Shown piece after piece: positions 1 through 64,000 of a stretch of 64,000 bases of DNA. The position numbers were made by a program, and so were the translations under genes. The DNA is taken from contig AP031382.1 in NCBI GenBank assembly GCA_040371205.1, forward strand, positions 1,919,562 through 1,983,561, given 5' to 3'. The DNA is from Rhodanobacter sp. GTDB lineage: Bacteria; Pseudomonadota; Gammaproteobacteria; Xanthomonadales; Rhodanobacteraceae. Each line of letters starts with the position of its first letter. Position 1 is the first letter of the stretch. The notes beneath the pieces were generated by a model. It saw nothing but the letters and a program-made list of their open reading frames with translations, was not told where the DNA came from and ran no database searches.

Positions 1-3000
1 CAGGCGGCAGGCTTTGGCGTGTCGCTGCCATCGCTGTCGCTGCTGTCGTCGCCGCTGCCGTTGTCGCCCGCCGTGTTGCTGTCTGCCTGCACGGCGGGCG
101 GTGGCTGGATCACGGGATCGAAACCGCCGGGCAGCAGGTCGACGATGGCCACGTTGCCCACGCCGTCGTTGCCGGTGGCGCGGATCTTGATGTGCACGTC
201 GATCTCCTCGCCCACCGTGATCTTGTCCAGCGGCTTGCCCTGGGTGTCGGTGTACTCGCGCACGATCTCGATGCCGTGCTTGATCGCCTGCGTCGACGCC
301 GCGCGGTCGTAACCGCCCTGCGTGGCGATGCGCCAGGCCGGCAGCACACCCTGGTTGCTGTAGCGCAGCGCCTTCGCCGCGCTGTCCCAACTGCCGCCGA
401 GCAACATGCCGCCTTGCAGCTGGCCGATGGACTTGGCGCTGCCGTCGGCCAGCACCTCGGCCAGCCCCAGCTTGTCCAGCCCGGCGGCGGTGTCGTGCGC
501 GTAGCTGTCCAGCGCCAGCACGGTCATCGCGGACGACAAGGTGTTGTAGTCGTTGTGCGCGAGCGGCCAGGAGAGGTTTTCGAACACGCGCGGCGGCAGC
601 GACTTCGCTTCCTGCGGGAAATGCCTGGCGATCAGGTACAACACACTGGCGTCGCGGGTCAGCGGGTCGTAGTAGTAGCCGTAGCCGAAGTCCTCGGCGG
701 CCTTGGCGCGGGTGAGCAGCTTGAGCGGGCCGGCCATCAGCCGGTTCGCCTCACCGTCCTGTTTCAGCAGCTCGTACGAGGCGGCCAGCCATGCAGCGGC
801 GAGGTCATTGGTCCATACCTTCGGATACTGGTCCTGCAACCGCCGCTGCACCGCTGCCAGCAGGTTGGTGGTGACGTTGCCCTGCCGGGTCAGCAGGTAC
901 ACGGCGTAGGCGCGTTCGCGCAGTTGGTCCAGCGTGTCCATGCTGTCGTCGGCAGCCAGTTGCCGGAGGTACTGGTTGCCGGCGTCGAACATGTCCTGCG
1001 GCACCGTCATGCCGCGCTCGCGCGCCTCGATCAGGAAGTTCATCGCGTAGTCGGAGACGAACGGCTCCGCATCCGGCGTGGCCGACCACAGGCCAAAGCC
1101 GCCCGCGCCGTTTTGCCGCGAGTGCAACACGTCGAGGAAGTTGGCCAGCGCCTGGTCGTTGCTGATGCTCTTGTCGCCGAAGGCCGGCTGCAGCGCGTGC
1201 GCGAACACCGGTACCACCGGCCACTTCGACACGATCAGCCGCGGCATCGCCGAGCTGACAATCTGCTCGCTGCAGTAGTTCTGGTAGTTCACCAGATAGC
1301 TGGTGATGCCTTGCGCCAGCACCACCGGCAACGAGGAGATCGCCGCGTCGCGCGAGGCGTAGGCGTCGTACATCGCGCGCAGCGGCTTCAGGTCGACCTG
1401 GCTGCCGGTTTCCACGCGGCCCACGTCCACCTGGGTGCGATAGGCCGCCGCCGGGCGCACCGACAGGTCGATGCCCTGCCGCGCGGACTTGCCGCCGTAG
1501 CCGGCGACGAACTCGAGGTGGCCGGAACCCAGCTTGTCGGTGGCCTTGACGCGGAAACGCAGCACGCCTTCCCGCATCGAGGCCAGGCTCACGTTCTGCG
1601 TGGCCGGGCCGAGCACCTGCAGCTGCGGGCCGGTCTTGAGCGTCACCGCCACCGGCACGGCCTTCGCCCCGATGTCGGTGAGGTTGTTGGCCACGCCCAC
1701 GCTCACCTCGGCTTCATCGCCCGGCGCCATCGTGCTCGGTACGTTCGGCGAGAGCACGAAGTCGCCGCGCACCGTGGTGGCGCCCTCCCAGGTGCCGATG
1801 CGGTCCGGCGAGACCGCCACCGCCATCACGCGCACGCGGCCGTTGAAGTAGTCGGGCACGGTGTAGCTGAAGTCCTTCTCGCCATCGACGCCGACGATGC
1901 CGGACCAGTACGCCACCGGCTTGTCGCGCTTGCGCTTGAACGGGTTGAGCTGGCGGCTGATCGCCGCGTCGGCATCGCCGCCCGGCGCGGCGGACAGCGC
2001 CATCAGCTTCTCGAACTCGGGCAGGATCAGGTCGAGGATCTGCGAGGTCCTGACCTCGAGCATCTTCTTGCGGAAGAAGAACTGCAGCGGGTCGCCCAGC
2101 TTGTAGCGCGCCACCTGCAGGATGCCCTCGTCCACCGCGAACAGCACCACCCTGGCCGGCTGCGCGGCATGCAGCTTGAAGGTCACGGTGTCGCCCGGTT
2201 TCACCAGCGCGGGCGTGTCCACCGAGAGCACGTCGCGCCGGGCGTCGAGGTTCACCGAGAACGGCACCACGCCGTAGGACAACGGGCTCATGAAGATCTC
2301 GTCGGAGGAGGGATCGCGCACGAACTGCACGTTGACGTAGCCGTTGCCCTCGAAGTCCTTCGGCAGCGTGATGCTCTGCACCGAGCTGGTGGTGTCGGCA
2401 TGGAACCACGCGTGCGCGTAGACCTTGTCGCGCTCGATGGTGATCAGCCCGCTACCGGCATACGGCGCATGCACCGCGATGTGGATGGTGTCGCCGGGCT
2501 TGTAGTCGCTCTTGTCCAGGCTCAGCTGCAGCTCGGCGTTGCGCTCCAGCGAGCGCGACAGGTCGGCGTTGCCGGCCACCGAGTAGCTGACGCGATTCAC
2601 TTCCTTGCGGTCGTTACCGCGCAGGATCAGCAGCGCGTAGTCGCCGGGTTTGTCGGTGGCGAGCGGGTAGTCCATGCCGCCGGCGGGAATCGCCAGCGGC
2701 TTTTCGTCCACCGGGATTTCCTTGAGCTTGGACTCGTACTTGTAGACGCCCGAGTCCTGCTTGGTGAGCACCGAGACATAGCGGCGTTCGACCAGTTGCG
2801 CCTTGAGGCCGTCCAGCGCGATGGATTTCGCGTCGGGGCCGATCGCCACCAGGCGCACCTTGCGCGCCGCGTTGCGGCTCACGTAGTCGAGCGCGTCGTC
2901 GCTCTTGTAGCCCACCAGCCAGTCGTTCGAGGAGACGAGGGTCTGCGCGGCGGCGGCCACGCTGCGCCCGCCGTCCGCCTCGTGCGCCTTGGCGAGGAAG

Positions 3001-5819
3001 TAGAGCTGGTAGGTGGCGTCGGCGTATTTCTTCAGGTCGAGGTCGAACTCGGCGTGGCCCTTGTCGTCGGTCTTGCCGTCGGCGAGGTTTTCCTCGTAAC
3101 CCTCCTTGGCGCGACGGGTGTCGTAAAAGTGGTAGTCGGGCCAGCTGTGGAACGCCGGCCATGCCGGGCGCAGGGTGATCGAGGCTTCCACGCGGCGGTT
3201 CGCGGCGGGCGTGCCGAACAGGTTCTGCGCATCGACCAGGCCCTTGAGCTGGTCGGGTTTCACCCAGCCCTCGGCCACCTGCTGCGAGAGCTTGGCGCTG
3301 ACCTTCATGCGGTCCGGCAGGAACTCCTTCACCTGCACCGTGGTGCTGCCGATCTGCGTGTCGGCCTTGCCGCCGCGCACGATGTAGAGGTTGACCGCCC
3401 AGGTGCCGGTGGGCGCGGTTTCCGCCGGCGTGTAGCTCAGCTCGCCGAAGCCGCTGGCATCCATGGCCATGCGCTGCTGCTTCACCGTGACGCCGCGCGG
3501 GTCGACGATCTCCGCCTGCAGCGGGATGCCCGCCACGTTGCGCACCCAGTCCGCGGCGCGCACGATCAGGCCGATGTGGAAGGTGTCGCCGGGGCGGTAG
3601 ATGCCGCGGTCGGAGAACAGGTAGGCGCTGAGCTGGCCGGCGTTCGCCGCGTTCGCCTCGCCGCCGATGTCGAAGCGCGAGAAGTCGAGCTGGCGGTCGT
3701 AACTGCCGATGGGCAGAAAGGACAGATCCTCGCCCTTGCTCACCACGTACAGCGCGGGTTTCTTCTCGCGATCCAGTCCCTTGAGGCTGGGGAAATGCAC
3801 CACGCCATCGGCATCGGTGGCCTGCGTGTAGAGCGTCTGCCCGTTCACCGCAAGCACGGACACGTTGGCGCCCGCCACCGGCCGGCCGTCGTGGATGGAT
3901 TGCACGAACACGTCCTGGCTGCCGTCCAGCGCCTGCTTCACCAGCATGCCGAGGTCGGTGACCACGATGAGGCGGTTGTCGCCGGGCGAGGCGTCGCCGC
4001 CATCGCTGTTGCCGTCGTTGCTGTCGGCACCGTCGTCGTTGGCCGCTGCCGTACTGCTCGCGGCGGCCGGCGAACCGGACGATTGCCCCGGTGCCGGCGC
4101 CAGGCCCTGCTGCGCGAGCGCACGTGCCTTGGCCGCAGCGGCGGCGCGCCTGGCGGCCGCCGCCGGGTCGTAGCCGGAGAGATGCAGCCAGAACACACCG
4201 CGCCGGCCCGGCTTGAGGTACTGGCTCAGGTCGACGCCCTCGTAATGCGCCTGCCCCGGCGCCTGCTTCGGGAAGCTGCGCTTGATCTCGTAGCGCTCGA
4301 CGATATGGCTTTCGTCGAAGTCGTAGGGCAGTTGCGGGTGGCTGTAGTCGCCCGAATTGAGGCTGACCAGATGCTGCAGCTGGTCGGGCAACACGCGGCC
4401 GATCTCCACCCGCATGCCGGGCATGTTGCGCGAGACCACCGAGACGCGCTTGCTGCCGCTCAAGGACAGCAGCGAGCCGTCGGCCATGAAGCGCAGCAGC
4501 CTGGGATAGTCCGGCACGGTGAACACGCGCGCCACCGGCCGGCCCAACACGTAGCCGCCGAAGGACTTCACGCCCTTGCCGATGCGCACGTACACGCGCT
4601 GCCCCGGCACAGCCTGGTACTTGAAGCTCTGCAGCGCCTGGTAGTCGTTCTCGGTGGGCACCACGTCGAGCTTGAGCGGCTGCGACTTGCGCAACACGTC
4701 GTCGCCCACTTCGGAAACGTTCCAGACGTAAGGCGTGCCGTTGCCGGAAGTCGGCACGCCCGGCCTGTTCGCGGGCAGCACCCAGGCCTGGGTCACGTCG
4801 GCCACGTCGCCGCTGCGCACGGCGCCGCTGAAGTCCGCCACCATCACCTGCTCGGGTTCGTACTTGTCGTTGTTCACCAAGGTGGGCGAGAGGTCGTCCA
4901 CCGTAAGGCTGTAAAGGCCGGGGATGCGCACGCTGGCCTTGAGCGCCTCCGTGGTGCCTGCACCGCCGCGCGTGCTGCGCACCCCGCTGTCGACCGTGAC
5001 GCTCACCGCACCGTCGTCGTGCGGCAACGCCAGCGGCTGGGAATGGATCCACGCATGCAGGCGGGTCGGGTCGTAGGTGACGGTGTACTTCAACGCATCG
5101 CCGGGCTTGCCGTCGCGATCCGTGAGCGCCAGCGCGATGCGCCGCTCCAACTGCGCGGCGTCGACCGGGTAGCTGAAGTCCACCGGCACGATCACCTGCT
5201 TGGCGGTGGCGTCCTGCGGATCCTGGTAGAACTCGCCCTTGCCCAGGGTGGCGGTGAACGGCGCGGTGTCGAATGCGAAGGCGTCGTCGGCCAGCCGTGC
5301 CTGCGGCGCGAAGGCCTTGCGCACGTCGAAGCGCACCTTGTAGTGCTGGCCCACCGGCCAGTCCGCGGCGGGCGTGAAGCGCAGCGTGCGGTCGTCCACC
5401 CAGGTCCATTGCCCCTTGGTGTCCGGGCTCATGGCGATGCCTTCGGTCACCGGCTTGCCGACGCGCTCAATGGGCGCGGCCGAGCCTGAGAAGTCCAATT
5501 CCAGCGGATGCACCACGATCGGCTGCTTGCTGTAGTCGGTGAGCGCGGGAGCCTGCACCGTCCAGGTGATCTGCTGCGGCTGCGGCGGGCGCAGGCGGTT
5601 CTTGTACCAGTGCCAGCCGTACCAGCCGCCGCCGGCCAGCACGACCGCGGCGAGCACGCTGGCCGCGGAGCGCAGCGGATGGCGCCGCACGACGTGCATC
5701 CAGCTCGGCGCCGACCATCGCACGTCGCCGAACAGCGGCCGCAAAACCCAGCCGAGTGCGCGTCCGACAGCGCGCAACAGGCGCACCGGCAACAGGAACA
5801 GGAACCGCAGCAGATCCAT
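1..5819 (-). CDS. Alpha-2-macroglobulin family protein (thioester type), 3' end off window
   Basis: A very large bacterial alpha-2-macroglobulin, predicted to trap proteases in the periplasm. At least 1939 residues are visible and the C-terminus runs off the left edge. The ATG at 5819 follows a GAGGGGAG Shine-Dalgarno. The N-terminus has a basic cytoplasmic stretch and one membrane helix at about residues 51-70, with no lipobox, so it looks like an inner-membrane-anchored, periplasm-facing protein. The thioester motif CSEQ is in frame at about residue 1516 (around position 1274), so covalent trapping is plausible. The family motif DLLPGGF lies near position 130 and is followed by an acidic Asp/Ser/Gly-rich stretch that reaches the edge. 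The E. coli thioester homologue YfhM is shorter (about 1650 residues) and a lipoprotein. A partner gene pbpC, common next to this family, would lie outside the window. Family assignment is secure; the target is unknown. Confidence 0.9.
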   Translation of the reverse strand, partial: MDLLRFLFLLPVRLLRAVGRALGWVLRPLFGDVRWSAPSWMHVVRRHPLRSAASVLAAVVLAGGGWYGWHWYKNRLRPPQPQQITWTVQAPALTDYSKQPIVVHPLELDFSGSAAPIERVGKPVTEGIAMSPDTKGQWTWVDDRTLRFTPAADWPVGQHYKVRFDVRKAFAPQARLADDAFAFDTAPFTATLGKGEFYQDPQDATAKQVIVPVDFSYPVDAAQLERRIALALTDRDGKPGDALKYTVTYDPTRLHAWIHSQPLALPHDDGAVSVTVDSGVRSTRGGAGTTEALKASVRIPGLYSLTVDDLSPTLVNNDKYEPEQVMVADFSGAVRSGDVADVTQAWVLPANRPGVPTSGNGTPYVWNVSEVGDDVLRKSQPLKLDVVPTENDYQALQSFKYQAVPGQRVYVRIGKGVKSFGGYVLGRPVARVFTVPDYPRLLRFMADGSLLSLSGSKRVSVVSRNMPGMRVEIGRVLPDQLQHLVSLNSGDYSHPQLPYDFDESHIVERYEIKRSFPKQAPGQAHYEGVDLSQYLKPGRRGVFWLHLSGYDPAAAARRAAAAAKARALAQQGLAPAPGQSSGSPAAASSTAAANDDGADSNDGNSDGGDASPGDNRLIVVTDLGMLVKQALDGSQDVFVQSIHDGRPVAGANVSVLAVNGQTLYTQATDADGVVHFPSLKGLDREKKPALYVVSKGEDLSFLPIGSYDRQLDFSRFDIGGEANAANAGQLSAYLFSDRGIYRPGDTFHIGLIVRAADWVRNVAGIPLQAEIVDPRGVTVKQQRMAMDASGFGELSYTPAETAPTGTWAVNLYIVRGGKADTQIGSTTVQVKEFLPDRMKVSAKLSQQVAEGWVKPDQLKGLVDAQNLFGTPAANRRVEASITLRPAWPAFHSWPDYHFYDTRRAKEGYEENLADGKTDDKGHAEFDLDLKKYADATYQLYFLAKAHEADGGRSVAAAAQTLVSSNDWLVGYKSDDALDYVSRNAARKVRLVAIGPDAKSIALDGLKAQLVERRYVSVLTKQDSGVYKYESKLKEIPVDEKPLAIPAGGMDYPLATDKPGDYALLILRGNDRKEVNRVSYSVAGNADLSRSLERNAELQLSLDKSDYKPGDTIHIAVHAPYAGSGLITIERDKVYAHAWFHADTTSSVQSITLPKDFEGNGYVNVQFVRDPSSDEIFMSPLSYGVVPFSVNLDARRDVLSVDTPALVKPGDTVTFKLHAAQPARVVLFAVDEGILQVARYKLGDPLQFFFRKKMLEVRTSQILDLILPEFEKLMALSAAPGGDADAAISRQLNPFKRKRDKPVAYWSGIVGVDGEKDFSYTVPDYFNGRVRVMAVAVSPDRIGTWEGATTVRGDFVLSPNVPSTMAPGDEAEVSVGVANNLTDIGAKAVPVAVTLKTGPQLQVLGPATQNVSLASMREGVLRFRVKATDKLGSGHLEFVAGYGGKSARQGIDLSVRPAAAYRTQVDVGRVETGSQVDLKPLRAMYDAYASRDAAISSLPVVLAQGITSYLVNYQNYCSEQIVSSAMPRLIVSKWPVVPVFAHALQPAFGDKSISNDQALANFLDVLHSRQNGAGGFGLWSATPDAEPFVSDYAMNFLIEARERGMTVPQDMFDAGNQYLRQLAADDSMDTLDQLRERAYAVYLLTRQGNVTTNLLAAVQRRLQDQYPKVWTNDLAAAWLAASYELLKQDGEANRLMAGPLKLLTRAKAAEDFGYGYYYDPLTRDASVLYLIARHFPQEAKSLPPRVFENLSWPLAHNDYNTLSSAMTVLALDSYAHDTAAGLDKLGLAEVLADGSAKSIGQLQGGMLLGGSWDSAAKALRYSNQGVLPAWRIATQGGYDRAASTQAIKHGIEIVREYTDTQGKPLDKITVGEEIDVHIKIRATGNDGVGNVAIVDLLPGGFDPVIQPPPAVQADSNTAGDNGSGDDSSDSDGSDTPKPAA

Positions 5820-5889
5820 GATGCTCCCCTCGATTCGTCCGTCGAATGGCACCGGCCGTTGCGGCCGCCGCCGGGGTCCGCCATGCAAA

Positions 5890-5917
5890 CAGGCCTCGCG
5901 CGGGACTGCGAGGCCTG
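5890..5917 (-). terminator. Hairpin after galU
   Basis: A perfect 10-bp inverted repeat with an 8-nt loop sits between the galU stop and the alpha-2-macroglobulin start. On the minus strand it is followed by only three T residues, so it is at best a weak or attenuating terminator. Confidence 0.4.
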
Positions 5918-6012
5918 TCGATGGATTTCCCCTTGCGCATCCTGCTCCATGAAGATGGCAGGACACGGCCGCGATTCTGGCACGGCACGGCCGTGCCAGT
6001 CAGCCGCTGGTG

Positions 6013-6888
6013 TCAGAGCGTGGCGGCGATCTCGCGCACCACCGGCGCCAGGGTCGGGTCCTGCAACGCCATGTGCATGGTGGCGCGCACCAGGCCGGCC
6101 TTGTTGCCGCAGTCGAAGCGGGTGCCCTCGAAGCGGTAGGCCAGCACCTTGCCCTGCTCCTTGAGCAGCGCGTCGATGGCATCGGTCAGCTGGATTTCGC
6201 CGCCGGCGCCCGGCGTGGTCTGTTCCAGCAACTGGAAGATGCGCCCCGGCAGCACGTAGCGGCCGACCACGGCCAGGTTCGACGGCGCGTCGGCCGGCTT
6301 GGGCTTCTCCACCATGTGGCGGATCTGCGCGCTGCGTTCGTCGATGCGGGTAGCGTCGACGATGCCGTACTTGTCGGTTTCGTTCTGCGGCACTTCCTCC
6401 ACCGCGATCACGCCCGCGCCCGCGCGCTCGCCGAGTTCGGCCATCTGGCGCAGCGCGCCCTTGCCGGCGCCGTTCCAGATCAGGTCGTCCGGCAGCACCA
6501 CGCCGAACGGCTCGTCGCCCACCACCGGCTTGGCGCACAGCACAGCGTGGCCAAGGCCCAGCGCCTCGGGCTGGGTGACGAAGATCGCGCGCACATGCTT
6601 CGGCAGCGTGCCCTGCACCAGCGCCAGCAAGGCGTCCTTGCCCTTTTCCTGCAGCTTCGCTTCCAGTTCGTAGGCCTTGTCGAAATAGTCGGCGATGGCG
6701 TGCTTGTAGCGGTTGGTGACGAAGATCAGGGTGTCGGCGCCGGCGTCCACGGCCTCGTCGACCGCGTACTGGATCAGCGGCTTGTCCAGCACCGGAAGCA
6801 TTTCCTTGGCCACCACCTTGGTGGCGGGCAGGAAACGCGTGCCCAGGCCGGCCACCGGGAAAACCACCTTGCGCAACGGCTTGCTCAC
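6013..6888 (-). CDS. galU: UTP--glucose-1-phosphate uridylyltransferase
   Basis: Makes UDP-glucose from UTP and glucose-1-phosphate in the cytoplasm, feeding LPS and exopolysaccharide synthesis. The 291 residues are full length for GalU. The N-terminal nucleotide-binding signature GLGTRFLPATK is at residues 14-24, and VLDKPLIQYAVDEA follows, as in bacterial GalU. It directly follows the nucleotide-sugar dehydratase gene (the two stop/start codons abut at 6888/6889) and so closes an envelope sugar operon that starts at lapA or the glycosyltransferase. Assignment is secure. Confidence 0.97.
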   Translation of the reverse strand: MSKPLRKVVFPVAGLGTRFLPATKVVAKEMLPVLDKPLIQYAVDEAVDAGADTLIFVTNRYKHAIADYFDKAYELEAKLQEKGKDALLALVQGTLPKHVRAIFVTQPEALGLGHAVLCAKPVVGDEPFGVVLPDDLIWNGAGKGALRQMAELGERAGAGVIAVEEVPQNETDKYGIVDATRIDERSAQIRHMVEKPKPADAPSNLAVVGRYVLPGRIFQLLEQTTPGAGGEIQLTDAIDALLKEQGKVLAYRFEGTRFDCGNKAGLVRATMHMALQDPTLAPVVREIAATL

Positions 6889-8784
6889 TTATTTCTCTCC
6901 GGTTTCGTGATGGCGGATCGGCACCACGTTGTCCGACTGCGCCGTTTCGTTCCAGCGGAACGAGGGCAGCAGGCTGGAAACGCAGCGCCGAAGTTCTTCT
7001 TCGTCGTCGGCAGCGACCATCTCGGCCGCCTTGTGCATCATCGCCTGCAGCAGCTCCCACGAGACTTGTCGGTGCTGGGCCAGGAAGATCTTGGCATGCG
7101 TGGTGGCGCAGTACTGCTCTTGCGGGTGGAACAGTTCCTCGAACAGCTTCTCGCCCGGACGCAGCCCGGTGTAGACGATGGGGATTTCGCTGCCGGGCTT
7201 CTTGCCGGCCAGCCGTATCATCTGCTCGGCGAGATCGCGGATCTTTACCGGCTCGCCCATGTCCAGCGCGAAGATCTCGCCGCCCTTGCCGAGGCTGGCC
7301 GCCTGCAGGATCAGCTGGCAGGCCTCGGGGATGGTCATGAAGTAGCGCGACATCTCCGGATGGGTCACGGTGACCGGGCCGCCGTCGCGGATCTGCTGGC
7401 GGAACAACGGCACCACCGAACCGGCCGAATCCAGCACGTTGCCGAAACGCACGGTGACGTAGCGCGTGCGGGCATGCGCGTTGCGGTTCTGGCACCAGAT
7501 CTCGGCGATGCGCTTGCAGGCGCCCATCACGCTGGTGGGATTGACCGCCTTGTCGGTGGAGATCAGCACGAAGCATTCCGCCCCGGCCTCGCCCGACAGG
7601 TCGGCCATGATGCGCGTGCCCAGCACGTTGTTGAGGAAGGCCGTGCGCAATTGGTGCTGCAGCATCGGCACATGCTTGTAGGCGGCGGCATGGAACACCA
7701 CCTGCGGCCGCGCTTCCGCCAGGACCCGGCGCATCGACACGCTGTCCACGCAACTGGCCAGCACGCCTTCGAGCAAAAGATCCGGATAGTTCGCGCGCAA
7801 CTCGCTGGTGATCCGGTAGAGGTTGAACTCGCTGTGGTCGACCACGACCAGCGATTGCGCGCCCAGCCGCGCCACCTGCCGGCACAGCTCCGAACCGATC
7901 GAGCCGCCGCCGCCGGTGACCAGCACGCGCCGGCCGCCGATGGCCTCGCGTATCGCCGTCCAGTCCAACTCCACCGTGTCGCGGCCGAGCAGGTCCTCGA
8001 TCGCCACTTCCTTGATGTCGCTGGGATGCGCCCGGCCGGCCAGCACGTCGTCCAGCCGCGGCACGGTGCGGTAGGGCAAGCCCGTGGCGTCGCACAGCGA
8101 GACCACGCGGCGCATCTCGCTCGCGCTCGCTCCAGGCAAGGCGATCAGCAGCATTTCCGCCGCCGTCTGACGGGCGATCTCGGGCAACTGGTCGGGCCGG
8201 CCCAGCACGGGGTAACCGTTGATGCGCGCACCGCGCAGTGCGACGCGGTCATCCAGGAAGCCGACGACCTTGTAGCCGCCGTCGAGCTGCAGGTCGCGCG
8301 ACAACGATTCGCCGGCACGATCCGCACCGACGATGAGCACCCGCCGCATCGAGCCTCCCCCGCCCAAGCCGTACCGCTTGTCCTTCCAGTAGCGGTAGGC
8401 CAGGCGCGGCATGCCCAGCGCAACGGACAGCACCATCGGGTACAGCAGCAGCATGGAGCGCGGCACGCCCTGCAGGCGGCTGAACATCGAAAGCAGCAGC
8501 CAGATCGCCACCGACCCCAGCGCCGCGGCGCGCAGGATGTTCCACAGGTCCGGCAGGCTGGCGAAACGCCACACGCCCTTGTAGAGGCCCGTCCAGCGGA
8601 AAATCAGACCCTGCGCCAGCAGCACCACCGGGAACTCGAACCAGAGGAATTGCATCACTTCCTGCGGTTGCAGTGCGTAGCGCAGCAGCTTGGCGATCCA
8701 CCAGGCAAAGGCCGCCATGGCCAGGTCATGCATCATGACGGCCACGCGAGGGTGATTGATGCCGACGATCCTGCGCAGCGTCAT
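6889..8784 (-). CDS. Membrane-bound nucleoside-diphosphate sugar dehydratase/epimerase (WbpM/CapD type)
   Basis: A polysaccharide biosynthesis protein of 631 residues, the full length of the WbpM/PglF/FlaA1 large class. About four membrane helices occupy residues 1-110. Then come a first Rossmann region (VLIVGADRAGES) and a second catalytic SDR domain with TGGGGSIGSEL. The catalytic lysine region reads SVMGACKR, with Met where classical SDRs have Tyr, as in the SMK triad of UDP-GlcNAc 4,6-dehydratases such as WbpM. The likely product is a UDP-4-keto-6-deoxy-HexNAc precursor of O-antigen or capsule sugars; the exact substrate cannot be read from sequence. The start MTLRRIVG was chosen because it lies 7 bp after the upstream glycosyltransferase stop. 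WbpL/WbpM-type pairing with the neighbour supports the role. Confidence 0.9.
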   Translation of the reverse strand: MTLRRIVGINHPRVAVMMHDLAMAAFAWWIAKLLRYALQPQEVMQFLWFEFPVVLLAQGLIFRWTGLYKGVWRFASLPDLWNILRAAALGSVAIWLLLSMFSRLQGVPRSMLLLYPMVLSVALGMPRLAYRYWKDKRYGLGGGGSMRRVLIVGADRAGESLSRDLQLDGGYKVVGFLDDRVALRGARINGYPVLGRPDQLPEIARQTAAEMLLIALPGASASEMRRVVSLCDATGLPYRTVPRLDDVLAGRAHPSDIKEVAIEDLLGRDTVELDWTAIREAIGGRRVLVTGGGGSIGSELCRQVARLGAQSLVVVDHSEFNLYRITSELRANYPDLLLEGVLASCVDSVSMRRVLAEARPQVVFHAAAYKHVPMLQHQLRTAFLNNVLGTRIMADLSGEAGAECFVLISTDKAVNPTSVMGACKRIAEIWCQNRNAHARTRYVTVRFGNVLDSAGSVVPLFRQQIRDGGPVTVTHPEMSRYFMTIPEACQLILQAASLGKGGEIFALDMGEPVKIRDLAEQMIRLAGKKPGSEIPIVYTGLRPGEKLFEELFHPQEQYCATTHAKIFLAQHRQVSWELLQAMMHKAAEMVAADDEEELRRCVSSLLPSFRWNETAQSDNVVPIRHHETGEK

Positions 8785-8791
8785 GACGATC

Positions 8792-9796
8792 CTAGCTGGG
8801 GTTGCGTCGCCGCAGGCAGCGGCGTTTGAGCAGCAGCCACAATCCCGCCGCTGCCACATAAGTCGCCATGGTAATCGGCAAGGCCCGCGATGGATGACTA
8901 AAGGCCAACCAGGTCAGCGGCGCGGCAAGCAACAGGTTCCATGCCATGTAGAGCGCGCCTCCCCTCGCATGCGACAGGCCGCGCCTGATCAGCCACTGGT
9001 ACAAATGCTCGCGATGCGCACTGTACCAGCGGCGCCCGCGCAGAAAACGCGTCGCCAACGTCAGGCTGGCATCGGTGACGAAGGCGGAGGAAAGGATCAG
9101 CGCCGGCCACAGCAAGGCGGCATCCGCCCGCCACAACATGGCCGTGCCCGCGAAGATCAGCAGGCCGACACTGCCGCTTCCCACATCTCCCATGAAGATG
9201 CGCGCCGGCGAACGGTTGAGGCACCAGAAGCCGAAGCAGGCCATGGCCAGGCAGACCGTGGCCAGCGCCAGCGCGGGCTGCCCGGCGCCATGGGCCAGCA
9301 AGGCCAGGCCCGCGCCCACGAACATCCCCTGCTGGGCGAGCAGGCCATCGATGCCGTCCATGAAGTTGTGCAGGTTGATGCTCCATGTGCCGGCCAGCAG
9401 GATCGGCGGCAGCCACCACCACGACATGCCATCCGCGGCCATCGCCGCGTCGAACAACAGGACGGCCAGCGACTGCGCGCCGAAGCGCGGCAGTATCGGC
9501 AGCGAGCGGTGGTCGTCCCACCAGCCCGCGAGCGCCACCAGCAACAAGGCCGCCAGCAGCCCGGCCACGGTTGCGGGCGGCCAAGGCATCGTGGTGCCGA
9601 GCAGCGCGCCGGGCAGGCAGACCAGGCCGGCGAGGACGATGCCGATGCCGCCGCCGCGCGGAGTGGGGACGCTATGCGATCGTCGCTGGCCGGGCCGGTC
9701 CAGCATGCCGCGACGATGCGCATAGGCAATCGCCGCGCGCGCCGAAAACCAGGCGATCACGAAGGAGAGCAGCAACCATCCCATGGCCGAGAGCAT
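8792..9796 (-). CDS. Undecaprenyl-phosphate sugar-1-phosphate transferase (WecA/WbpL family)
   Basis: Glycosyltransferase family 4 membrane enzyme of 334 residues. It starts lipid-linked polysaccharide synthesis by moving an N-acetylhexosamine-1-phosphate onto undecaprenyl phosphate. It has many hydrophobic helices and the family motifs: GWWDDHRSL (Asp pair), NFMDGIDGL and RIFMGDVGSGSVG, followed by a basic HxxH-like stretch (SAHREHLYQ). The start MLSAMGWLLL lies 5 bp after the lapB stop; the Met at 9784 is an alternative. It is translated just upstream of the WbpM-like dehydratase, the same pairing as wbpL-wbpM in Pseudomonas, so it probably initiates O-antigen. The sugar specificity is not determined. 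Confidence 0.88.
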   Translation of the reverse strand: MLSAMGWLLLSFVIAWFSARAAIAYAHRRGMLDRPGQRRSHSVPTPRGGGIGIVLAGLVCLPGALLGTTMPWPPATVAGLLAALLLVALAGWWDDHRSLPILPRFGAQSLAVLLFDAAMAADGMSWWWLPPILLAGTWSINLHNFMDGIDGLLAQQGMFVGAGLALLAHGAGQPALALATVCLAMACFGFWCLNRSPARIFMGDVGSGSVGLLIFAGTAMLWRADAALLWPALILSSAFVTDASLTLATRFLRGRRWYSAHREHLYQWLIRRGLSHARGGALYMAWNLLLAAPLTWLAFSHPSRALPITMATYVAAAGLWLLLKRRCLRRRNPS

Positions 9797-9801
9797 CGAA
9801 G

Positions 9802-10974
9802 TCACTCGTTCGCGACGCCGTGGATGGGCCTGATCGTGCTCCAGCTCTTGCAGCTCGGGCACTGCCAGTGATGCGCTTTGGCGCCGAAACCGCAACGGCT
9901 GCAGCGATACATCGCCTGCCCTTCCAGCAGCTTTTTGGTGAGGTCGCGCAGGATCAGGAAATTCTCGCGCGCCTCGCCCTCGATCCGGTCCATCGTGGCG
10001 TCGATCAGCGCCATCAGTCCGCGCACCGAGGGACGCTGGCGCAACTGGCCGGTGAGGAAACTCACCGCCTCGCGCTGGCCGTCGCGCTGCTGGTAGAGCC
10101 GGGTCAGCGCCAGCACCGGCGAAATGCCGTGGTAACGCTCCAGCAGCCCGCGCAGGAAACGTTCCGCGCGGTCCATCTGCTGCGAACAGGCATAGCTGTT
10201 CAACAGCGGCGGAAGGATTTCCGGCACGAAGGCGATGTCCGCACCGACCGCGGCCTCGTAGGCCTGCACCGCCTCCGCGTGGTGCCCGTCCTCGGCATGC
10301 AGGCGCCCGGTCAACATCCACGCGCGCACGCAATCGGGCTGGCAGCGGAAGGCCTGCTCCAGATAGTCGCGCGCCTCGACCCGCGCGCCGTGCTGGCGCG
10401 AACGTTCGGCCAGTTCGCAATAGAACTGCGCGATCATCGGCGACTCGTCCTCGCCGGCCATCGCTTCCAGCCGGCGCGCGTGCTCGATGGCCTTGTTCCA
10501 GTCGCGCTCGTGCTGGTAGATCGCGATCAGGTGACGCAAGGCCGAGGGCGCGTGCGCGTCCATCGCCACCAGGTCGTCGAACAAGGCTTCGGCACGGTCG
10601 AGCAGGCCGGCGCGCATGTAGTCCTCGCCCAGTTCCAGCAAGGCCACGGTCTTGGTCGGCTCGGACAGGTTCGGCCGCGACACCAGATGCTGGTGCAGGC
10701 GGATCGCGCGATCCACCTCGCCGCGGCGACGGAACAGGTTGCCCAGCGCGAGATGCGTTTCCACGGTGTCGCGGTTGTATTCGGCGAGCTTGAGGAACAC
10801 CTCGATGGCTTTGTCCTGCTCCTCGTTGAGCAGATAGTTCAAGCCGCGGAAGTAGTCCGACGAGAGCTCATTCACCGCCGCGCCGGAACGCCGCGCGCTG
10901 GCGCGACGGGATGCCCACCAACCCAGCACGAAGGCGAGCGCCGCCAGCGGCAGCAACGCGTACCAGTGGATCAT
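9802..10974 (-). CDS. lapB: Lipopolysaccharide assembly protein LapB (TPR/rubredoxin)
   Basis: LapB (YciM) controls LPS synthesis by presenting LpxC to FtsH and coordinating LPS assembly at the inner membrane. The 390 residues match the family length. One N-terminal membrane helix (residues 1-20) precedes a series of TPR repeats, and the C-terminus carries the rubredoxin-type metal site CSRCGFGAKAHHWQCPSCKSW in which two CxxC pairs are visible. The start codon overlaps the lapA stop (ATGA), so the pair is translationally coupled, as in E. coli lapAB. Confidence 0.95.
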   Translation of the reverse strand: MIHWYALLPLAALAFVLGWWASRRASARRSGAAVNELSSDYFRGLNYLLNEEQDKAIEVFLKLAEYNRDTVETHLALGNLFRRRGEVDRAIRLHQHLVSRPNLSEPTKTVALLELGEDYMRAGLLDRAEALFDDLVAMDAHAPSALRHLIAIYQHERDWNKAIEHARRLEAMAGEDESPMIAQFYCELAERSRQHGARVEARDYLEQAFRCQPDCVRAWMLTGRLHAEDGHHAEAVQAYEAAVGADIAFVPEILPPLLNSYACSQQMDRAERFLRGLLERYHGISPVLALTRLYQQRDGQREAVSFLTGQLRQRPSVRGLMALIDATMDRIEGEARENFLILRDLTKKLLEGQAMYRCSRCGFGAKAHHWQCPSCKSWSTIRPIHGVANE

Positions 10975-11216
10975 GCACGCGCCTGCTTCTTGTCGACGGC
11001 CTTCGCGCGGCGGCGGTGCCGCAGGCTCACCCCCAGCCAGGCGGTGAGACCGCCCAGCAACCAGCCAAGCACCAGCACGGCCAGCAGCGCAGCACCCTTC
11101 GGCACGGATACCTGCGCGAAAGCAAAGTCGTAGTCGACGAGTCCGGCATTGAGCGCGCCCACCACCACGCCGGCGGCGGCGAAAAACACGAGAATGAAGA
11201 TGACGATCAGGCGCAT
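10971..11216 (-). CDS. lapA: Lipopolysaccharide assembly protein LapA domain protein
   Basis: A small inner-membrane protein of 81 residues with two hydrophobic segments (about residues 4-24 and 41-62) and a basic cytoplasmic tail rich in Arg and Lys, the pattern of LapA/YciS (DUF1049). It overlaps lapB by 4 bp, and its conserved partner LapB confirms the call. It lies downstream of ihfB but is separated from it by a strong terminator, so it probably has its own promoter in the preceding 130 bp. Confidence 0.9.
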   Translation of the reverse strand: MRLIVIFILVFFAAAGVVVGALNAGLVDYDFAFAQVSVPKGAALLAVLVLGWLLGGLTAWLGVSLRHRRRAKAVDKKQARA

Positions 11217-11280
11217 CGTGCGACTTTACCCGATCCTCCGGGGACGGCACAGCAAGCGGGTTCCACGGGACGCGTATCGG

Positions 11281-11310
11281 CCATGGATAGAGCGCTCATA
11301 CCATCCATGG
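11281..11310. repeat. Inverted repeat upstream of lapA
   Basis: A perfect 8-bp inverted repeat (CCATGGAT / ATCCATGG) with a 14-bp spacer lies 65-95 bp upstream of the lapA start, after the ihfB terminator. It could be an operator or an RNA hairpin; nothing in the sequence decides between them. Confidence 0.35.
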
Positions 11311-11347
11311 TCGCCCGCCTTACTTCGGCGACCGAAGGTGACTGGCA

Positions 11348-11390
11348 TAAAAAAATCAGGGCAGGAACGGCTTGCGCCGCCTGCCCTGAT
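11348..11390 (-). terminator. Rho-independent terminator of ihfB
   Basis: An 11-bp perfect stem (ATCAGGGCAGG with its complement) and a 14-nt loop are followed on the minus strand by seven T residues. It lies 23 bp after the ihfB stop codon and should end the cmk-rpsA-ihfB transcripts before lapA. Confidence 0.9.
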
Positions 11391-11412
11391 GGATTCGTTC
11401 AGACGCGGTGCG

Positions 11413-11715
11413 TCAGTTGCCGGCGGCTTCTTCCAGCCGCAGGTTGACGCGCTCGCGCAGTTCCTTGCCGGGCTTGAAATGCGGCACGTGCTTGCCTGGC
11501 AGGGCCACGGAATCGCCGGTCTTGGGATTGCGTCCGATGCGCGGCGGCCGGTAATGCAGCGCGAAGCTGCCGAAGCCGCGTATCTCGATACGCTCGCCCT
11601 GCGACAACGCCTGGCTCATCTGCTCGACCACGCTCTTGACCGCCAGTTCGACATCGGCGAACGCGAGATGGGTCTGGCGCCCGGCCAGCGCCTCGATCAA
11701 TTCGGATTTGGTCAT
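11413..11715 (-). CDS. ihfB: Integration host factor subunit beta
   Basis: DNA-bending architectural protein that pairs with IhfA. It has 100 residues starting [10 protein letters not shown], with the HU/IHF signature [15 protein letters not shown] and the DNA-intercalating beta-arm region. The start was chosen by family alignment and is preceded by an AGGGGAA Shine-Dalgarno. It follows rpsA by 79 bp, the classical rpsA-ihfB order, and ends at a strong terminator. The tail [11 protein letters not shown] is somewhat longer than in E. coli. Confidence 0.96.
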
Positions 11716-11794
11716 GTTCCCCTGATCCGCAACGTGTACTGCTGCGTCGCTGTCCCTGGGCGGCCCATGCCGCCCAGGAACCATCTTGCAACGC

Positions 11795-13468
11795 TCAGTC
11801 GGCCTTGTTCATCTGCTCCTTGAGCAGTGCGCCGAGCTTGGTGGTGCCGCCGGCAGCCGAGGAGTACTCGGCCAGCGCGTCCTGCACGTCTTCCTCGTCC
11901 TTGGCGCGGATCGACAGCGACAGCTGACGGCCCTTGCGGTCCATGCCGGTGAACTTGGCTTCGACCTTGTCGCCCACCTTCAGGTGCTGGGTGGCGTCGT
12001 CGATGCGCTCCTTGGCGATGTCGTTGGCGCGCAGGTAACCCTCCACGCCCTCGCCCAGGTCGATCACCGCGCCCTTGGCGTCCACTTCCTTCACCGTGCC
12101 GGTGACGATGCTGCCGCGCGGGTTGTTGCCCATGAACTGGCCGAACGGATCCTGCTCCATCTGCTTGATGCCGAGGGAGATGCGCTCGCGCTCCGGGTCC
12201 ACCGCCAGCACCACGGCCTCGATCTCGTCGCCCTTCTTGAAGTTGCGCACGAGGTCTTCGCCGGACATCTGCCAGGAGATGTCGGACAGGTGCACCAGGC
12301 CGTCGATGCCGCCGTCCAGGCCGATGAACACGCCGAAGTCGGTGATCGACTTGATCTGGCCGGAAACCTTGTCGCCCTTCTTGTGCATGGCGGCGAAGGC
12401 TTCCCACGGGTTCGAGCGGGTCTGCTTGATACCCAGCGAGATGCGGCGACGCTCTTCATCCACGTCCAGCACCATCACTTCGGTCTCGTCGCCGACCTGC
12501 ACGACCTTGGCCGGGTTGACGTTCTTGTTGGTCCAGTCCATCTCGGACACGTGGACCAGACCTTCGACGCCCGGCTCGATCTCGACGAAGCAGCCGTAGT
12601 CGGTGACGTTGGAGACCTTGCCGAACAGGCGCGAGCTGACCGGATAACGGCGCGAGATGTTCACCCACGGATCGTCGCCCAACTGCTTCAAGCCCAGCGA
12701 GACGCGGTTGCGCTCCTTGTCGAACTTCAGCACGCGCACTTCCAGCTCGTCGCCGACGTTGACGACTTCGCTCGGGTGACGCACGCGCTTCCACGCCATG
12801 TCGGTGATGTGCAGCAGGCCGTCGATGCCGCCCAGGTCCACGAACGCGCCGTAGTCGGTGAGGTTCTTCACCACGCCCTTGATCACGGCGCCTTCGACCA
12901 GGCGCTCCAGCAGCTGCTCGCGCTCGGCGGAGAACTCGGTCTCGACGACGGCGCGGCGGCTGACCACCACGTTGTTGCGCTTGCGGTCCAGCTTGATGAT
13001 CTTGAACTCGAGTTCCTTGCCCTCGAGGTAGGTCGGCTCGCGCACCGGGCGCACGTCGACCAGCGAACCCGGCAGGAAGGCGCGCACGTCCTTGATGTCG
13101 ACGGTGAAGCCGCCCTTGACCTTGCCGGAGATCATGCCCTTGATGGTCTCTTCCTTGTCGAACGCCTCCTCGAGGTCGTCCCACACCATCGAGCGCTTGG
13201 CCTTCTCGCGGGAGAGCTTGGTTTCGCCGAAGCCGTCCTCGAGCGCTTCCAGCGCCACCTTGACGTGGTCGCCGACATTCACTTCGAGGGTGCCGTCTTC
13301 GCCCTTGAACTGCTCGATCGGGACGATGCCTTCGCTCTTCAGGCCCGCATTGATCACGACGACGTCGTTGCGGATTTCCACCACGATGCCGGTGACGATG
13401 GCGCCGGGCTTCAGCTTGGCGATGGCCTGCTGGCTCTGTTCAAACAGTTCGGCAAAACTTTCGGTCAT
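11795..13468 (-). CDS. rpsA: 30S ribosomal protein S1
   Basis: Ribosomal S1, which unfolds mRNA and recruits it to the 30S subunit. The 557 residues equal the usual six-domain form. Successive S1 OB-fold repeats are visible, including four canonical copies with [21 protein letters not shown] and [11 protein letters not shown] motifs followed by GLVH or GLLH. It sits between cmk and ihfB as in most gammaproteobacteria. The 166-bp leader to cmk contains a 6-bp GC hairpin (about 13591-13611) that might matter for the autoregulation known for rpsA; that is only a possibility. Confidence 0.98.
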
Positions 13469-13634
13469 GTTGATTCCAGGATGGGAAAGGACAGTTGCGG
13501 CGGTTCACGCTGGAACGCAACGACAACGGCCCACCGGTTGGGGTGCCTTCGGAACATCCCTGCGGACGCGCCTCGTCACCATGGTTGAGCCCCGGCCACC
13601 ATGACCGGGGAACGAAAATCGCCGCGCAAGCCGC

Positions 13635-14315
13635 TCAGGGCTGCACGACGGCAAGAACTTTTGCGACCACTGCGTCGATGTCCATGCCTGTGGTATCCAC
13701 CAGCACGGCCTCCGGCGCGGGCTTGAGCGGAGCAACCGCCCGCGACGCATCGCGGTGATCGCGCGCCTCGATCTCGCGCTGCAGACTGGAAAGTGTAACG
13801 CTGAGTCCCTTTTCCTTCAACTGTTTATAGCGCCTTTTCGCCCTCTCGGCGGCGCTGGCGGTGAGGAATACCTTGAACGGCGCGTCGGGGAAGATCACCG
13901 TGCCCATGTCGCGGCCGTCGGCAACCAGTCCAGGTGCCTTGCGGAAGCCCAATTGCATCTCCACCAGCGCCTGCCGTACCGGGGCGAGCGAGGCGATCGC
14001 CGAGGCCGCGGCTCCAGCGGTCTCGGTGCGCAGTTCGTCGGTGGCGTCATGGCCGTTGACCAGGATGCGGGTGTCGCTGCCGTCGGTGCTGGCCTGGAAG
14101 CGGATCTTCGTGGCCTGGGCGCAGCGAGTCACCGCCTCGACGTCGGACAGGTCAAGCCCTGCCGCCCCGGCCGCATAACCTACGGCCCGGTACAGCGCCC
14201 CAGAATCGAGCAACCGCCAACCCAAATGCTCGGCCACGCGCCGGCTGATCGTGCCCTTGCCCGAACCCGAGGGGCCATCGATGGTCAACACGGGGACGGC
14301 GGCGGTTCGGCTCAT
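13635..14315 (-). CDS. cmk: Cytidylate kinase
   Basis: Phosphorylates CMP and dCMP with ATP in pyrimidine salvage. It has 226 residues with the P-loop [14 protein letters not shown] at residues 13-26, the substrate-binding [13 protein letters not shown] and the lid arginines around KRRYKQL, typical of the bacterial Cmk family. It is the first gene of the cmk-rpsA-ihfB block and is divergent from the acyl-CoA-binding protein gene, with about 100 bp between the two starts. Confidence 0.97.
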
Positions 14316-14416
14316 GGCGGCTCCTCATTCGATCGGAAGCACCCATGGTATCGCGCCGCTCCAGGCCGCATCGCGTACCATGGCGCATCCTCGGGCCAAG
14401 CTCCAGCCGATCCGCC

Positions 14417-16766
<2,350 letters not shown>

Positions 16767-16784
16767 CGGCCGGCAATCGCGCAT

Positions 16785-16904
16785 AAAAAACGCCTCGCGA
16801 CGCGACGCATCGATAAGCCAGGGAGGGGGAGTGGCGTATCGTGTCCAGCGTCGCCGCGAGGCGTGGGCCGCCACCACCGGGGGAGGGGGGTGGGTGGTGG
16901 GACG
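16785..16904 (-). ncRNA. Candidate C-rich small RNA (sX13-like architecture)
   Basis: No protein gene lies here, yet the minus strand holds a complete transcription unit. A promoter-like pair (16911-16940) is followed by about 120 nt ending in a long GC stem and six T residues. The predicted RNA has a hairpin with a perfect 8-bp stem CCACCACC/GGUGGUGG (16893-16900 with 16871-16878) and a 14-nt loop that is almost all C. A 10-bp outer stem (16855-16864 with 16790-16799) and a 7-bp inner stem (16848-16854 with 16802-16808) enclose a third hairpin (16811-16841) whose 11-nt loop is CUCCCCCUCCC. Length and C-rich loops resemble sX13 of Xanthomonas, known to pair through C-rich loops with G-rich mRNA sites. 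Family identity is an inference. Confidence 0.7.
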
Positions 16905-16910
16905 GGGATG

Positions 16911-16940
16911 ATTTTATGAGCGACAGGTTCAAGTATCCAA
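16911..16940 (-). promoter_or_regulatory. Promoter for the C-rich sRNA
   Basis: On the minus strand TTGGAT (16935-16940) and TAAAAT (16911-16916) are separated by 18 bp, which fits a sigma-70 promoter. The start would be at about 16904. The stretch is notably AT-rich for this genome. It also overlaps the upstream region of the divergent LysR gene. Confidence 0.6.
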
Positions 16941-16976
16941 TATATATTTAGATCGTTATTTATATGCGATCCCTAT

Positions 16977-17891
16977 ATGTTCGATTTTCGCCAGCTGCGC
17001 TACTTCGTCACGGTCGCCGAGGAGCTGAGCTTCACGCGCGCCGCGATCCGCCTGCATATTTCGCAGCCGCCGCTATCGCAGCAGATCCAGGCGCTGGAGC
17101 GCGACCTGGGCGTCACCCTGCTGGAGCGCAACAAGCGCAAGGTGGCACTGACCGAAGCAGGCAAGGTTTTCCTTGAGCAGGCGCGCCAGATCCTGGCGCA
17201 GGCCGAACTGGCGCGCAGCCGCACCGCAGCGGTCGCCGCCGGCCACAGCGGCCAGTTGCGGCTGGCCTACACCTTGTCGGTATCGTTCCATCCCGCCCTG
17301 CCCCGAGCGCTGCTGCGCCATCGCCAGCTGGCACCGGGCGTGGACGTGCAATTGCGCGAGATGAACAACACCCCGCAGTTCGACGCCCTGCTCGCCAACG
17401 AAATCGACGTGGGCTTCGTGCGCACCGAACCGCGCCACCTGCAGGACGCCCGTAAATTGCGTTTGCGCATGCTGGACCGCGAGCCATTGATGCTCGCGCT
17501 GCCGTCCAGCCATCCGCTGGCCAAACGCAGCGAACTGCACATGCGCGAAGTGGCTGGCGAGGACTTCGTTACGCAGTCACGAGAGGTGTCCGCCACCCTC
17601 AACGACCGGCTTGCGGCACTCGCCACCGCCGCCGGCTTCCAGCCACGCACCGTGCAACAGGCCCGCCAGATCAGCGGACTGCTGGCCCTGGTCGCCGCCG
17701 GCCTGGGCGTTGCGCTGGTGCCGGCGACGATGCGGGCGGTGCATCTGGCCGGGGTCAGCTATGTGCCGTTGGCCGATCCCTCCGCCCAATTGCTGCTGGC
17801 CGTGGCCAGCCGCGCCGACGATACTTCGCCGGTGCTGACGCAGTTCCTGTCCACGGTGGACGAGTTCGCGCGCGATACCGGCAACTTGTGA
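16977..17891 (+). CDS. LysR family transcriptional regulator
   Basis: A 304-residue LysR-type regulator. The N-terminal winged helix-turn-helix is clear (LRYFVTVAEELSFTRAAIRL, then ISQPPLSQQIQALERDLG, residues 6-46). The effector-binding domain from about residue 90 has the GQLRLAY start and the late segment LLALVAAGLGVALVPATM. The helix-turn-helix and effector domain resemble the BenM/CatR/HcaR group, but the inducer cannot be named. It lies 210 bp after the dienoyl-CoA reductase gene on the same strand; control of that gene or of a distant target are both possible. Its upstream region is shared with the candidate sRNA promoter on the other strand. Confidence 0.9.
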   Translation: MFDFRQLRYFVTVAEELSFTRAAIRLHISQPPLSQQIQALERDLGVTLLERNKRKVALTEAGKVFLEQARQILAQAELARSRTAAVAAGHSGQLRLAYTLSVSFHPALPRALLRHRQLAPGVDVQLREMNNTPQFDALLANEIDVGFVRTEPRHLQDARKLRLRMLDREPLMLALPSSHPLAKRSELHMREVAGEDFVTQSREVSATLNDRLAALATAAGFQPRTVQQARQISGLLALVAAGLGVALVPATMRAVHLAGVSYVPLADPSAQLLLAVASRADDTSPVLTQFLSTVDEFARDTGNL

Positions 17892-17914
17892 CCAACGATT
17901 CAATGGTTTATACT
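17886..17914 (+). promoter_or_regulatory. rpmJ promoter
   Basis: TTGTGA (17886-17891) and TATACT (17909-17914) are spaced by 17 bp, a good sigma-70 match. The -35 element overlaps the LysR stop codon. The start at about 17921 gives a short leader to the GTG of rpmJ. Confidence 0.7.
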
Positions 17915-17954
17915 CGCGCGCTGTCTTTCGTTTGTTTGGTATCAGGAGCTCGCC

Positions 17955-18080
17955 GTGAAGGTGCTTAACTCGTTGAAGTCCGCCAAGGCGCGGCACCGCG
18001 ACTGCAAGATCGTGCGCCGTCGCGGCAAGGTGTTCGTGATCTGCAAGAGCAACCCGCGTTTCAAGGCCCGCCAGCGCTGA
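17955..18080 (+). CDS. rpmJ: 50S ribosomal protein L36 (zinc-less form)
   Basis: A 41-residue ribosomal protein L36 starting [18 protein letters not shown]. The GTG start is supported by an AGGAG Shine-Dalgarno 8 nt upstream and by family alignment. Two Cys remain (residues 17 and 30), but the first Cys of the zinc ribbon is replaced by His and the final His by Phe, so the CCCH zinc site is lost. This is the YkgO-like C-minus form that xanthomonads carry. It is monocistronic between its own promoter and a strong terminator. Confidence 0.95.
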
Positions 18081-18102
18081 GTCCAGCGCGGCAGTGCCGA
18101 CG

Positions 18103-18131
18103 AAAAGCCGCGCCCTGCGCGGCTTTTTTTT
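18103..18131 (+). terminator. rpmJ terminator
   Basis: A 7-bp GC stem (GCCGCGC / GCGCGGC) with a 3-nt loop is followed by eight T residues, 26 bp after the rpmJ stop. This is a classic intrinsic terminator. Confidence 0.93.
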
Positions 18132-18141
18132 CGCCCCGTTT

Positions 18142-18180
18142 CCAAAGCAAAGGCCCCACGATGCGGGGCCTTTGCTTTGG
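18142..18180 (-). terminator. Long hairpin at the end of greA
   Basis: A perfect 16-bp stem with a 7-nt loop lies 45 bp after the greA stop, between the convergent rpmJ and greA transcripts. On both strands the 3' arm reads CCTTTGCTTTGG, not a clean U-tract, so it may work as a bidirectional terminator or as a 3'-end stabilising hairpin. Confidence 0.6.
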
Positions 18181-18224
18181 AAACGGTCGGGATGCGCACG
18201 ATGGCGCACCCGGTGGATGCCTGC

Positions 18225-18700
18225 CTAGGCGTAGCGCACGCCGACGATCTCGTAGTGCTTCACGCCGTTCGGCGCGGTGAACTCGAAGCTGTCGCCTTCG
18301 TTCTTGCCGATCAGCGCACGCGCGATGGGCGAGGACACGGCAATCAGGCCCTGCTTGATGTCCGCCTCGAGGTCGCCCACGATCTGGTAGGTGACCTCGA
18401 CGCCGCTATCCTCGTCCGCCAGATCCACGATCGCGCCGAACACCACCTTGCTGCCGGCGTTGAGGCGCGACACGTCGATCACCTCGGCGGTGGAGAGCAG
18501 CGCTTCGAGCTGGCCGATGCGGCCCTCGATGAAACTCTGCAATTCGCGCGCGGCATGGTATTCGGCGTTTTCCTTGAGGTCGCCATGCGCACGCGCTTCG
18601 GCGATGGCCGCGATGATGCGCGGGCGATCCGCCGATTTCAGTTTATCCAGTTCCGCGCGCAGGCGTTCCGAACCGGCCTTGGTGATGGGTGCGCGATTGC

Positions 18701-18704
<4 letters not shown>
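18225..18704 (-). CDS. greA: Transcription elongation factor GreA
   Basis: GreA rescues backtracked RNA polymerase by stimulating transcript cleavage. The 159 residues are full length. The N-terminal coiled coil begins [15 protein letters not shown], the tip carries [13 protein letters not shown] with the acidic catalytic residues, and the C-terminal FKBP-like domain ends [13 protein letters not shown]. Its ATG overlaps the carB stop (ATGA), so it is translationally coupled to carAB, a common gamma-proteobacterial arrangement. Confidence 0.97.
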
Positions 18705-21920
<3,216 letters not shown>

Positions 21921-21928
<8 letters not shown>

Positions 21929-23054
21929 TCTTGCGGGCCTCCATCAGGGCGGCGAAACGATCGAACAGGTAACCGATGTCGTGCGGCCCGGGGCTCGCCT
22001 CCGGGTGACCCTGGAAGCAGAACGCCGGCCGGTCGGTGAGCGCGAAGCCCTGCAGCGACCCGTCGAACAGCGAGCTGTGGGTGACCCGCGCGTTCGCCGG
22101 CAAGGTGGCCGGATCGACTGCGAAGCCGTGGTTCTGCGAGGTGATCAGCACGCGGCCGTCGTCGAGGTCCTTCACGGGATGGTTGGCTCCGTGGTGGCCG
22201 AACTTCATCTTCAGCGTCTTCGCGCCCAGCGCCAGGCCCATGATCTGGTGGCCGAGGCAGATGCCGAACAGCGGTATCTTCGCGTCGAGGAATTGCCTGG
22301 CCGCTTCGATCGCGTAACCGCAGGCCGCCGGGTCGCCGGGGCCGTTGGAGAGGAACACGCCGTCCGGCTTCATCGCCAGCACCTCGGCCGCCGGCGTCTG
22401 CGCAGGCACCACGGTGATGTCGCAGCCCTGCTCCGCCAGCAGGCGCAGGATGTTCTGCTTCACGCCGAAGTCGTAGGCCACGACCTTGAAGCGTTTGGAC
22501 GGCTGGTTGAAGCGGGTGTGGTCGAGGTCGTAGATGCCTTCGTGCCACGAATACGGCTGCGTGACGCTGACCACCTTGGCCAGGTCCATGCCGTTGAGGC
22601 CGGGGAACGCGCGCGCCTTCGCCAGCGCGGCTTCGGCATCGACGGTTTCGCCGGCCACGATGCAGCCGCTGAGCGCGCCCTTGTCGCGCAGGATGCGGGT
22701 CAGCCGGCGCGTGTCGATGCCGGCGATGGCCACGATGCCGTGGCGCTTGAGGTAATCCGGCAGGCTTTCGCTGCTGCGCCAGTTGCTCGCGCGGCGCGGC
22801 ACGTCGCGCACGATCAGGCCGGCGGCATGCACGGCGGTGGACTCGGCGTCCTCGGCGTTGATGCCGGTGTTGCCGATGTGCGGATACGTGAGGGTGACGA
22901 TCTGGCGCGAGTACGAGGGATCGGTGAGGATCTCCTGGTACCCCGTCATGGCGGTGTTGAAAACCACCTCGCCGACGGTTTCGCCAACAGCGCCCACGGC
23001 GTGGCCGTGGAACACGCTGCCGTCTTCGAGGGCAAGCAGAGCGGGGATGGGCAT
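21921..23054 (-). CDS. carA: Carbamoyl-phosphate synthase small subunit
   Basis: The glutaminase subunit, which releases ammonia from glutamine and channels it to CarB. It has 377 residues: an N-terminal CPSase domain starting [13 protein letters not shown], and a C-terminal class I amidotransferase domain with the nucleophilic Cys in [15 protein letters not shown] and the His/Glu pair in [12 protein letters not shown]. It is first in carA-carB-greA and is preceded by a good promoter. I saw no upstream leader peptide. Confidence 0.98.
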
Positions 23055-23143
23055 GGGAACCGCCTTTCAGGTGCAGCAAAGTCCGCAAGCCGCGGGAAGC
23101 AGGCTTGTGAACCTTGGAAGGGAGGACGTTCGGGCGGGTGGCA

Positions 23144-23172
23144 ATGATAGGCGTCGGGACGCTTGCTGTCCA
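23144..23172 (-). promoter_or_regulatory. carA promoter
   Basis: On the minus strand TGGACA (23167-23172) and TATCAT (23144-23149) are exactly 17 bp apart; each matches the sigma-70 consensus at five of six positions. The start at about 23137 would leave an 83-nt leader before carA. Confidence 0.75.
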
Positions 23173-23269
23173 CTTCGGATCGGGCATGAAGCGCGAATTT
23201 CGTCAGCCTGCGTATCGGCATGCGACGCTAAACTCGCACGACGTCATCCCTGCGGAACGAAGCCCGACC

Positions 23270-23965
23270 ATGAGTCAGGACGCCCTACTCGATCCCGCCC
23301 GCTTCGATCGCCCGGACACCCTGGTGCGACGCGAGCCGTTCCCGTTCATGATCGCCCACGGCCAACTGCCCGACGGGGCGCGCCACGACCTGGAGCGCGA
23401 TTTCCCGCGCTATTCCAGCGCCGGCTTCTTCCCGTGGGAGCCGGCCGACTGCGGACCGAGCATCAATGCCCTGATCGGGCAGCTTACCCGGCCCGACTTT
23501 GCCAGTCTGATCGGCGGCAAGCTGGGCATCGACAACCTCGGCCAGTACCCGACGCTGGTGACGCTCTGCCGCCTGCTCAACAAGCGCCACGGCACCATCC
23601 ACACCGACAGCCGCTCCAAGGTGGCCACCGCCCTGCTCTACCTCAATCCGCAGTGGCCCGACATCAGCGAAGGCTGCCTGCGTTTCCTTGGGAAGATCGA
23701 CGACATCGACGATCTGCTGGCCCCCGAATTGCCGCCGCTGTACGGCGAATTCGCGGTGTTCAAGCGCTGCGACAACTCCTTCCACGGCCACCTGCCCTAC
23801 GCGGGCGAGCGCCGCGTGATCCAGGTGGCCTGGCTCACCAGCGAAGAGGAAAAGCTACGCAAGACCAAACGCGGCAAGCTTTCCCGCCTGTTCAAGAAAC
23901 TGTTCGGCAAGCTGGACGCGCACTACGGCGCCGACCGCGACCGCAACGCCGCGCATCGCGACTGA
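23270..23965 (+). CDS. 2OG-Fe(II) oxygenase superfamily protein
   Basis: A 231-residue protein with the double-stranded beta-helix signature of 2-oxoglutarate/Fe(II) dioxygenases. The metal triad is HTD (in HGTIHTDSRSKV) plus a distal His in FHGHLPYAG, and the 2OG-binding Arg follows in ERRVIQVAWL. The start MSQDALLD fits the beginning of similarity; the longer upstream reading overlaps the carA promoter. The C-terminal tail is very basic (KTKRGKLSRLFKKLF). The substrate is unknown; relatives hydroxylate small molecules or protein residues. It is divergent from carA and convergent with the exchanger gene. Confidence 0.8.
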   Translation: MSQDALLDPARFDRPDTLVRREPFPFMIAHGQLPDGARHDLERDFPRYSSAGFFPWEPADCGPSINALIGQLTRPDFASLIGGKLGIDNLGQYPTLVTLCRLLNKRHGTIHTDSRSKVATALLYLNPQWPDISEGCLRFLGKIDDIDDLLAPELPPLYGEFAVFKRCDNSFHGHLPYAGERRVIQVAWLTSEEEKLRKTKRGKLSRLFKKLFGKLDAHYGADRDRNAAHRD

Positions 23966-23972
23966 GGCTTCC

Positions 23973-24977
23973 TCAACGGGCGAAATGCCAGACCACGAAG
24001 GCCGCGAACACGCCATACAGCAGGCCGACCGGCAACAACCGCCGCGCGATCACGCGGCCGCGCCGGAACAGCCACCAGAGATAAACGATGGCGGCAGCGG
24101 TGAGCGCGCCCGACACGATCAGCGGCGTGTCGAACAACCAGGGCGTGGCGAAAATCGCCAGCGCGCTGGGAATGGTGGCCTGTATCATCATCGCGCCGGA
24201 AATATTGGCCAGTGCGAGGCGCTCCTTGCCCTGACGTACCCAGATCAGCGCGTTCAGCGTCTCCGGCAATTCGGTCGCCACCGGGCTCAGCACCAGCGCC
24301 ACCAGATGCGGCGGCAAGGCGAAAGCATCGCCGATCGCCTCCAGTTGCCCCACGAACACGCGCGAGGCCACGGCGATCACGGCGAGCGCCGCGAGCGCCT
24401 GTGCCGCCACCCAGCGCATCGCGGGTTCGGCGTCGTGCGGGCGCAACTTCAGCGGCTCGATGTCCTCGTCTTCCGGCGCCGTGTCCTCGCTGCGCACCTC
24501 GCGCCACACGTACAGCGCATAGGCCAGCAGGAAAAGCACGCCCAACAGGGGCTTGACCGCGAACGCCACCAGGCCGAGCCCGACCTTGAACACGAAGATC
24601 GCCAGAAACCACGCCTGGTCGCGCGCCAGCCGCCGGTGATCGACGCGCACCCGCTCGTCGACGCGCCCCAGCCGTTTGCGGTTGCTCCACAACGCGACGC
24701 CCACCACGGCGTAAGCGATCGTGGCCAGCACAAGCGGACCGCCCATCGCGGCACCCACGCCGATGTCCCGCGCGGAGGCGGTCTTGCCGAAGATCACCGC
24801 GACGAAGGTGACGGCACTCTCGGGCAAGGCCGTGCCGAACGCCGCCAGCACCGTGCCGGTGGCGGTGGCGCCCAGCCCGAGCCGGCGTCCCAGCCATTCG
24901 ACGCCGTTGACGAAATACTCGCAGGCGAGATAGATCGCGCCGGCGGAAACCAGGAACAAGGCAAGGGTTGGCAGCAT
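23973..24977 (-). CDS. CaCA-family cation exchanger, probable manganese exporter
   Basis: An inner-membrane calcium/cation antiporter-like protein of 334 residues with about ten hydrophobic segments in two halves. Each half has an alpha-repeat-like motif: AAFGTALPESAVTF near residue 47, and LSPVATELPETLNAL in the second half, with the conserved acidic residue of CaCA exchangers. A cytoplasmic acidic loop (EDTAPEDEDIEP) joins the halves. The start MLPTLALFLVSAG was chosen because it begins the first helix and lies just after a riboswitch leader. The yybP-ykoY manganese riboswitch upstream implies export of Mn2+, rather than only Ca2+; that is an inference from the leader. Confidence 0.85.
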   Translation of the reverse strand: MLPTLALFLVSAGAIYLACEYFVNGVEWLGRRLGLGATATGTVLAAFGTALPESAVTFVAVIFGKTASARDIGVGAAMGGPLVLATIAYAVVGVALWSNRKRLGRVDERVRVDHRRLARDQAWFLAIFVFKVGLGLVAFAVKPLLGVLFLLAYALYVWREVRSEDTAPEDEDIEPLKLRPHDAEPAMRWVAAQALAALAVIAVASRVFVGQLEAIGDAFALPPHLVALVLSPVATELPETLNALIWVRQGKERLALANISGAMMIQATIPSALAIFATPWLFDTPLIVSGALTAAAIVYLWWLFRRGRVIARRLLPVGLLYGVFAAFVVWHFAR

Positions 24978-24987
24978 GGGAATCACG

Positions 24988-25036
24988 GGCCGGGCGAACG
25001 AAGAACCGATGGCACAACGGCACCGTTCGCCCGGCC
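24988..25036 (-). promoter_or_regulatory. Probable riboswitch expression platform hairpin
   Basis: A perfect 13-bp inverted repeat (GGCCGGGCGAACG and its complement, 24988-25000 with 25024-25036) lies between the aptamer and the exchanger ATG at 24977. Its 3' arm ends 11 nt before the start codon, so it would mask the ribosome-binding region. There is no U-tract, which suggests translational control. Confidence 0.55.
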
Positions 25037-25052
25037 GGGTGAACATGCCGCT

Positions 25053-25180
25053 GGCCAAAGGTCTCGCCGGGCAAGGCGTCGAACGACGACGCCCGCCGTC
25101 CGCACCATGGCGCCGCGGGGGCAACCAAGTCTGTTGATGCGGACGCCTCGGGGAAGAGGCTGGCTACTCCCCAATGACAG
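25053..25180 (-). promoter_or_regulatory. yybP-ykoY manganese riboswitch aptamer
   Basis: On the minus strand the leader contains the conserved blocks of the Mn2+-sensing yybP-ykoY family in order: TTGGGGAGTAGCC near 25160-25175, then CATCAACAGACTTGG near 25128-25140, and finally GAGACCTTTGGCC near 25053-25066, with helices between them. These are the two loop elements that form the metal site and the closing strand. It precedes a cation exchanger gene, the expected target type. No alignment score was computed. Confidence 0.85.
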
Positions 25181-25224
25181 GCCGACGATGTTAGCGGCCG
25201 GCGCCAGGGTACGGCAACCCCGGT

Positions 25225-26031
25225 TCAACCCGGCGATGCGAGCACGTCTTCCAGCCGCCAATGCCCTGCGGCACGGCCGACCAGCCAATGCGCCGCCTGC
25301 AACGCGCCGCGCGCGAAGATCGCCCGGTCGGTGGCGCGGTGCCCCAGTTCCAGCCGCTCGCCCGCACCGATCAGCAGCGCCTGGTGCTCGCCCACGATGT
25401 CTCCGCCGCGCACGACGGCAAAGCCGATGCTGCCGGGAACGCGTTCGCCTGTGCGCCCTTCGCGGCTGTAGACCGCGGAGTTTTCCAGCGTGGCGTCGCG
25501 CGCGGCGGCGGCGGCGTGGCCCAAGGCCAGCGCCGTGCCCGAGGGCGCATCCTGTTTGCGGCCGTGATGGGCCTCGACGATTTCCAGGTCCCAATCCGGC
25601 AACGCGGCGGCAGCCTCGCGCAGCAACCGCATCAGCAGCGCCACGCCCAGGCTGAAATTCGCCGCGCGCAACAGCGCGATGCGCGAGCCGGCGGCGTCCA
25701 GCCGCGCCTGCAGGTCGGCATCGAGGCCGGTGGTGCCGGTGACCAGCGGAATGCCACGCGCCAGGCAATGCTCCAGCGCGGTGGCGAGGCCGGCCGGACC
25801 GCTGAAGTCGATCACCACGTCCAGCGCGGGCGTGCGCGACCAGTCGCGCGCATAACGCAGGGGCTGCCCCAGCCAGACCGGTTCGCCATCGTGCACCGAT
25901 CCCGGCGACACCACCGCATGCGCCAGCTCGAAGCGCCCGTCCTCGCGCAACAGCGACAGCAAGGCCTGCCCCATGCGGCCGGAGGCGCCGTTGATGGCAA
26001 GGCGGATCGGCGAGCTGGTCATGGACGACAT
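25225..26031 (-). CDS. dapB: 4-hydroxy-tetrahydrodipicolinate reductase
   Basis: Lysine/diaminopimelate pathway enzyme that reduces 4-hydroxy-tetrahydrodipicolinate with NAD(P)H. It has 268 residues with the nucleotide-binding motif NGASGRMGQAL at residues 14-24, and the substrate/catalytic signature EIVEAHHGRKQDAPSGTA (His-His and Lys). The C-terminus LEDVLASPG is typical. Starting at the second Met (26022) is possible. It lies downstream of dnaJ in the same direction, 88 bp away, as in other xanthomonads. Confidence 0.96.
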   Translation of the reverse strand: MSSMTSSPIRLAINGASGRMGQALLSLLREDGRFELAHAVVSPGSVHDGEPVWLGQPLRYARDWSRTPALDVVIDFSGPAGLATALEHCLARGIPLVTGTTGLDADLQARLDAAGSRIALLRAANFSLGVALLMRLLREAAAALPDWDLEIVEAHHGRKQDAPSGTALALGHAAAAARDATLENSAVYSREGRTGERVPGSIGFAVVRGGDIVGEHQALLIGAGERLELGHRATDRAIFARGALQAAHWLVGRAAGHWRLEDVLASPG

Positions 26032-26119
26032 CCCGGTATCGGCGGCAAACGGACGTCCAAAGTTAGCCTAGAGCCGCTCCAAAGTCTGCACAGGGCCATG
26101 CGCAGGTCCGCATCGGAAC

Positions 26120-27244
26120 TCAGGAAGTCACCTTCGACCAGAATTGCCGCACGCCATCGAACCAGCTGTGCGCACGCGGCATGTGCTCTTCGGCCTTGCC
26201 CTCGTTGAAGCTGGCTTCGAGCTGCTCCAGCAATTCGCGCTGCTGTTTGGTGAGGCGCACCGGGGTCTCCACCACCACGCGGCAGATCAGGTCGCCGGCG
26301 CGACCGTTGCGCACCGATTTCACGCCACGCCCGCGCAGACGGAAGGTCTGTCCGGTCTGGGTCTCCGGCGGAATGGTGATCGGCACTTCGCCTTCCAGCG
26401 TGGGCACCGGCAACTCGGCGCCCAACGCCGCCTGCGAGAAGCGGATCGGCACTTCGCAGTAAAGGTCGTTGCCCTCGCGCTGGAAGATCCTGTGCTCGCG
26501 CACGCGTACTTCCACGTACAGGTCGCCGGCCGGCGCGCCGGCCGGGCCGGCTTCGCCCTGGCCGGTGAGGCGGATGCGGTCGCCGTTGTCCACGCCGGCG
26601 GGAATCTTCACCGACAACGTGCGGGTTTCTTCGAGCCGGCCTTCGCCATGACATGGCTTGCACGGTTTCTCGATCGTCTGGCCGCTGCCGCCGCAATGCG
26701 GGCATGCTTGCTGGATCGAGAAGATGCCGTTCTGCATGCGCACGCGGCCATGGCCGTTGCAGGTCTTGCAGGTGGTCGTCTTGCCGTCGGCCGAACCGCT
26801 GCCGTTGCAGTGATGGCAATTGACCTGGGTGGGAATCTCGATCTTGCGCTCGACGCCGAACACGGCGTCCTCGAGGTCAAGTTCCATGATGTAGCGCAGG
26901 TCGGCGCCCCGGCGCGGCTGGCGGCCCCGGCCGCCGCCGAAGATGTCGCCGAAGATGTCGCCGAAGATATCGCCCATGTCGCCGAAACCGCCGGCACCGC
27001 CGCGGCCGCCCATGCCGCCCTCGAAGGCGGCGTGGCCGTACTGGTCGTACATGGCGCGCTTCTGCGCGTCGGAAAGCACCTCGTAGGCCTCCTTGGCCTC
27101 CTTGAACTTCTCCTGCGCCGCGGGATCGTCCGGGTTGCGGTCCGGGTGGTACTTCATCGCCAGGCGGCGGAAGGACTTCTTCAGTTCGACCTCGGTGACC
27201 GTGCGTTCGACACTGAGGACTTCGTAGTAATCACGCTTGCTCAT
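26120..27244 (-). CDS. dnaJ: Chaperone protein DnaJ
   Basis: Hsp40 co-chaperone that stimulates DnaK ATPase. The 374 residues have a J-domain with the HPD motif (YHPDRNPDD) near residue 34, a Gly/Phe-rich linker, the zinc domain with four CxxCxGxG-type repeats ([36 protein letters not shown]), and the C-terminal substrate domains. Its ATG overlaps the stop of the TMEM175-like gene, so it is coupled to that gene rather than directly to dnaK. Confidence 0.98.
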
Positions 27245-27819
27245 TGCTTGATCCGCGATTCGATGCGCCGATCAGGAATGAACCAGATCGCTGCCACCGT
27301 GGCATAAAACAGACACGACACCCACGGCGCCACGAACGCCAGCAGGATGCCTCCCAGGTACATGGTGACGGCGACCTTGCCTTTCCAGTCGCCCCCTAAC
27401 GCCTGCGCCAGCAGCGAGGTCTTGCCGCCGTTGGCGCAGATCAGGCTGTATTGCAGCGGCAACCAGGCGATGGCGCACATCAGCAACACGAAGCCGTAGA
27501 CCGCCACCGGCAACCGGGCGAACGCGTTCTCGCCCATCCACCCCGTGGCCACCGGCATCAGCGACAGCCAGAACAGCAGGTGCAGATTGGCCCACAGCAC
27601 GCGGCCGTCCACCTTCTTCGCAGCATGCAGGAAGTGGTGGTGGTTGTTCCAGTAGATGCCCACGTAGACGAAGCTCAGGACGTAGCTGAGGAACACCGGC
27701 CACTGCGCGGCCAGCACCTCCCAGCCCGCGCCGTGCGGCACCTTCAACTCCAGCACCATGATGGTGATGATGATGGCCAGCACGCCGTCGCTGAACGCTT
27801 CAAGACGCCCCTTGTCCAT
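27241..27819 (-). CDS. TMEM175-family (DUF1211) membrane protein, potential K+ channel
   Basis: A 192-residue integral membrane protein with about six hydrophobic segments. The N-terminal signature [20 protein letters not shown] (Arg, Phe, Ser, Asp in helix 1) is the hallmark of TMEM175 channels, whose bacterial members are potassium-selective and lack a P-loop. A histidine cluster NNHHHFLHA lies in helix 3. It is embedded between dnaK and dnaJ with a 4-bp overlap onto dnaJ, an unusual place for an ion channel; co-expression with the heat-shock genes is likely. The function in this host is unknown. Confidence 0.85.
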
Positions 27820-27841
27820 CGCTTTCCCCAGAAAAGCTTGT

Positions 27842-27894
27842 GCGCCCGTCCAGGAGCGCGAAAGTCAAACGGGCAGCCATCCTTGGCCGCACTT
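27842..27894 (+). repeat. Dispersed stem-loop repeat, copy A
   Basis: Copy of a family seen five times in the window. It begins with a short inverted repeat (GCGCCC, 6-nt loop GTCCAG, GAGCGC; one mismatch), followed by GAAAGTCAAACGGGC, then CCATCCTTGG and CGCAC. It lies between the dnaK stop and the TMEM175 gene start. Confidence 0.8.
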
Positions 27895-27903
27895 TTCAAC
27901 AAC

Positions 27904-27925
27904 GGGCGTCGCTTTCGCGGCGCCC
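27904..27925 (-). terminator. GAAA-loop hairpin after dnaK
   Basis: On the minus strand a stem GGGCG-C-CGC / GCG-A-CGCCC with one mismatch closes a GAAA tetraloop 19 bp after the dnaK stop. No U-tract follows, so it may attenuate or stabilise the mRNA rather than terminate it. Confidence 0.4.
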
Positions 27926-27944
27926 GCTTTGCGCCAGGGCGCGA

Positions 27945-29858
<1,914 letters not shown>

Positions 29859-29910
29859 GAGTGTGCTCCCGAATCTCGAAGGCGGCCCCACGGCCGCGCA
29901 ATGGTTTTCC

Positions 29911-29938
29911 AGATGGGGCCCGCGTGCGGCGAATCAAT
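29911..29938 (-). promoter_or_regulatory. Sigma-32 type promoter upstream of dnaK
   Basis: On the minus strand the -10 element is CCCCATCT, a perfect match to the heat-shock consensus CCCCATNT. ATTGATT stands at the -35 position with a 13-bp spacer (consensus CTTGAAA). The start would be near 29904, 46 nt before the dnaK ATG. Confidence 0.65.
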
Positions 29939-29980
29939 GCCGACCGGACTCCGGATGTGTCGCGCCCGATGGCGCGCGGT

Positions 29981-30505
29981 TCAGTCTTTCGCCACGGCCA
30001 CCAGCGCGGGGCGCAGCAGGCGGTCGTTGAGCACATAGCCCTTCTGCAGCACGCTGACCACGGTGCCCGCCGCCGCGCCCGGCGACTCGACCATGCTCAC
30101 GGCATGGTGGCGTTCCGGATCGAGCGGCTGGCCCAGCGGATCGACCTGGGCCAGGCCGTGGCTCTCGCCCACCTTCTGCAGCGACTTCAGGGTGAGGCCC
30201 AGGCCCTCGCGCATCGCCGCCACGTCGGCGGTTTCCACCGCGAGCCCGCTTTCCAGGCCGTCGAACACGGGGAGCAGATCGTTCAGCAGTTTCTCGTTGG
30301 CGAAACGGCGGGCCTGCTCGAGGTCGCGATGCAGGCGGCGGCGCTGGTTTTCCAGCTCGGCCTTCTCGCGCAGCACGGTTTCGCGCAGCTCGGTATTGCT
30401 TGCTTCCAGCTCGGCCACGCGGGCATTGAGCGCATCCAGGTCGGCGCTGATCGCCTCGCTGGCGGCATCCGCGCCCTGCGCCGAGTTCGGGTCGTTGTTC
30501 TGCAT
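29981..30505 (-). CDS. grpE: Nucleotide exchange factor GrpE
   Basis: Releases ADP from DnaK. It has 174 residues with an N-terminal acidic region, a long coiled coil (ARVAELEASNTELRETVLREK onwards) and the C-terminal beta-wing with VSVLQKGYVLNDRLLRPALV, the GrpE signature. The start MQNNDPNSAQG was chosen as it follows family length; a longer reading through the hrcA gap is not supported. It lies 78 bp after hrcA and 122 bp before dnaK. Confidence 0.96.
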   Translation of the reverse strand: MQNNDPNSAQGADAASEAISADLDALNARVAELEASNTELRETVLREKAELENQRRRLHRDLEQARRFANEKLLNDLLPVFDGLESGLAVETADVAAMREGLGLTLKSLQKVGESHGLAQVDPLGQPLDPERHHAVSMVESPGAAAGTVVSVLQKGYVLNDRLLRPALVAVAKD

Positions 30506-30583
30506 GAGTAGCTCCAAACCTCGTCCGTGGCCGGCACGTGGCCGACCCAAAAATATGCGGGCAATCCCCGCCTCCCGCGCCTC

Positions 30584-31645
30584 TTATGAGGCCGTCGCCG
30601 CGCGATTCAAGGCGTCGCTGAGCAGGCCGGCGGTGGCCTGCACCACCGGGATCACCCGTTCGTAGGCCATGCGCGTGGGGCCGATCACGCCCACCGCGCC
30701 CAGCACGCGCCCCTGCGTGCCATAGCTGGCGGTGACCATGCTGCAGCCGTCCAGCGCGGCGAATCCCGATTCTTCGCCGATGAACAGCCGCACGCCGGGC
30801 GCCCGCGCGCAGGATTCCATCAATTGCAGCAGCCCGTTCTTCTGCTGGAAGGCCTCGAACAGCTCGCGCAGGCGTTGCAGGTCGGCCAGCTCGGCGCAGG
30901 CCATCAGGTTGGTCTGGCCGCTGACCAGCACGTCGTCGCCATCGGCCTGCGGCGCAAACGAGGCCGTGGCCAGCTCGGTGGCGTTCGCCACCAGCCGGTT
31001 CAGTTCGCTGCCGGCCGCGCGCAGTTCGGCCAGCAGGTGGGCGCGGATGTCGTCCACGCGCAGGCCGACGAAATGGGCGTTGATGTAGTTGGCCGCCTGC
31101 TCCAGCTCGCGGCCTTCCAGCGGCTTGGCCAACTGCACCACGCGGTTCTGCACCTGGTTGTCGGAGAACACCAGGATCACCAGGATCCGGGCATCGGGCA
31201 ACGGCACGAAGTCGATGTGGCGCAGCGGAAAATCCGTCTGCCGCGGCACCGTCACCACGCCGGCGAAGCGGGTCATCGCCGACAGCAGCGCCGAGGCATT
31301 GCCCAGCAGGTCGCGCGTGGTGACCTGTCCCGGCGGCAGCTCGCGCTGCAGGCGCGCCATTTCTTCGTGCGGCAGCGGCTGCAGCTCGATCAGGCTGTCC
31401 ACGAACAGGCGCAGTCCGCGCGGCGTGGGGATGCGGCCCGCCGAGGTATGCGGCGAGGCGACCAGTCCGGCCTCCTCGAGGTCGGCCATGATGTTGCGGA
31501 TCGTCGCCGGACTCACGTCCAACCCCGACGAGCGTGACAGCGTGCGCGACCCCACCGGCTCGCCGTCGACCAGATACTGCGCAATCAGGCTGCGCAGCAG
31601 GCGCCGCGTGCGTGCATCGAGTTCGTGGCCGTGGTGACGGGACAT
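30584..31645 (-). CDS. hrcA: Heat-inducible transcription repressor HrcA
   Basis: Repressor of class I heat-shock genes through the CIRCE element. The 353 residues begin with a winged helix (RLLRSLIAQYLVDGEPVGSR, then SRSSGLDVSPATIRNIMADLEE), followed by the GAF-like and inserted dimerisation domains, with LFIGEESG near the C-terminus. No CIRCE inverted repeat (TTAGCACTC-N9-GAGTGCTAA) is visible in this operon, so HrcA may act elsewhere, for instance on groESL. It is the first gene of the heat-shock operon and is divergent from recN. Confidence 0.95.
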   Translation of the reverse strand: MSRHHGHELDARTRRLLRSLIAQYLVDGEPVGSRTLSRSSGLDVSPATIRNIMADLEEAGLVASPHTSAGRIPTPRGLRLFVDSLIELQPLPHEEMARLQRELPPGQVTTRDLLGNASALLSAMTRFAGVVTVPRQTDFPLRHIDFVPLPDARILVILVFSDNQVQNRVVQLAKPLEGRELEQAANYINAHFVGLRVDDIRAHLLAELRAAGSELNRLVANATELATASFAPQADGDDVLVSGQTNLMACAELADLQRLRELFEAFQQKNGLLQLMESCARAPGVRLFIGEESGFAALDGCSMVTASYGTQGRVLGAVGVIGPTRMAYERVIPVVQATAGLLSDALNRAATAS

Positions 31646-31674
31646 GCGCTGTAGCAACCGGTGAGACAGTAGAG

Positions 31675-31703
31675 AGATAGTGTCTGCGCGCCCGCGATGC
31701 AAG
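31675..31703 (-). promoter_or_regulatory. Possible sigma-32 promoter upstream of hrcA
   Basis: CTTGCAT (31697-31703) and CACTATCT (31675-31682) on the minus strand are 14 bp apart and partly match the heat-shock consensus. It is weaker than the element upstream of dnaK. An AGACA/TGTCT inverted repeat overlaps it. Confidence 0.35.
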
Positions 31704-31774
31704 CCGCCGCGTCATTGTACCGGCAGGCCTCGCTACAATCGCCCGACCCACACCCGGACTGCCGTCAGCCCGCC

Positions 31775-33445
31775 ATGCTCATTTCGCTCCATGTCCGCCA
31801 ATTCGCCGTCGTCGAGCAGGCCGAAGTCGACTTCGGCGCCGGCCTTACCGTGGTCAGCGGCGAGACCGGCGCCGGCAAGTCGCTGCTGGTGGACGCCCTG
31901 CTCCTGCTCGCCGGCGCGCGTGCCGACAGCGGCATGGTGCGCACGGGCAGCGACCGCGCGGAACTGTCCGCCGAATTCGACCTGGCCGCCCTGCCCGAGG
32001 CCCGCGCCTGGCTGGCGCGCGAGGAGCTGGACGATGGAGAAGCCTGCCAGTTGCGCCGGGTGATCCGTACCGAGGGCAGCTCGCGCGCCTGGATCAACGG
32101 CCGGCCGGCCAACGCCGGCCAGCTTTCCGAACTCGCTGCCTTGCTGGTGGAGGTCCACGGCCAGCACGAGCACCAGGCCCTGCTCTCCCGCGCCCACCAG
32201 CTCGCCCTGCTCGATGCCTACGCCGGCCACGAAGCGCTGGCTGCGCAGGTACGCGAACTGGCCGTGCAGTGGCGCGAGCTGGGCGCGCGCATCCGCAAGC
32301 TCAGCGGCGGCGGGGACCGCGAGCAGCGGCTCGAACTGCTGCGCCACGAGCTCGCCGAACTGGAGCAATGGTCGCTGCCGCCTGCCGAACTGGCCGAACT
32401 CGAAGCCAGCCACAAGCGCCTGGCCAATGCCGGCCGGCTGGCCGAGGGCGCGGCCGGCGTGGTCGAACTGCTTGACGGCGACAGCGAGTTCGCGCTGCGC
32501 CGCGCGCTCGGCCGCGCCCATGCCGAACTGGGCAAGCTGGCCGCGCTGGACGGGTCCCTGGATCCCGCGCTGGAACTGCTCGACAACGCCGCGATCCAGC
32601 TCGGCGAGGCTGCCGATACGCTGGGTCGCTACGCGCAGGACGTCGACCTCGACCCGGAGCGTTTCACCGCGGTGGACGCCCATCTCGCCCGCCTGCACGA
32701 GCTTGGCCGGCGGCATCGCCTGCCCGTCGCCGAACTCCACGACAAGGCCGCATCATTGCGCGGCGAACTGGCCGAACTGGAAGGCGCCGGCGAAGCGCTG
32801 GAGCAGCTCGTCGCACAACGCGAGCGCACCCGCGGCGAGTACGACCAGGCGGCGGACGCGCTGGGCAAGTCGCGCCGCAAGGCCGCCGACAAGCTGGGCA
32901 AGTCAGTCAGCACGCTGATGAGCGAACTCGGCATGGCCGGCGGCGTACTCAAGGTCGAACTGGAAGCCGCCGACGGCGACGAGCCCGACCCGCAAGGCCG
33001 CGAACGCTGCGAGCTGCTGGTCAGCGCCAACCCCGGCCAGCCGCCGCGCGCCCTGCGCAAGGTGGCCTCCGGCGGCGAACTGGCGCGCATCAGCCTCGCC
33101 ATCGAGGTCGCGACGCTGGGCAACGACAGCGTCGGCACCATGGTGTTCGACGAGGTGGACAGCGGCATCGGCGGCGCCGTGGCCGAAGTGGTGGGCCAGA
33201 AGCTGCGCGCGCTCGGCAGTCAACGTCAGGTGCTGTGCGTCACCCACTTGCCGCAGGTGGCCGCGCAAGGGCACGCGCATTTGTACGTGAGCAAGCACAG
33301 CGAGGGCGGCCACACCCGCACGCAGATCCGGCCGCTGGATGCCGAAGGCCGGCGCGACGAGCTGGCCCGGATGCTGGGCGGCGTGGAGATCACCCGCGAA
33401 ACCCGCGCCCATGCGAAGCAGATGCTGGAGCGTGCGCAGGCCTAG
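31775..33445 (+). CDS. recN: DNA repair protein RecN
   Basis: SMC-like ATPase that acts in double-strand break repair. It has 556 residues from MLISLHVRQF. The Walker A GETGAGKS is at about residues 32-39. A central coiled coil rich in Glu, Leu, Arg and Ala follows, and the C-terminal ATPase half carries VASGGELARISLAIEV (signature) and MVFDEVDSGIGG (Walker B). The final codons overlap the convergent response-regulator gene by 4 bp. I found no clear LexA box in the 129-bp upstream region. Confidence 0.96.
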   Translation: MLISLHVRQFAVVEQAEVDFGAGLTVVSGETGAGKSLLVDALLLLAGARADSGMVRTGSDRAELSAEFDLAALPEARAWLAREELDDGEACQLRRVIRTEGSSRAWINGRPANAGQLSELAALLVEVHGQHEHQALLSRAHQLALLDAYAGHEALAAQVRELAVQWRELGARIRKLSGGGDREQRLELLRHELAELEQWSLPPAELAELEASHKRLANAGRLAEGAAGVVELLDGDSEFALRRALGRAHAELGKLAALDGSLDPALELLDNAAIQLGEAADTLGRYAQDVDLDPERFTAVDAHLARLHELGRRHRLPVAELHDKAASLRGELAELEGAGEALEQLVAQRERTRGEYDQAADALGKSRRKAADKLGKSVSTLMSELGMAGGVLKVELEAADGDEPDPQGRERCELLVSANPGQPPRALRKVASGGELARISLAIEVATLGNDSVGTMVFDEVDSGIGGAVAEVVGQKLRALGSQRQVLCVTHLPQVAAQGHAHLYVSKHSEGGHTRTQIRPLDAEGRRDELARMLGGVEITRETRAHAKQMLERAQA

Positions 33446-34080
33446 CCGGCGGCGGTCGGCAGCAGGCCGCGCTCGCTGGCCATGCGGTACAGCTCCAATT
33501 CCGAGCCCGCATTGAGCTTGCCCATCACGCTGGCGCGATGGATGTAGACAGTCTTCTGGCCGATGCCAAGCTCTGCCGCCACCTGCTTGGGCGTCTTGCC
33601 GCAGGCCAGCAGCAGGAACACCTCGTGTTCGCGGGCGGTGAGGCGGTGCAGCGGATCGAGTACCGACTCCGGCTGCTCGGCGCGGCGCTGGCGCAGGTCC
33701 GAACTGAGGAAGCGCTCGCCCTGCATCACCGCACGCAATCCCGCCACCAGTTCCTCCGGCGCCACACCCTTGGTCACGTAGCCGCTTGCGCCGCGGCGCA
33801 GGGCTTCGGACACGTAGGGTTCGCCATCATGCATGCTCAGCACCACGATATGCGTGTCCGGCGCCACGCTGCGCAGATGCTCGATCAGCGGCAGGCCGCT
33901 GCCGTCGGGCAGCGAGAGATCCAGCGCCACCAGGTCGGGCCGATGCTGCGCCACCGCTTCCACGGCATCGTCCGCGCTGCGGCATTCGCCCACCACCTTG
34001 AGATCGGGCTCCAGCCCGATCAGCCGCTTGAAGCCTTCGCGCACGATGGCGTGGTCATCGACGAGGACAATGCTGTACAT
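33442..34080 (-). CDS. LuxR/NarL-family response regulator
   Basis: Two-component response regulator of 212 residues. The receiver domain has the acidic pair DD at residues 8-9, the phospho-acceptor Asp54 (ALDLSLPDG) and a conserved Lys near residue 104 (GYVTKGVAP). The C-terminal LuxR-type helix-turn-helix has LTAREHEVFLLLACGKTPKQ, then AAELGIGQKTVYIHRASVM. The partner kinase is encoded divergently 133 bp away. Targets are unknown; a structured GGA-rich RNA gene beside the kinase is a plausible candidate because GacA/UvrY regulators of this class control such RNAs. Confidence 0.92.
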   Translation of the reverse strand: MYSIVLVDDHAIVREGFKRLIGLEPDLKVVGECRSADDAVEAVAQHRPDLVALDLSLPDGSGLPLIEHLRSVAPDTHIVVLSMHDGEPYVSEALRRGASGYVTKGVAPEELVAGLRAVMQGERFLSSDLRQRRAEQPESVLDPLHRLTAREHEVFLLLACGKTPKQVAAELGIGQKTVYIHRASVMGKLNAGSELELYRMASERGLLPTAAG

Positions 34081-34213
34081 GCGTTTACTCTAGAAGCTTG
34101 GCCGGCAGAAAGCACCCGCGCGGCCCCGCTGCACCGATCCGCGGGTCTGCAGGCGTGAGCGCAGGCAGGCTCAACCCCGCCTGGCAGAACGGCGGCCCCG
34201 GCATGGATCGCCC

Positions 34214-35827
34214 ATGTACCATCGCGGCATGCGCAACAAGCCCTTCCGCTTTCTGCACTCCGGCCCCCTGCTGGGCATGGCCTACCTGCTGCTTTGGCTG
34301 CTGCTGCAACCGACTGCGCAACCGTATTGGATGCTGCCCTACGGCCTGCGTTTCGGCGCGTTGTTGTTGCTGCCAACGCGCCATTGGGGCTGGCTGCTGG
34401 GAGCGGAACTGGCCGCCTCTGCCGGCACGGGCCTGGACGGCGGCCTGCCGATGGATTGGCACGCTTTGCTGCTGGGCGAACTGCCTGGGCTGTTGACCAC
34501 GGCGGCAGGCATATGGCTGCTGCGCCGGCTCAACCCGCATGTCGGAGCCAATCTGGACAACCCGCAGGACGCCGCGCGTCTGTTGCTGTCCGCGGCGCTG
34601 GTTGTGCTGGCCACCATCGCGGTGACCATGATGGTGTCCCTCGTGGCACATGGAGTCGCCATCCAGGAGGCGCTGGTCGACATGCCGGGCAACCGGCTGC
34701 TGGGCGACTATCTAGGCGTGCTGTTGGTCTTTCCCGTGCTGGTGCTGCTGTTGCGCGCCCCGCCGAGCCGCCAGGCCATGGCGAGCCTGTTGCGGGACGG
34801 GCTGCTGGTGCTGCTGCCTTCTATCGCCATCCTGCTGGTGCTGGAACGCACCGCGGTGCATCCCCAATTCGCCCACGCACTGTCGCTGGCGCCGGTACTG
34901 TTCTTCGCGTTCCGCCATGGCTGGCGTGGAGCGGCGCTGGCGATGCTCGCGTGCTGCCTGGGCACGACGCTGTCCGACCAGCAGTTGGGCCATGCGCCGT
35001 CGGCAGCCGACTACCTGTTTCTTGCCGTGGCCGGCAGCGGCGCGCTGATGCTGGGCTCAGCCACCGACGCCCTGCGTCGCAGCAAGCTGCGCGTGGCCGA
35101 GCAAAACACCCACCTCGCTACAGTCAACCGCCGGCTGGACCAATTGGCACAGCAGTTGCGCGCCGCCGCCCGCGGCAACCTGCAGGCGGAGGAAAACCAG
35201 CGCCGCCACATGGCCGCCGAACTCCACGACGAGCTGGGCCAGAACATCACGGCGATCCAGACCCACATGAAACTCGCGCAGGCTCGCCTGCAGCAAGCGG
35301 GCCTGGAAGACATCGGCGCCTCGATCAACGGCATCCTCACCCACATGCGCCGTGCCCTGCACCGCCTGCTGGACGACCTGCGCCCCGCCGTGCTGGACGA
35401 ATTCGGCCTGCTGCGCGCGCTGGACGAGGGGCCGATCCGCGACCTGTTGAAGGCGGCCGGCATCCACTACTCCACGGAACTGCACGGCGACCCGCGCCTG
35501 CTCGACGACGACACCCGCACCACGGTCTACCGTTTGGCCCAGGAAAGCGCGACCAATGCGGTAAAGCATGCGCGAGCCAGCGAATTCCGCCTGCGCCTGC
35601 GCATCGGCGAACGCCATGACGCGGTCCTCGCCTTGCTCGATCTGCGCGACGACGGCATCGGCCTGCCCGAACAACCGCCGCGCGGCGGCCGCGGCATGCA
35701 GGGCATGCGCGACCGCGTGACTTCGCTCGGCGGCGTGTTCCGTCTGCGGCCAACCTCGCAAGGGGTCCACTTGCGTGTATTGCTGCGAAGCAACAACGAC
35801 TCGTCCGTCACACTTCGGACGATCTAG
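34214..35827 (+). CDS. Membrane sensor histidine kinase (HisKA_3, MASE1-like sensor)
   Basis: A 537-residue kinase. Residues about 15-285 form a multi-helix membrane domain that resembles MASE1-type sensors. A coiled-coil linker leads to the NarL-family dimerisation domain with the phospho-acceptor His338 in HMAAELHDELGQNITAIQ. The C-terminal ATPase has the N box (ESATNAVKHARAS) and the G boxes DDGIGLPE and GRGMQGMRDRV. Start at 34229 (MRNKPFRF) is an alternative. It is divergent from its response regulator; the pair sits between recN and fur, where enterics have no such genes. The signal is unknown. Confidence 0.9.
   Translation: MYHRGMRNKPFRFLHSGPLLGMAYLLLWLLLQPTAQPYWMLPYGLRFGALLLLPTRHWGWLLGAELAASAGTGLDGGLPMDWHALLLGELPGLLTTAAGIWLLRRLNPHVGANLDNPQDAARLLLSAALVVLATIAVTMMVSLVAHGVAIQEALVDMPGNRLLGDYLGVLLVFPVLVLLLRAPPSRQAMASLLRDGLLVLLPSIAILLVLERTAVHPQFAHALSLAPVLFFAFRHGWRGAALAMLACCLGTTLSDQQLGHAPSAADYLFLAVAGSGALMLGSATDALRRSKLRVAEQNTHLATVNRRLDQLAQQLRAAARGNLQAEENQRRHMAAELHDELGQNITAIQTHMKLAQARLQQAGLEDIGASINGILTHMRRALHRLLDDLRPAVLDEFGLLRALDEGPIRDLLKAAGIHYSTELHGDPRLLDDDTRTTVYRLAQESATNAVKHARASEFRLRLRIGERHDAVLALLDLRDDGIGLPEQPPRGGRGMQGMRDRVTSLGGVFRLRPTSQGVHLRVLLRSNNDSSVTLRTI
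35801..35822. repeat. Inverted repeat upstream of the GGA-rich RNA gene
   Basis: A perfect 7-bp inverted repeat (TCGTCCG / CGGACGA) with an 8-bp spacer spans the last codons of the kinase gene. It is centred about 63 bp before the presumed RNA start, where an activator site for a LuxR-type regulator would be expected; it could equally be a hairpin at the end of the kinase mRNA. Confidence 0.4.
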
Positions 35828-35874
35828 GAAATTTTCCGATACCCAGAGCGTGAAAGCTTCGTTAGGATCGGTTC

Positions 35875-36064
35875 ATCGATGTGGGGGAGCCGCCATCGTG
35901 AGATGGCGTACCGGAGTCCTCGTGGGGACGGCGACTCCGGAAAGATGGCAGGATGCTGTCTGGTCGTTACCTTGGAGCCGTGCGAGCGAGCAATTCGCCG
36001 CACCGATTCCAGCAGGTACGAGGCAATCGCGAGGTGGACAGGAGTCCTCCCTCGCGATTTTTTT
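35875..36064 (+). ncRNA. Candidate structured GGA-rich small RNA (CsrA/RsmA-binding type)
   Basis: The 359-bp gap between the kinase and fur genes holds no supported protein gene but a highly structured RNA. A 7-bp stem with a GUGA tetraloop (35891-35908) is followed by an 8-bp stem CCGGAGUC/GACUCCGG (35911-35940). A compound arm pairs 35965-35976 with 36008-36020 and encloses an inner stem (35980-36003). Last is a 10-bp terminator stem (36025-36034 with 36050-36059) and seven T residues. Eight GGA motifs occur; CAGGAUG lies in a possible hexaloop (35949-35955), and AGGA (36040-36043) is the tetraloop at the tip of the terminator hairpin. This pattern fits CsrB/RsmZ-type RNAs. The 5' end is a guess from a weak TAGGAT (35863-35868). 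No downstream gene is on this strand, so a riboswitch is unlikely. Confidence 0.65.
36025..36064 (+). terminator. Terminator of the GGA-rich RNA
   Basis: The 10-bp stem AATCGCGAGG / CCTCGCGATT, whose loop forms a further GGAC/GTCC mini-stem, is followed by a run of seven T (36058-36064). It is a strong plus-strand intrinsic terminator about 230 bp past the kinase stop. Confidence 0.9.
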
Positions 36065-36186
36065 ATGCGCGCGCTGCGCGACTGCGCTTCTGTTTGCAGC
36101 CCATGCCGGCCTGGCGGCCGGCGCCAAGCCGCGCGAACGCATGCTTCAAGGAGTGAAATCCGCTGCCGGGCCGGGATGGCGCCAGG

Positions 36187-36615
36187 TCAGCCCTTGCGCG
36201 TGCCGCCGCGATGCTTGGGGCGCACGTAAAGCACCAGGCTGTGATCCTGGATCACGTAGCCGTGGCGCGCGGCGACTTCGTGCTGCAGCCGCTCGATCTC
36301 CTCGCTGACGAACTCGATCACTTTTCCGCTGTCCACATCGATCATGTGATCGTGGTGCTTGCCGCGGTCGAGTTCGTAGACGGCCTGGCCGCCCTCGAAA
36401 TTGTGCTTGGCGACGATGCCGGCCGCCTCGAACTGGGTAAGCACGCGGTATACCGTCGCCAGGCCGATGTCTTCCTGGTGGGCGAGCAGCTTCTTGTAGA
36501 CATCCTCGGCCGTGAGGTGGTTGCCCTCCTCCTCGTCGAAGATCTGCAGGATGCGCATGCGCGGATGGGTCACCTTGAGGCCGACCCGACGCAGTTCCTG
36601 GGTTTCCTGTTCCAT
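36187..36615 (-). CDS. fur: Ferric uptake regulator Fur
   Basis: Iron-responsive repressor of 142 residues. The winged helix (LKVTHPRMRILQIF, then YRVLTQFEAAGIV) and the metal region KHHDHMIDVDSGKVIEF are conserved. The structural-zinc CxxC pair of E. coli Fur is replaced here by Asp and Ser residues (IDVDSG), as in Pseudomonas Fur, so regulation relies on the His/Glu sites. It is divergent from bamE with 80 bp between them, the fur-omlA arrangement known in Xanthomonas. Downstream it converges on the GGA-rich RNA gene. Confidence 0.97.
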   Translation of the reverse strand: MEQETQELRRVGLKVTHPRMRILQIFDEEEGNHLTAEDVYKKLLAHQEDIGLATVYRVLTQFEAAGIVAKHNFEGGQAVYELDRGKHHDHMIDVDSGKVIEFVSEEIERLQHEVAARHGYVIQDHSLVLYVRPKHRGGTRKG

Positions 36616-36695
36616 CGCAGCTACCTCTCGACGGCGCGGTGATGCCGAAGCGGTAGTGTATCATCCGACTCCTTCACGATCTGGACGCAACACGC

Positions 36696-37196
36696 ATGCA
36701 CAAGCTGATCACCCTGCCGGTCGTCGCCGCGCTGGCGCTCGCCGTCTCCGGCTGCCACCTGGTCTACACGCAGGACGTGCGGCAGGGCAACTTGCTCGAC
36801 AAGAACATCGACCAGAAGGCGGTGGATCAGCTCAAACCCGGCCTGACCAAGCGCCAGGTGCTGCTGCTGGTGGGCACGCCCTCGGTGGCTTCGCCGTTCG
36901 ACCAGAGCCGCTGGGACTACGTGTCCACCTATTCGCACCGCGGCGGCCCGATGCAGGTCAGCACCATGACCCTGTACTTCGACAACGACACCCTGGTCCG
37001 CGTCGAGGGCAGTCCCTACCTCGAAAGCAACAAGAACCTGCTGAAGGAAAGCAAGAAGCTCAACGCCAACTACTCGGTCAATGACACGAAGGGCGACAAG
37101 GACATGAGCGGCAAGGACAGCAAGGATTCCGGCGGATTCGGCAGCGGCGGCGACAACAACAACAACAACAACAGCGGCGGCGACAGCAGCCACTGA
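36696..37196 (+). CDS. bamE: Outer membrane protein assembly factor BamE (OmlA/SmpA)
   Basis: Lipoprotein of the BAM complex that inserts beta-barrels into the outer membrane. It has 166 residues, a signal peptide and lipobox LAVSGC with Cys20 as the lipidated residue. The BamE core follows: GLTKRQVLLLVGTPSV and the RWDYVSTYSHRGG strand pair. Beyond about residue 125 there is a low-complexity tail rich in Asp, Lys, Ser, Gly and Asn that is absent from the E. coli protein. Its place next to rnfH-ratA-smpB matches the conserved recN-bamE-rnfH-ratA-smpB region. Confidence 0.95.
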   Translation: MHKLITLPVVAALALAVSGCHLVYTQDVRQGNLLDKNIDQKAVDQLKPGLTKRQVLLLVGTPSVASPFDQSRWDYVSTYSHRGGPMQVSTMTLYFDNDTLVRVEGSPYLESNKNLLKESKKLNANYSVNDTKGDKDMSGKDSKDSGGFGSGGDNNNNNNSGGDSSH

Positions 37197-37203
37197 GCGC
37201 CGA

Positions 37204-37488
37204 TCAGCTTCGTCCGGCCCGGCTCCGGCGCGCGGCCATCGGGTCCAGCGCGAGCGGCCGATAGATCTCCACACGGTCGCCGTCCCGCAGCACATGGCCG
37301 GCATCGACGCGACGCGAGAAGATGCCCAGCCGCAATGGGTCGGTCACGCCAGCGGGCAACGACGGCAGCAGCCCGGCAGCCTCGACCGCCTGCATCGCAG
37401 TGCTTCCTGCCGGTAGCGAGACGCGGCAACGCCAGCTACGCTGCACGCCGGCATGCACCACGTCCACTACGATCGCCGGCTCAGCCAT
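37204..37488 (-). CDS. rnfH: RnfH family protein (UPF0125)
   Basis: A small ubiquitin-fold protein of 94 residues, RnfH/YfjF family, of uncertain biochemical role. Visible family features are the VSLPAGSTAMQAVEAAGLL segment and the LGIFSRRVDAGHVLRDGDRVEIYRPL block. The start MAEPAIVVDVV overlaps the ratA stop by 8 bp, so it is translated with ratA. The C-terminus is Arg-rich (DPMAARRSRAGRS). Confidence 0.9.
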   Translation of the reverse strand: MAEPAIVVDVVHAGVQRSWRCRVSLPAGSTAMQAVEAAGLLPSLPAGVTDPLRLGIFSRRVDAGHVLRDGDRVEIYRPLALDPMAARRSRAGRS

Positions 37489-37930
37489 GCAACTGATCCG
37501 CGGCACGGCAGAAATCGTCCACCATCCGGTTGGCCAGCCCCTGGAAACCCAGCTTGAGCACGCTGCCGCCGATTCCCGCGTAGTCGAAATCCAGCGTCAA
37601 TGCCACCTTGCAACCGTCGTCGCCGAGCGCGGTAAAACCCCAGTGGCCGTCCAGCGAACGGAACGGGCCCTCGACCAGTCGGATGTCGATGCGGTGCGGC
37701 CGCTCGGCGGTATTGCGTGTGGTGAAACTGTGCCGCAGGCCGGCAAAATGCAGATCGAGCCGGGCCACCAGCACAGCGCCGTCGCGTTCGATCACGGTGG
37801 ACGACGAGCACCATGGGAAGCGCTTTGGGTATGCTTCCACGCCATCGACCAGGTCGAACATCTGTTCCGGCGAATGGCGCACCAGCGCGCTGCGGCGAAT
37901 TTCGATCACGGCATTCCTTGGTTGTTGCAT
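37481..37930 (-). CDS. ratA: RatA family START-domain protein (ubiquinone-binding/ribosome association toxin)
   Basis: A polyketide cyclase/START-fold protein of 149 residues, homologous to E. coli RatA (YfjG) and to eukaryotic Coq10. Conserved segments are IRRSALVRHSPEQMFDLVDG, YPKRFPWC and FQGLANRMVDDFCRAA. RatA is described as blocking 70S ribosome formation in E. coli, whereas Coq10 binds ubiquinone; which applies here is open. The start MQQPRNAVIEI lies inside repeat copy B, and the reading frame continues upstream through further repeat copies, so the N-terminus is not fixed by sequence alone. Confidence 0.88.
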   Translation of the reverse strand: MQQPRNAVIEIRRSALVRHSPEQMFDLVDGVEAYPKRFPWCSSSTVIERDGAVLVARLDLHFAGLRHSFTTRNTAERPHRIDIRLVEGPFRSLDGHWGFTALGDDGCKVALTLDFDYAGIGGSVLKLGFQGLANRMVDDFCRAADQLHG

Positions 37931-37979
37931 TCGTCCATGAATGCGAAAGTCAAACGGGCGTCCATCCCTGGGCGCACTC
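37927..37979 (+). repeat. Dispersed stem-loop repeat, copy B
   Basis: GCATTC, 6-nt loop GTCCAT, GAATGC, then GAAAGTCAAACGGGCGTCC and CCCTGGGCGCACTC. This is the best-conserved copy of the family, overlapping the ratA start codon (37928-37930). Confidence 0.85.
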
Positions 37980-37989
37980 GGTGTTTTAT

Positions 37990-38029
37990 GCATTCGCCCT
38001 TGAATGCGAAGATCGAACAGGCATCCAGT
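37990..38029 (+). repeat. Dispersed stem-loop repeat, copy C (truncated)
   Basis: GCATTC, loop GCCCTT, GAATGC, then GAAGATCGAACAGGCATCCAG. It lacks the distal CCCTGG-CGCAC block. It is the middle one of three tandem copies between ratA and smpB. Confidence 0.75.
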
Positions 38030-38036
38030 AGTTCCT

Positions 38037-38089
38037 GCATTCATCCATGAATGCCAAAATCAAATGAGCGTCCTTCCCTGGATGCACTC
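38037..38089 (+). repeat. Dispersed stem-loop repeat, copy D
   Basis: GCATTC, loop ATCCAT, GAATGC, then CAAAATCAAATGAGCGTCC and CCCTGGATGCACTC. Third tandem copy, ending 52 bp before the smpB start. Confidence 0.8.
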
Positions 38090-38141
38090 CCAATAAAAGC
38101 GTTGCTCCCATGGAGCTCGCGTGCAGTGAAGTTTAGCGGAC

Positions 38142-38636
38142 ATGGCCAAGAGCAAGGACAAGGACACCACCAAGGGCAGCGGCACCATCGCGCTCAACAA
38201 GCGCGCGCGGTTCGAGTACCACATCGACCAACGCTACGAGGCCGGCGTGGCGCTGCAGGGCTGGGAGCTGAAGGCGCTGCGCGCCGGGCGGATCAATTTC
38301 GGCGACGGTTACGCCATCGTGATCAAGGGCGAGATCTTCCTGGTCGGCGCCTCGATCCCGCCGTTGATCAGCGCCTCCACCCACGTGATCGCCGAGGATC
38401 GGCGCACGCGCAAGCTGCTGTTGCACCGCAAGGAGATCGACCAGCTGATCGGCGCGGTGGAGCGCAAGGGCTATACCCTCGTGCCCACCGCCATGTACTG
38501 GAAGAACGGCAAGGTGAAAGTCGAAGTCGGCCTGGCCCGCGGCAAGCAGGAACACGACAAGCGCGACACCGAGAAGCAGCGCGACTGGCAGATCGAGAAG
38601 CAGCGCACCATGCGCTCGCACAACCGCCAAGCCTGA
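38142..38636 (+). CDS. smpB: SsrA-binding protein SmpB
   Basis: Binds tmRNA and delivers it to stalled ribosomes (trans-translation). It has 164 residues: the OB-fold core with GVALQGWELKALRAGRINF and GEIFLVGASIPP, then the long basic C-terminal tail (KRDTEKQRDWQIEKQRTMRS) that mimics the mRNA path. The tmRNA gene ssrA is not nearby. The neighbour ratA is divergent, with three repeat copies in between. Confidence 0.97.
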   Translation: MAKSKDKDTTKGSGTIALNKRARFEYHIDQRYEAGVALQGWELKALRAGRINFGDGYAIVIKGEIFLVGASIPPLISASTHVIAEDRRTRKLLLHRKEIDQLIGAVERKGYTLVPTAMYWKNGKVKVEVGLARGKQEHDKRDTEKQRDWQIEKQRTMRSHNRQA

Positions 38637-38710
38637 GCCAGGCCGAGCGCGGGCAGCGGCTCGCTTGCGGAGCTCGACACCGCGTCGCTTGCGCGACACT
38701 CCCGTTCCGA

Positions 38711-38744
38711 CCGCAGCGGCGAGGCGCATGCCCCGCCGCTGCGG
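38711..38744. terminator. GC-rich hairpin between convergent smpB and the BNR gene
   Basis: An 11-bp perfect stem (CCGCAGCGGCG and its complement) with a 12-nt loop ends 4 bp before the stop codon of the minus-strand gene. There is no T-run on either strand, so it is a possible factor-assisted or attenuating terminator. Confidence 0.35.
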
Positions 38745-38748
38745 CTAC

Positions 38749-41700
38749 TCAATCCGCATCGCCGGGTGCCCGGTCAGCCTTCGGCAGATTGGCGTTCAAT
38801 GCGGCCAGCTCGCCCGACTGCAGGGCATGCCATTCGGCCAGGGTGGCACCCAGCGTCTTCGACAAAACGGCATAGGAAGCCTGTACATCCGCGCCGGGAT
38901 CGGCATCATCACCGTCCACGGCCTGCTCCAGTTTCGTCAGGTTCATCGACAGGGCGCGCAGGCTGTCGACCCGCTTTGGCGGCGTACCCATGGAGTTGCG
39001 CGGATCGGGATGGGCCGGTACGCCCGACACGTCGACTATCTTGGCTGCCACGGCTTCGATGCGAGCGCGGGTGGCCGCATCGGCATGGGCCTCGTAGGCC
39101 TCCAGCGACTTCAGCTGGGCCGTGGCGGATTCGGTCGCCGCCATCGCCCGCACGCCGGCATCCTCGACCTGGCGGGCGAGTGCGAACTGGCGCAGGTAGG
39201 CGGCCTGCGGCAAGTGCACGCGCGGGTCGGGCTGCACGCTCAACGGCTGCCGCAGGCTGCGTCCGTCGACGTCGAGTTCGACGCTGTACTGCCCCGGCGG
39301 CGCCCATACGCCGTCCTGCTCCGGCGTGTCGACCTTGTGGGTACCAGGCTGCGGATAGCGCAGGTTCCACACGAAGCGATGCATCCCCGGCGAGGTGGTC
39401 AGCCGCTCCGGCACCGGCACCCATTCCGGCGCGATGTCGAGCTTGGCCGGATCGGGAGTGGCGAACTTTTCGGCGCTGCTGAAGCTGCGCACCACCTGCC
39501 CCTGCGCATCGCGCACGGTCAGCGTCACCGGGCCGCGCACGCCGGCGGGCAGCAGGTAGTCGATGATCGCGCCGTCGGGCGGGTTCGCCGCCATCGGCTC
39601 GTCCTTGGGGAACGGCGTGCCGGTGAACCCGGCCGGCCGCACCCGCAGCGCCACCGCCGGCTTGAACAGCGTGGCGGCACCCGCATGCACATCGGCCAGC
39701 TGCCGCAATGCGGTGACGTCGTCCATGATCCAGAAGCCGCGGCCGTGGGTGGCGATCACCAGGTCGTCGCCGTGCACGTCGATGTCGCGCACCGAAGTCA
39801 CCGGCAGGTTCTGCTGCAACGGCTGCCACTGCGCGCCGTCGTCGAAGGACACGTACACGCCGCGCTCGGTGCCCGCGTACAACAGGCCGCGCCGCTGCGG
39901 ATCCTCGCGCACCACGTTGACGAAGCTGTTGCGCGGGATGCCGCTGTCGATGCGCACCCAGTTCTTGCCGCCGTCGGCGGTGCGGTAGATGTAAGGCGTG
40001 TCGTCGTCGAGGCGATGGCGGTCGATCGCCAGATAGGCCACGCCAGGATCGAAGTGCGAAGGCTCGATGCCGGCGACCTTGGACCATGGCGTGAGCGCCT
40101 TCGGCGTGATCGACTGCCAGTGCGCCCCGTCGTCGATGCTGCGCCAGACCAGGCCATCGTCGGTACCCACCCACAGCGTCTTCGCGTCCAGCGGCGAGGG
40201 CGCGATGCTGTAAATCACGCCGCGGCGCTTGCTCACGTGGCTGTCGTCGGCCGCCGTGGGAGCGTCGAGGTTGGCCGGGGTGCCGGCATCCTCGCGGGTA
40301 AGGTCGGGACTGATCGGCGCCCAGTGGTCGCCGCCGTCGGTGGTGCGGAACAACCGCTGGTTGGCGAAGTAAAGCGTCCGCGTGCCGCGCTTCGAAAAAG
40401 TCAGCGGCAACGTCCACGCGCCGCGGTAATGCGCCAGCGGATAGGCCAGCGTGGGATCGACGTTGCGTACCTGCTCGGTACGCGTGTCGAGCTTGTCCAC
40501 GGTGCCGCCGTAGACGATGTCCGGATCGTCCGGATCCGGCGCGATCATGCCGCTCTCGCCGCCGGGGGTGATCTCGTGGAACTGTTCCATGGTGATGCCG
40601 TCGCCGCTGCCGCTGCGGCTGGGCAGCGCCACCGCACCGGAATCCTGCTGCGCGCCGTAGACCCAATACGGGAAACGGTTGTCGGTACTGACGTGGTAGA
40701 TCTGCGCGGTGGGCTGGTTGAACCAACTGCTCCAGGTCTTGCCGCCGTTGAGCGTGATCAAGGTGCCCTGGTCCACGCCGAGGATCTGCCGGTTGGAGTC
40801 GGTGGGATCGATCCACAGGGCATGGAAGTCGTCGCCGGTGGGGTCGCCCTTCAGTGCGATGAAGTGCGCGCCGCCATCGTCCGAGCGCAGCACGATGGTG
40901 TTCATCACGTACACGCGGTCGGCATCCTTCGGATCCGCCGTGACGCCGCTGAAGTACCAGCCGCGCTGCCACAGGCGCTGGTCGCCGGTGATGTGCTTCC
41001 AGTGCGCGCCGTCGTCGTCGGAACGGTACAGGCCGCCCTCGCCGCCCGCCGCATCCACCAGTGCGTAGACGCGGTCCGGCCGTGCCGGCGAGGTCGCCAG
41101 GCCGATGCGGCCCGGATGCGCGGCGAAGCCGTCGCCCTGCACCTGGCTCCAGTGCGCGCCGCCGTCGTGCGACACATACAGGCCGCTGCCCGGCCCGTTC
41201 GAAGGCGGGTACACGCTCCACGGTGGCCGGCGGGTCTGCCACAGCGCGGCGTAGACCGTGTCCGGATCGCCGGGCTTGAAGGCGAGGTCGATCGCCCCGG
41301 TGTCGTCGTTCTTGAACAGCACCTTGGTCCAGGTCTTGCCGCCGTCGCTGCTGCGGAACACGCCACGCTCGGCGTTCGGGCCGTAGGCATGGCCGAGCGC
41401 GGCCACGTACACCACGTCCGGATTGCGCGGATCGACCAGGATCTTGCCGATCTGATAGCTGTCCGTCAGCCCGATGCGCGTCCAGTGCGCACCGCCGTCC
41501 ACGCTCTTGTACATGCCGTTGCCGTGGGCGATGTCCGAGCGCATGTCGGCCTCGCCGCTGCCCACGTAGATGACCTTGGGGTTCGACGGCGCCAGCGCCA
41601 GCGCACCGATCGAACCCACCGGCTCCTTGTCGAAGATCGGCTGCCAGGTACGCCCGGCGTCCTGCGTCGCCCACACGCCGCCGTCCACCGCGCCGAAATA

Positions 41701-41874
41701 GAAATGCCGCGCATCGCCCGGAATGCCCGACACCGCCAGCACGCGCCCGCCGCGGAACGGCCCGATCGAACGCCAGTGCAGGGCCTGGTAGGACGATGGC
41801 GCCACCTCCGCCTGCGCAGACCAGCTGATCAGGGCGCCGAGGGCGAGCACGACGATACGGCGCGACATACGCAT
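38749..41874 (-). CDS. Secreted BNR/Asp-box repeat (sortilin-like VPS10 beta-propeller) protein
   Basis: An exported protein of about 1041 residues. A signal peptide precedes the mature part (LALGALISWSAQA, cleavage after AQA). At least eight Asp-box repeats of the form S-x-D-x-G-x-x-W follow (TQDAGRTW, SVDGGAHW, SSDGGKTW, SHDGGAHW, SDDDGAHW, TTDGGDHW, SIDDGAHW, TADGGKNW), building a large beta-propeller like the sortilin/exo-xyloglucanase group. The C-terminal 300 residues contain an Ig-like and a helical region. This architecture is frequent in Bacteroidota and xanthomonads as a periplasmic or surface glycan- or peptide-related protein; the exact activity is unknown. Starts at 41868 or 41916 are possible. 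It is divergent from a TonB-dependent receptor. Confidence 0.85.
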   Translation of the reverse strand: MRMSRRIVVLALGALISWSAQAEVAPSSYQALHWRSIGPFRGGRVLAVSGIPGDARHFYFGAVDGGVWATQDAGRTWQPIFDKEPVGSIGALALAPSNPKVIYVGSGEADMRSDIAHGNGMYKSVDGGAHWTRIGLTDSYQIGKILVDPRNPDVVYVAALGHAYGPNAERGVFRSSDGGKTWTKVLFKNDDTGAIDLAFKPGDPDTVYAALWQTRRPPWSVYPPSNGPGSGLYVSHDGGAHWSQVQGDGFAAHPGRIGLATSPARPDRVYALVDAAGGEGGLYRSDDDGAHWKHITGDQRLWQRGWYFSGVTADPKDADRVYVMNTIVLRSDDGGAHFIALKGDPTGDDFHALWIDPTDSNRQILGVDQGTLITLNGGKTWSSWFNQPTAQIYHVSTDNRFPYWVYGAQQDSGAVALPSRSGSGDGITMEQFHEITPGGESGMIAPDPDDPDIVYGGTVDKLDTRTEQVRNVDPTLAYPLAHYRGAWTLPLTFSKRGTRTLYFANQRLFRTTDGGDHWAPISPDLTREDAGTPANLDAPTAADDSHVSKRRGVIYSIAPSPLDAKTLWVGTDDGLVWRSIDDGAHWQSITPKALTPWSKVAGIEPSHFDPGVAYLAIDRHRLDDDTPYIYRTADGGKNWVRIDSGIPRNSFVNVVREDPQRRGLLYAGTERGVYVSFDDGAQWQPLQQNLPVTSVRDIDVHGDDLVIATHGRGFWIMDDVTALRQLADVHAGAATLFKPAVALRVRPAGFTGTPFPKDEPMAANPPDGAIIDYLLPAGVRGPVTLTVRDAQGQVVRSFSSAEKFATPDPAKLDIAPEWVPVPERLTTSPGMHRFVWNLRYPQPGTHKVDTPEQDGVWAPPGQYSVELDVDGRSLRQPLSVQPDPRVHLPQAAYLRQFALARQVEDAGVRAMAATESATAQLKSLEAYEAHADAATRARIEAVAAKIVDVSGVPAHPDPRNSMGTPPKRVDSLRALSMNLTKLEQAVDGDDADPGADVQASYAVLSKTLGATLAEWHALQSGELAALNANLPKADRAPGDAD

Positions 41875-42115
41875 GGATGAGTTCCCGGTGAGGCGAAGTG
41901 GAAAGCTGTATGGCAAAGCCGGGGGTAGTACTCAAGCCCCGGAAGTCACGGTCGCAGTCTGGCGATACGCACCAAAGGTACTACGGAGCGCCGCATCGTC
42001 CGACCCGGCCGCTGGCCTGCAGAGTCATGCAGCGGCGTCCATAAACGCCTGGCCTATGGCGATAAGGCCGGGAATGCGTCATAACCCGGCATTGCCCCTT
42101 GCACCATGCCACACG

Positions 42116-44284
42116 ATGCCCCGTCGCGCCGCCCTGCCCCTTGCCCTGTCCACGGCCCTTGCGCTCGTCGCATCCACGGCCAAGGCGCAACAGACCACGG
42201 CGACCGCGCCGCGGTCGGTCACCGACCTGCCGCGCGTCGACGTGCGCGGTGACGACTGGCGCGTGTACGTGGCGGCGAAACTCCGGCACCAGATGGCGGA
42301 AGTGGCCGGCACCAAGATCACGGTGACCAAGAAGACCACAGTCACCCATCTCGACCTGCAGCCCACCGTGATCGGCAACAACCTGCAACAGCTGCTGGCG
42401 CGTTCGCCCGGCGTACTGGTCTCGCAACAACCCACGCCCACCCAGTTCAACCTGAGCTATCGCGGCCTGGGCAACCCGCAAGAGTCGGAATACGTGCTGG
42501 TGATGCAGGACGGCATTCCGCTGGAAAGCGACTGGATCGGCTTCCCCACGCTGTACGCGATGCCGCTGGCGCAAAGCCTGGACGAAGTGCAGCTGATCCG
42601 CGGCGGCTCCAGCCTGCTGTACGGGCCGGAACCCGCGCCGGTGATCAACCTGACCACGAAACGCCCGACACCCGGTACGCCGTTCTCGGCCAGCACCGAA
42701 CAAGTGGTCGGCGCGCATGGCCTGTACTCGACCTACAACGTGCTCGAAGGCAGCCGCGGCGCCTGGACATTCCGCCTCGATGCCGCCTACGTGCGCAGCG
42801 ACGGCACGCGGCCGAACGCGCAATCGCAGATGCGCCAGGCCGACTTCTACCTCGAATATCGCCCCAGCGACAGAAACCTCTGGTGGCTGGACCTGCATGC
42901 GACCGATGCCGACTCCGGCGATCCCGGCCGGCTGAGCCTGCCGCAATGGCGGGCCGATCCGCAGGCCACGCCCACGCCGTGGAACCGCGACTGGGTGGAC
43001 CGCGACCAGTGGGTGCTGGGCCACACGCGCGAGTTCGGCGACGGCTGGCGGCTCACCGGCAAGTTGTGGTTTGCGTGGCAGGATCTCGCTAGCCGTGCCG
43101 CAAACGGCGCGCTGGCGCCGCAGCCGCCTCCCGCCGGCACCACGCTGCAGGACGAGCAGTTCCGCACCCAGGGGCTGGACCTGCGCGTGCGCAAAACCTG
43201 GGGCCGCGGCAATGCGTTCACCGCGGGCACCGTGCTGTTCCACGGCAACGATCCGTTCCGCCAGTGGAGCAGCCCCGACCTCTACGTCGACCGCTACGAC
43301 CGCAACGGCGTGCCGCGCCTGCGCCAGGCGCGTAGCTCGGACTACGCCGCGGTGTTCGCCGAGAACGTGTTCCGCCTGCCGCACGAGATCCACGTCGTGC
43401 CCTCGGTGCGCCTGGAGCACGAACGCGTGGCGGTGGACGAGACGGTGCGGCCGCCCTTCCTCAGCCGTCCGTTGATCCACGAGGCCGATACGCGCACGGT
43501 GCCGCTGTTCGGCCTCGGCATCGGCAACGACTTCGGCCACGGCAACGAAACCTACCTCAACGTGTCGCAGGGTTGGCGGCCGCTGCGCTACTTCGACATG
43601 GCCTCGCCGTTCGCCAACATCGTGCCGGGCCATGCACCCGATCCGTCGAAATCGCTGTCGTGGGAGGCCGGCGTGCACGGCGTGCCGCTCACCGGCCTGT
43701 ATTACGACGTCAGCCTGTTCTGGATCGACTTCAGGAACCGCATCGAGGCGCAGCACATCAACGCCGTCGACGTGATCGAGGTGAACACCGGCGACACGCG
43801 CAACCGCGGGATCGAAGGCCAGCTCGACTACGATTTCCTGGCGCCGACCGCGCTGACCGCGCACGGCGAACACCTGGAAGCGTTTGCCAGCGTCAGCCTG
43901 CTCAACGCGAGGTTCACCGCCAGCGCGATCCCCGGCCAGGTCGGCAAGGTGCCCGCCTACGCACCCCGCTACCTCGCCAAGGCTGGCCTCACCTGGCGGC
44001 TGGAACGGCGCGTCAAGCTCAGTCTCACCGCGGTTTCCTCGGCCGCGCAGTACTGGCAGGACTCCGACCAGCCGCTGGGCAGCGGGGCCAGCTACCTGCC
44101 CGCGCGCATTCCCGCCTACACCGTGCTCGACCTGGCCGCCGACTGGCAACTCAACCGCCATGTGAAACTGCTGGCCGGCATCGGCAACCTCGCCGACCGC
44201 CGCTACTACGATCGCGTGTGGCAGACCGGACTGGAGCCGGCCTACGGGCGCACCTGGTACACCGGGCTGCAGCTGAAGCCCTGA
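42116..44284 (+). CDS. TonB-dependent outer membrane receptor (FecA-like)
   Basis: An active-transport outer membrane receptor of 722 residues from MPRRAALPLALSTALALV, with a signal peptide ending STAKAQ. The plug domain shows NNLQQLLARSPGVLVSQQ and the strand LIRGGSSLLYGPEPAPVINL. The barrel then runs to the C-terminal aromatic strand (YGRTWYTGLQL). Overall it resembles FecA/iron-chelate receptors, though no FecIR-type signalling domain or Fur box was recognised upstream. The substrate is unassigned. It faces the BNR-repeat gene across 241 bp, and the two could form a surface uptake unit. Confidence 0.88.
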   Translation: MPRRAALPLALSTALALVASTAKAQQTTATAPRSVTDLPRVDVRGDDWRVYVAAKLRHQMAEVAGTKITVTKKTTVTHLDLQPTVIGNNLQQLLARSPGVLVSQQPTPTQFNLSYRGLGNPQESEYVLVMQDGIPLESDWIGFPTLYAMPLAQSLDEVQLIRGGSSLLYGPEPAPVINLTTKRPTPGTPFSASTEQVVGAHGLYSTYNVLEGSRGAWTFRLDAAYVRSDGTRPNAQSQMRQADFYLEYRPSDRNLWWLDLHATDADSGDPGRLSLPQWRADPQATPTPWNRDWVDRDQWVLGHTREFGDGWRLTGKLWFAWQDLASRAANGALAPQPPPAGTTLQDEQFRTQGLDLRVRKTWGRGNAFTAGTVLFHGNDPFRQWSSPDLYVDRYDRNGVPRLRQARSSDYAAVFAENVFRLPHEIHVVPSVRLEHERVAVDETVRPPFLSRPLIHEADTRTVPLFGLGIGNDFGHGNETYLNVSQGWRPLRYFDMASPFANIVPGHAPDPSKSLSWEAGVHGVPLTGLYYDVSLFWIDFRNRIEAQHINAVDVIEVNTGDTRNRGIEGQLDYDFLAPTALTAHGEHLEAFASVSLLNARFTASAIPGQVGKVPAYAPRYLAKAGLTWRLERRVKLSLTAVSSAAQYWQDSDQPLGSGASYLPARIPAYTVLDLAADWQLNRHVKLLAGIGNLADRRYYDRVWQTGLEPAYGRTWYTGLQLKP

Positions 44285-44399
44285 TTCGCGCCTCCCGTTC
44301 CGGTCCGCCGGAAGAATCCTCGCGCGCCGTGTCGATTCGGCAAGCCGTCGTTCGTCGTATCCCTGAATGCAAATCACGCCGCTGGCAGGAGGCAACCCG

Positions 44400-44819
44400 A
44401 TGCGCTGCATAGTGATCGTCAAGGCAACCCGCGACACCGAGGCCGGCGCGCTGCCGAGCACCGAACGGCTCGCCGCGATGGGCCGATTCAACGAAGAACT
44501 GGTCAAGGCCGGCGTGATGCTCGCCGGCGAGGGACTGCACCCCAGCTCCCGCGGCGTCCGCGTGCGTTTCGACGGCGCGCAACGCAGCGTGATCGACGGC
44601 CCGTTCGCCGAAACCAAGGAGCTGATCGCGGGCTTCTGGCTATGGCAGGTGAAGTCGATGGCCGAGGCGGTCGAATGGCTGAAGCGCGCGCCGTTCGACG
44701 GCGGCGCCGAAGTGGAGATCCGGCCGGTGCTCGAAGCCGAGGACTTCGGCGACCAGTTCACCGATGCCCTGCGCGAACAGGAGGCCGGCCTGCGCGCGCA
44801 GATCGCCGGCCGCCCATAA
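44400..44819 (+). CDS. YCII-related DGPF-domain protein
   Basis: A 139-residue dimeric alpha-beta barrel (YciI-like) protein. The diagnostic motif VIDGPFAETKELIAGFW is at about residues 65-82. Such DGPF proteins lie beside ECF42 sigma factors in many genomes, and an ECF42-type gene follows two genes downstream. Start MRCIVIVKAT was chosen by family alignment. The biochemical function is unknown. Confidence 0.88.
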   Translation: MRCIVIVKATRDTEAGALPSTERLAAMGRFNEELVKAGVMLAGEGLHPSSRGVRVRFDGAQRSVIDGPFAETKELIAGFWLWQVKSMAEAVEWLKRAPFDGGAEVEIRPVLEAEDFGDQFTDALREQEAGLRAQIAGRP

Positions 44820-44844
44820 CCCCCGTCCACCGAGGAGTACCGCC

Positions 44845-45261
44845 ATGCAATTCGTCGCCTACCTCACCTACGACGGCAATGCCGAAGCCGCCTTCGATTT
44901 CTACGCCCGCTGCTTCGGCGGCCAGGTCACCATGCGCGCGCGCTACGGCGACGCGCCGCCGGACATGCCCATGCCGCCGGAAATGCACGACAAGATGATG
45001 CACGTGCGGCTGGAAGTAGGCGGCCAGGTGCTGATGGCCTCGGACGCGATGGCTCCGCAATGCCCCTACACGCCCATCAAGGGCTGCTCGGTGTCGATCC
45101 AGCTCGACTCGCCGGAACAGGCCGAGCGCATCTTCCACGCCTTGGCCGAAGGCGGCACGGTGCAGATGCCGATCCAGCCGACCTTCTGGGCCGCCCGCTT
45201 CGGCTCGCTGGTGGACCGCTTCGGCGTGCCGTGGATGATCAACTGCCCGCCGGCCGCATGA
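44845..45261 (+). CDS. VOC superfamily (PhnB-like) protein
   Basis: A 138-residue glyoxalase/bleomycin-resistance fold protein. It starts MQFVAYLTYDGNAEAAFDFY, the typical first beta-alpha unit of PhnB-like proteins, and ends RFGSLVDRFGVPWMINC, the hallmark closing strand. It lies 25 bp after the DGPF gene and 41 bp before the sigma factor gene, so the three are probably one operon. The substrate is unknown. Confidence 0.88.
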   Translation: MQFVAYLTYDGNAEAAFDFYARCFGGQVTMRARYGDAPPDMPMPPEMHDKMMHVRLEVGGQVLMASDAMAPQCPYTPIKGCSVSIQLDSPEQAERIFHALAEGGTVQMPIQPTFWAARFGSLVDRFGVPWMINCPPAA

Positions 45262-45302
45262 TGCCTTGCCGTAGCGGGGCGATGATGGTCTGATCGGTCG
45301 CC

Positions 45303-46580
45303 ATGACGGCGACCGACATTCCGCGCAGCATCGAAGCCATCTGGCGCATCGAATCGGCGCGCATCATCGCGGGCCTTGCGCGCATGCTGCGCGACGTGGG
45401 CCTGGCCGAGGAGCTGGCGCAGGACGCGCTGGTGACCGCGCTGGAGCAATGGCCGCAGACCGGCGTGCCGGACAACCCCGGCGCGTGGCTGATGACCACG
45501 GCGAAGCACCGCGCCATCGACCGCCTGCGCCGCCGCCAGTTGATGGAGCGCAAGCACGAGGAAATCGCGCGCGAACTGGAGGCCGAACAGGCCGACGCCA
45601 TGCCCCGTTTCGATGCCATGCTCGACGACGACATCGGCGACGACCTGCTGCGGCTGATCTTCACCGCCTGCCATCCCGCGCTGCCCGCCGATTCGCGGGT
45701 GGCGCTCACTCTGCGCCTGCTCGGCGGCCTCAGCACCACCGAAATCGCACGCGCTTTCCTGCAACCGGAGCCGACCGTCGCCCAACGCATCGTGCGCGCC
45801 AAACGCACGCTGGCCGACAAGCAGGTGCCGTTCGAAGTGCCGCGCGGCGAGGAACTGGCCGACCGCCTGGACGCCGTACTCGGCGTGATCTACCTGATCT
45901 TCAACGAGGGCTACACCGCTACCGCCGGCGACGACTGGATGCGCCCCGCCTTGTGCGAGGAAGCCCTGCGGCTGGGCCGCATCCTCGCCGGCTTGATGCC
46001 GCAGCAGGCGCCGGTGTTCGGCCTGCTTGCGCTGATGGAACTGCAGGCTTCGCGCACGCATGCGCGCAGCGCAGCGGACGGCACGCCGATCCGCCTGCTG
46101 GAGCAGAACCGGGCCCGCTGGGACCGGTTGCTGATCCAGCGCGGACTCGCCGCGCTGGACCGTGCGCAACGGCTGGGCGGCGATGGCGAACCCTACACAT
46201 TGCAGGCCGCCATCGCCGCCTGCCACGCCCGCGCCAGCACCGCCGAGCAGACCGACTGGAACCGCATCGCCGCGCTGTACGCAACGCTGGCCGACGCCAT
46301 GCCATCGCCCGTGGTGCAGCTCAACCGCGCCGTGGCCGTGGCGATGGCCCATGGGCCCGGCGCCGGCCTGGCCATCGTCGACGCCTTGCGCGACGAACCT
46401 GCGCTGGCCAACTACCATCTGCTGCCCGCCGTGCGCGGCGACCTGCTGGAAAAACTCGACCGCCACGACGAAGCCCGCGTGGAATTCGAGCGCGCCGCCC
46501 GTCTCACCCGCAACACCCGCGAAAGCGAACTGCTGCATGCACGCGCCTGCGCCTGCGCGCGGCAAGCGCCAAACGGTTGA
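45303..46580 (+). CDS. ECF42-type RNA polymerase sigma factor (DUF6596)
   Basis: A 425-residue ECF sigma factor with a large C-terminal extension. Region 2 lies around LAEELAQDALVTALEQWP and PGAWLMTTAKHRAIDRLRR; region 4 around LTLRLLGGLSTTEIARAFL. The C-terminal half contains LIFNEGYTAT and TPR-like helices (PVVQLNRAVAVAM), the ECF42 signature. These sigma factors usually act without an anti-sigma factor and control adjacent DGPF genes; here the DGPF and VOC genes lie immediately upstream. Confidence 0.92.
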   Translation: MTATDIPRSIEAIWRIESARIIAGLARMLRDVGLAEELAQDALVTALEQWPQTGVPDNPGAWLMTTAKHRAIDRLRRRQLMERKHEEIARELEAEQADAMPRFDAMLDDDIGDDLLRLIFTACHPALPADSRVALTLRLLGGLSTTEIARAFLQPEPTVAQRIVRAKRTLADKQVPFEVPRGEELADRLDAVLGVIYLIFNEGYTATAGDDWMRPALCEEALRLGRILAGLMPQQAPVFGLLALMELQASRTHARSAADGTPIRLLEQNRARWDRLLIQRGLAALDRAQRLGGDGEPYTLQAAIAACHARASTAEQTDWNRIAALYATLADAMPSPVVQLNRAVAVAMAHGPGAGLAIVDALRDEPALANYHLLPAVRGDLLEKLDRHDEARVEFERAARLTRNTRESELLHARACACARQAPNG

Positions 46581-46669
46581 GATGCCGGGCGCGCCCTGCC
46601 GCCAAAGAAAACATCGCCGTCTGCACCACCGCTTTTGCACCACTCCCCAACATCCGCCATGCTTCCGCC

Positions 46670-47371
46670 ATGATCGAATTCGGACACGGTACCCACGCCG
46701 GCTTGCGCCGCACGCGCAACGAAGACACTTACTACGCCGATGTCGCGCTCGGCCTGTTCCTGGTAGCCGACGGCATGGGCGGCCACCTGCATGGCGAAGT
46801 GGCGTCCGCGCTGGTGCGCGACAGCGTGGTCGAGCTGGTAAGCCGCGGGCACGGCCTTGCGGAAGCCATCCACGGCGCCAACGAGCACTTGATGGCGCAA
46901 GTGCACGACCACGGCAATTCGCTGCCGATGGGAAGCACCATCGCGGCCCTGCGCCTGAGCGAGAGCGGCTACGAGGCCGCATGGGTAGGCGACAGCCGCA
47001 TCTATGCCACCGGTCGCGAGTTGCGCCAGATAAGCCACGACCACTCGCTGGTGCAAGCCCTGGTCCAGGCGGGCAAGCTGGATCCGGCGCACACCGCGCG
47101 CCATCCCAACCGCAACGTGCTGACGCAGGCGCTGGGCGTCACGCCGGCGGCGCAGTTGCACGTCGGCATGTCGCATGGCCGCCTCGCGCCCGGCATGGGT
47201 TTCCTGCTGTGCAGTGACGGGCTGACCGAGGACCTCGACGCGGCGTCGATTGCCCGCACGGCGTCGCGCAGCGACCTCGCCGCGCAGGAGTGCGTGGATC
47301 AGTTGCTGCTCGATGCGCTGGACCGCGGCGGCAAGGACAACATCACCGCGATCCTGGTGCGTTCAAGCTGA
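46670..47371 (+). CDS. PP2C-family serine/threonine protein phosphatase
   Basis: A 233-residue stand-alone PP2C phosphatase (Stp1/PppA-like). Metal-binding motifs are all visible: RRTRNEDTYY near residue 14, VADGMGGHLHGEVAS, GSTIAAL, AWVGDSRIY, LCSDGLTEDL and GGKDNITAILV. It would dephosphorylate Ser/Thr-phosphorylated proteins in the cytoplasm. No Hanks-type kinase or type VI secretion gene is in the window, so the substrate is open. It converges on dnaQ with a 9-bp overlap. Confidence 0.93.
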   Translation: MIEFGHGTHAGLRRTRNEDTYYADVALGLFLVADGMGGHLHGEVASALVRDSVVELVSRGHGLAEAIHGANEHLMAQVHDHGNSLPMGSTIAALRLSESGYEAAWVGDSRIYATGRELRQISHDHSLVQALVQAGKLDPAHTARHPNRNVLTQALGVTPAAQLHVGMSHGRLAPGMGFLLCSDGLTEDLDAASIARTASRSDLAAQECVDQLLLDALDRGGKDNITAILVRSS

Positions 47372-48106
47372 GCCGGCCTCGGCCGCCGCTGCGGGCGTCT
47401 CCAGTTTTCGCCAGACGCTGACGCCGCCGGCCGCCTTGTCCAGCGCGTCGAGGCGCTGTTCGTGCATCGCCGCCTCTTCGGCGGAGGCGCGCAAGACGCG
47501 CGGGCGCCCGCGCAGCACCAGCGGCGTCGCGGCTGCCGTGTTCGTCGCCGATTCCTGCGATTGCTCGAACGCCAGATCCATCGCCACCTGGCCCGACGTC
47601 ATCGCGAGATAAACGTCGGCCAGCAACTGCGCGTCGATCAGGCCGCCGTGCAGGTCGCGCCGGGAGTTGTCCACGCCAAGGCGTTTGCACAAGGCATCCA
47701 GGCTGTTGCGCTGGCCGGGGTAGCGCTCGCGCGCCATCGCCAGCGTGTCGAGCACGCTGCAGCGGTCGCCGATGCTGCCGAAGGAACCGCCCAGCCGGGC
47801 GAGTTCGGCGTTCAGGAAGCCGACGTCGAAGCTGGCGTTGTGGATGATGAGTTCGGCGCCGTCGACGAAAGCGAGGAACTCGTCCACCTTGTCGGCGAAC
47901 AGCGGCTTGTCGACGAGATGTTCGTCGCGGATGCCGGTGACCTGGCTGGCGCCTTCGTCCATCGCGCGTTGGGGGTTGAGATAGGTCTGCCAATGCCGGC
48001 CGGTGAGGCGCCTACCCACCATTTCCACGCAGGCGATTTCCACCAACCGGTGTCCCTGGCGGACCTCCAGGCCGGTGGTTTCGGTATCCAGCACCACCTG
48101 CCTCAT
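47363..48106 (-). CDS. dnaQ: DNA polymerase III subunit epsilon (proofreading exonuclease)
   Basis: The 3'-5' exonuclease of the replicative polymerase. It has 247 residues. ExoI contains LDTETTGL (catalytic Asp and Glu), Exo[13 protein letters not shown], and ExoIII the [16 protein letters not shown] block with His and Asp. The C-terminal tail that binds PolIII alpha follows. Its ATG overlaps the rnhA stop, giving the rnhA-dnaQ operon; in E. coli the same two genes are divergent, so this arrangement is co-directional. Confidence 0.96.
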
Positions 48107-48552
48107 GCGTGGCCCCGGCGCTGCTCGGCCTGCTCGCGTGCGGCCTGGTCCACCCGCTCGTTCTCGGCATGGCCGTTGTGGCCCTTCACCCACTGCCAGC
48201 GCACGCGGTGGTTGCCGGTGGCGGCGGAAAGGCGTTCCCACAGATCCTGGTTCTTCACCGGCTTCTTGTCGGCGGTGCGCCAGCCGTTGGCCCGCCATTT
48301 CGGCAACCACTGCTCGATGCCTTGCATCACGTAACGCGAATCGGTGGTGAGCACCACGGCGCAGGGCCGGGTGAGTGCTTCCAGCGCACCGATGGCGGCC
48401 ATGAGTTCCATCCGGTTGTTGGTGGTGTCGGCTTCACCGCCGGCCAATAACCGTTCGTGCCCCTTGGCACGCAGCAAGGCGGCCCAGCCGCCGGGGCCGG
48501 GGTTGCCCAGGCAGGCGCCGTCGGTGAAGGCATGTACTTCGTCGGTCGTCAC
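48103..48552 (-). CDS. rnhA: Ribonuclease HI
   Basis: Degrades RNA in RNA-DNA hybrids. It has 149 residues with the catalytic carboxylates in [26 protein letters not shown] and [11 protein letters not shown], and the basic protrusion ([21 protein letters not shown] shared with E. coli). The start codon is GTG at 48552, the only one that fits. It is 12 bp after the methyltransferase gene and overlaps dnaQ. Confidence 0.97.
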
Positions 48553-48564
48553 ACGGTTTTCCAG

Positions 48565-49269
48565 TCAGGGTACGGAGTGTCGCCGCGCCCCTGGCGACAG
48601 GCGCGCATTCACCGGCGCCCGCGCGGGCAAGGGCCGCAGTTTCAGTGGAATGGCGATGCTTTGCTGCTTGCGTGCCAGCAACAGGTAGGCGCCGCCCCAA
48701 TGGCTGTCGCCGTTCGACAGCGTGCCGGGCCACGGGGCGCCGAGCCGGCACTGATGCTCGATCGCCAAACCTTCGCGTTGCAGATGCCTGCGCAACCGCC
48801 ACGGCCATTGCAGGCCATGGTTCTGTTGGCGCGCGTGCCAGCAGAACCACGGCGCCCAGCCGCCCAACGGGTGCACCCCGGTCATGAGCAGCACGCCGCC
48901 AGGCGCCAGTACGCGACAGGCTTCGGCCAACAGCGCAGCGGCTTGCGGCGCAGGCTCAAGCGCATGCTGCAGCCAGACAAGGTCGAAGGCTTCGTCGACG
49001 AAAGGCAGCGGTTCGTCGGCACGAGCGCGCACGTCGCCGCGGTAGCCCTCGCACGCCAGCCATAACCGCGTCCAGGTCATGCCCGACATCGGCGGCAGCG
49101 CGTCGTCATCAGCCACACCGATGCGCAGCGCGCGCCGCCCCGTCTCGCGTTGCAGCAACGGCGCCATGCTGCGCCATTGCCCGCTGCGCAATCGGCGCAG
49201 CGGGGCGCTGGCATGAAGGTCGTGGTCACGGGGATGCGGCATGCATTCGTTCCGGCGCACGGTCGTCAT
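48565..49269 (-). CDS. SAM-dependent methyltransferase domain protein (YafS-like)
   Basis: A class I methyltransferase-like protein of 234 residues. The recognisable block is LPFVDEAFDLVWLQHALE, followed by AACRVLAPGG-type ACRVLAPGGVLLMTG, typical of methyltransf_11. The usual glycine-rich motif I is degenerate (LRIGVADDDALP), so activity is uncertain. Its place between gloB and rnhA matches yafS of E. coli. Starts at 49269 (MTTVRRNE) or 49242 (MPHPRDHD) are both possible. Confidence 0.8.
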   Translation of the reverse strand: MTTVRRNECMPHPRDHDLHASAPLRRLRSGQWRSMAPLLQRETGRRALRIGVADDDALPPMSGMTWTRLWLACEGYRGDVRARADEPLPFVDEAFDLVWLQHALEPAPQAAALLAEACRVLAPGGVLLMTGVHPLGGWAPWFCWHARQQNHGLQWPWRLRRHLQREGLAIEHQCRLGAPWPGTLSNGDSHWGGAYLLLARKQQSIAIPLKLRPLPARAPVNARLSPGARRHSVP

Positions 49270-49456
49270 TGGAATCCAACGCAAAGTGTAACGTCTGCAG
49301 GCGCGCGGGTCGCGGCGTGCATGGCGCACATCGCTGAACTGCCGCCACGCGCATTAACGGCATGCTAACGAGCCGCCATCGAAGCCTGACTATAGTCGGA
49401 CGTTTCGCGCACGCCGGGACGGCAGCCGCGCACGTTACCGACCCATGCAGCGGAGC

Positions 49457-50230
49457 ATGCCCTTGCATCTCGTACCGCTACCGGCCCTGGCTGACAACTA
49501 CATCTGGCTGCTGCACGACGACGAAGGCCAGGCCATCGTCGTCGATCCCGGCGACGATGGCCCGGTGGAACAGGCGCTGCTCAAGAGCGGCTTGCGCCTG
49601 CGTGCGATCCTGCTGACCCACCATCACCCGGATCACATCGGTGGCGCGGCCGCCCTGCACCATCGGCACGGCGTGCCCGTGTATGCGCCCGAGGACGAAC
49701 GCATCGCCGCGGCCACCGTGCGCGTGCGCGATGGCGACCGTGTCGTCCTGCAGCAGCCACAAGCCAGTTTTGAAACGCTCGCGGTACCCGGCCACACGCT
49801 GAGCCATGTGGCCTACCATGGCGAAGGCGTTCTGCTGGCCGGCGATACCCTCTTCAGCATGGGTTGCGGCCGACTGTTCGAAGGCACGCCTGCGCAGATG
49901 CTCGCCTCGCTGGATCGCCTTGCCGCGTTGCCGGCCGAAACCCTGCTCTGCTGCGGACACGAATACACCGCTGCGAACGGTCGCTTCGCCCAAGAGATCG
50001 AGCCGCACAACAACGCGCTGTCGAAACGCATGCAGGAAGTCGCCGCCTTGCGCGCCGGGCAGCGTCCCACCCTGCCGGTGGCCATGGGCCGCGAACTCGC
50101 GACCAACCCGTTCCTTCGCGTCGACCAGCCCGAGGTGATCGCCTGGTGCCAGCGAAAGACCCGAGAAGCCGCGGACCGCGTCGCGCGTTTCGCCGCCGTG
50201 CGAGCCGCCAAGGATGCGTTCCGCGCATGA
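49457..50230 (+). CDS. gloB: Hydroxyacylglutathione hydrolase (glyoxalase II)
   Basis: Hydrolyses S-lactoylglutathione to lactate and glutathione in methylglyoxal detoxification. It has 257 residues from MPLHLVPLPALADNYIW, which matches the usual GloB beginning (ADNYIW); a start 12 bp upstream is possible. The binuclear metal site shows THHHPDHIGG, a GHTLSH block, GDTLFSMGCGR and CGHEYT. Gene order with yafS/rnhA/dnaQ on one side and mltD on the other repeats that of enteric bacteria. Confidence 0.96.
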   Translation: MPLHLVPLPALADNYIWLLHDDEGQAIVVDPGDDGPVEQALLKSGLRLRAILLTHHHPDHIGGAAALHHRHGVPVYAPEDERIAAATVRVRDGDRVVLQQPQASFETLAVPGHTLSHVAYHGEGVLLAGDTLFSMGCGRLFEGTPAQMLASLDRLAALPAETLLCCGHEYTAANGRFAQEIEPHNNALSKRMQEVAALRAGQRPTLPVAMGRELATNPFLRVDQPEVIAWCQRKTREAADRVARFAAVRAAKDAFRA

Positions 50231-51450
50231 ACACACGCACTCTCGCCAGGCGACTGCTGCCGTTGAGCCTGTCGGCCTTGCTGGCCGCATGCGCCACCGC
50301 GCCGCCACAGCACCCGGCGCCGGCGGTTCCGCCACCCGAACCATCCCCGATCGCGCCGGCGCCAGCTGCGGCCTCGTCATCCGGCGCCGTGGTCGCGGCG
50401 ACGCCGGAGACGGCCGGCAACGTCTGGGACAGGCTGCGCGGCAGTTTCCAGATGGCCGATTGCGACGCCAGTCCGGCGGTGCTGTCCTGGGCCAGGCGCT
50501 ATACGCGCGACCCGCAACGTTTCGAAGCGGCCTTGCGCGATGCGCTGCCCAAGCTTACCTATGTGCAGCAGGTAGCCGCCGAACACGACGTGGCGGGCGA
50601 GTTCGTGCTGTTGCCGTGGATCGAGAGCGGCTTCAGGCCTATCCCCGCACGGCGCGGCCGCCCGGCTGGCATGTGGCAGATCATGCCCGCCACCGCAGCG
50701 GCGATGGGCCTGCACGTGGATAGCCGCTACGACGCCCGGCTGGACGTGCAGGCGTCTGCCGATGCGGTGATGAAACTGCTGCGCACCTACTACGACGAGT
50801 TCCACGACTGGCGCGTGGCCGATTACGCCTACAATGCCGGCGAATTCAAGGCACGCCAGCTGATGCAGCGCCATGGCATGCCGCCGCCGTCGCCGGTGAT
50901 TCCGCACTGGCCGGTGCACGACATCACGCGCGAACATCTCACCCGGCTGCTGGCCGTGGCCTGCGTGGTGCGCCAGCCTGGACGCTTCGCTGTCACCCTG
51001 CCGACATTGCAGCCCAGCCAGCATCTCGTGCCGGTGCCGCTGCCGCATTCGATGCCGCTGGCACGCGCCGCCGACAAGGCCGGCATGCAGTTGGAGGCGC
51101 TGAAGAACCTCAACGCCGCCTTCCGCACCAACATCGCCGATGCCGGCGCGGCGCCCTACCTGATGATGCCCCTCGGTCATGCACAGCAGTTCCACGACGC
51201 GCTGCTGGCGCAGGCGAGTTCTGCCGACGACACCCTCGGTTCCGATCCTGCCGGACATCTGGAGAGCGGCGGCAACGGCGCATCGGAACAATCCGCCGCC
51301 GCACGCACGCATCGCGTCGTCGCCGGCGAGAGCCTGTGGCAACTGGCGCGCCGTTACGCAGTGAGCGTGAAGGAGCTGGAGCGCTGGAACCATCTGCATG
51401 GCCCGCAGATCAAGCCCGGCCAGGTACTCAAGGTCAGGGCGCCGATGTAG
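50227..51450 (+). CDS. mltD: Membrane-bound lytic murein transglycosylase D, LysM-containing lipoprotein
   Basis: Cleaves peptidoglycan glycan strands at the outer membrane face. It has 407 residues. A signal peptide with lipobox LLAAC is followed by a Pro/Ala-rich linker and an SLT domain containing the catalytic Glu in LLPWIESGFRPIP, then GMWQIMPATAAAMGL and ADYAYNAGE. One clear LysM domain is at the C-terminus (THRVVAGESLWQLARRYAVS), with no second or third. The ATG overlaps the gloB stop, so the two are coupled. Confidence 0.95.
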   Translation: MNTRTLARRLLPLSLSALLAACATAPPQHPAPAVPPPEPSPIAPAPAAASSSGAVVAATPETAGNVWDRLRGSFQMADCDASPAVLSWARRYTRDPQRFEAALRDALPKLTYVQQVAAEHDVAGEFVLLPWIESGFRPIPARRGRPAGMWQIMPATAAAMGLHVDSRYDARLDVQASADAVMKLLRTYYDEFHDWRVADYAYNAGEFKARQLMQRHGMPPPSPVIPHWPVHDITREHLTRLLAVACVVRQPGRFAVTLPTLQPSQHLVPVPLPHSMPLARAADKAGMQLEALKNLNAAFRTNIADAGAAPYLMMPLGHAQQFHDALLAQASSADDTLGSDPAGHLESGGNGASEQSAAARTHRVVAGESLWQLARRYAVSVKELERWNHLHGPQIKPGQVLKVRAPM

Positions 51451-51478
51451 ACGACCATCTGCGCCATCCCGGTGGATA

Positions 51479-51510
51479 CGAAGAAGGCGGCCCGCGGGCC
51501 GCCTTCTTCG
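51479..51510. terminator. 32-nt perfect palindrome between mltD and ppiD
   Basis: A perfectly self-complementary 32-nt sequence (CGAAGAAGGCGGCCCG and its mirror) lies between the convergent mltD and ppiD stops. It can form the same hairpin on both transcripts but lacks a T-run, so it is a likely bidirectional 3'-end structure. Confidence 0.6.
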
Positions 51511-51531
51511 CGTGTTGCCGGAGCGCCTGAC

Positions 51532-53436
51532 TTACATCCGGTCCTTGGCGATCTTGACCTCGGTGCTGTTGCGCAGGGTCTTGATGAGTTCCTGCGTCTC
51601 CACCGCGCCGTAGGCCTGGGTCATCTGCTGGCGGAGCATGTTGCGCTCTTCCGGCGTGATCTTGCTGAGATCCGCACCCTGCACCTTGTCCACCGCCAGC
51701 AGCGCGTAGCTGCCGTCCTTCATGTCCACCGCGGCGTATTGCGGCTTGCCGTCGACCGGATGCGGCAACAGGAAGGCCTGGTCGCGCAAGGCGGCGGGCA
51801 CGTCGGGCTGGATGCGTACCATGTCGGCCACACTCTTTACGCTCGCATTGTCGGCGGCCGCAACGGCAGCCAGCGTCTCGCCCTTGAGCAACCGCGCCAG
51901 CAGGCCGTCCGCCTGCGTCTTCGCAGCGGCCGCGATGCGCTGGTCGAGGATGGTCTTGGCGATTTCATCGTGCACCTGGGCCAGTGGCTTGGCGGCGGCG
52001 GCCACGTGCTGCGCCACGCGGATGACCACCGCGTCGTCGTTGCCCAGCTCGATCAGGTTGGAGTTGTTGCCCTGCGCCAGCACGTCGCTGCCGAACGCGG
52101 CCTTGATGACCTTGGCATTGGCCGCGATGCCGTCGCCGCCCTGCCGCGAGAACAGCGCCGTGGTCTTGATCGGCAGGCCCAGCGCCTGCGCGGCCGGCTC
52201 CAGCGAGGACGGGCTCTGGTAGGTATCGTCCGACAGCTTGCCGGCCACCTCGTTGTACTTGCGGTCCTTGTCGCCGGCGGTGGCTTCGGCCAGCAGCTGG
52301 TCGCGCACTTCGGCGAAGGACTTGGCCTCGCCGTTGCGGATGTCGCGCAGCCAGAGGATGTCGTAGCCATCCGGCGTCAGCACCGGCTTGGAGATCTCGC
52401 CCTTCTTCAGCGCGAACATCGCGCTGTCGAAGGCCGCATTGGTCACGCCCTTCTGCAGCCAGCCCAGGTCGCCGCCCTGGCGCTTCGAGCCCAGGTCGTC
52501 CGAATCCCGCTCGGCCAGCTTGGCGAAGTTGTCCGGCGTGGCCTCGGCGGCGATCTTGTCGGCCTTGGCCAGCGCGGCCTTCTGCTGCTCCGGCGTGGCG
52601 TTGGCAGGCACGTTGATGAGGATGTGCGACACCTCGCGCTGCTCGGGCTGCACGAAACGCTGCTTTTCGTTCTCGTAGCGCTTCATCAGATCGGCGTCGC
52701 TGGGCGGCGCGTCCGGCTTGAGCTCGCTGCCCTTCACTTCGAGGTATTGCAGCGACACCTGCTCGGGATTCATGTAATCCGCAAGGTGCGCCTTGTAGTA
52801 GTCGGCGATCTGCGCGTCGGTGACGGTGGTATCGGCGGGCTGCGGCTTGGGCAGCACGGCGTAACGGATGTCGCGGCGCTGCATCCGCAGGTCGAGGTAA
52901 TGGTTGATCTCGGCGTCGGTGATGATGGCGCTGTCGCCGATCGCATTCGGCAGCACCTGCGTGGCCAGCGAGGCGCTCACTTCGTCCTGGAACATCTCCG
53001 GCGTCTTGCGCTGCTCGGCCAGCAAGGTACGGTAGGTGTTGGCGTCGAACTGGCCGTTGATCTGGAACGCGGGGATCGCCGCGATGTAGTCGCGCACGGC
53101 CTGATCCGGCACGCGGATGCCCCAGTCCTCGTTGGCCTTCAGCAGCAGCTGCTGGTCGATCATGCCATCCAGCACCTTGAGCTTCATCTCGGGCTTCTCG
53201 AACGCGTCCGCGTCGAAACGGTCGCCCTGCTCCGCGCTCATCTGCTGGCGCAGCTGGTTCATGCGGTTCTGGAAGTCCTGCTGGCTGATCTCGTGCTTGC
53301 CGACCTTGGCCACGTAGGTGTCGGCGCGGGACGCGATGTAGCCCTCGATGCCGAAGAACGACATCGCGAAGGTGGCGAGGCCGAGAAGGACGGCGGCGGG
53401 CCACCCGTGCATCTTGTTACGCATTGCCTGCAGCAT
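51532..53436 (-). CDS. ppiD: Peptidyl-prolyl cis-trans isomerase D-like periplasmic chaperone
   Basis: Inner-membrane-anchored periplasmic folding factor (PpiD/SurA N-domain family). It has 634 residues. A short cytoplasmic N-terminus is followed by one membrane helix (about residues 12-34) and the SurA_N_3 chaperone region (GKHEISQQDFQNRMNQLRQQ). A parvulin domain lies around residues 260-360 (REVSHILINVPANATPEQQ, then GGDLGWLQKGV and the GYDILWL strand). A second, degenerate SurA-like segment ends the protein. It follows the hupB-tRNA block, as in other gammaproteobacteria. Confidence 0.94.
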   Translation of the reverse strand: MLQAMRNKMHGWPAAVLLGLATFAMSFFGIEGYIASRADTYVAKVGKHEISQQDFQNRMNQLRQQMSAEQGDRFDADAFEKPEMKLKVLDGMIDQQLLLKANEDWGIRVPDQAVRDYIAAIPAFQINGQFDANTYRTLLAEQRKTPEMFQDEVSASLATQVLPNAIGDSAIITDAEINHYLDLRMQRRDIRYAVLPKPQPADTTVTDAQIADYYKAHLADYMNPEQVSLQYLEVKGSELKPDAPPSDADLMKRYENEKQRFVQPEQREVSHILINVPANATPEQQKAALAKADKIAAEATPDNFAKLAERDSDDLGSKRQGGDLGWLQKGVTNAAFDSAMFALKKGEISKPVLTPDGYDILWLRDIRNGEAKSFAEVRDQLLAEATAGDKDRKYNEVAGKLSDDTYQSPSSLEPAAQALGLPIKTTALFSRQGGDGIAANAKVIKAAFGSDVLAQGNNSNLIELGNDDAVVIRVAQHVAAAAKPLAQVHDEIAKTILDQRIAAAAKTQADGLLARLLKGETLAAVAAADNASVKSVADMVRIQPDVPAALRDQAFLLPHPVDGKPQYAAVDMKDGSYALLAVDKVQGADLSKITPEERNMLRQQMTQAYGAVETQELIKTLRNSTEVKIAKDRM

Positions 53437-53552
53437 TGCCTACCTTCCTGCCTCTGTTGATCGGCGCGCGGCGCGCCTTGCATGAACCCAAGAATCGCCG
53501 CCGAGGCGGCGCCGAAACGACAAGGGCGCCGCTGGGGCGCCCTTGCGAACCG

Positions 53553-53629
53553 TGGCGGAGCGGACGGGACTCGAACCCGCGACCTCCGGCGTGACAGGCC
53601 AGCATTCTAACCGACTGAACTACCGCTCC
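53553..53629 (-). tRNA. tRNA-Asp (GUC)
   Basis: 77 nt including the encoded CCA. The acceptor stem GGAGCGG/CCGCTCC, the anticodon loop CTGTCAC (anticodon GTC) and the T loop TTCGAGT are complete. Confidence 0.97.
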
Positions 53630-53638
53630 ACAGTTTTC

Positions 53639-53713
53639 TGGTGGGTGCTGTAGGGATCGAACCTACGACCATCGCCTTGTAAGGGCGGCGCTCTACCGCT
53701 GAGCTAAGCACCC
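53639..53713 (-). tRNA. tRNA-Val (UAC)
   Basis: 75 nt including the encoded CCA. The acceptor stem GGGTGCT/AGCACCC, the anticodon loop CTTACAA (anticodon TAC) and the T loop TTCGATC are complete. It lies 9 bp upstream of tRNA-Asp, so the two are probably one transcript. Confidence 0.97.
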
Positions 53714-53733
53714 GAAACCGAGCGTCAAGCCGC

Positions 53734-54006
53734 TCAGTTTAGGGCGTCCTTGAGCGTCTTGCCAGCCTTGAAGGCGGGAACCTTCGAAGCCTTGATCTTG
53801 ATCGTCTCGTTGGTGCGCGGATTGCGGCCGGTACGGGCGGCGCGCTTGCGCACGGTGAAGGTGCCGAAACCCACCACCGACACGTCCTCGCCCTTCTTGA
53901 GCGACTTCTGCACGACCTCGACGAACGCGTCGAACGCGCGGCCGGCGTCGGCCTTGGTCAGTTCAGCCTTGTCGGCGATGGCATTGATCAGATCGGTTTT
54001 ATTCAT
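53734..54006 (-). CDS. hupB: DNA-binding protein HU-beta
   Basis: Nucleoid-associated HU protein of 90 residues, starting [20 protein letters not shown], with the signature [19 protein letters not shown] and the beta-arm ([20 protein letters not shown]). The start has a GGGAG Shine-Dalgarno. It follows lon in the same direction, the standard lon-hupB-ppiD neighbourhood, with the two tRNA genes inserted before ppiD. Confidence 0.97.
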
Positions 54007-54152
54007 TGAAAACTCCCTAGTACGTTTTGCGGCCGGCCCGCCCCGTGGCATGGGCGCGCGCAACCGCCGTGGATGGTTGGTACCCGTTGGGCGCCGTAAC
54101 GCAACCCCGCATCGCGGACACGCGCAACGGGCGCCGGGACTACGGTTCGGCC

Positions 54153-54182
54153 TTTATACCAGCGCGTTGCCAGGCATCGCAA
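54153..54182 (-). promoter_or_regulatory. hupB promoter
   Basis: On the minus strand TTGCGA (54177-54182) and TATAAA (54153-54158) are 18 bp apart, in the 332-bp gap between lon and hupB. The start near 54146 leaves a GC-rich leader of about 140 nt. I saw no gene in the rest of the gap apart from the lon hairpin. Confidence 0.65.
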
Positions 54183-54289
54183 TACAAGGCGCAGCAAGGA
54201 TTTCGGGCGATGTGCGGCGGCCAACGGAACTTTTGCATCCTGCAAAACACCAGCGGCACTTGCGGATTTTCCCGGGGCATGAATGCAAC

Positions 54290-54324
54290 GGGCGCCAGGG
54301 GCCGGTTCGCGGCCCCTGGCGCCC
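54290..54324 (-). terminator. Hairpin after lon
   Basis: A perfect 14-bp stem (GGGCGCCAGGGGCC and its complement) with a 7-nt loop begins 15 bp after the lon stop. GTTGCATTC follows on the minus strand, so the U-tract is weak; probably a terminator or 3'-stability element. Confidence 0.6.
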
Positions 54325-54338
54325 GTCCGACTCAAGCC

Positions 54339-56834
<2,496 letters not shown>

Positions 56835-57049
56835 TGGGGGTCTCTCGCGGGAATCCGATGGGGCAACCCGACACTGCGCCGGGCCGCATGACACGTCAAG
56901 TGGAGGCGAAACGAGGATTACTCAAGCGAATACGGCGGCTGTGGAGGCGCTTGCCGAGCAAAATCAGAAACTTGGCCATGCACTGCAGCCTCGCCCGGAT
57001 ACCTGCCGTAACCATTCCGCAATGGAGTGGAACGGCACGGCGGCACACG

Positions 57050-57087
57050 CCAAAAGCAAAACGGCTCCGACGCAGGCGCCGGAGCCG
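57050..57087 (-). terminator. clpX terminator
   Basis: An 8-bp stem CGGCTCCG/CGGAGCCG with a 10-nt loop is followed on the minus strand by TTTTGCTTTT, 21 bp after the clpX stop. The rest of the gap to lon must hold the lon promoter; TTGACG occurs near 56896 on the minus strand but no convincing -10 follows. Confidence 0.8.
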
Positions 57088-57108
57088 TAATTGCGTAGCC
57101 TGCGGCGA

Positions 57109-58401
57109 TCAGGCGGCGTTGCCGCCCTCGCCCGCCGCGTGTTGCTGCAGGTTGCCGCGGTAGATCAGGTAGGGCTCGGCCTGGCCTTCGATCACCGCGT
57201 CGTCCACCACCACCTTGCTGACGTGCTCCAGCGAGGGCAGCTCGTACATGGTGTCGAGCAGCACCTGCTCGAGGATGGTGCGCAGGCCGCGGGCGCCGGT
57301 CTTGCGCTTGAGCGCCTTCTTGGCGATCGCCTGCAGCGCCTCGGGGCGGAATTCCAGCTCCACGTCTTCCATCTCGAACAGCTTCTTGAACTGCTTGGTG
57401 ACGGCGTTCCTGGGCTCGGTGAGGATCTTCACCAGTGCTGCCTCGTCCAGTTCCTCCAGCGTGGCAATGACCGGCAAACGGCCCACGAATTCGGGGATCA
57501 GACCGAAACGCACCAGGTCCGCCGGCTCCACGTCGGCCAGCAACTTGCCCACGTTCTGGGTGCGCTCCTTGCTGCGCACCTCGGCGCCGAAGCCGATGCC
57601 GGTGGTCTCGGAACGCTGCTGGATCACTTTTTCCAGCCCCGCGAACGCGCCGCCGCAAATGAACAGGATGTTCTTGGTGTCGACCTGCAGGAATTCCTGC
57701 TGCGGATGCTTGCGGCCGCCCTGCGGCGGCACCGAGGCCAACGTGCCTTCGATCAGCTTGAGCAAGGCCTGCTGCACGCCTTCGCCCGAGACGTCGCGGG
57801 TGATCGAGGGGTTCTCGCTCTTGCGCGAGATCTTGTCGATCTCGTCGATGTACACAATGCCCGACTGCGCCTTCTCGACGTCGTAGTCGCACTTCTGCAG
57901 CAGCTTCTGGATGATGTTCTCGACGTCCTCGCCCACGTAACCCGCTTCGGTCAGCGTGGTGGCATCGGCGATGGTGAACGGCACGTTGAGCAGGCGCGCC
58001 AGCGTCTCGGCCAGCAGGGTCTTGCCCGAGCCGGTGGGGCCGATCAGCAGGATGTTGGACTTGCCCAGCTCGACGTCGTCGCCCTTCTGACGCGACTCCA
58101 TCCGCTTGTAGTGGTTGTATACCGCCACCGCCAAGGCCTTCTTGGCGCGCGCCTGGCCCACCACGTATTGGTCCAGCGACTCGCGGATTTCCTTGGGCTT
58201 GGGCAACTGGGTACGGCCGGAAGCGGCCTTTTCTTCCAGTTCCTCGCGGATGATGTCGTTGCACAGCTCCACGCATTCGTCGCAGATGAACACGGACGGA
58301 CCCGCGATCAGCTTGCGCACCTCATGCTGACTCTTGCCGCAAAAGGAGCAGTACAGAATCTTGCCGCTCTCGCCGGAACGCCCCTGTCGGTCGTCGCTCA
58401 T
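57109..58401 (-). CDS. clpX: ATP-dependent Clp protease ATP-binding subunit ClpX
   Basis: AAA+ unfoldase that feeds ClpP. It has 430 residues from [14 protein letters not shown]. The N-terminal zinc-binding domain has CSFCGKSQ and CDECVELC. Walker A is [12 protein letters not shown], Walker [10 protein letters not shown], and the sensor region and the ClpP-binding loop ([13 protein letters not shown] with IGF-like GIGFGAEV) are present. It follows clpP by 171 bp, which contain repeat copy E. Confidence 0.98.
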
Positions 58402-58517
58402 ACTTTCGATTCCGCTGGTCAAACTGTGGGTGATTCAGGTTGCGGCCCGAGAATAGCACAGGGCCCCGCGCCTGCCCGCAGACGCGAAGCCCTTGTCCCT
58501 AGCTCAAACCATGGTGG

Positions 58518-58567
58518 GTGCGGCGGTGGATGGCCGCCGTTTGATCTTCGCGATCAGGGACGATCGC
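58518..58567 (-). repeat. Dispersed stem-loop repeat, copy E
   Basis: Read on the minus strand: GCGATC, loop GTCCCT, GATCGC, then GAAGATCAAACGGCGGCC, ATCC and CCGCCGCAC. The inverted repeat arms differ from copies B-D at both sides, so the stem is kept by compensatory changes. It lies between clpP and clpX, next to the clpP stop. Confidence 0.75.
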
Positions 58568-58572
58568 AAAAG

Positions 58573-59196
58573 TTAGGCCGACTTGACCGTTTCGACAGCG
58601 CGGCGGTCGAGCACCGCGTCGATCAGGCCGTATTCGCGGGCGGCCTCGGCACTCATGAAGCGGTCGCGTTCCATGTCACGCTCGATCCGGTCCAGCGGCT
58701 GGCCGGTGTGCTGCACGTAGATGTCGTTGAGGCGGCGACGCAGGTACAGGATTTCCTGCGCCTGGATCTCGATGTCGGTGGCCTGGCCGCGGGCGCCGCC
58801 CGACGGCTGGTGGATCATCACGCGCGAGTTCGGCAGCGAGAAGCGCTTGCCCTTGGCGCCGGCCATCAGCAGCAGCGAAGCCGCGCTGCAGGCCTGACCG
58901 ATGCACATGGTGCTGACGTCCGGCTTGATGTACTGCATGGTGTCGTAGATCGCCAGGCCCGCGGTGACTGCGCCGCCCGGACTGTTGATGTACAGGTGGA
59001 TGTCCTTGTCCGGATTTTCCGACTCGAGGAACAGCATCTGCGCCACCAGCAGGTTAGCCACCTGGTCGTTCACTTCGCCGACCAGGAAGATCACGCGCTC
59101 CTTGAGCAGGCGCGAATAGATGTCGTAGGAGCGCTCGCCGCGGGCGGTCTGCTCGACGACCATCGGCACCAGGTTGAGGTTCTGAATCGGTTCCAT
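58573..59196 (-). CDS. clpP: ATP-dependent Clp protease proteolytic subunit ClpP
   Basis: Serine peptidase core of the ClpXP/ClpAP machines. It has 207 residues from [17 protein letters not shown]. Catalytic Ser is in [15 protein letters not shown], His in [15 protein letters not shown], and Asp in [15 protein letters not shown]. Start at 59238 is possible but less likely. Gene order tig-clpP-clpX-lon is the classical one. Confidence 0.98.
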
Positions 59197-59235
59197 GGTC
59201 TGTGCGCTCTCTGTTGGATGTGCCTGAAAGTATGC

Positions 59236-59265
59236 CATCGGGCCCGGCCAGCGCCAGGCCCGATG
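59236..59265 (-). terminator. Hairpin after tig
   Basis: A perfect 9-bp inverted repeat (CATCGGGCC/GGCCCGATG) lies 14 bp after the tig stop, within the short gap to clpP. It is followed by GCATACTTTC rather than a U-tract. It may attenuate read-through from tig into clpP. Confidence 0.4.
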
Positions 59266-59278
59266 GCGGACGCCTCGA

Positions 59279-60571
59279 TCAGGCGCCCGCGGGGCGCATC
59301 ACTTCGTCGAAGCTCAGGTCCTGCACGGTGGTGTTGGCGTGGTCCGCCACCCACTCGGCCACCTGGTCTTCCATCACGCGGTTCTGCAGCCCGGACATCA
59401 ACTGGGGGTCGCCGTTGTAGAGTTCAATGACCTTTTCCGGCTCCTCGTAGGTCGAGGCGATCGCGGCGAGTTGCTCGGCCACGCGCGTGCGGTCGATCTT
59501 CAGCTCCTGCTTGCGGGCGATCTCGCCCATCAGCAGGCCCGCGATCACGCGCTTGCGCGCCATCGGCAGCGCGGCCTCGATCAACTGCGGCGGCGGCTGC
59601 TGGCCGCGCGGCACGCTGCCTGCAGCCATCGACCGGGCCTCGGACTGCACCAGCATGTTGGGCACGTCCAGCGAGCCGTGCGCTTCGGACAGCTTTTCGG
59701 CCACTTCCGACTTCAGCCGGCCCATCAACGCCGCCTTCAGCTCGCGCTCCAGATTGGCGCGCACCTCCTTGCGGAAGTGCTCCAGGTCGCCGTCGGCGAT
59801 GCCGAAGAGCTTGGCGAATTCCGCATCGACTTCCGGCAGCTTCTGCTCCTGCACCTTGACGATCTTGAAACTGACCTTGGCGGACTTGCCGGCCAGGCTC
59901 TCGTTACGGAAATCCGCCGGGAAGGCGATGTCGGCCTCGTAGCTGTCGTCGGCCTTGCGGCCGGTCAACGCTTCGTCCAGCGCCTTGAACAGGTTGCCCG
60001 AACCCAGCACGCTGCCGGCGCGCTCCAGGCCCTCGGCCGGGAAGCGGTAGTCGCCGGCCTGCGCCGCGTACTCGAACATCACGAAGTCGCCTTCGGCCGA
60101 AGCGCGGTCGACCTGCTCGAAGCTGCGGCGCTGCTGGCGCAGCGTTTCCAGCATCTTCTCGACGTCGGCATCGCTCACCGTGGCCAGCGGACGCGTGATC
60201 GCGAGCGCGGCGACGTCGATCGCCGGAAATTCCGGCATCACTTCGAACGTGGCGGTGTAGGCGATCTCGCCGTTCTCGGGCTTGCCCGTGGTGTCGATGG
60301 CAGGGTTGGCGATGGGCTGCAGCTTCTCCTGCGTCACCGCTTCGCGCAGGGTACTGCCGATCAGGTCGGACAGCACCTCGCCGCGCACCTGCTCCCCGAA
60401 GCGCTGCTTGATGACGGCCACCGGCACCTTGCCCGGACGAAAACCCTTCAGGCGCACCGTGCGCCCCAGCTCCGCGATGCGCGCACCCACCTGCGTCTCG
60501 TAGCGCTCGGCGGGAAACTTCACCGTGAGCTTGCGCTCGAGCGTGCCGATGTTTTCAACCGAAACCTGCAT
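59279..60571 (-). CDS. tig: Trigger factor
   Basis: Ribosome-associated chaperone and prolyl isomerase at the exit tunnel. It has 430 residues from [17 protein letters not shown]. The ribosome-docking signature is [19 protein letters not shown], near residue 42. The FKBP-type PPIase domain ([14 protein letters not shown]) and the helical chaperone arms follow. The first gene of tig-clpP-clpX-lon. Confidence 0.97.
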
Positions 60572-60653
60572 GTCGTCTCCTGGAACCCGATAGTTGTGAC
60601 GCCCGGCAGGGCGCCCTGGCTGCAATTCCGCAGCGCCTGGAATCATCGCGACA

Positions 60654-60739
60654 TGGTGCGAAAGGCGGGACTCGAACCCGCACGGGGGTTACCCGCCAGA
60701 ACCTAAATCTGGTGCGTCTACCAGTTCCGCCACTTTCGC
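60654..60739 (-). tRNA. tRNA-Leu (UAG)
   Basis: 86 nt including the encoded CCA. It has the long variable arm of class II tRNAs. Acceptor GCGAAAG/CTTTCGC, anticodon loop TTTAGGT (anticodon TAG). It is upstream of tig on the same strand. Confidence 0.97.
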
Positions 60740-60903
60740 GTGTCGTGTCCGGCCCGGGCAGCGGAAACGGCATTGCCGCCGCAGCCGCCCAAGCCATCGC
60801 CTAAGTCGATGATTACCCTGCGCTAAAGCGATTGATTGTACGGGTGCGCCAAGGCGCAGACAAGCATGCAGCGCGCAGCGGCTTCGACGCTCCCGAAAAG
60901 CGA

Positions 60904-60928
60904 AACGCCGACCTTGAAGGTCGGCGTT
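60904..60928 (-). terminator. Terminator of the original tRNA-Lys unit
   Basis: A 12-bp perfect stem (AACGCCGACCTT / AAGGTCGGCGTT) with a single-base loop lies 8 bp past the tRNA-Lys 3' end. On the minus strand TCGCTTTTC follows. It most likely terminates the tRNA-Lys transcript. Confidence 0.65.
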
Positions 60929-60935
60929 CCGGTGT

Positions 60936-60981
60936 TGGTGGGCCGTGTAAGATTCGAACTTACGACCAATTGATTAAGAGT
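60936..60981 (-). other. Truncated tRNA-Lys (CUU) 3' half: attachment site of the island
   Basis: On the minus strand this matches the 3' 46 nt of a tRNA-Lys: anticodon loop CTCTTAA (anticodon CTT), variable loop, T arm GTAAG-TTCGAAT-CTTAC, acceptor 3' strand GGCCC-A and CCA. The 5' half (D arm and acceptor 5' strand) is missing; beyond 60981 the sequence becomes unrelated and AT-rich. The break is in the anticodon arm, a typical tyrosine-integrase crossover point, and the integrase gene follows at 61172. The intact tRNA should lie at the far right end of the island. Confidence 0.85.
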
Positions 60982-61171
60982 TAAATGCAAATAATTATTT
61001 GGGTCCCAACGCATCACCATCCTTTCGTCACAATGCCTTATTTTCAATGACTTAGCAAAAGCCATCGGTGACCATGGGTGAGCATGGCAACCCATGAGTG
61101 GGGGCCAAGAGGGGGCCAAGTTTTGTTGTAGGATCGACCTCACCCAATCCCGCCCAACGACACATATAAAT

Positions 61172-62740
61172 ATGCGTCCCACCGTCTACCTGGACCTGCG
61201 CGCTGACATCGACGTGAAGGCCCTGAACTTCGATCAATGGCCCGTCGTTCCCGTTCAAATCGTGGACGGCCACCTGGTGACGGAACCCACGCCCCCGGAC
61301 AAGAAAGAGTGGCTCATCCGGGACACCGAGCAGGACGGCCTGGCGGTCCGGGTGACGCCGCGGTTTGCCTCCTGGGAAGTGCGGCGCAAACGCCCTCAGG
61401 GGTCGGAGTCCTGGCGCAAGAAGCTGGGCAAGGTCAAAAGCATGACCCCGACCGAAGCCCGGAAAGCCGCCCGGGCTTGGCTGGCCCAGGTCGAGGCGAC
61501 GGGCAAGAACCCGGATCATGAACGGCGCAAGGTGGCCCTGGCGGAAGACGAAATCCGCCACGCCCGCAAATACCAATTTGGTCAGTGCTATGAGGACTTC
61601 ATCGCGCACGGGGAAGAACGGGCCAAGTCCAACGACATCAGCGCCAAGACGATCCCCGACTACAAGGCCGTGGTGAACTGGTTGAAGGATCAACCCATCT
61701 GGACGGTGCCCGTCGCCGAGCTCAGCCAGGATCACGTGGACGCGCTCTTTGCACCCTGGTTCGCGGACGCGGCTGCCGCCCGCCTCATCAAGGAAAAGAA
61801 CGAGGGGCTGGAAAAGGAACACCATAAGCCCCTGCCCGTGGTCGAACACACCTTGCCCCTGGACTTGGCCGCGGCGCACAAGGCGCTGGCGCACAGTCGG
61901 GCCGCGTGGAACGACACCGCGGCCAAAAAGCTGGCGACCAACCCTTTTTCGGCGTGGAAAAAGGGCCGAAAGCTCCCGCCGGTGCCGCGTCGGAAAACGA
62001 TGCTGAAAACGGACCAGGAGCAGGGACAGACCTGGTTGAAAGAACTCGTGGCCCAGCGCGACTCCGCGGATCCGCTGTTTGCAGTCCTGGCGGACTACGT
62101 CCTGGTGGTGCTGCTCTGGGGTGGCCGCAAGACCGAGACGGCCTCGGTGCGGTGGATGGATATTCGGTTTTCAGAGCAAGCGGCGCGCTTCGTGGCGGAA
62201 ACCCGAAAAAACAAGACCGAGCACTGGGTGCCGCTCACCCCATGGTCCCACCAGCTGTTGACGGAGCGCAAAGCCAGGAGTGAACAGCTGGGCTGGCCCA
62301 CGGGTCCGCATGATCCCGTTTTCTACTCCCCGGACACCAAGGAAAACCTGATCGGGGACTACCGGCCCATCACGCGCCTCCTGAAAAAGAAATTGGGGCT
62401 TTGGATCCGGCTTCACGATCTGCGCCGCACCCTCGCCTCTTCGGTTTTCGGCACGGTGAAAGACCTGGGAACGGTCGCCATCGCGCTGGGCCACAAGTCC
62501 GGTCAGGAAGTCACCGCGGACTATGTGCCCCGCGAGGAAGCGTTGAATGCGCTGCGCGAAATCTACGTGGCGCGCGAAAAACATCTGCGCGTGTTGATCG
62601 GATTGGACCAGGCGCCCAACGTGGGGGATTTGTCAGACACACAAAAGCTGCAGGTGCAGAACATCCAAATGATGTTGAAAATGGCGGATTTGGGTGACCT
62701 GACGCCCGAGCAATTGGGCGCACTGCTGGCAAAGGGCTGA
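61172..62740 (+). CDS. Tyrosine-type site-specific recombinase/integrase
   Basis: A 522-residue phage-type integrase. The N-terminal arm-binding part is DUF4102-like (LAVRVTPRFASWEVRRK-type strand, then SMTPTEARKAARAWLAQVE). The catalytic residues are Arg319 (GGRKTE), His415 and Arg418 (LHDLRRT), His441 (ALGHKSG) and Tyr451 (ADYVPRE). The start MRPTVYLDLRAD follows a short AT-rich leader. It lies 190 bp from the tRNA-Lys remnant, its likely target. It ends with a C-terminal tail of about 70 residues past the nucleophile. Confidence 0.93.
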   Translation: MRPTVYLDLRADIDVKALNFDQWPVVPVQIVDGHLVTEPTPPDKKEWLIRDTEQDGLAVRVTPRFASWEVRRKRPQGSESWRKKLGKVKSMTPTEARKAARAWLAQVEATGKNPDHERRKVALAEDEIRHARKYQFGQCYEDFIAHGEERAKSNDISAKTIPDYKAVVNWLKDQPIWTVPVAELSQDHVDALFAPWFADAAAARLIKEKNEGLEKEHHKPLPVVEHTLPLDLAAAHKALAHSRAAWNDTAAKKLATNPFSAWKKGRKLPPVPRRKTMLKTDQEQGQTWLKELVAQRDSADPLFAVLADYVLVVLLWGGRKTETASVRWMDIRFSEQAARFVAETRKNKTEHWVPLTPWSHQLLTERKARSEQLGWPTGPHDPVFYSPDTKENLIGDYRPITRLLKKKLGLWIRLHDLRRTLASSVFGTVKDLGTVAIALGHKSGQEVTADYVPREEALNALREIYVAREKHLRVLIGLDQAPNVGDLSDTQKLQVQNIQMMLKMADLGDLTPEQLGALLAKG

Positions 62741-62849
62741 GCCGGCCAACGAAAGCTGCGCATTTAGCAACTTTCATTGGCCTCGCCTGGGTCAGATGAA
62801 AGCCTTGGCATACGGCGCCAGGCGCTGCATCGCCGCTAAGGCAGCATCC

Positions 62850-63773
62850 TCAGGACACCCGGTCTTTCAGCCAGGCCAACAGACCGGCATCCAGCACCTT
62901 GCTGGCGATGATGTCCGGCCCCCAGAGCGTGACGTTGCGAGGTGGCTCCCGGTTGACGGTGCCGGTGTGCCACACGAAAAACATTCGTGCGTGCGCATCT
63001 GTCGCCGCGAATTGCATGGCGTAAGTGTCGAACTGCTTGGTGTTCGTTTCTGACTTGACCTGCACGAATGCCCTTTCACGCGTGGAGGGCAAGAGCAAAT
63101 CCAGGTCGATGGTCTTTTGCGTGCCACCTGTGCGCGTTTGCCGCTGCCAACCACTGTTGGAAAAGATCAGCTCCACCAGGAGCTCGAAATCCTTGGGGAT
63201 GAGCAGACGGATCATCGCCAGAATGTGCCTGAGCAAGTCCTTTTCGGATGCCTCGGCGGCGACCAGCTCAGGTGTCTGTTCATCGTTGATACGGCGCAGC
63301 AGGTAGTCCCGCTCCACGACATCGCAAATCGTGCCTTTATACATCTGAGTTTTCGTCAGCTTGCCGGAGAGACGGCTGATCAACAGCGGTTCCCCGGCCA
63401 GGCTCGTGTTACGCCAGCCGTCCACTGTTGGCCGCATCCGAACGCCTCCATCTTCCTCCGTCACGATGGGCGTGCCGGTGGGTTGGCACCACCACAAATA
63501 GCCCTTGGAAAACGTGATGAAGAGGTCGTGGGCATTGGTCTCGAAAAACGCTCGGATCTGTCGGGTATCGTTGCTGGCGGTGCCCGCATTCCCTTTCCGC
63601 TTGACGGTCCAGAACGCCTTGACCTGGTCCCATTCACCGCTCAGGCAAAGTTCTTGGGGCGTTTCGCGGTAGCCGAATTTGAGGACTCCTTCCGCGAGGC
63701 AGGAGGGCTCCCATTCGCCGCCTTCGCCCAGCTTGATGAAGTAGGCCTTGGTTGATGCCGGTAACTTTCCCAC
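62850..63773 (-). CDS. Mrr-like PD-(D/E)xK restriction nuclease protein
   Basis: A predicted nuclease of 307 residues, from a GTG at 63773 with an AGGGG Shine-Dalgarno 8 nt upstream. The C-terminal domain (about residues 192-290) fits the Mrr-type fold: FELLVELIFSNSGWQ helix, GGTQKTIDLDLLL with catalytic Asp223/225, and FVQVKSET with the QxK at 238-240. The N-terminal 150 residues (with KFGYRETPQ, AFWTVKR, KGYLWWCQP) look like a separate binding domain, perhaps PUA/EVE-like; that is a guess. It is 38 bp downstream of umuC on the same strand, so they are probably co-transcribed. A type IV-like restriction (defence) role is likely but unproven. Confidence 0.75.
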   Translation of the reverse strand: MGKLPASTKAYFIKLGEGGEWEPSCLAEGVLKFGYRETPQELCLSGEWDQVKAFWTVKRKGNAGTASNDTRQIRAFFETNAHDLFITFSKGYLWWCQPTGTPIVTEEDGGVRMRPTVDGWRNTSLAGEPLLISRLSGKLTKTQMYKGTICDVVERDYLLRRINDEQTPELVAAEASEKDLLRHILAMIRLLIPKDFELLVELIFSNSGWQRQTRTGGTQKTIDLDLLLPSTRERAFVQVKSETNTKQFDTYAMQFAATDAHARMFFVWHTGTVNREPPRNVTLWGPDIIASKVLDAGLLAWLKDRVS

Positions 63774-63811
63774 TGGTTTTCCCCTGTCCTTGTTGTGTCC
63801 CTCTCGGGATC

Positions 63812-64000
63812 TTAGGTCACTTCCCGAAGCTGGTTCCAATCCGTCGTGTAGCACGGGCTGAGCATCTCGCGGCGCATCGTCCAAGCTCGGGGTGATCGCA
63901 CCCCAGCACTGCCAATCCCCATGGTGCCCCTTCCCCATTTGCTGTTGGCTTTGTCGAGAACGCTCATGAGTTTTTCGCGGCGCACATCCTGTTCGGGCGG
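63812..64000 (-). CDS. umuC: DNA polymerase V catalytic subunit UmuC, C-terminal fragment (cut by window edge)
   Basis: The minus strand is open from the right edge to a TAA at 63812-63814 and encodes the last 62 residues of UmuC. The diagnostic segment is DKANSKWGRGTMGIGSAG, followed by WTMRREMLSPCYTTDW, the conserved C-terminus that binds the UmuD'/clamp partners (DUF4113). The rest of the gene, and probably umuD, lie outside the window. UmuDC copies are common on mobile elements and are SOS-induced. Confidence 0.88.
   Translation of the reverse strand, partial: PPEQDVRREKLMSVLDKANSKWGRGTMGIGSAGVRSPRAWTMRREMLSPCYTTDWNQLREVT

What the first reader, a model, noticed from the sequence alone, without database searches (positions are those of the whole stretch)
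35860..36064. Orphan structured RNA gene with eight GGA motifs between a histidine kinase and fur
The 359-bp gap has no supported protein gene but folds into four clean elements (7-bp stem with GUGA loop; 8-bp stem; a compound arm with a nested stem; 10-bp terminator with T7). It contains eight GGA motifs in about 190 nt. CAGGAUG sits in a possible hexaloop, and AGGA is the tetraloop at the tip of the terminator hairpin. This matches how CsrB/RsmZ-type RNAs sequester CsrA. It lies beside a LuxR-type two-component pair, the regulator class (GacA/UvrY) that drives such RNAs elsewhere. Sequence and pairings were read directly; the CsrA role is inference.
Basis: partly seen in the sequence, partly recalled or inferred. 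Interest (0 to 1): 0.85.

Follow-up and report, generated by a model that had tools for sequence, protein, structure and literature searches.

The report
New family of CsrA-sponge-like small RNA
Between a sensor-kinase gene and the iron-regulator gene fur lies a conserved small-RNA gene, seen in Rhodanobacter, Dyella, Luteibacter and their relatives, that looks built to soak up the global regulator CsrA when the neighbouring sensor system switches it on.

Summary
A ~190-nt RNA gene (window 35875-36064, +), with promoter-like elements and a terminator, fills the HK-fur gap. A covariance model found it in 96 of 125 Rhodanobacteraceae genomes of an order-wide sample, one copy each, with strong compensatory change in its helices. 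A box, TAGGAA-N3-TTCCRAT, lies 49-51 nt upstream of the RNA in 82 of 89 exact matches. RNA and kinase co-occur: 89 both, 0 RNA only, 6 kinase only, 17 neither.

The raw GGA count is unremarkable (8 against 5.6 in shuffles). Position and conservation are remarkable: the terminator loop is A(N)GGA in 77 of 77 homologues and the hairpin-3 loop holds GGA in 76 of 77. A(N)GGA hairpin loops persist in 16 of 17 diverged syntenic copies.

Best reading: a CsrA/RsmA-sequestering sRNA switched on by the adjacent UhpAB-like two-component pair. No Rfam family reaches threshold; no canonical Gac box lies upstream. Transcription, CsrA binding and regulator binding are untested. Two conserved UGGGG elements are not explained by CsrA alone and might pair with sX13's C-rich loops.

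The parts
35825..35841 (+). Putative response-regulator box TAGGAA-ATT-TTCCGATA, an imperfect inverted repeat overlapping the HK stop codon and centred about -43
   Evidence: One exact site in the window, expected 0.03. Exact TAGGAAWTNTTCCRAT in 88 of 398 order genomes (89 sites), 0 for the reversed control; 82 of 89 sites lie 49-51 nt upstream of the RNA. Function inferred.
35863..35868 (+). Putative -10 element TAGGAT (family TA-nn-[AC]T)
   Evidence: Conserved in the 29-row alignment; not found by the consensus promoter scan. Inferred.
35875..36064 (+). sRNA gene, about 190 nt (start inferred)
   Evidence: BLAST match in 30 of 61 relatives; covariance model in 96 of 125 family genomes; covariation.
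35875..35890 (+). Unpaired 5' end AUCGAUGUGGGGGAGC with a UGGGGG (4G) element and a GGA
   Evidence: Nearly invariant in 29 rows.
35891..35908 (+). Hairpin 1, 7 bp in the window copy, GUGA loop
   Evidence: 5 of the 6 modelled pairs change on both sides, 100% of cells paired.
35911..35940 (+). Hairpin 2; apical GUGGGGAC at 35922-35929
   Evidence: 10 of 13 pairs change on both sides; apical octamer in 29 of 29 rows.
35943..35961 (+). Hairpin 3, loop CAGGAUG at 35949-35955 (putative CsrA site)
   Evidence: GGA in the loop in 76 of 77 homologues, CAGGA in 67 of 77; stem covaries.
35964..36021 (+). Compound arm 4 with inner hairpin GCGAGCAAUUCGC at 35986-35998
   Evidence: Outer stem: 5 of 7 pairs change on both sides; inner GAGCAAYUC nearly invariant, role unknown.
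36026..36064 (+). Intrinsic terminator; apical CAGGAG at 36039-36044 (putative CsrA site), T7 at 36058-36064
   Evidence: A(N)GGA in this loop in 77 of 77 homologues; among 110 other terminator-like hairpins in the window and 80 loci, 1 had A(N)GGA and 10 had GGA.
34214..35827 (+). MASE1-HisKA_3 histidine kinase, UhpB-like, putative sensor for the sRNA
   Evidence: Pfam and NCBIfam; next to the RNA in 30 of 30 loci; co-occurrence.
33442..34080 (-). NarL/LuxR-type response regulator, putative activator
   Evidence: Pfam Response_reg and GerE; no NCBIfam cut-off reached (MctR 163, UvrY 140, UhpA 137 bits); beside HK in 5 of 5 diverged loci tested.
36187..36615 (-). fur, convergent neighbour (context, not thought part of the system)
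   Evidence: NCBIfam NF006999 171.5 bits over cut-off 146; next to the RNA in 30 of 30 loci.

Best explanation
It is the gene of a structured, Rho-independently terminated sRNA of about 190 nt that works like CsrB/RsmX-Y-Z. When the MASE1 histidine kinase encoded just upstream is active, its partner NarL-type response regulator binds the TAGGAA-N3-TTCC box at about -43 and drives transcription. The RNA then displays A(N)GGA motifs in the loops of hairpin 3 and of the terminator hairpin, with further GGAs at its 5' end and in the hairpin-2 loop, and titrates CsrA dimers away from mRNAs. Shown here: gene, structure, conservation, box, synteny, co-occurrence. Inferred: transcription, the regulator-box link, CsrA binding, sequestration.
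For: Conservation and covariation: 28 of 50 pairs change on both sides against 16.0 in shuffles and 9-12 when partners are slid, on an alignment not fitted to the structure; 39 of 49 on the fitted 79-row alignment against 26.2. Distribution: 96 of 125 sampled family genomes, one copy each. CsrA-type motif: terminator loop A(N)GGA in 77 of 77 (ACAGGAGU 73, ACAUGGAGU 2, GCAGGAGC 1, ACAAGGAGU 1) against 1 of 110 other terminator-like hairpins; hairpin-3 loop GGA in 76 of 77 with the next base free (CAGGAUG 48, CAGGAAG 11, CAGGACG 7). Diverged syntenic copies keep A(N)GGA hairpin loops in 16 of 17, with new stems and loop contexts such as CACGGAUC, AAGGAC, AUGGAG. Host has one canonical CsrA. Regulation: box at 49-51 nt in 82 of 89 exact matches, reversed control 0; HK and fur flank the RNA in 30 of 30 loci; RR-HK-gap-fur in 5 of 5 diverged loci; RNA/HK table 89/0/6/17.
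Against: No transcript or binding data. Raw GGA number near chance. Hairpin-3 GGA lost in one Luteibacter MAG copy (CAGGGUAG) and in the diverged G020 copy, which has no A(N)GGA hairpin loop at all. Three of six HK-positive, model-negative genomes (G374, G377, G394) showed no box downstream, though HK of G374 and G394 is only 39-40% identical. 14 of 96 model-positive genomes have no exact box match. UGGGG elements persist without GGA in five diverged copies, so CsrA does not explain all conservation. Rfam Csr/Rsm models match only far below threshold.
Confidence: 0.75

Rival explanations
1. A base-pairing sRNA whose exposed UGGGG loops act on C-rich RNAs; the GGAs are incidental parts of G-rich loops and CsrA is not the main partner.
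For: 5' UGGGGG and the hairpin-2 UGGGG loop are the best conserved elements. A G4 hairpin loop is kept in 15 of 17 diverged copies, five of them without GGA in that loop. A C-loop sRNA, sX13, was found in 33 of 33 family genomes tested and its published targets carry 4G motifs (PMC3771888, passages).
Against: Does not explain the A(N)GGA terminator loop in 77 of 77 or the CAGGAN loop of hairpin 3. sX13 is also found in all 6 tested family genomes without this RNA, so the two are not linked by co-occurrence. No matching change between flanks of the 4G elements and sX13 loops was seen by eye.
Confidence: 0.1
2. A CsrA sponge, but driven by another activator such as the GacA-like regulator at G000:C1:1904167-1904799, with the HK/RR pair merely a stable neighbour.
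For: That regulator scores 218.5 bits to the UvrY/SirA/GacA model (cut-off 280) against 139 for the local RR.
Against: RNA never seen without the HK (0 of 89 against 17 genomes lacking both). No TGTAAG-N6-CTTACA site with up to 3 mismatches near the gene (3 matches in the window, all beyond 61000). The box is a different inverted repeat. Distribution of the GacA-like regulator was not surveyed.
Confidence: 0.12
3. A stable 3' UTR product of the HK mRNA, or a leaderless small ORF, rather than an independent sRNA gene.
For: The box overlaps the HK stop codon in the window; an ATG lies at +5 of the RNA.
Against: A box and -10-like element sit at fixed distance from the RNA start (82 genomes at 49-51 nt) while distance to the HK end varies. 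Reading from ATGTGG gives lengths of 18 to 65 across 29 rows, with early stops and frame changes. Base pairs, not codons, are conserved.
Confidence: 0.03

Closest known systems
CsrB/CsrC, RsmX/Y/Z, RsmV, RsmW sRNAs (Rfam clan CL00106)
   Same: Stand-alone terminated RNA with several A(N)GGA hairpin loops; loop sequence CAGGA[UAC]G as in the CsrB repeat (repeat recalled, not from a call); next to or under a LuxR/NarL-type two-component system; host has CsrA.
   Different: No match at the gathering score: RsmW 15.5 bits (cut-off 52) in the window, rsmX 21.3 (56) and RsmV 19.1 (100) in diverged copies. No canonical Gac box. Only about four exposed conserved GGAs. Extra conserved UGGGG elements. 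Activator would be UhpA-like and encoded beside the RNA.
RsmU of Xanthomonas campestris (PMC7694677: passages and the whole Discussion seen)
   Same: RsmA-binding sRNA with three or four GGAs in the same bacterial order.
   Different: [quoted passage not shown] The Discussion also reports no CsrB/RsmX-Z homologue in sequenced Xanthomonas.
sX13 (RF02232) of Xanthomonas (PMC3771888: passages seen)
   Same: Highly structured sRNA in the same order; its C-rich loops are complementary to the UGGGG elements here.
   Different: Different gene, at the polA locus. C-rich instead of G-rich loops.

Membership tests
CsrB/Rsm sRNA families of Rfam (clan CL00106) | Covariance-model match at the curated threshold | tested here: not met
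   No match at gathering score in the window; best clan scores 15.5-21.3 bits.
CsrA/RsmA-sequestering sRNA (functional class) | Several A(N)GGA motifs in hairpin loops, conserved | tested here: met
   Terminator loop 77 of 77, hairpin-3 GGA 76 of 77; at least one A(N)GGA hairpin loop in 16 of 17 diverged copies.
CsrA/RsmA-sequestering sRNA (functional class) | Host encodes CsrA/RsmA | tested here: met
   One CsrA, 92.2 bits over cut-off 27, in G000. Not checked in the other genomes.
CsrA/RsmA-sequestering sRNA (functional class) | Stand-alone transcription unit ending in an intrinsic terminator | tested here: inconclusive
   Conserved terminator and promoter-like elements in sequence, but no transcript data and no consensus promoter hit.
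CsrA/RsmA-sequestering sRNA (functional class) | Binds CsrA and relieves its targets | not testable with these tools
   Needs gel shift, CLIP or reporter assay.
Gac-controlled Rsm/Csr RNA | Upstream Gac box TGTAAG-N6-CTTACA (consensus recalled) | tested here: not met
   No site with up to 3 mismatches near the gene; 3 in the window against 4.5 expected.
RsmU | Processed from the comEA 3' UTR | tested here: not met
   The gene lies between HK and fur; RsmU origin from PMC7694677.
cis-regulatory leader or riboswitch | Lies 5' of and in sense with a regulated gene | tested here: not met
   The RNA ends in a terminator and the next gene, fur, is convergent in the window; fur follows in 30 of 30 loci.

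The most novel reading that the evidence does not exclude
A two-headed sponge. The RNA carries two separate docking systems: A(N)GGA loops (hairpin 3, terminator) for CsrA, and two UGGGG elements (5' end, hairpin-2 loop) that pair with the C-rich loops of sX13. One dedicated sensor would then release both the CsrA regulon and the sX13 regulon. The case rests on UGGGG conservation without GGA in five diverged copies, an sX13 relative in G000 with loops CUCCCC and ACCCCC, and 5' GGGGAG being an exact complement of CUCCCC.
Probability: 0.12. Interest if true: 0.8.

Novelty: new variant of a known kind. Interest (0 to 1): 0.62.

Why it matters
PMC7694677 reports that no CsrB/Rsm-type homologue was found in any sequenced Xanthomonas genome (Discussion read); for this neighbouring family my searches turned up no described CsrA-antagonist RNA. 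This would be its Csr RNA, absent from Rfam, and wired to a sensor pair encoded beside it whose box occurs almost only at this gene. That is a compact system in which the input (a MASE1 sensor of unknown signal) and the output (CsrA activity) can be read with one reporter. It also gives a clean example of GGA-loop turnover: stems and flanks are rebuilt while A(N)GGA loops stay.

Tried and rejected
Small ORF: the ATG at RNA position 5 gives reading lengths of 18-65 residues over 29 rows, with stops and frame changes; rejected. GGA count as evidence: near chance; not relied on. Rfam membership: tested at gathering score and permissively; only sub-threshold matches. Gac box: not found near the gene. 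First box pattern in G000 had one T too many; with 2 mismatches it gave 4 sites against 4 for the reversed control, i.e. no signal, and was replaced by the pattern. RF02228 was tried for sX13 but is sX9 (no match, and nothing rang in any control genome); RF02232 is sX13. Box copies outside the family: 5 of 89 sites; two were read (L072, L073) and show no RNA of this kind downstream, three (G076, G095, G111) were not fetched. A second box in G023 follows another LuxR-type regulator gene and has no copy of this RNA behind it. Searching sX13 loops for change matched to the RNA gave nothing clear by eye (29 of 30 loci readable, L249 too short). Of 19 HK-downstream stretches, 14 have the box; five (G377, G436, G418, G410, G374) do not, G436 because the contig ends; G394 also has none. 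Two of 79 rows of A2 were dropped as cut short. The 80 loci behind A2 were chosen by a pattern that fixes UGUGGGGGAGYC and CGUGGGGACG, so conservation of those two elements there is by construction; hairpin 3 and the terminator were not selected on.

Full report
What is there. The gap between a histidine-kinase gene (stop at 35827) and the convergent fur gene (stop at 36187) is 359 nt. The described fold is real: MFE -97.7 against -77.5 +/- 4.6 in shuffles. No Rfam family reaches its threshold in the gap.

It is a conserved RNA gene. BLAST with the region finds it in 30 of 61 relatives, covering 17 of 41 genera, all in the window's family. I aligned 29 of those 30 copies; the thirtieth, from G020, is too diverged and was studied separately. 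On this alignment, which was not fitted to the structure, 88.1% of cells pair against 80.2% when 3' letters are shuffled and 34-45% when partners are slid; 28 of 50 pairs change on both sides against 16.0 shuffled and 9-12 slid. The lower terminator stem is poorly aligned there (60% paired). A covariance model hits 97 of 398 genomes of the order: 96 in the family, with 125 family genomes in the sample, and one 21.5-bit partial match elsewhere; each genome has one match. That search used stricter filters, so weak copies can be missed. A pattern scan of 84,980 named species genomes gave 101 stretches, of which 80 were listed; nearly all listed titles are Rhodanobacter, Dyella, Luteibacter, Frateuria, Fulvimonas, Oleiagrimonas, Pinirhizobacter or unnamed MAGs of the order, and the model confirms 79 of the 80. 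The failure, L179 (Dermatophilaceae MAG), is a chance pattern match. L143 and L180, labelled Thiobacillaceae and Eremiobacteraeota MAGs, carry full copies (160-161 bits) and are probably misbinned contigs (inference). On the 79-row alignment, which is fitted to the model, 39 of 49 pairs change on both sides against 26.2 shuffled.

Promoter. An imperfect inverted repeat, TAGGAA-N3-TTCCRATA, is the most conserved upstream element. The exact pattern TAGGAAWTNTTCCRAT occurs at 89 sites in 88 of 398 genomes; the reversed control occurs nowhere. 82 of the 89 sites lie 49 (1), 50 (69) or 51 (12) nt before the RNA start; one more precedes the G020 copy; of the other six, five are outside the family and one is in G023. 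14 of the 96 model-positive genomes have no exact match, so the box varies. A TAnnAT-like -10 follows, and the inferred start puts the box centre near -43, where an activator would replace a -35 element. The consensus scan finds no sigma-70 promoter, as expected for an activator-dependent promoter, but that is no proof.

The neighbouring two-component pair. HK is a MASE1-HisKA_3 kinase closest to UhpB (182.7 bits, cut-off 408); RR is a receiver-GerE protein matching MctR, UvrY, NarL and UhpA models at 137-163 bits, none over cut-off. HK and fur flank the RNA in 30 of 30 loci. The RR lies beyond those loci, so it was tested only in five longer, diverged ones: RR-HK-gap-fur in 5 of 5. Of 112 family genomes seen in both surveys with known HK status, 89 have both RNA and HK, none RNA alone, 6 HK alone, 17 neither; 45 HK-negative genomes whose names the tool did not list are not in this count. 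Of the six, G015, G020 and G250 have a box and a diverged RNA; G374, G377 and G394 show no box. A regulator more like GacA (218.5 bits, below its cut-off 280) lies at G000:C1:1904167-1904799, so GacA-type control of something is possible in this genome; a canonical Gac box is not near this gene.

Why CsrA. The motif CsrA prefers is A(N)GGA in a hairpin loop (PMC4066749, passages seen). In 77 homologues (79 less two cut short) the terminator's apical loop is ACAGGAGU 73 times, ACAUGGAGU twice, GCAGGAGC once, ACAAGGAGU once: A(N)GGA in 77 of 77. Hairpin 3 has CAGGAUG 48, CAGGAAG 11, CAGGACG 7, CAGGAGG 1 and ten others; GGA is present in 76 of 77, the exception being CAGGGUAG in L131. The base after GGA changes freely while GGA stays. 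In 110 other terminator-like hairpins from the window and the same 80 loci, ten loops held GGA and one A(N)GGA. These rows are related by descent, so the counts are not independent. The better test is divergence: in 17 syntenic copies from distant genera, chosen only by HK and box, hairpin loops read CACGGAUC, ACAAGGACGU, ACAUGGAGU, CCAAGGAGG, GCAGGAAGC, UCAGGACGA and so on; at least one A(N)GGA hairpin loop occurs in 16 of 17. G020 is the exception; it has A(N)GGA motifs in sequence (five) but none in a predicted hairpin loop. G000 has one CsrA with the usual sequence.

What CsrA does not explain. Two G-rich elements are at least as conserved: UGUGGGGGAG at the 5' end and GUGGGGAC at the tip of hairpin 2. 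In five diverged copies the hairpin-2-like loop keeps UGGGG without GGA (G250, G411, G416, G421, G444), and a G4 hairpin loop is found in 15 of 17. The Xanthomonas sRNA sX13 represses mRNAs carrying 4G motifs through C-rich loops, without needing Hfq (PMC3771888, passages seen). An sX13 relative is present in G000 at the polA locus (41.6 bits, cut-off 50) and in 33 of 33 family genomes tested, 6 of them without this RNA. Pairing between the two RNAs is therefore possible but not indicated by co-occurrence. The inner hairpin GAGCAAYUC is also nearly invariant and unexplained.

Compared with what is known. It works like a Csr/Rsm RNA (inference) but is not a member of any Rfam Csr/Rsm family: RsmW 15.5 bits, rsmX 21.3 and RsmV 19.1 are all far below threshold. 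RsmU of Xanthomonas is a 3'-UTR fragment of comEA mRNA reported as limited to that genus, and its authors found no CsrB/Rsm homologue in Xanthomonas (PMC7694677, Discussion read in full). PMC5568370 (passages seen) predicts Rsm RNAs in other bacteria; a find for Xanthomonas, Dyella, Rhodanobacter and Stenotrophomonas in its main text gave none. Searches for Rhodanobacter with CsrA, for Dyella, Luteibacter or Rhodanobacter with small RNA, for Rhodanobacteraceae with sRNA, for Xanthomonadales with CsrA and CsrB, and for Lysobacter with RsmA (listings only) showed no description of this RNA; the library holds open-licence papers only.

Verdict. A real, family-wide sRNA gene, about 0.97 likely by my judgement; a CsrA sponge driven by the adjacent pair, 0.75. 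New variant of a known kind.

Noticed in passing
G000:C1:535193-535305 (L226, minus strand): A relative of the Xanthomonas sRNA sX13 (41.6 bits, cut-off 50) next to a DNA polymerase I reading frame (545 bits to DNA_pol_A), with three C-rich loops; found in 33 of 33 Rhodanobacteraceae and 2 of 2 f2-family genomes tested, in none of 3 from other families.
   Followed up: partly
G411:C69:11431-11956, G020 and G013: Two sX13-like matches per genome; in G411 they lie about 400 bases apart on one strand.
   Followed up: no
window 25069-25184, minus strand: yybP-ykoY manganese riboswitch, 54.6 bits over its threshold of 45.
   Followed up: no
RNA arm 4, window 35986-35998: Inner hairpin with nearly invariant GAGCAAYUC and no GGA; no explanation.
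   Followed up: no
G000:C1:1904167-1904799 (L102): A LuxR-type response regulator closer to GacA/UvrY (218.5 bits, cut-off 280) than the one in the window; its targets are unknown.
   Followed up: partly
G023:C41:218714-218729 (L256): A second exact copy of the TAGGAA-N3-TTCC box, right at the end of another LuxR-type regulator gene, with no copy of this RNA behind it.
   Followed up: partly
L143 and L180: Full copies of the RNA on contigs labelled Thiobacillaceae and Eremiobacteraeota MAGs; probably misbinned.
   Followed up: no
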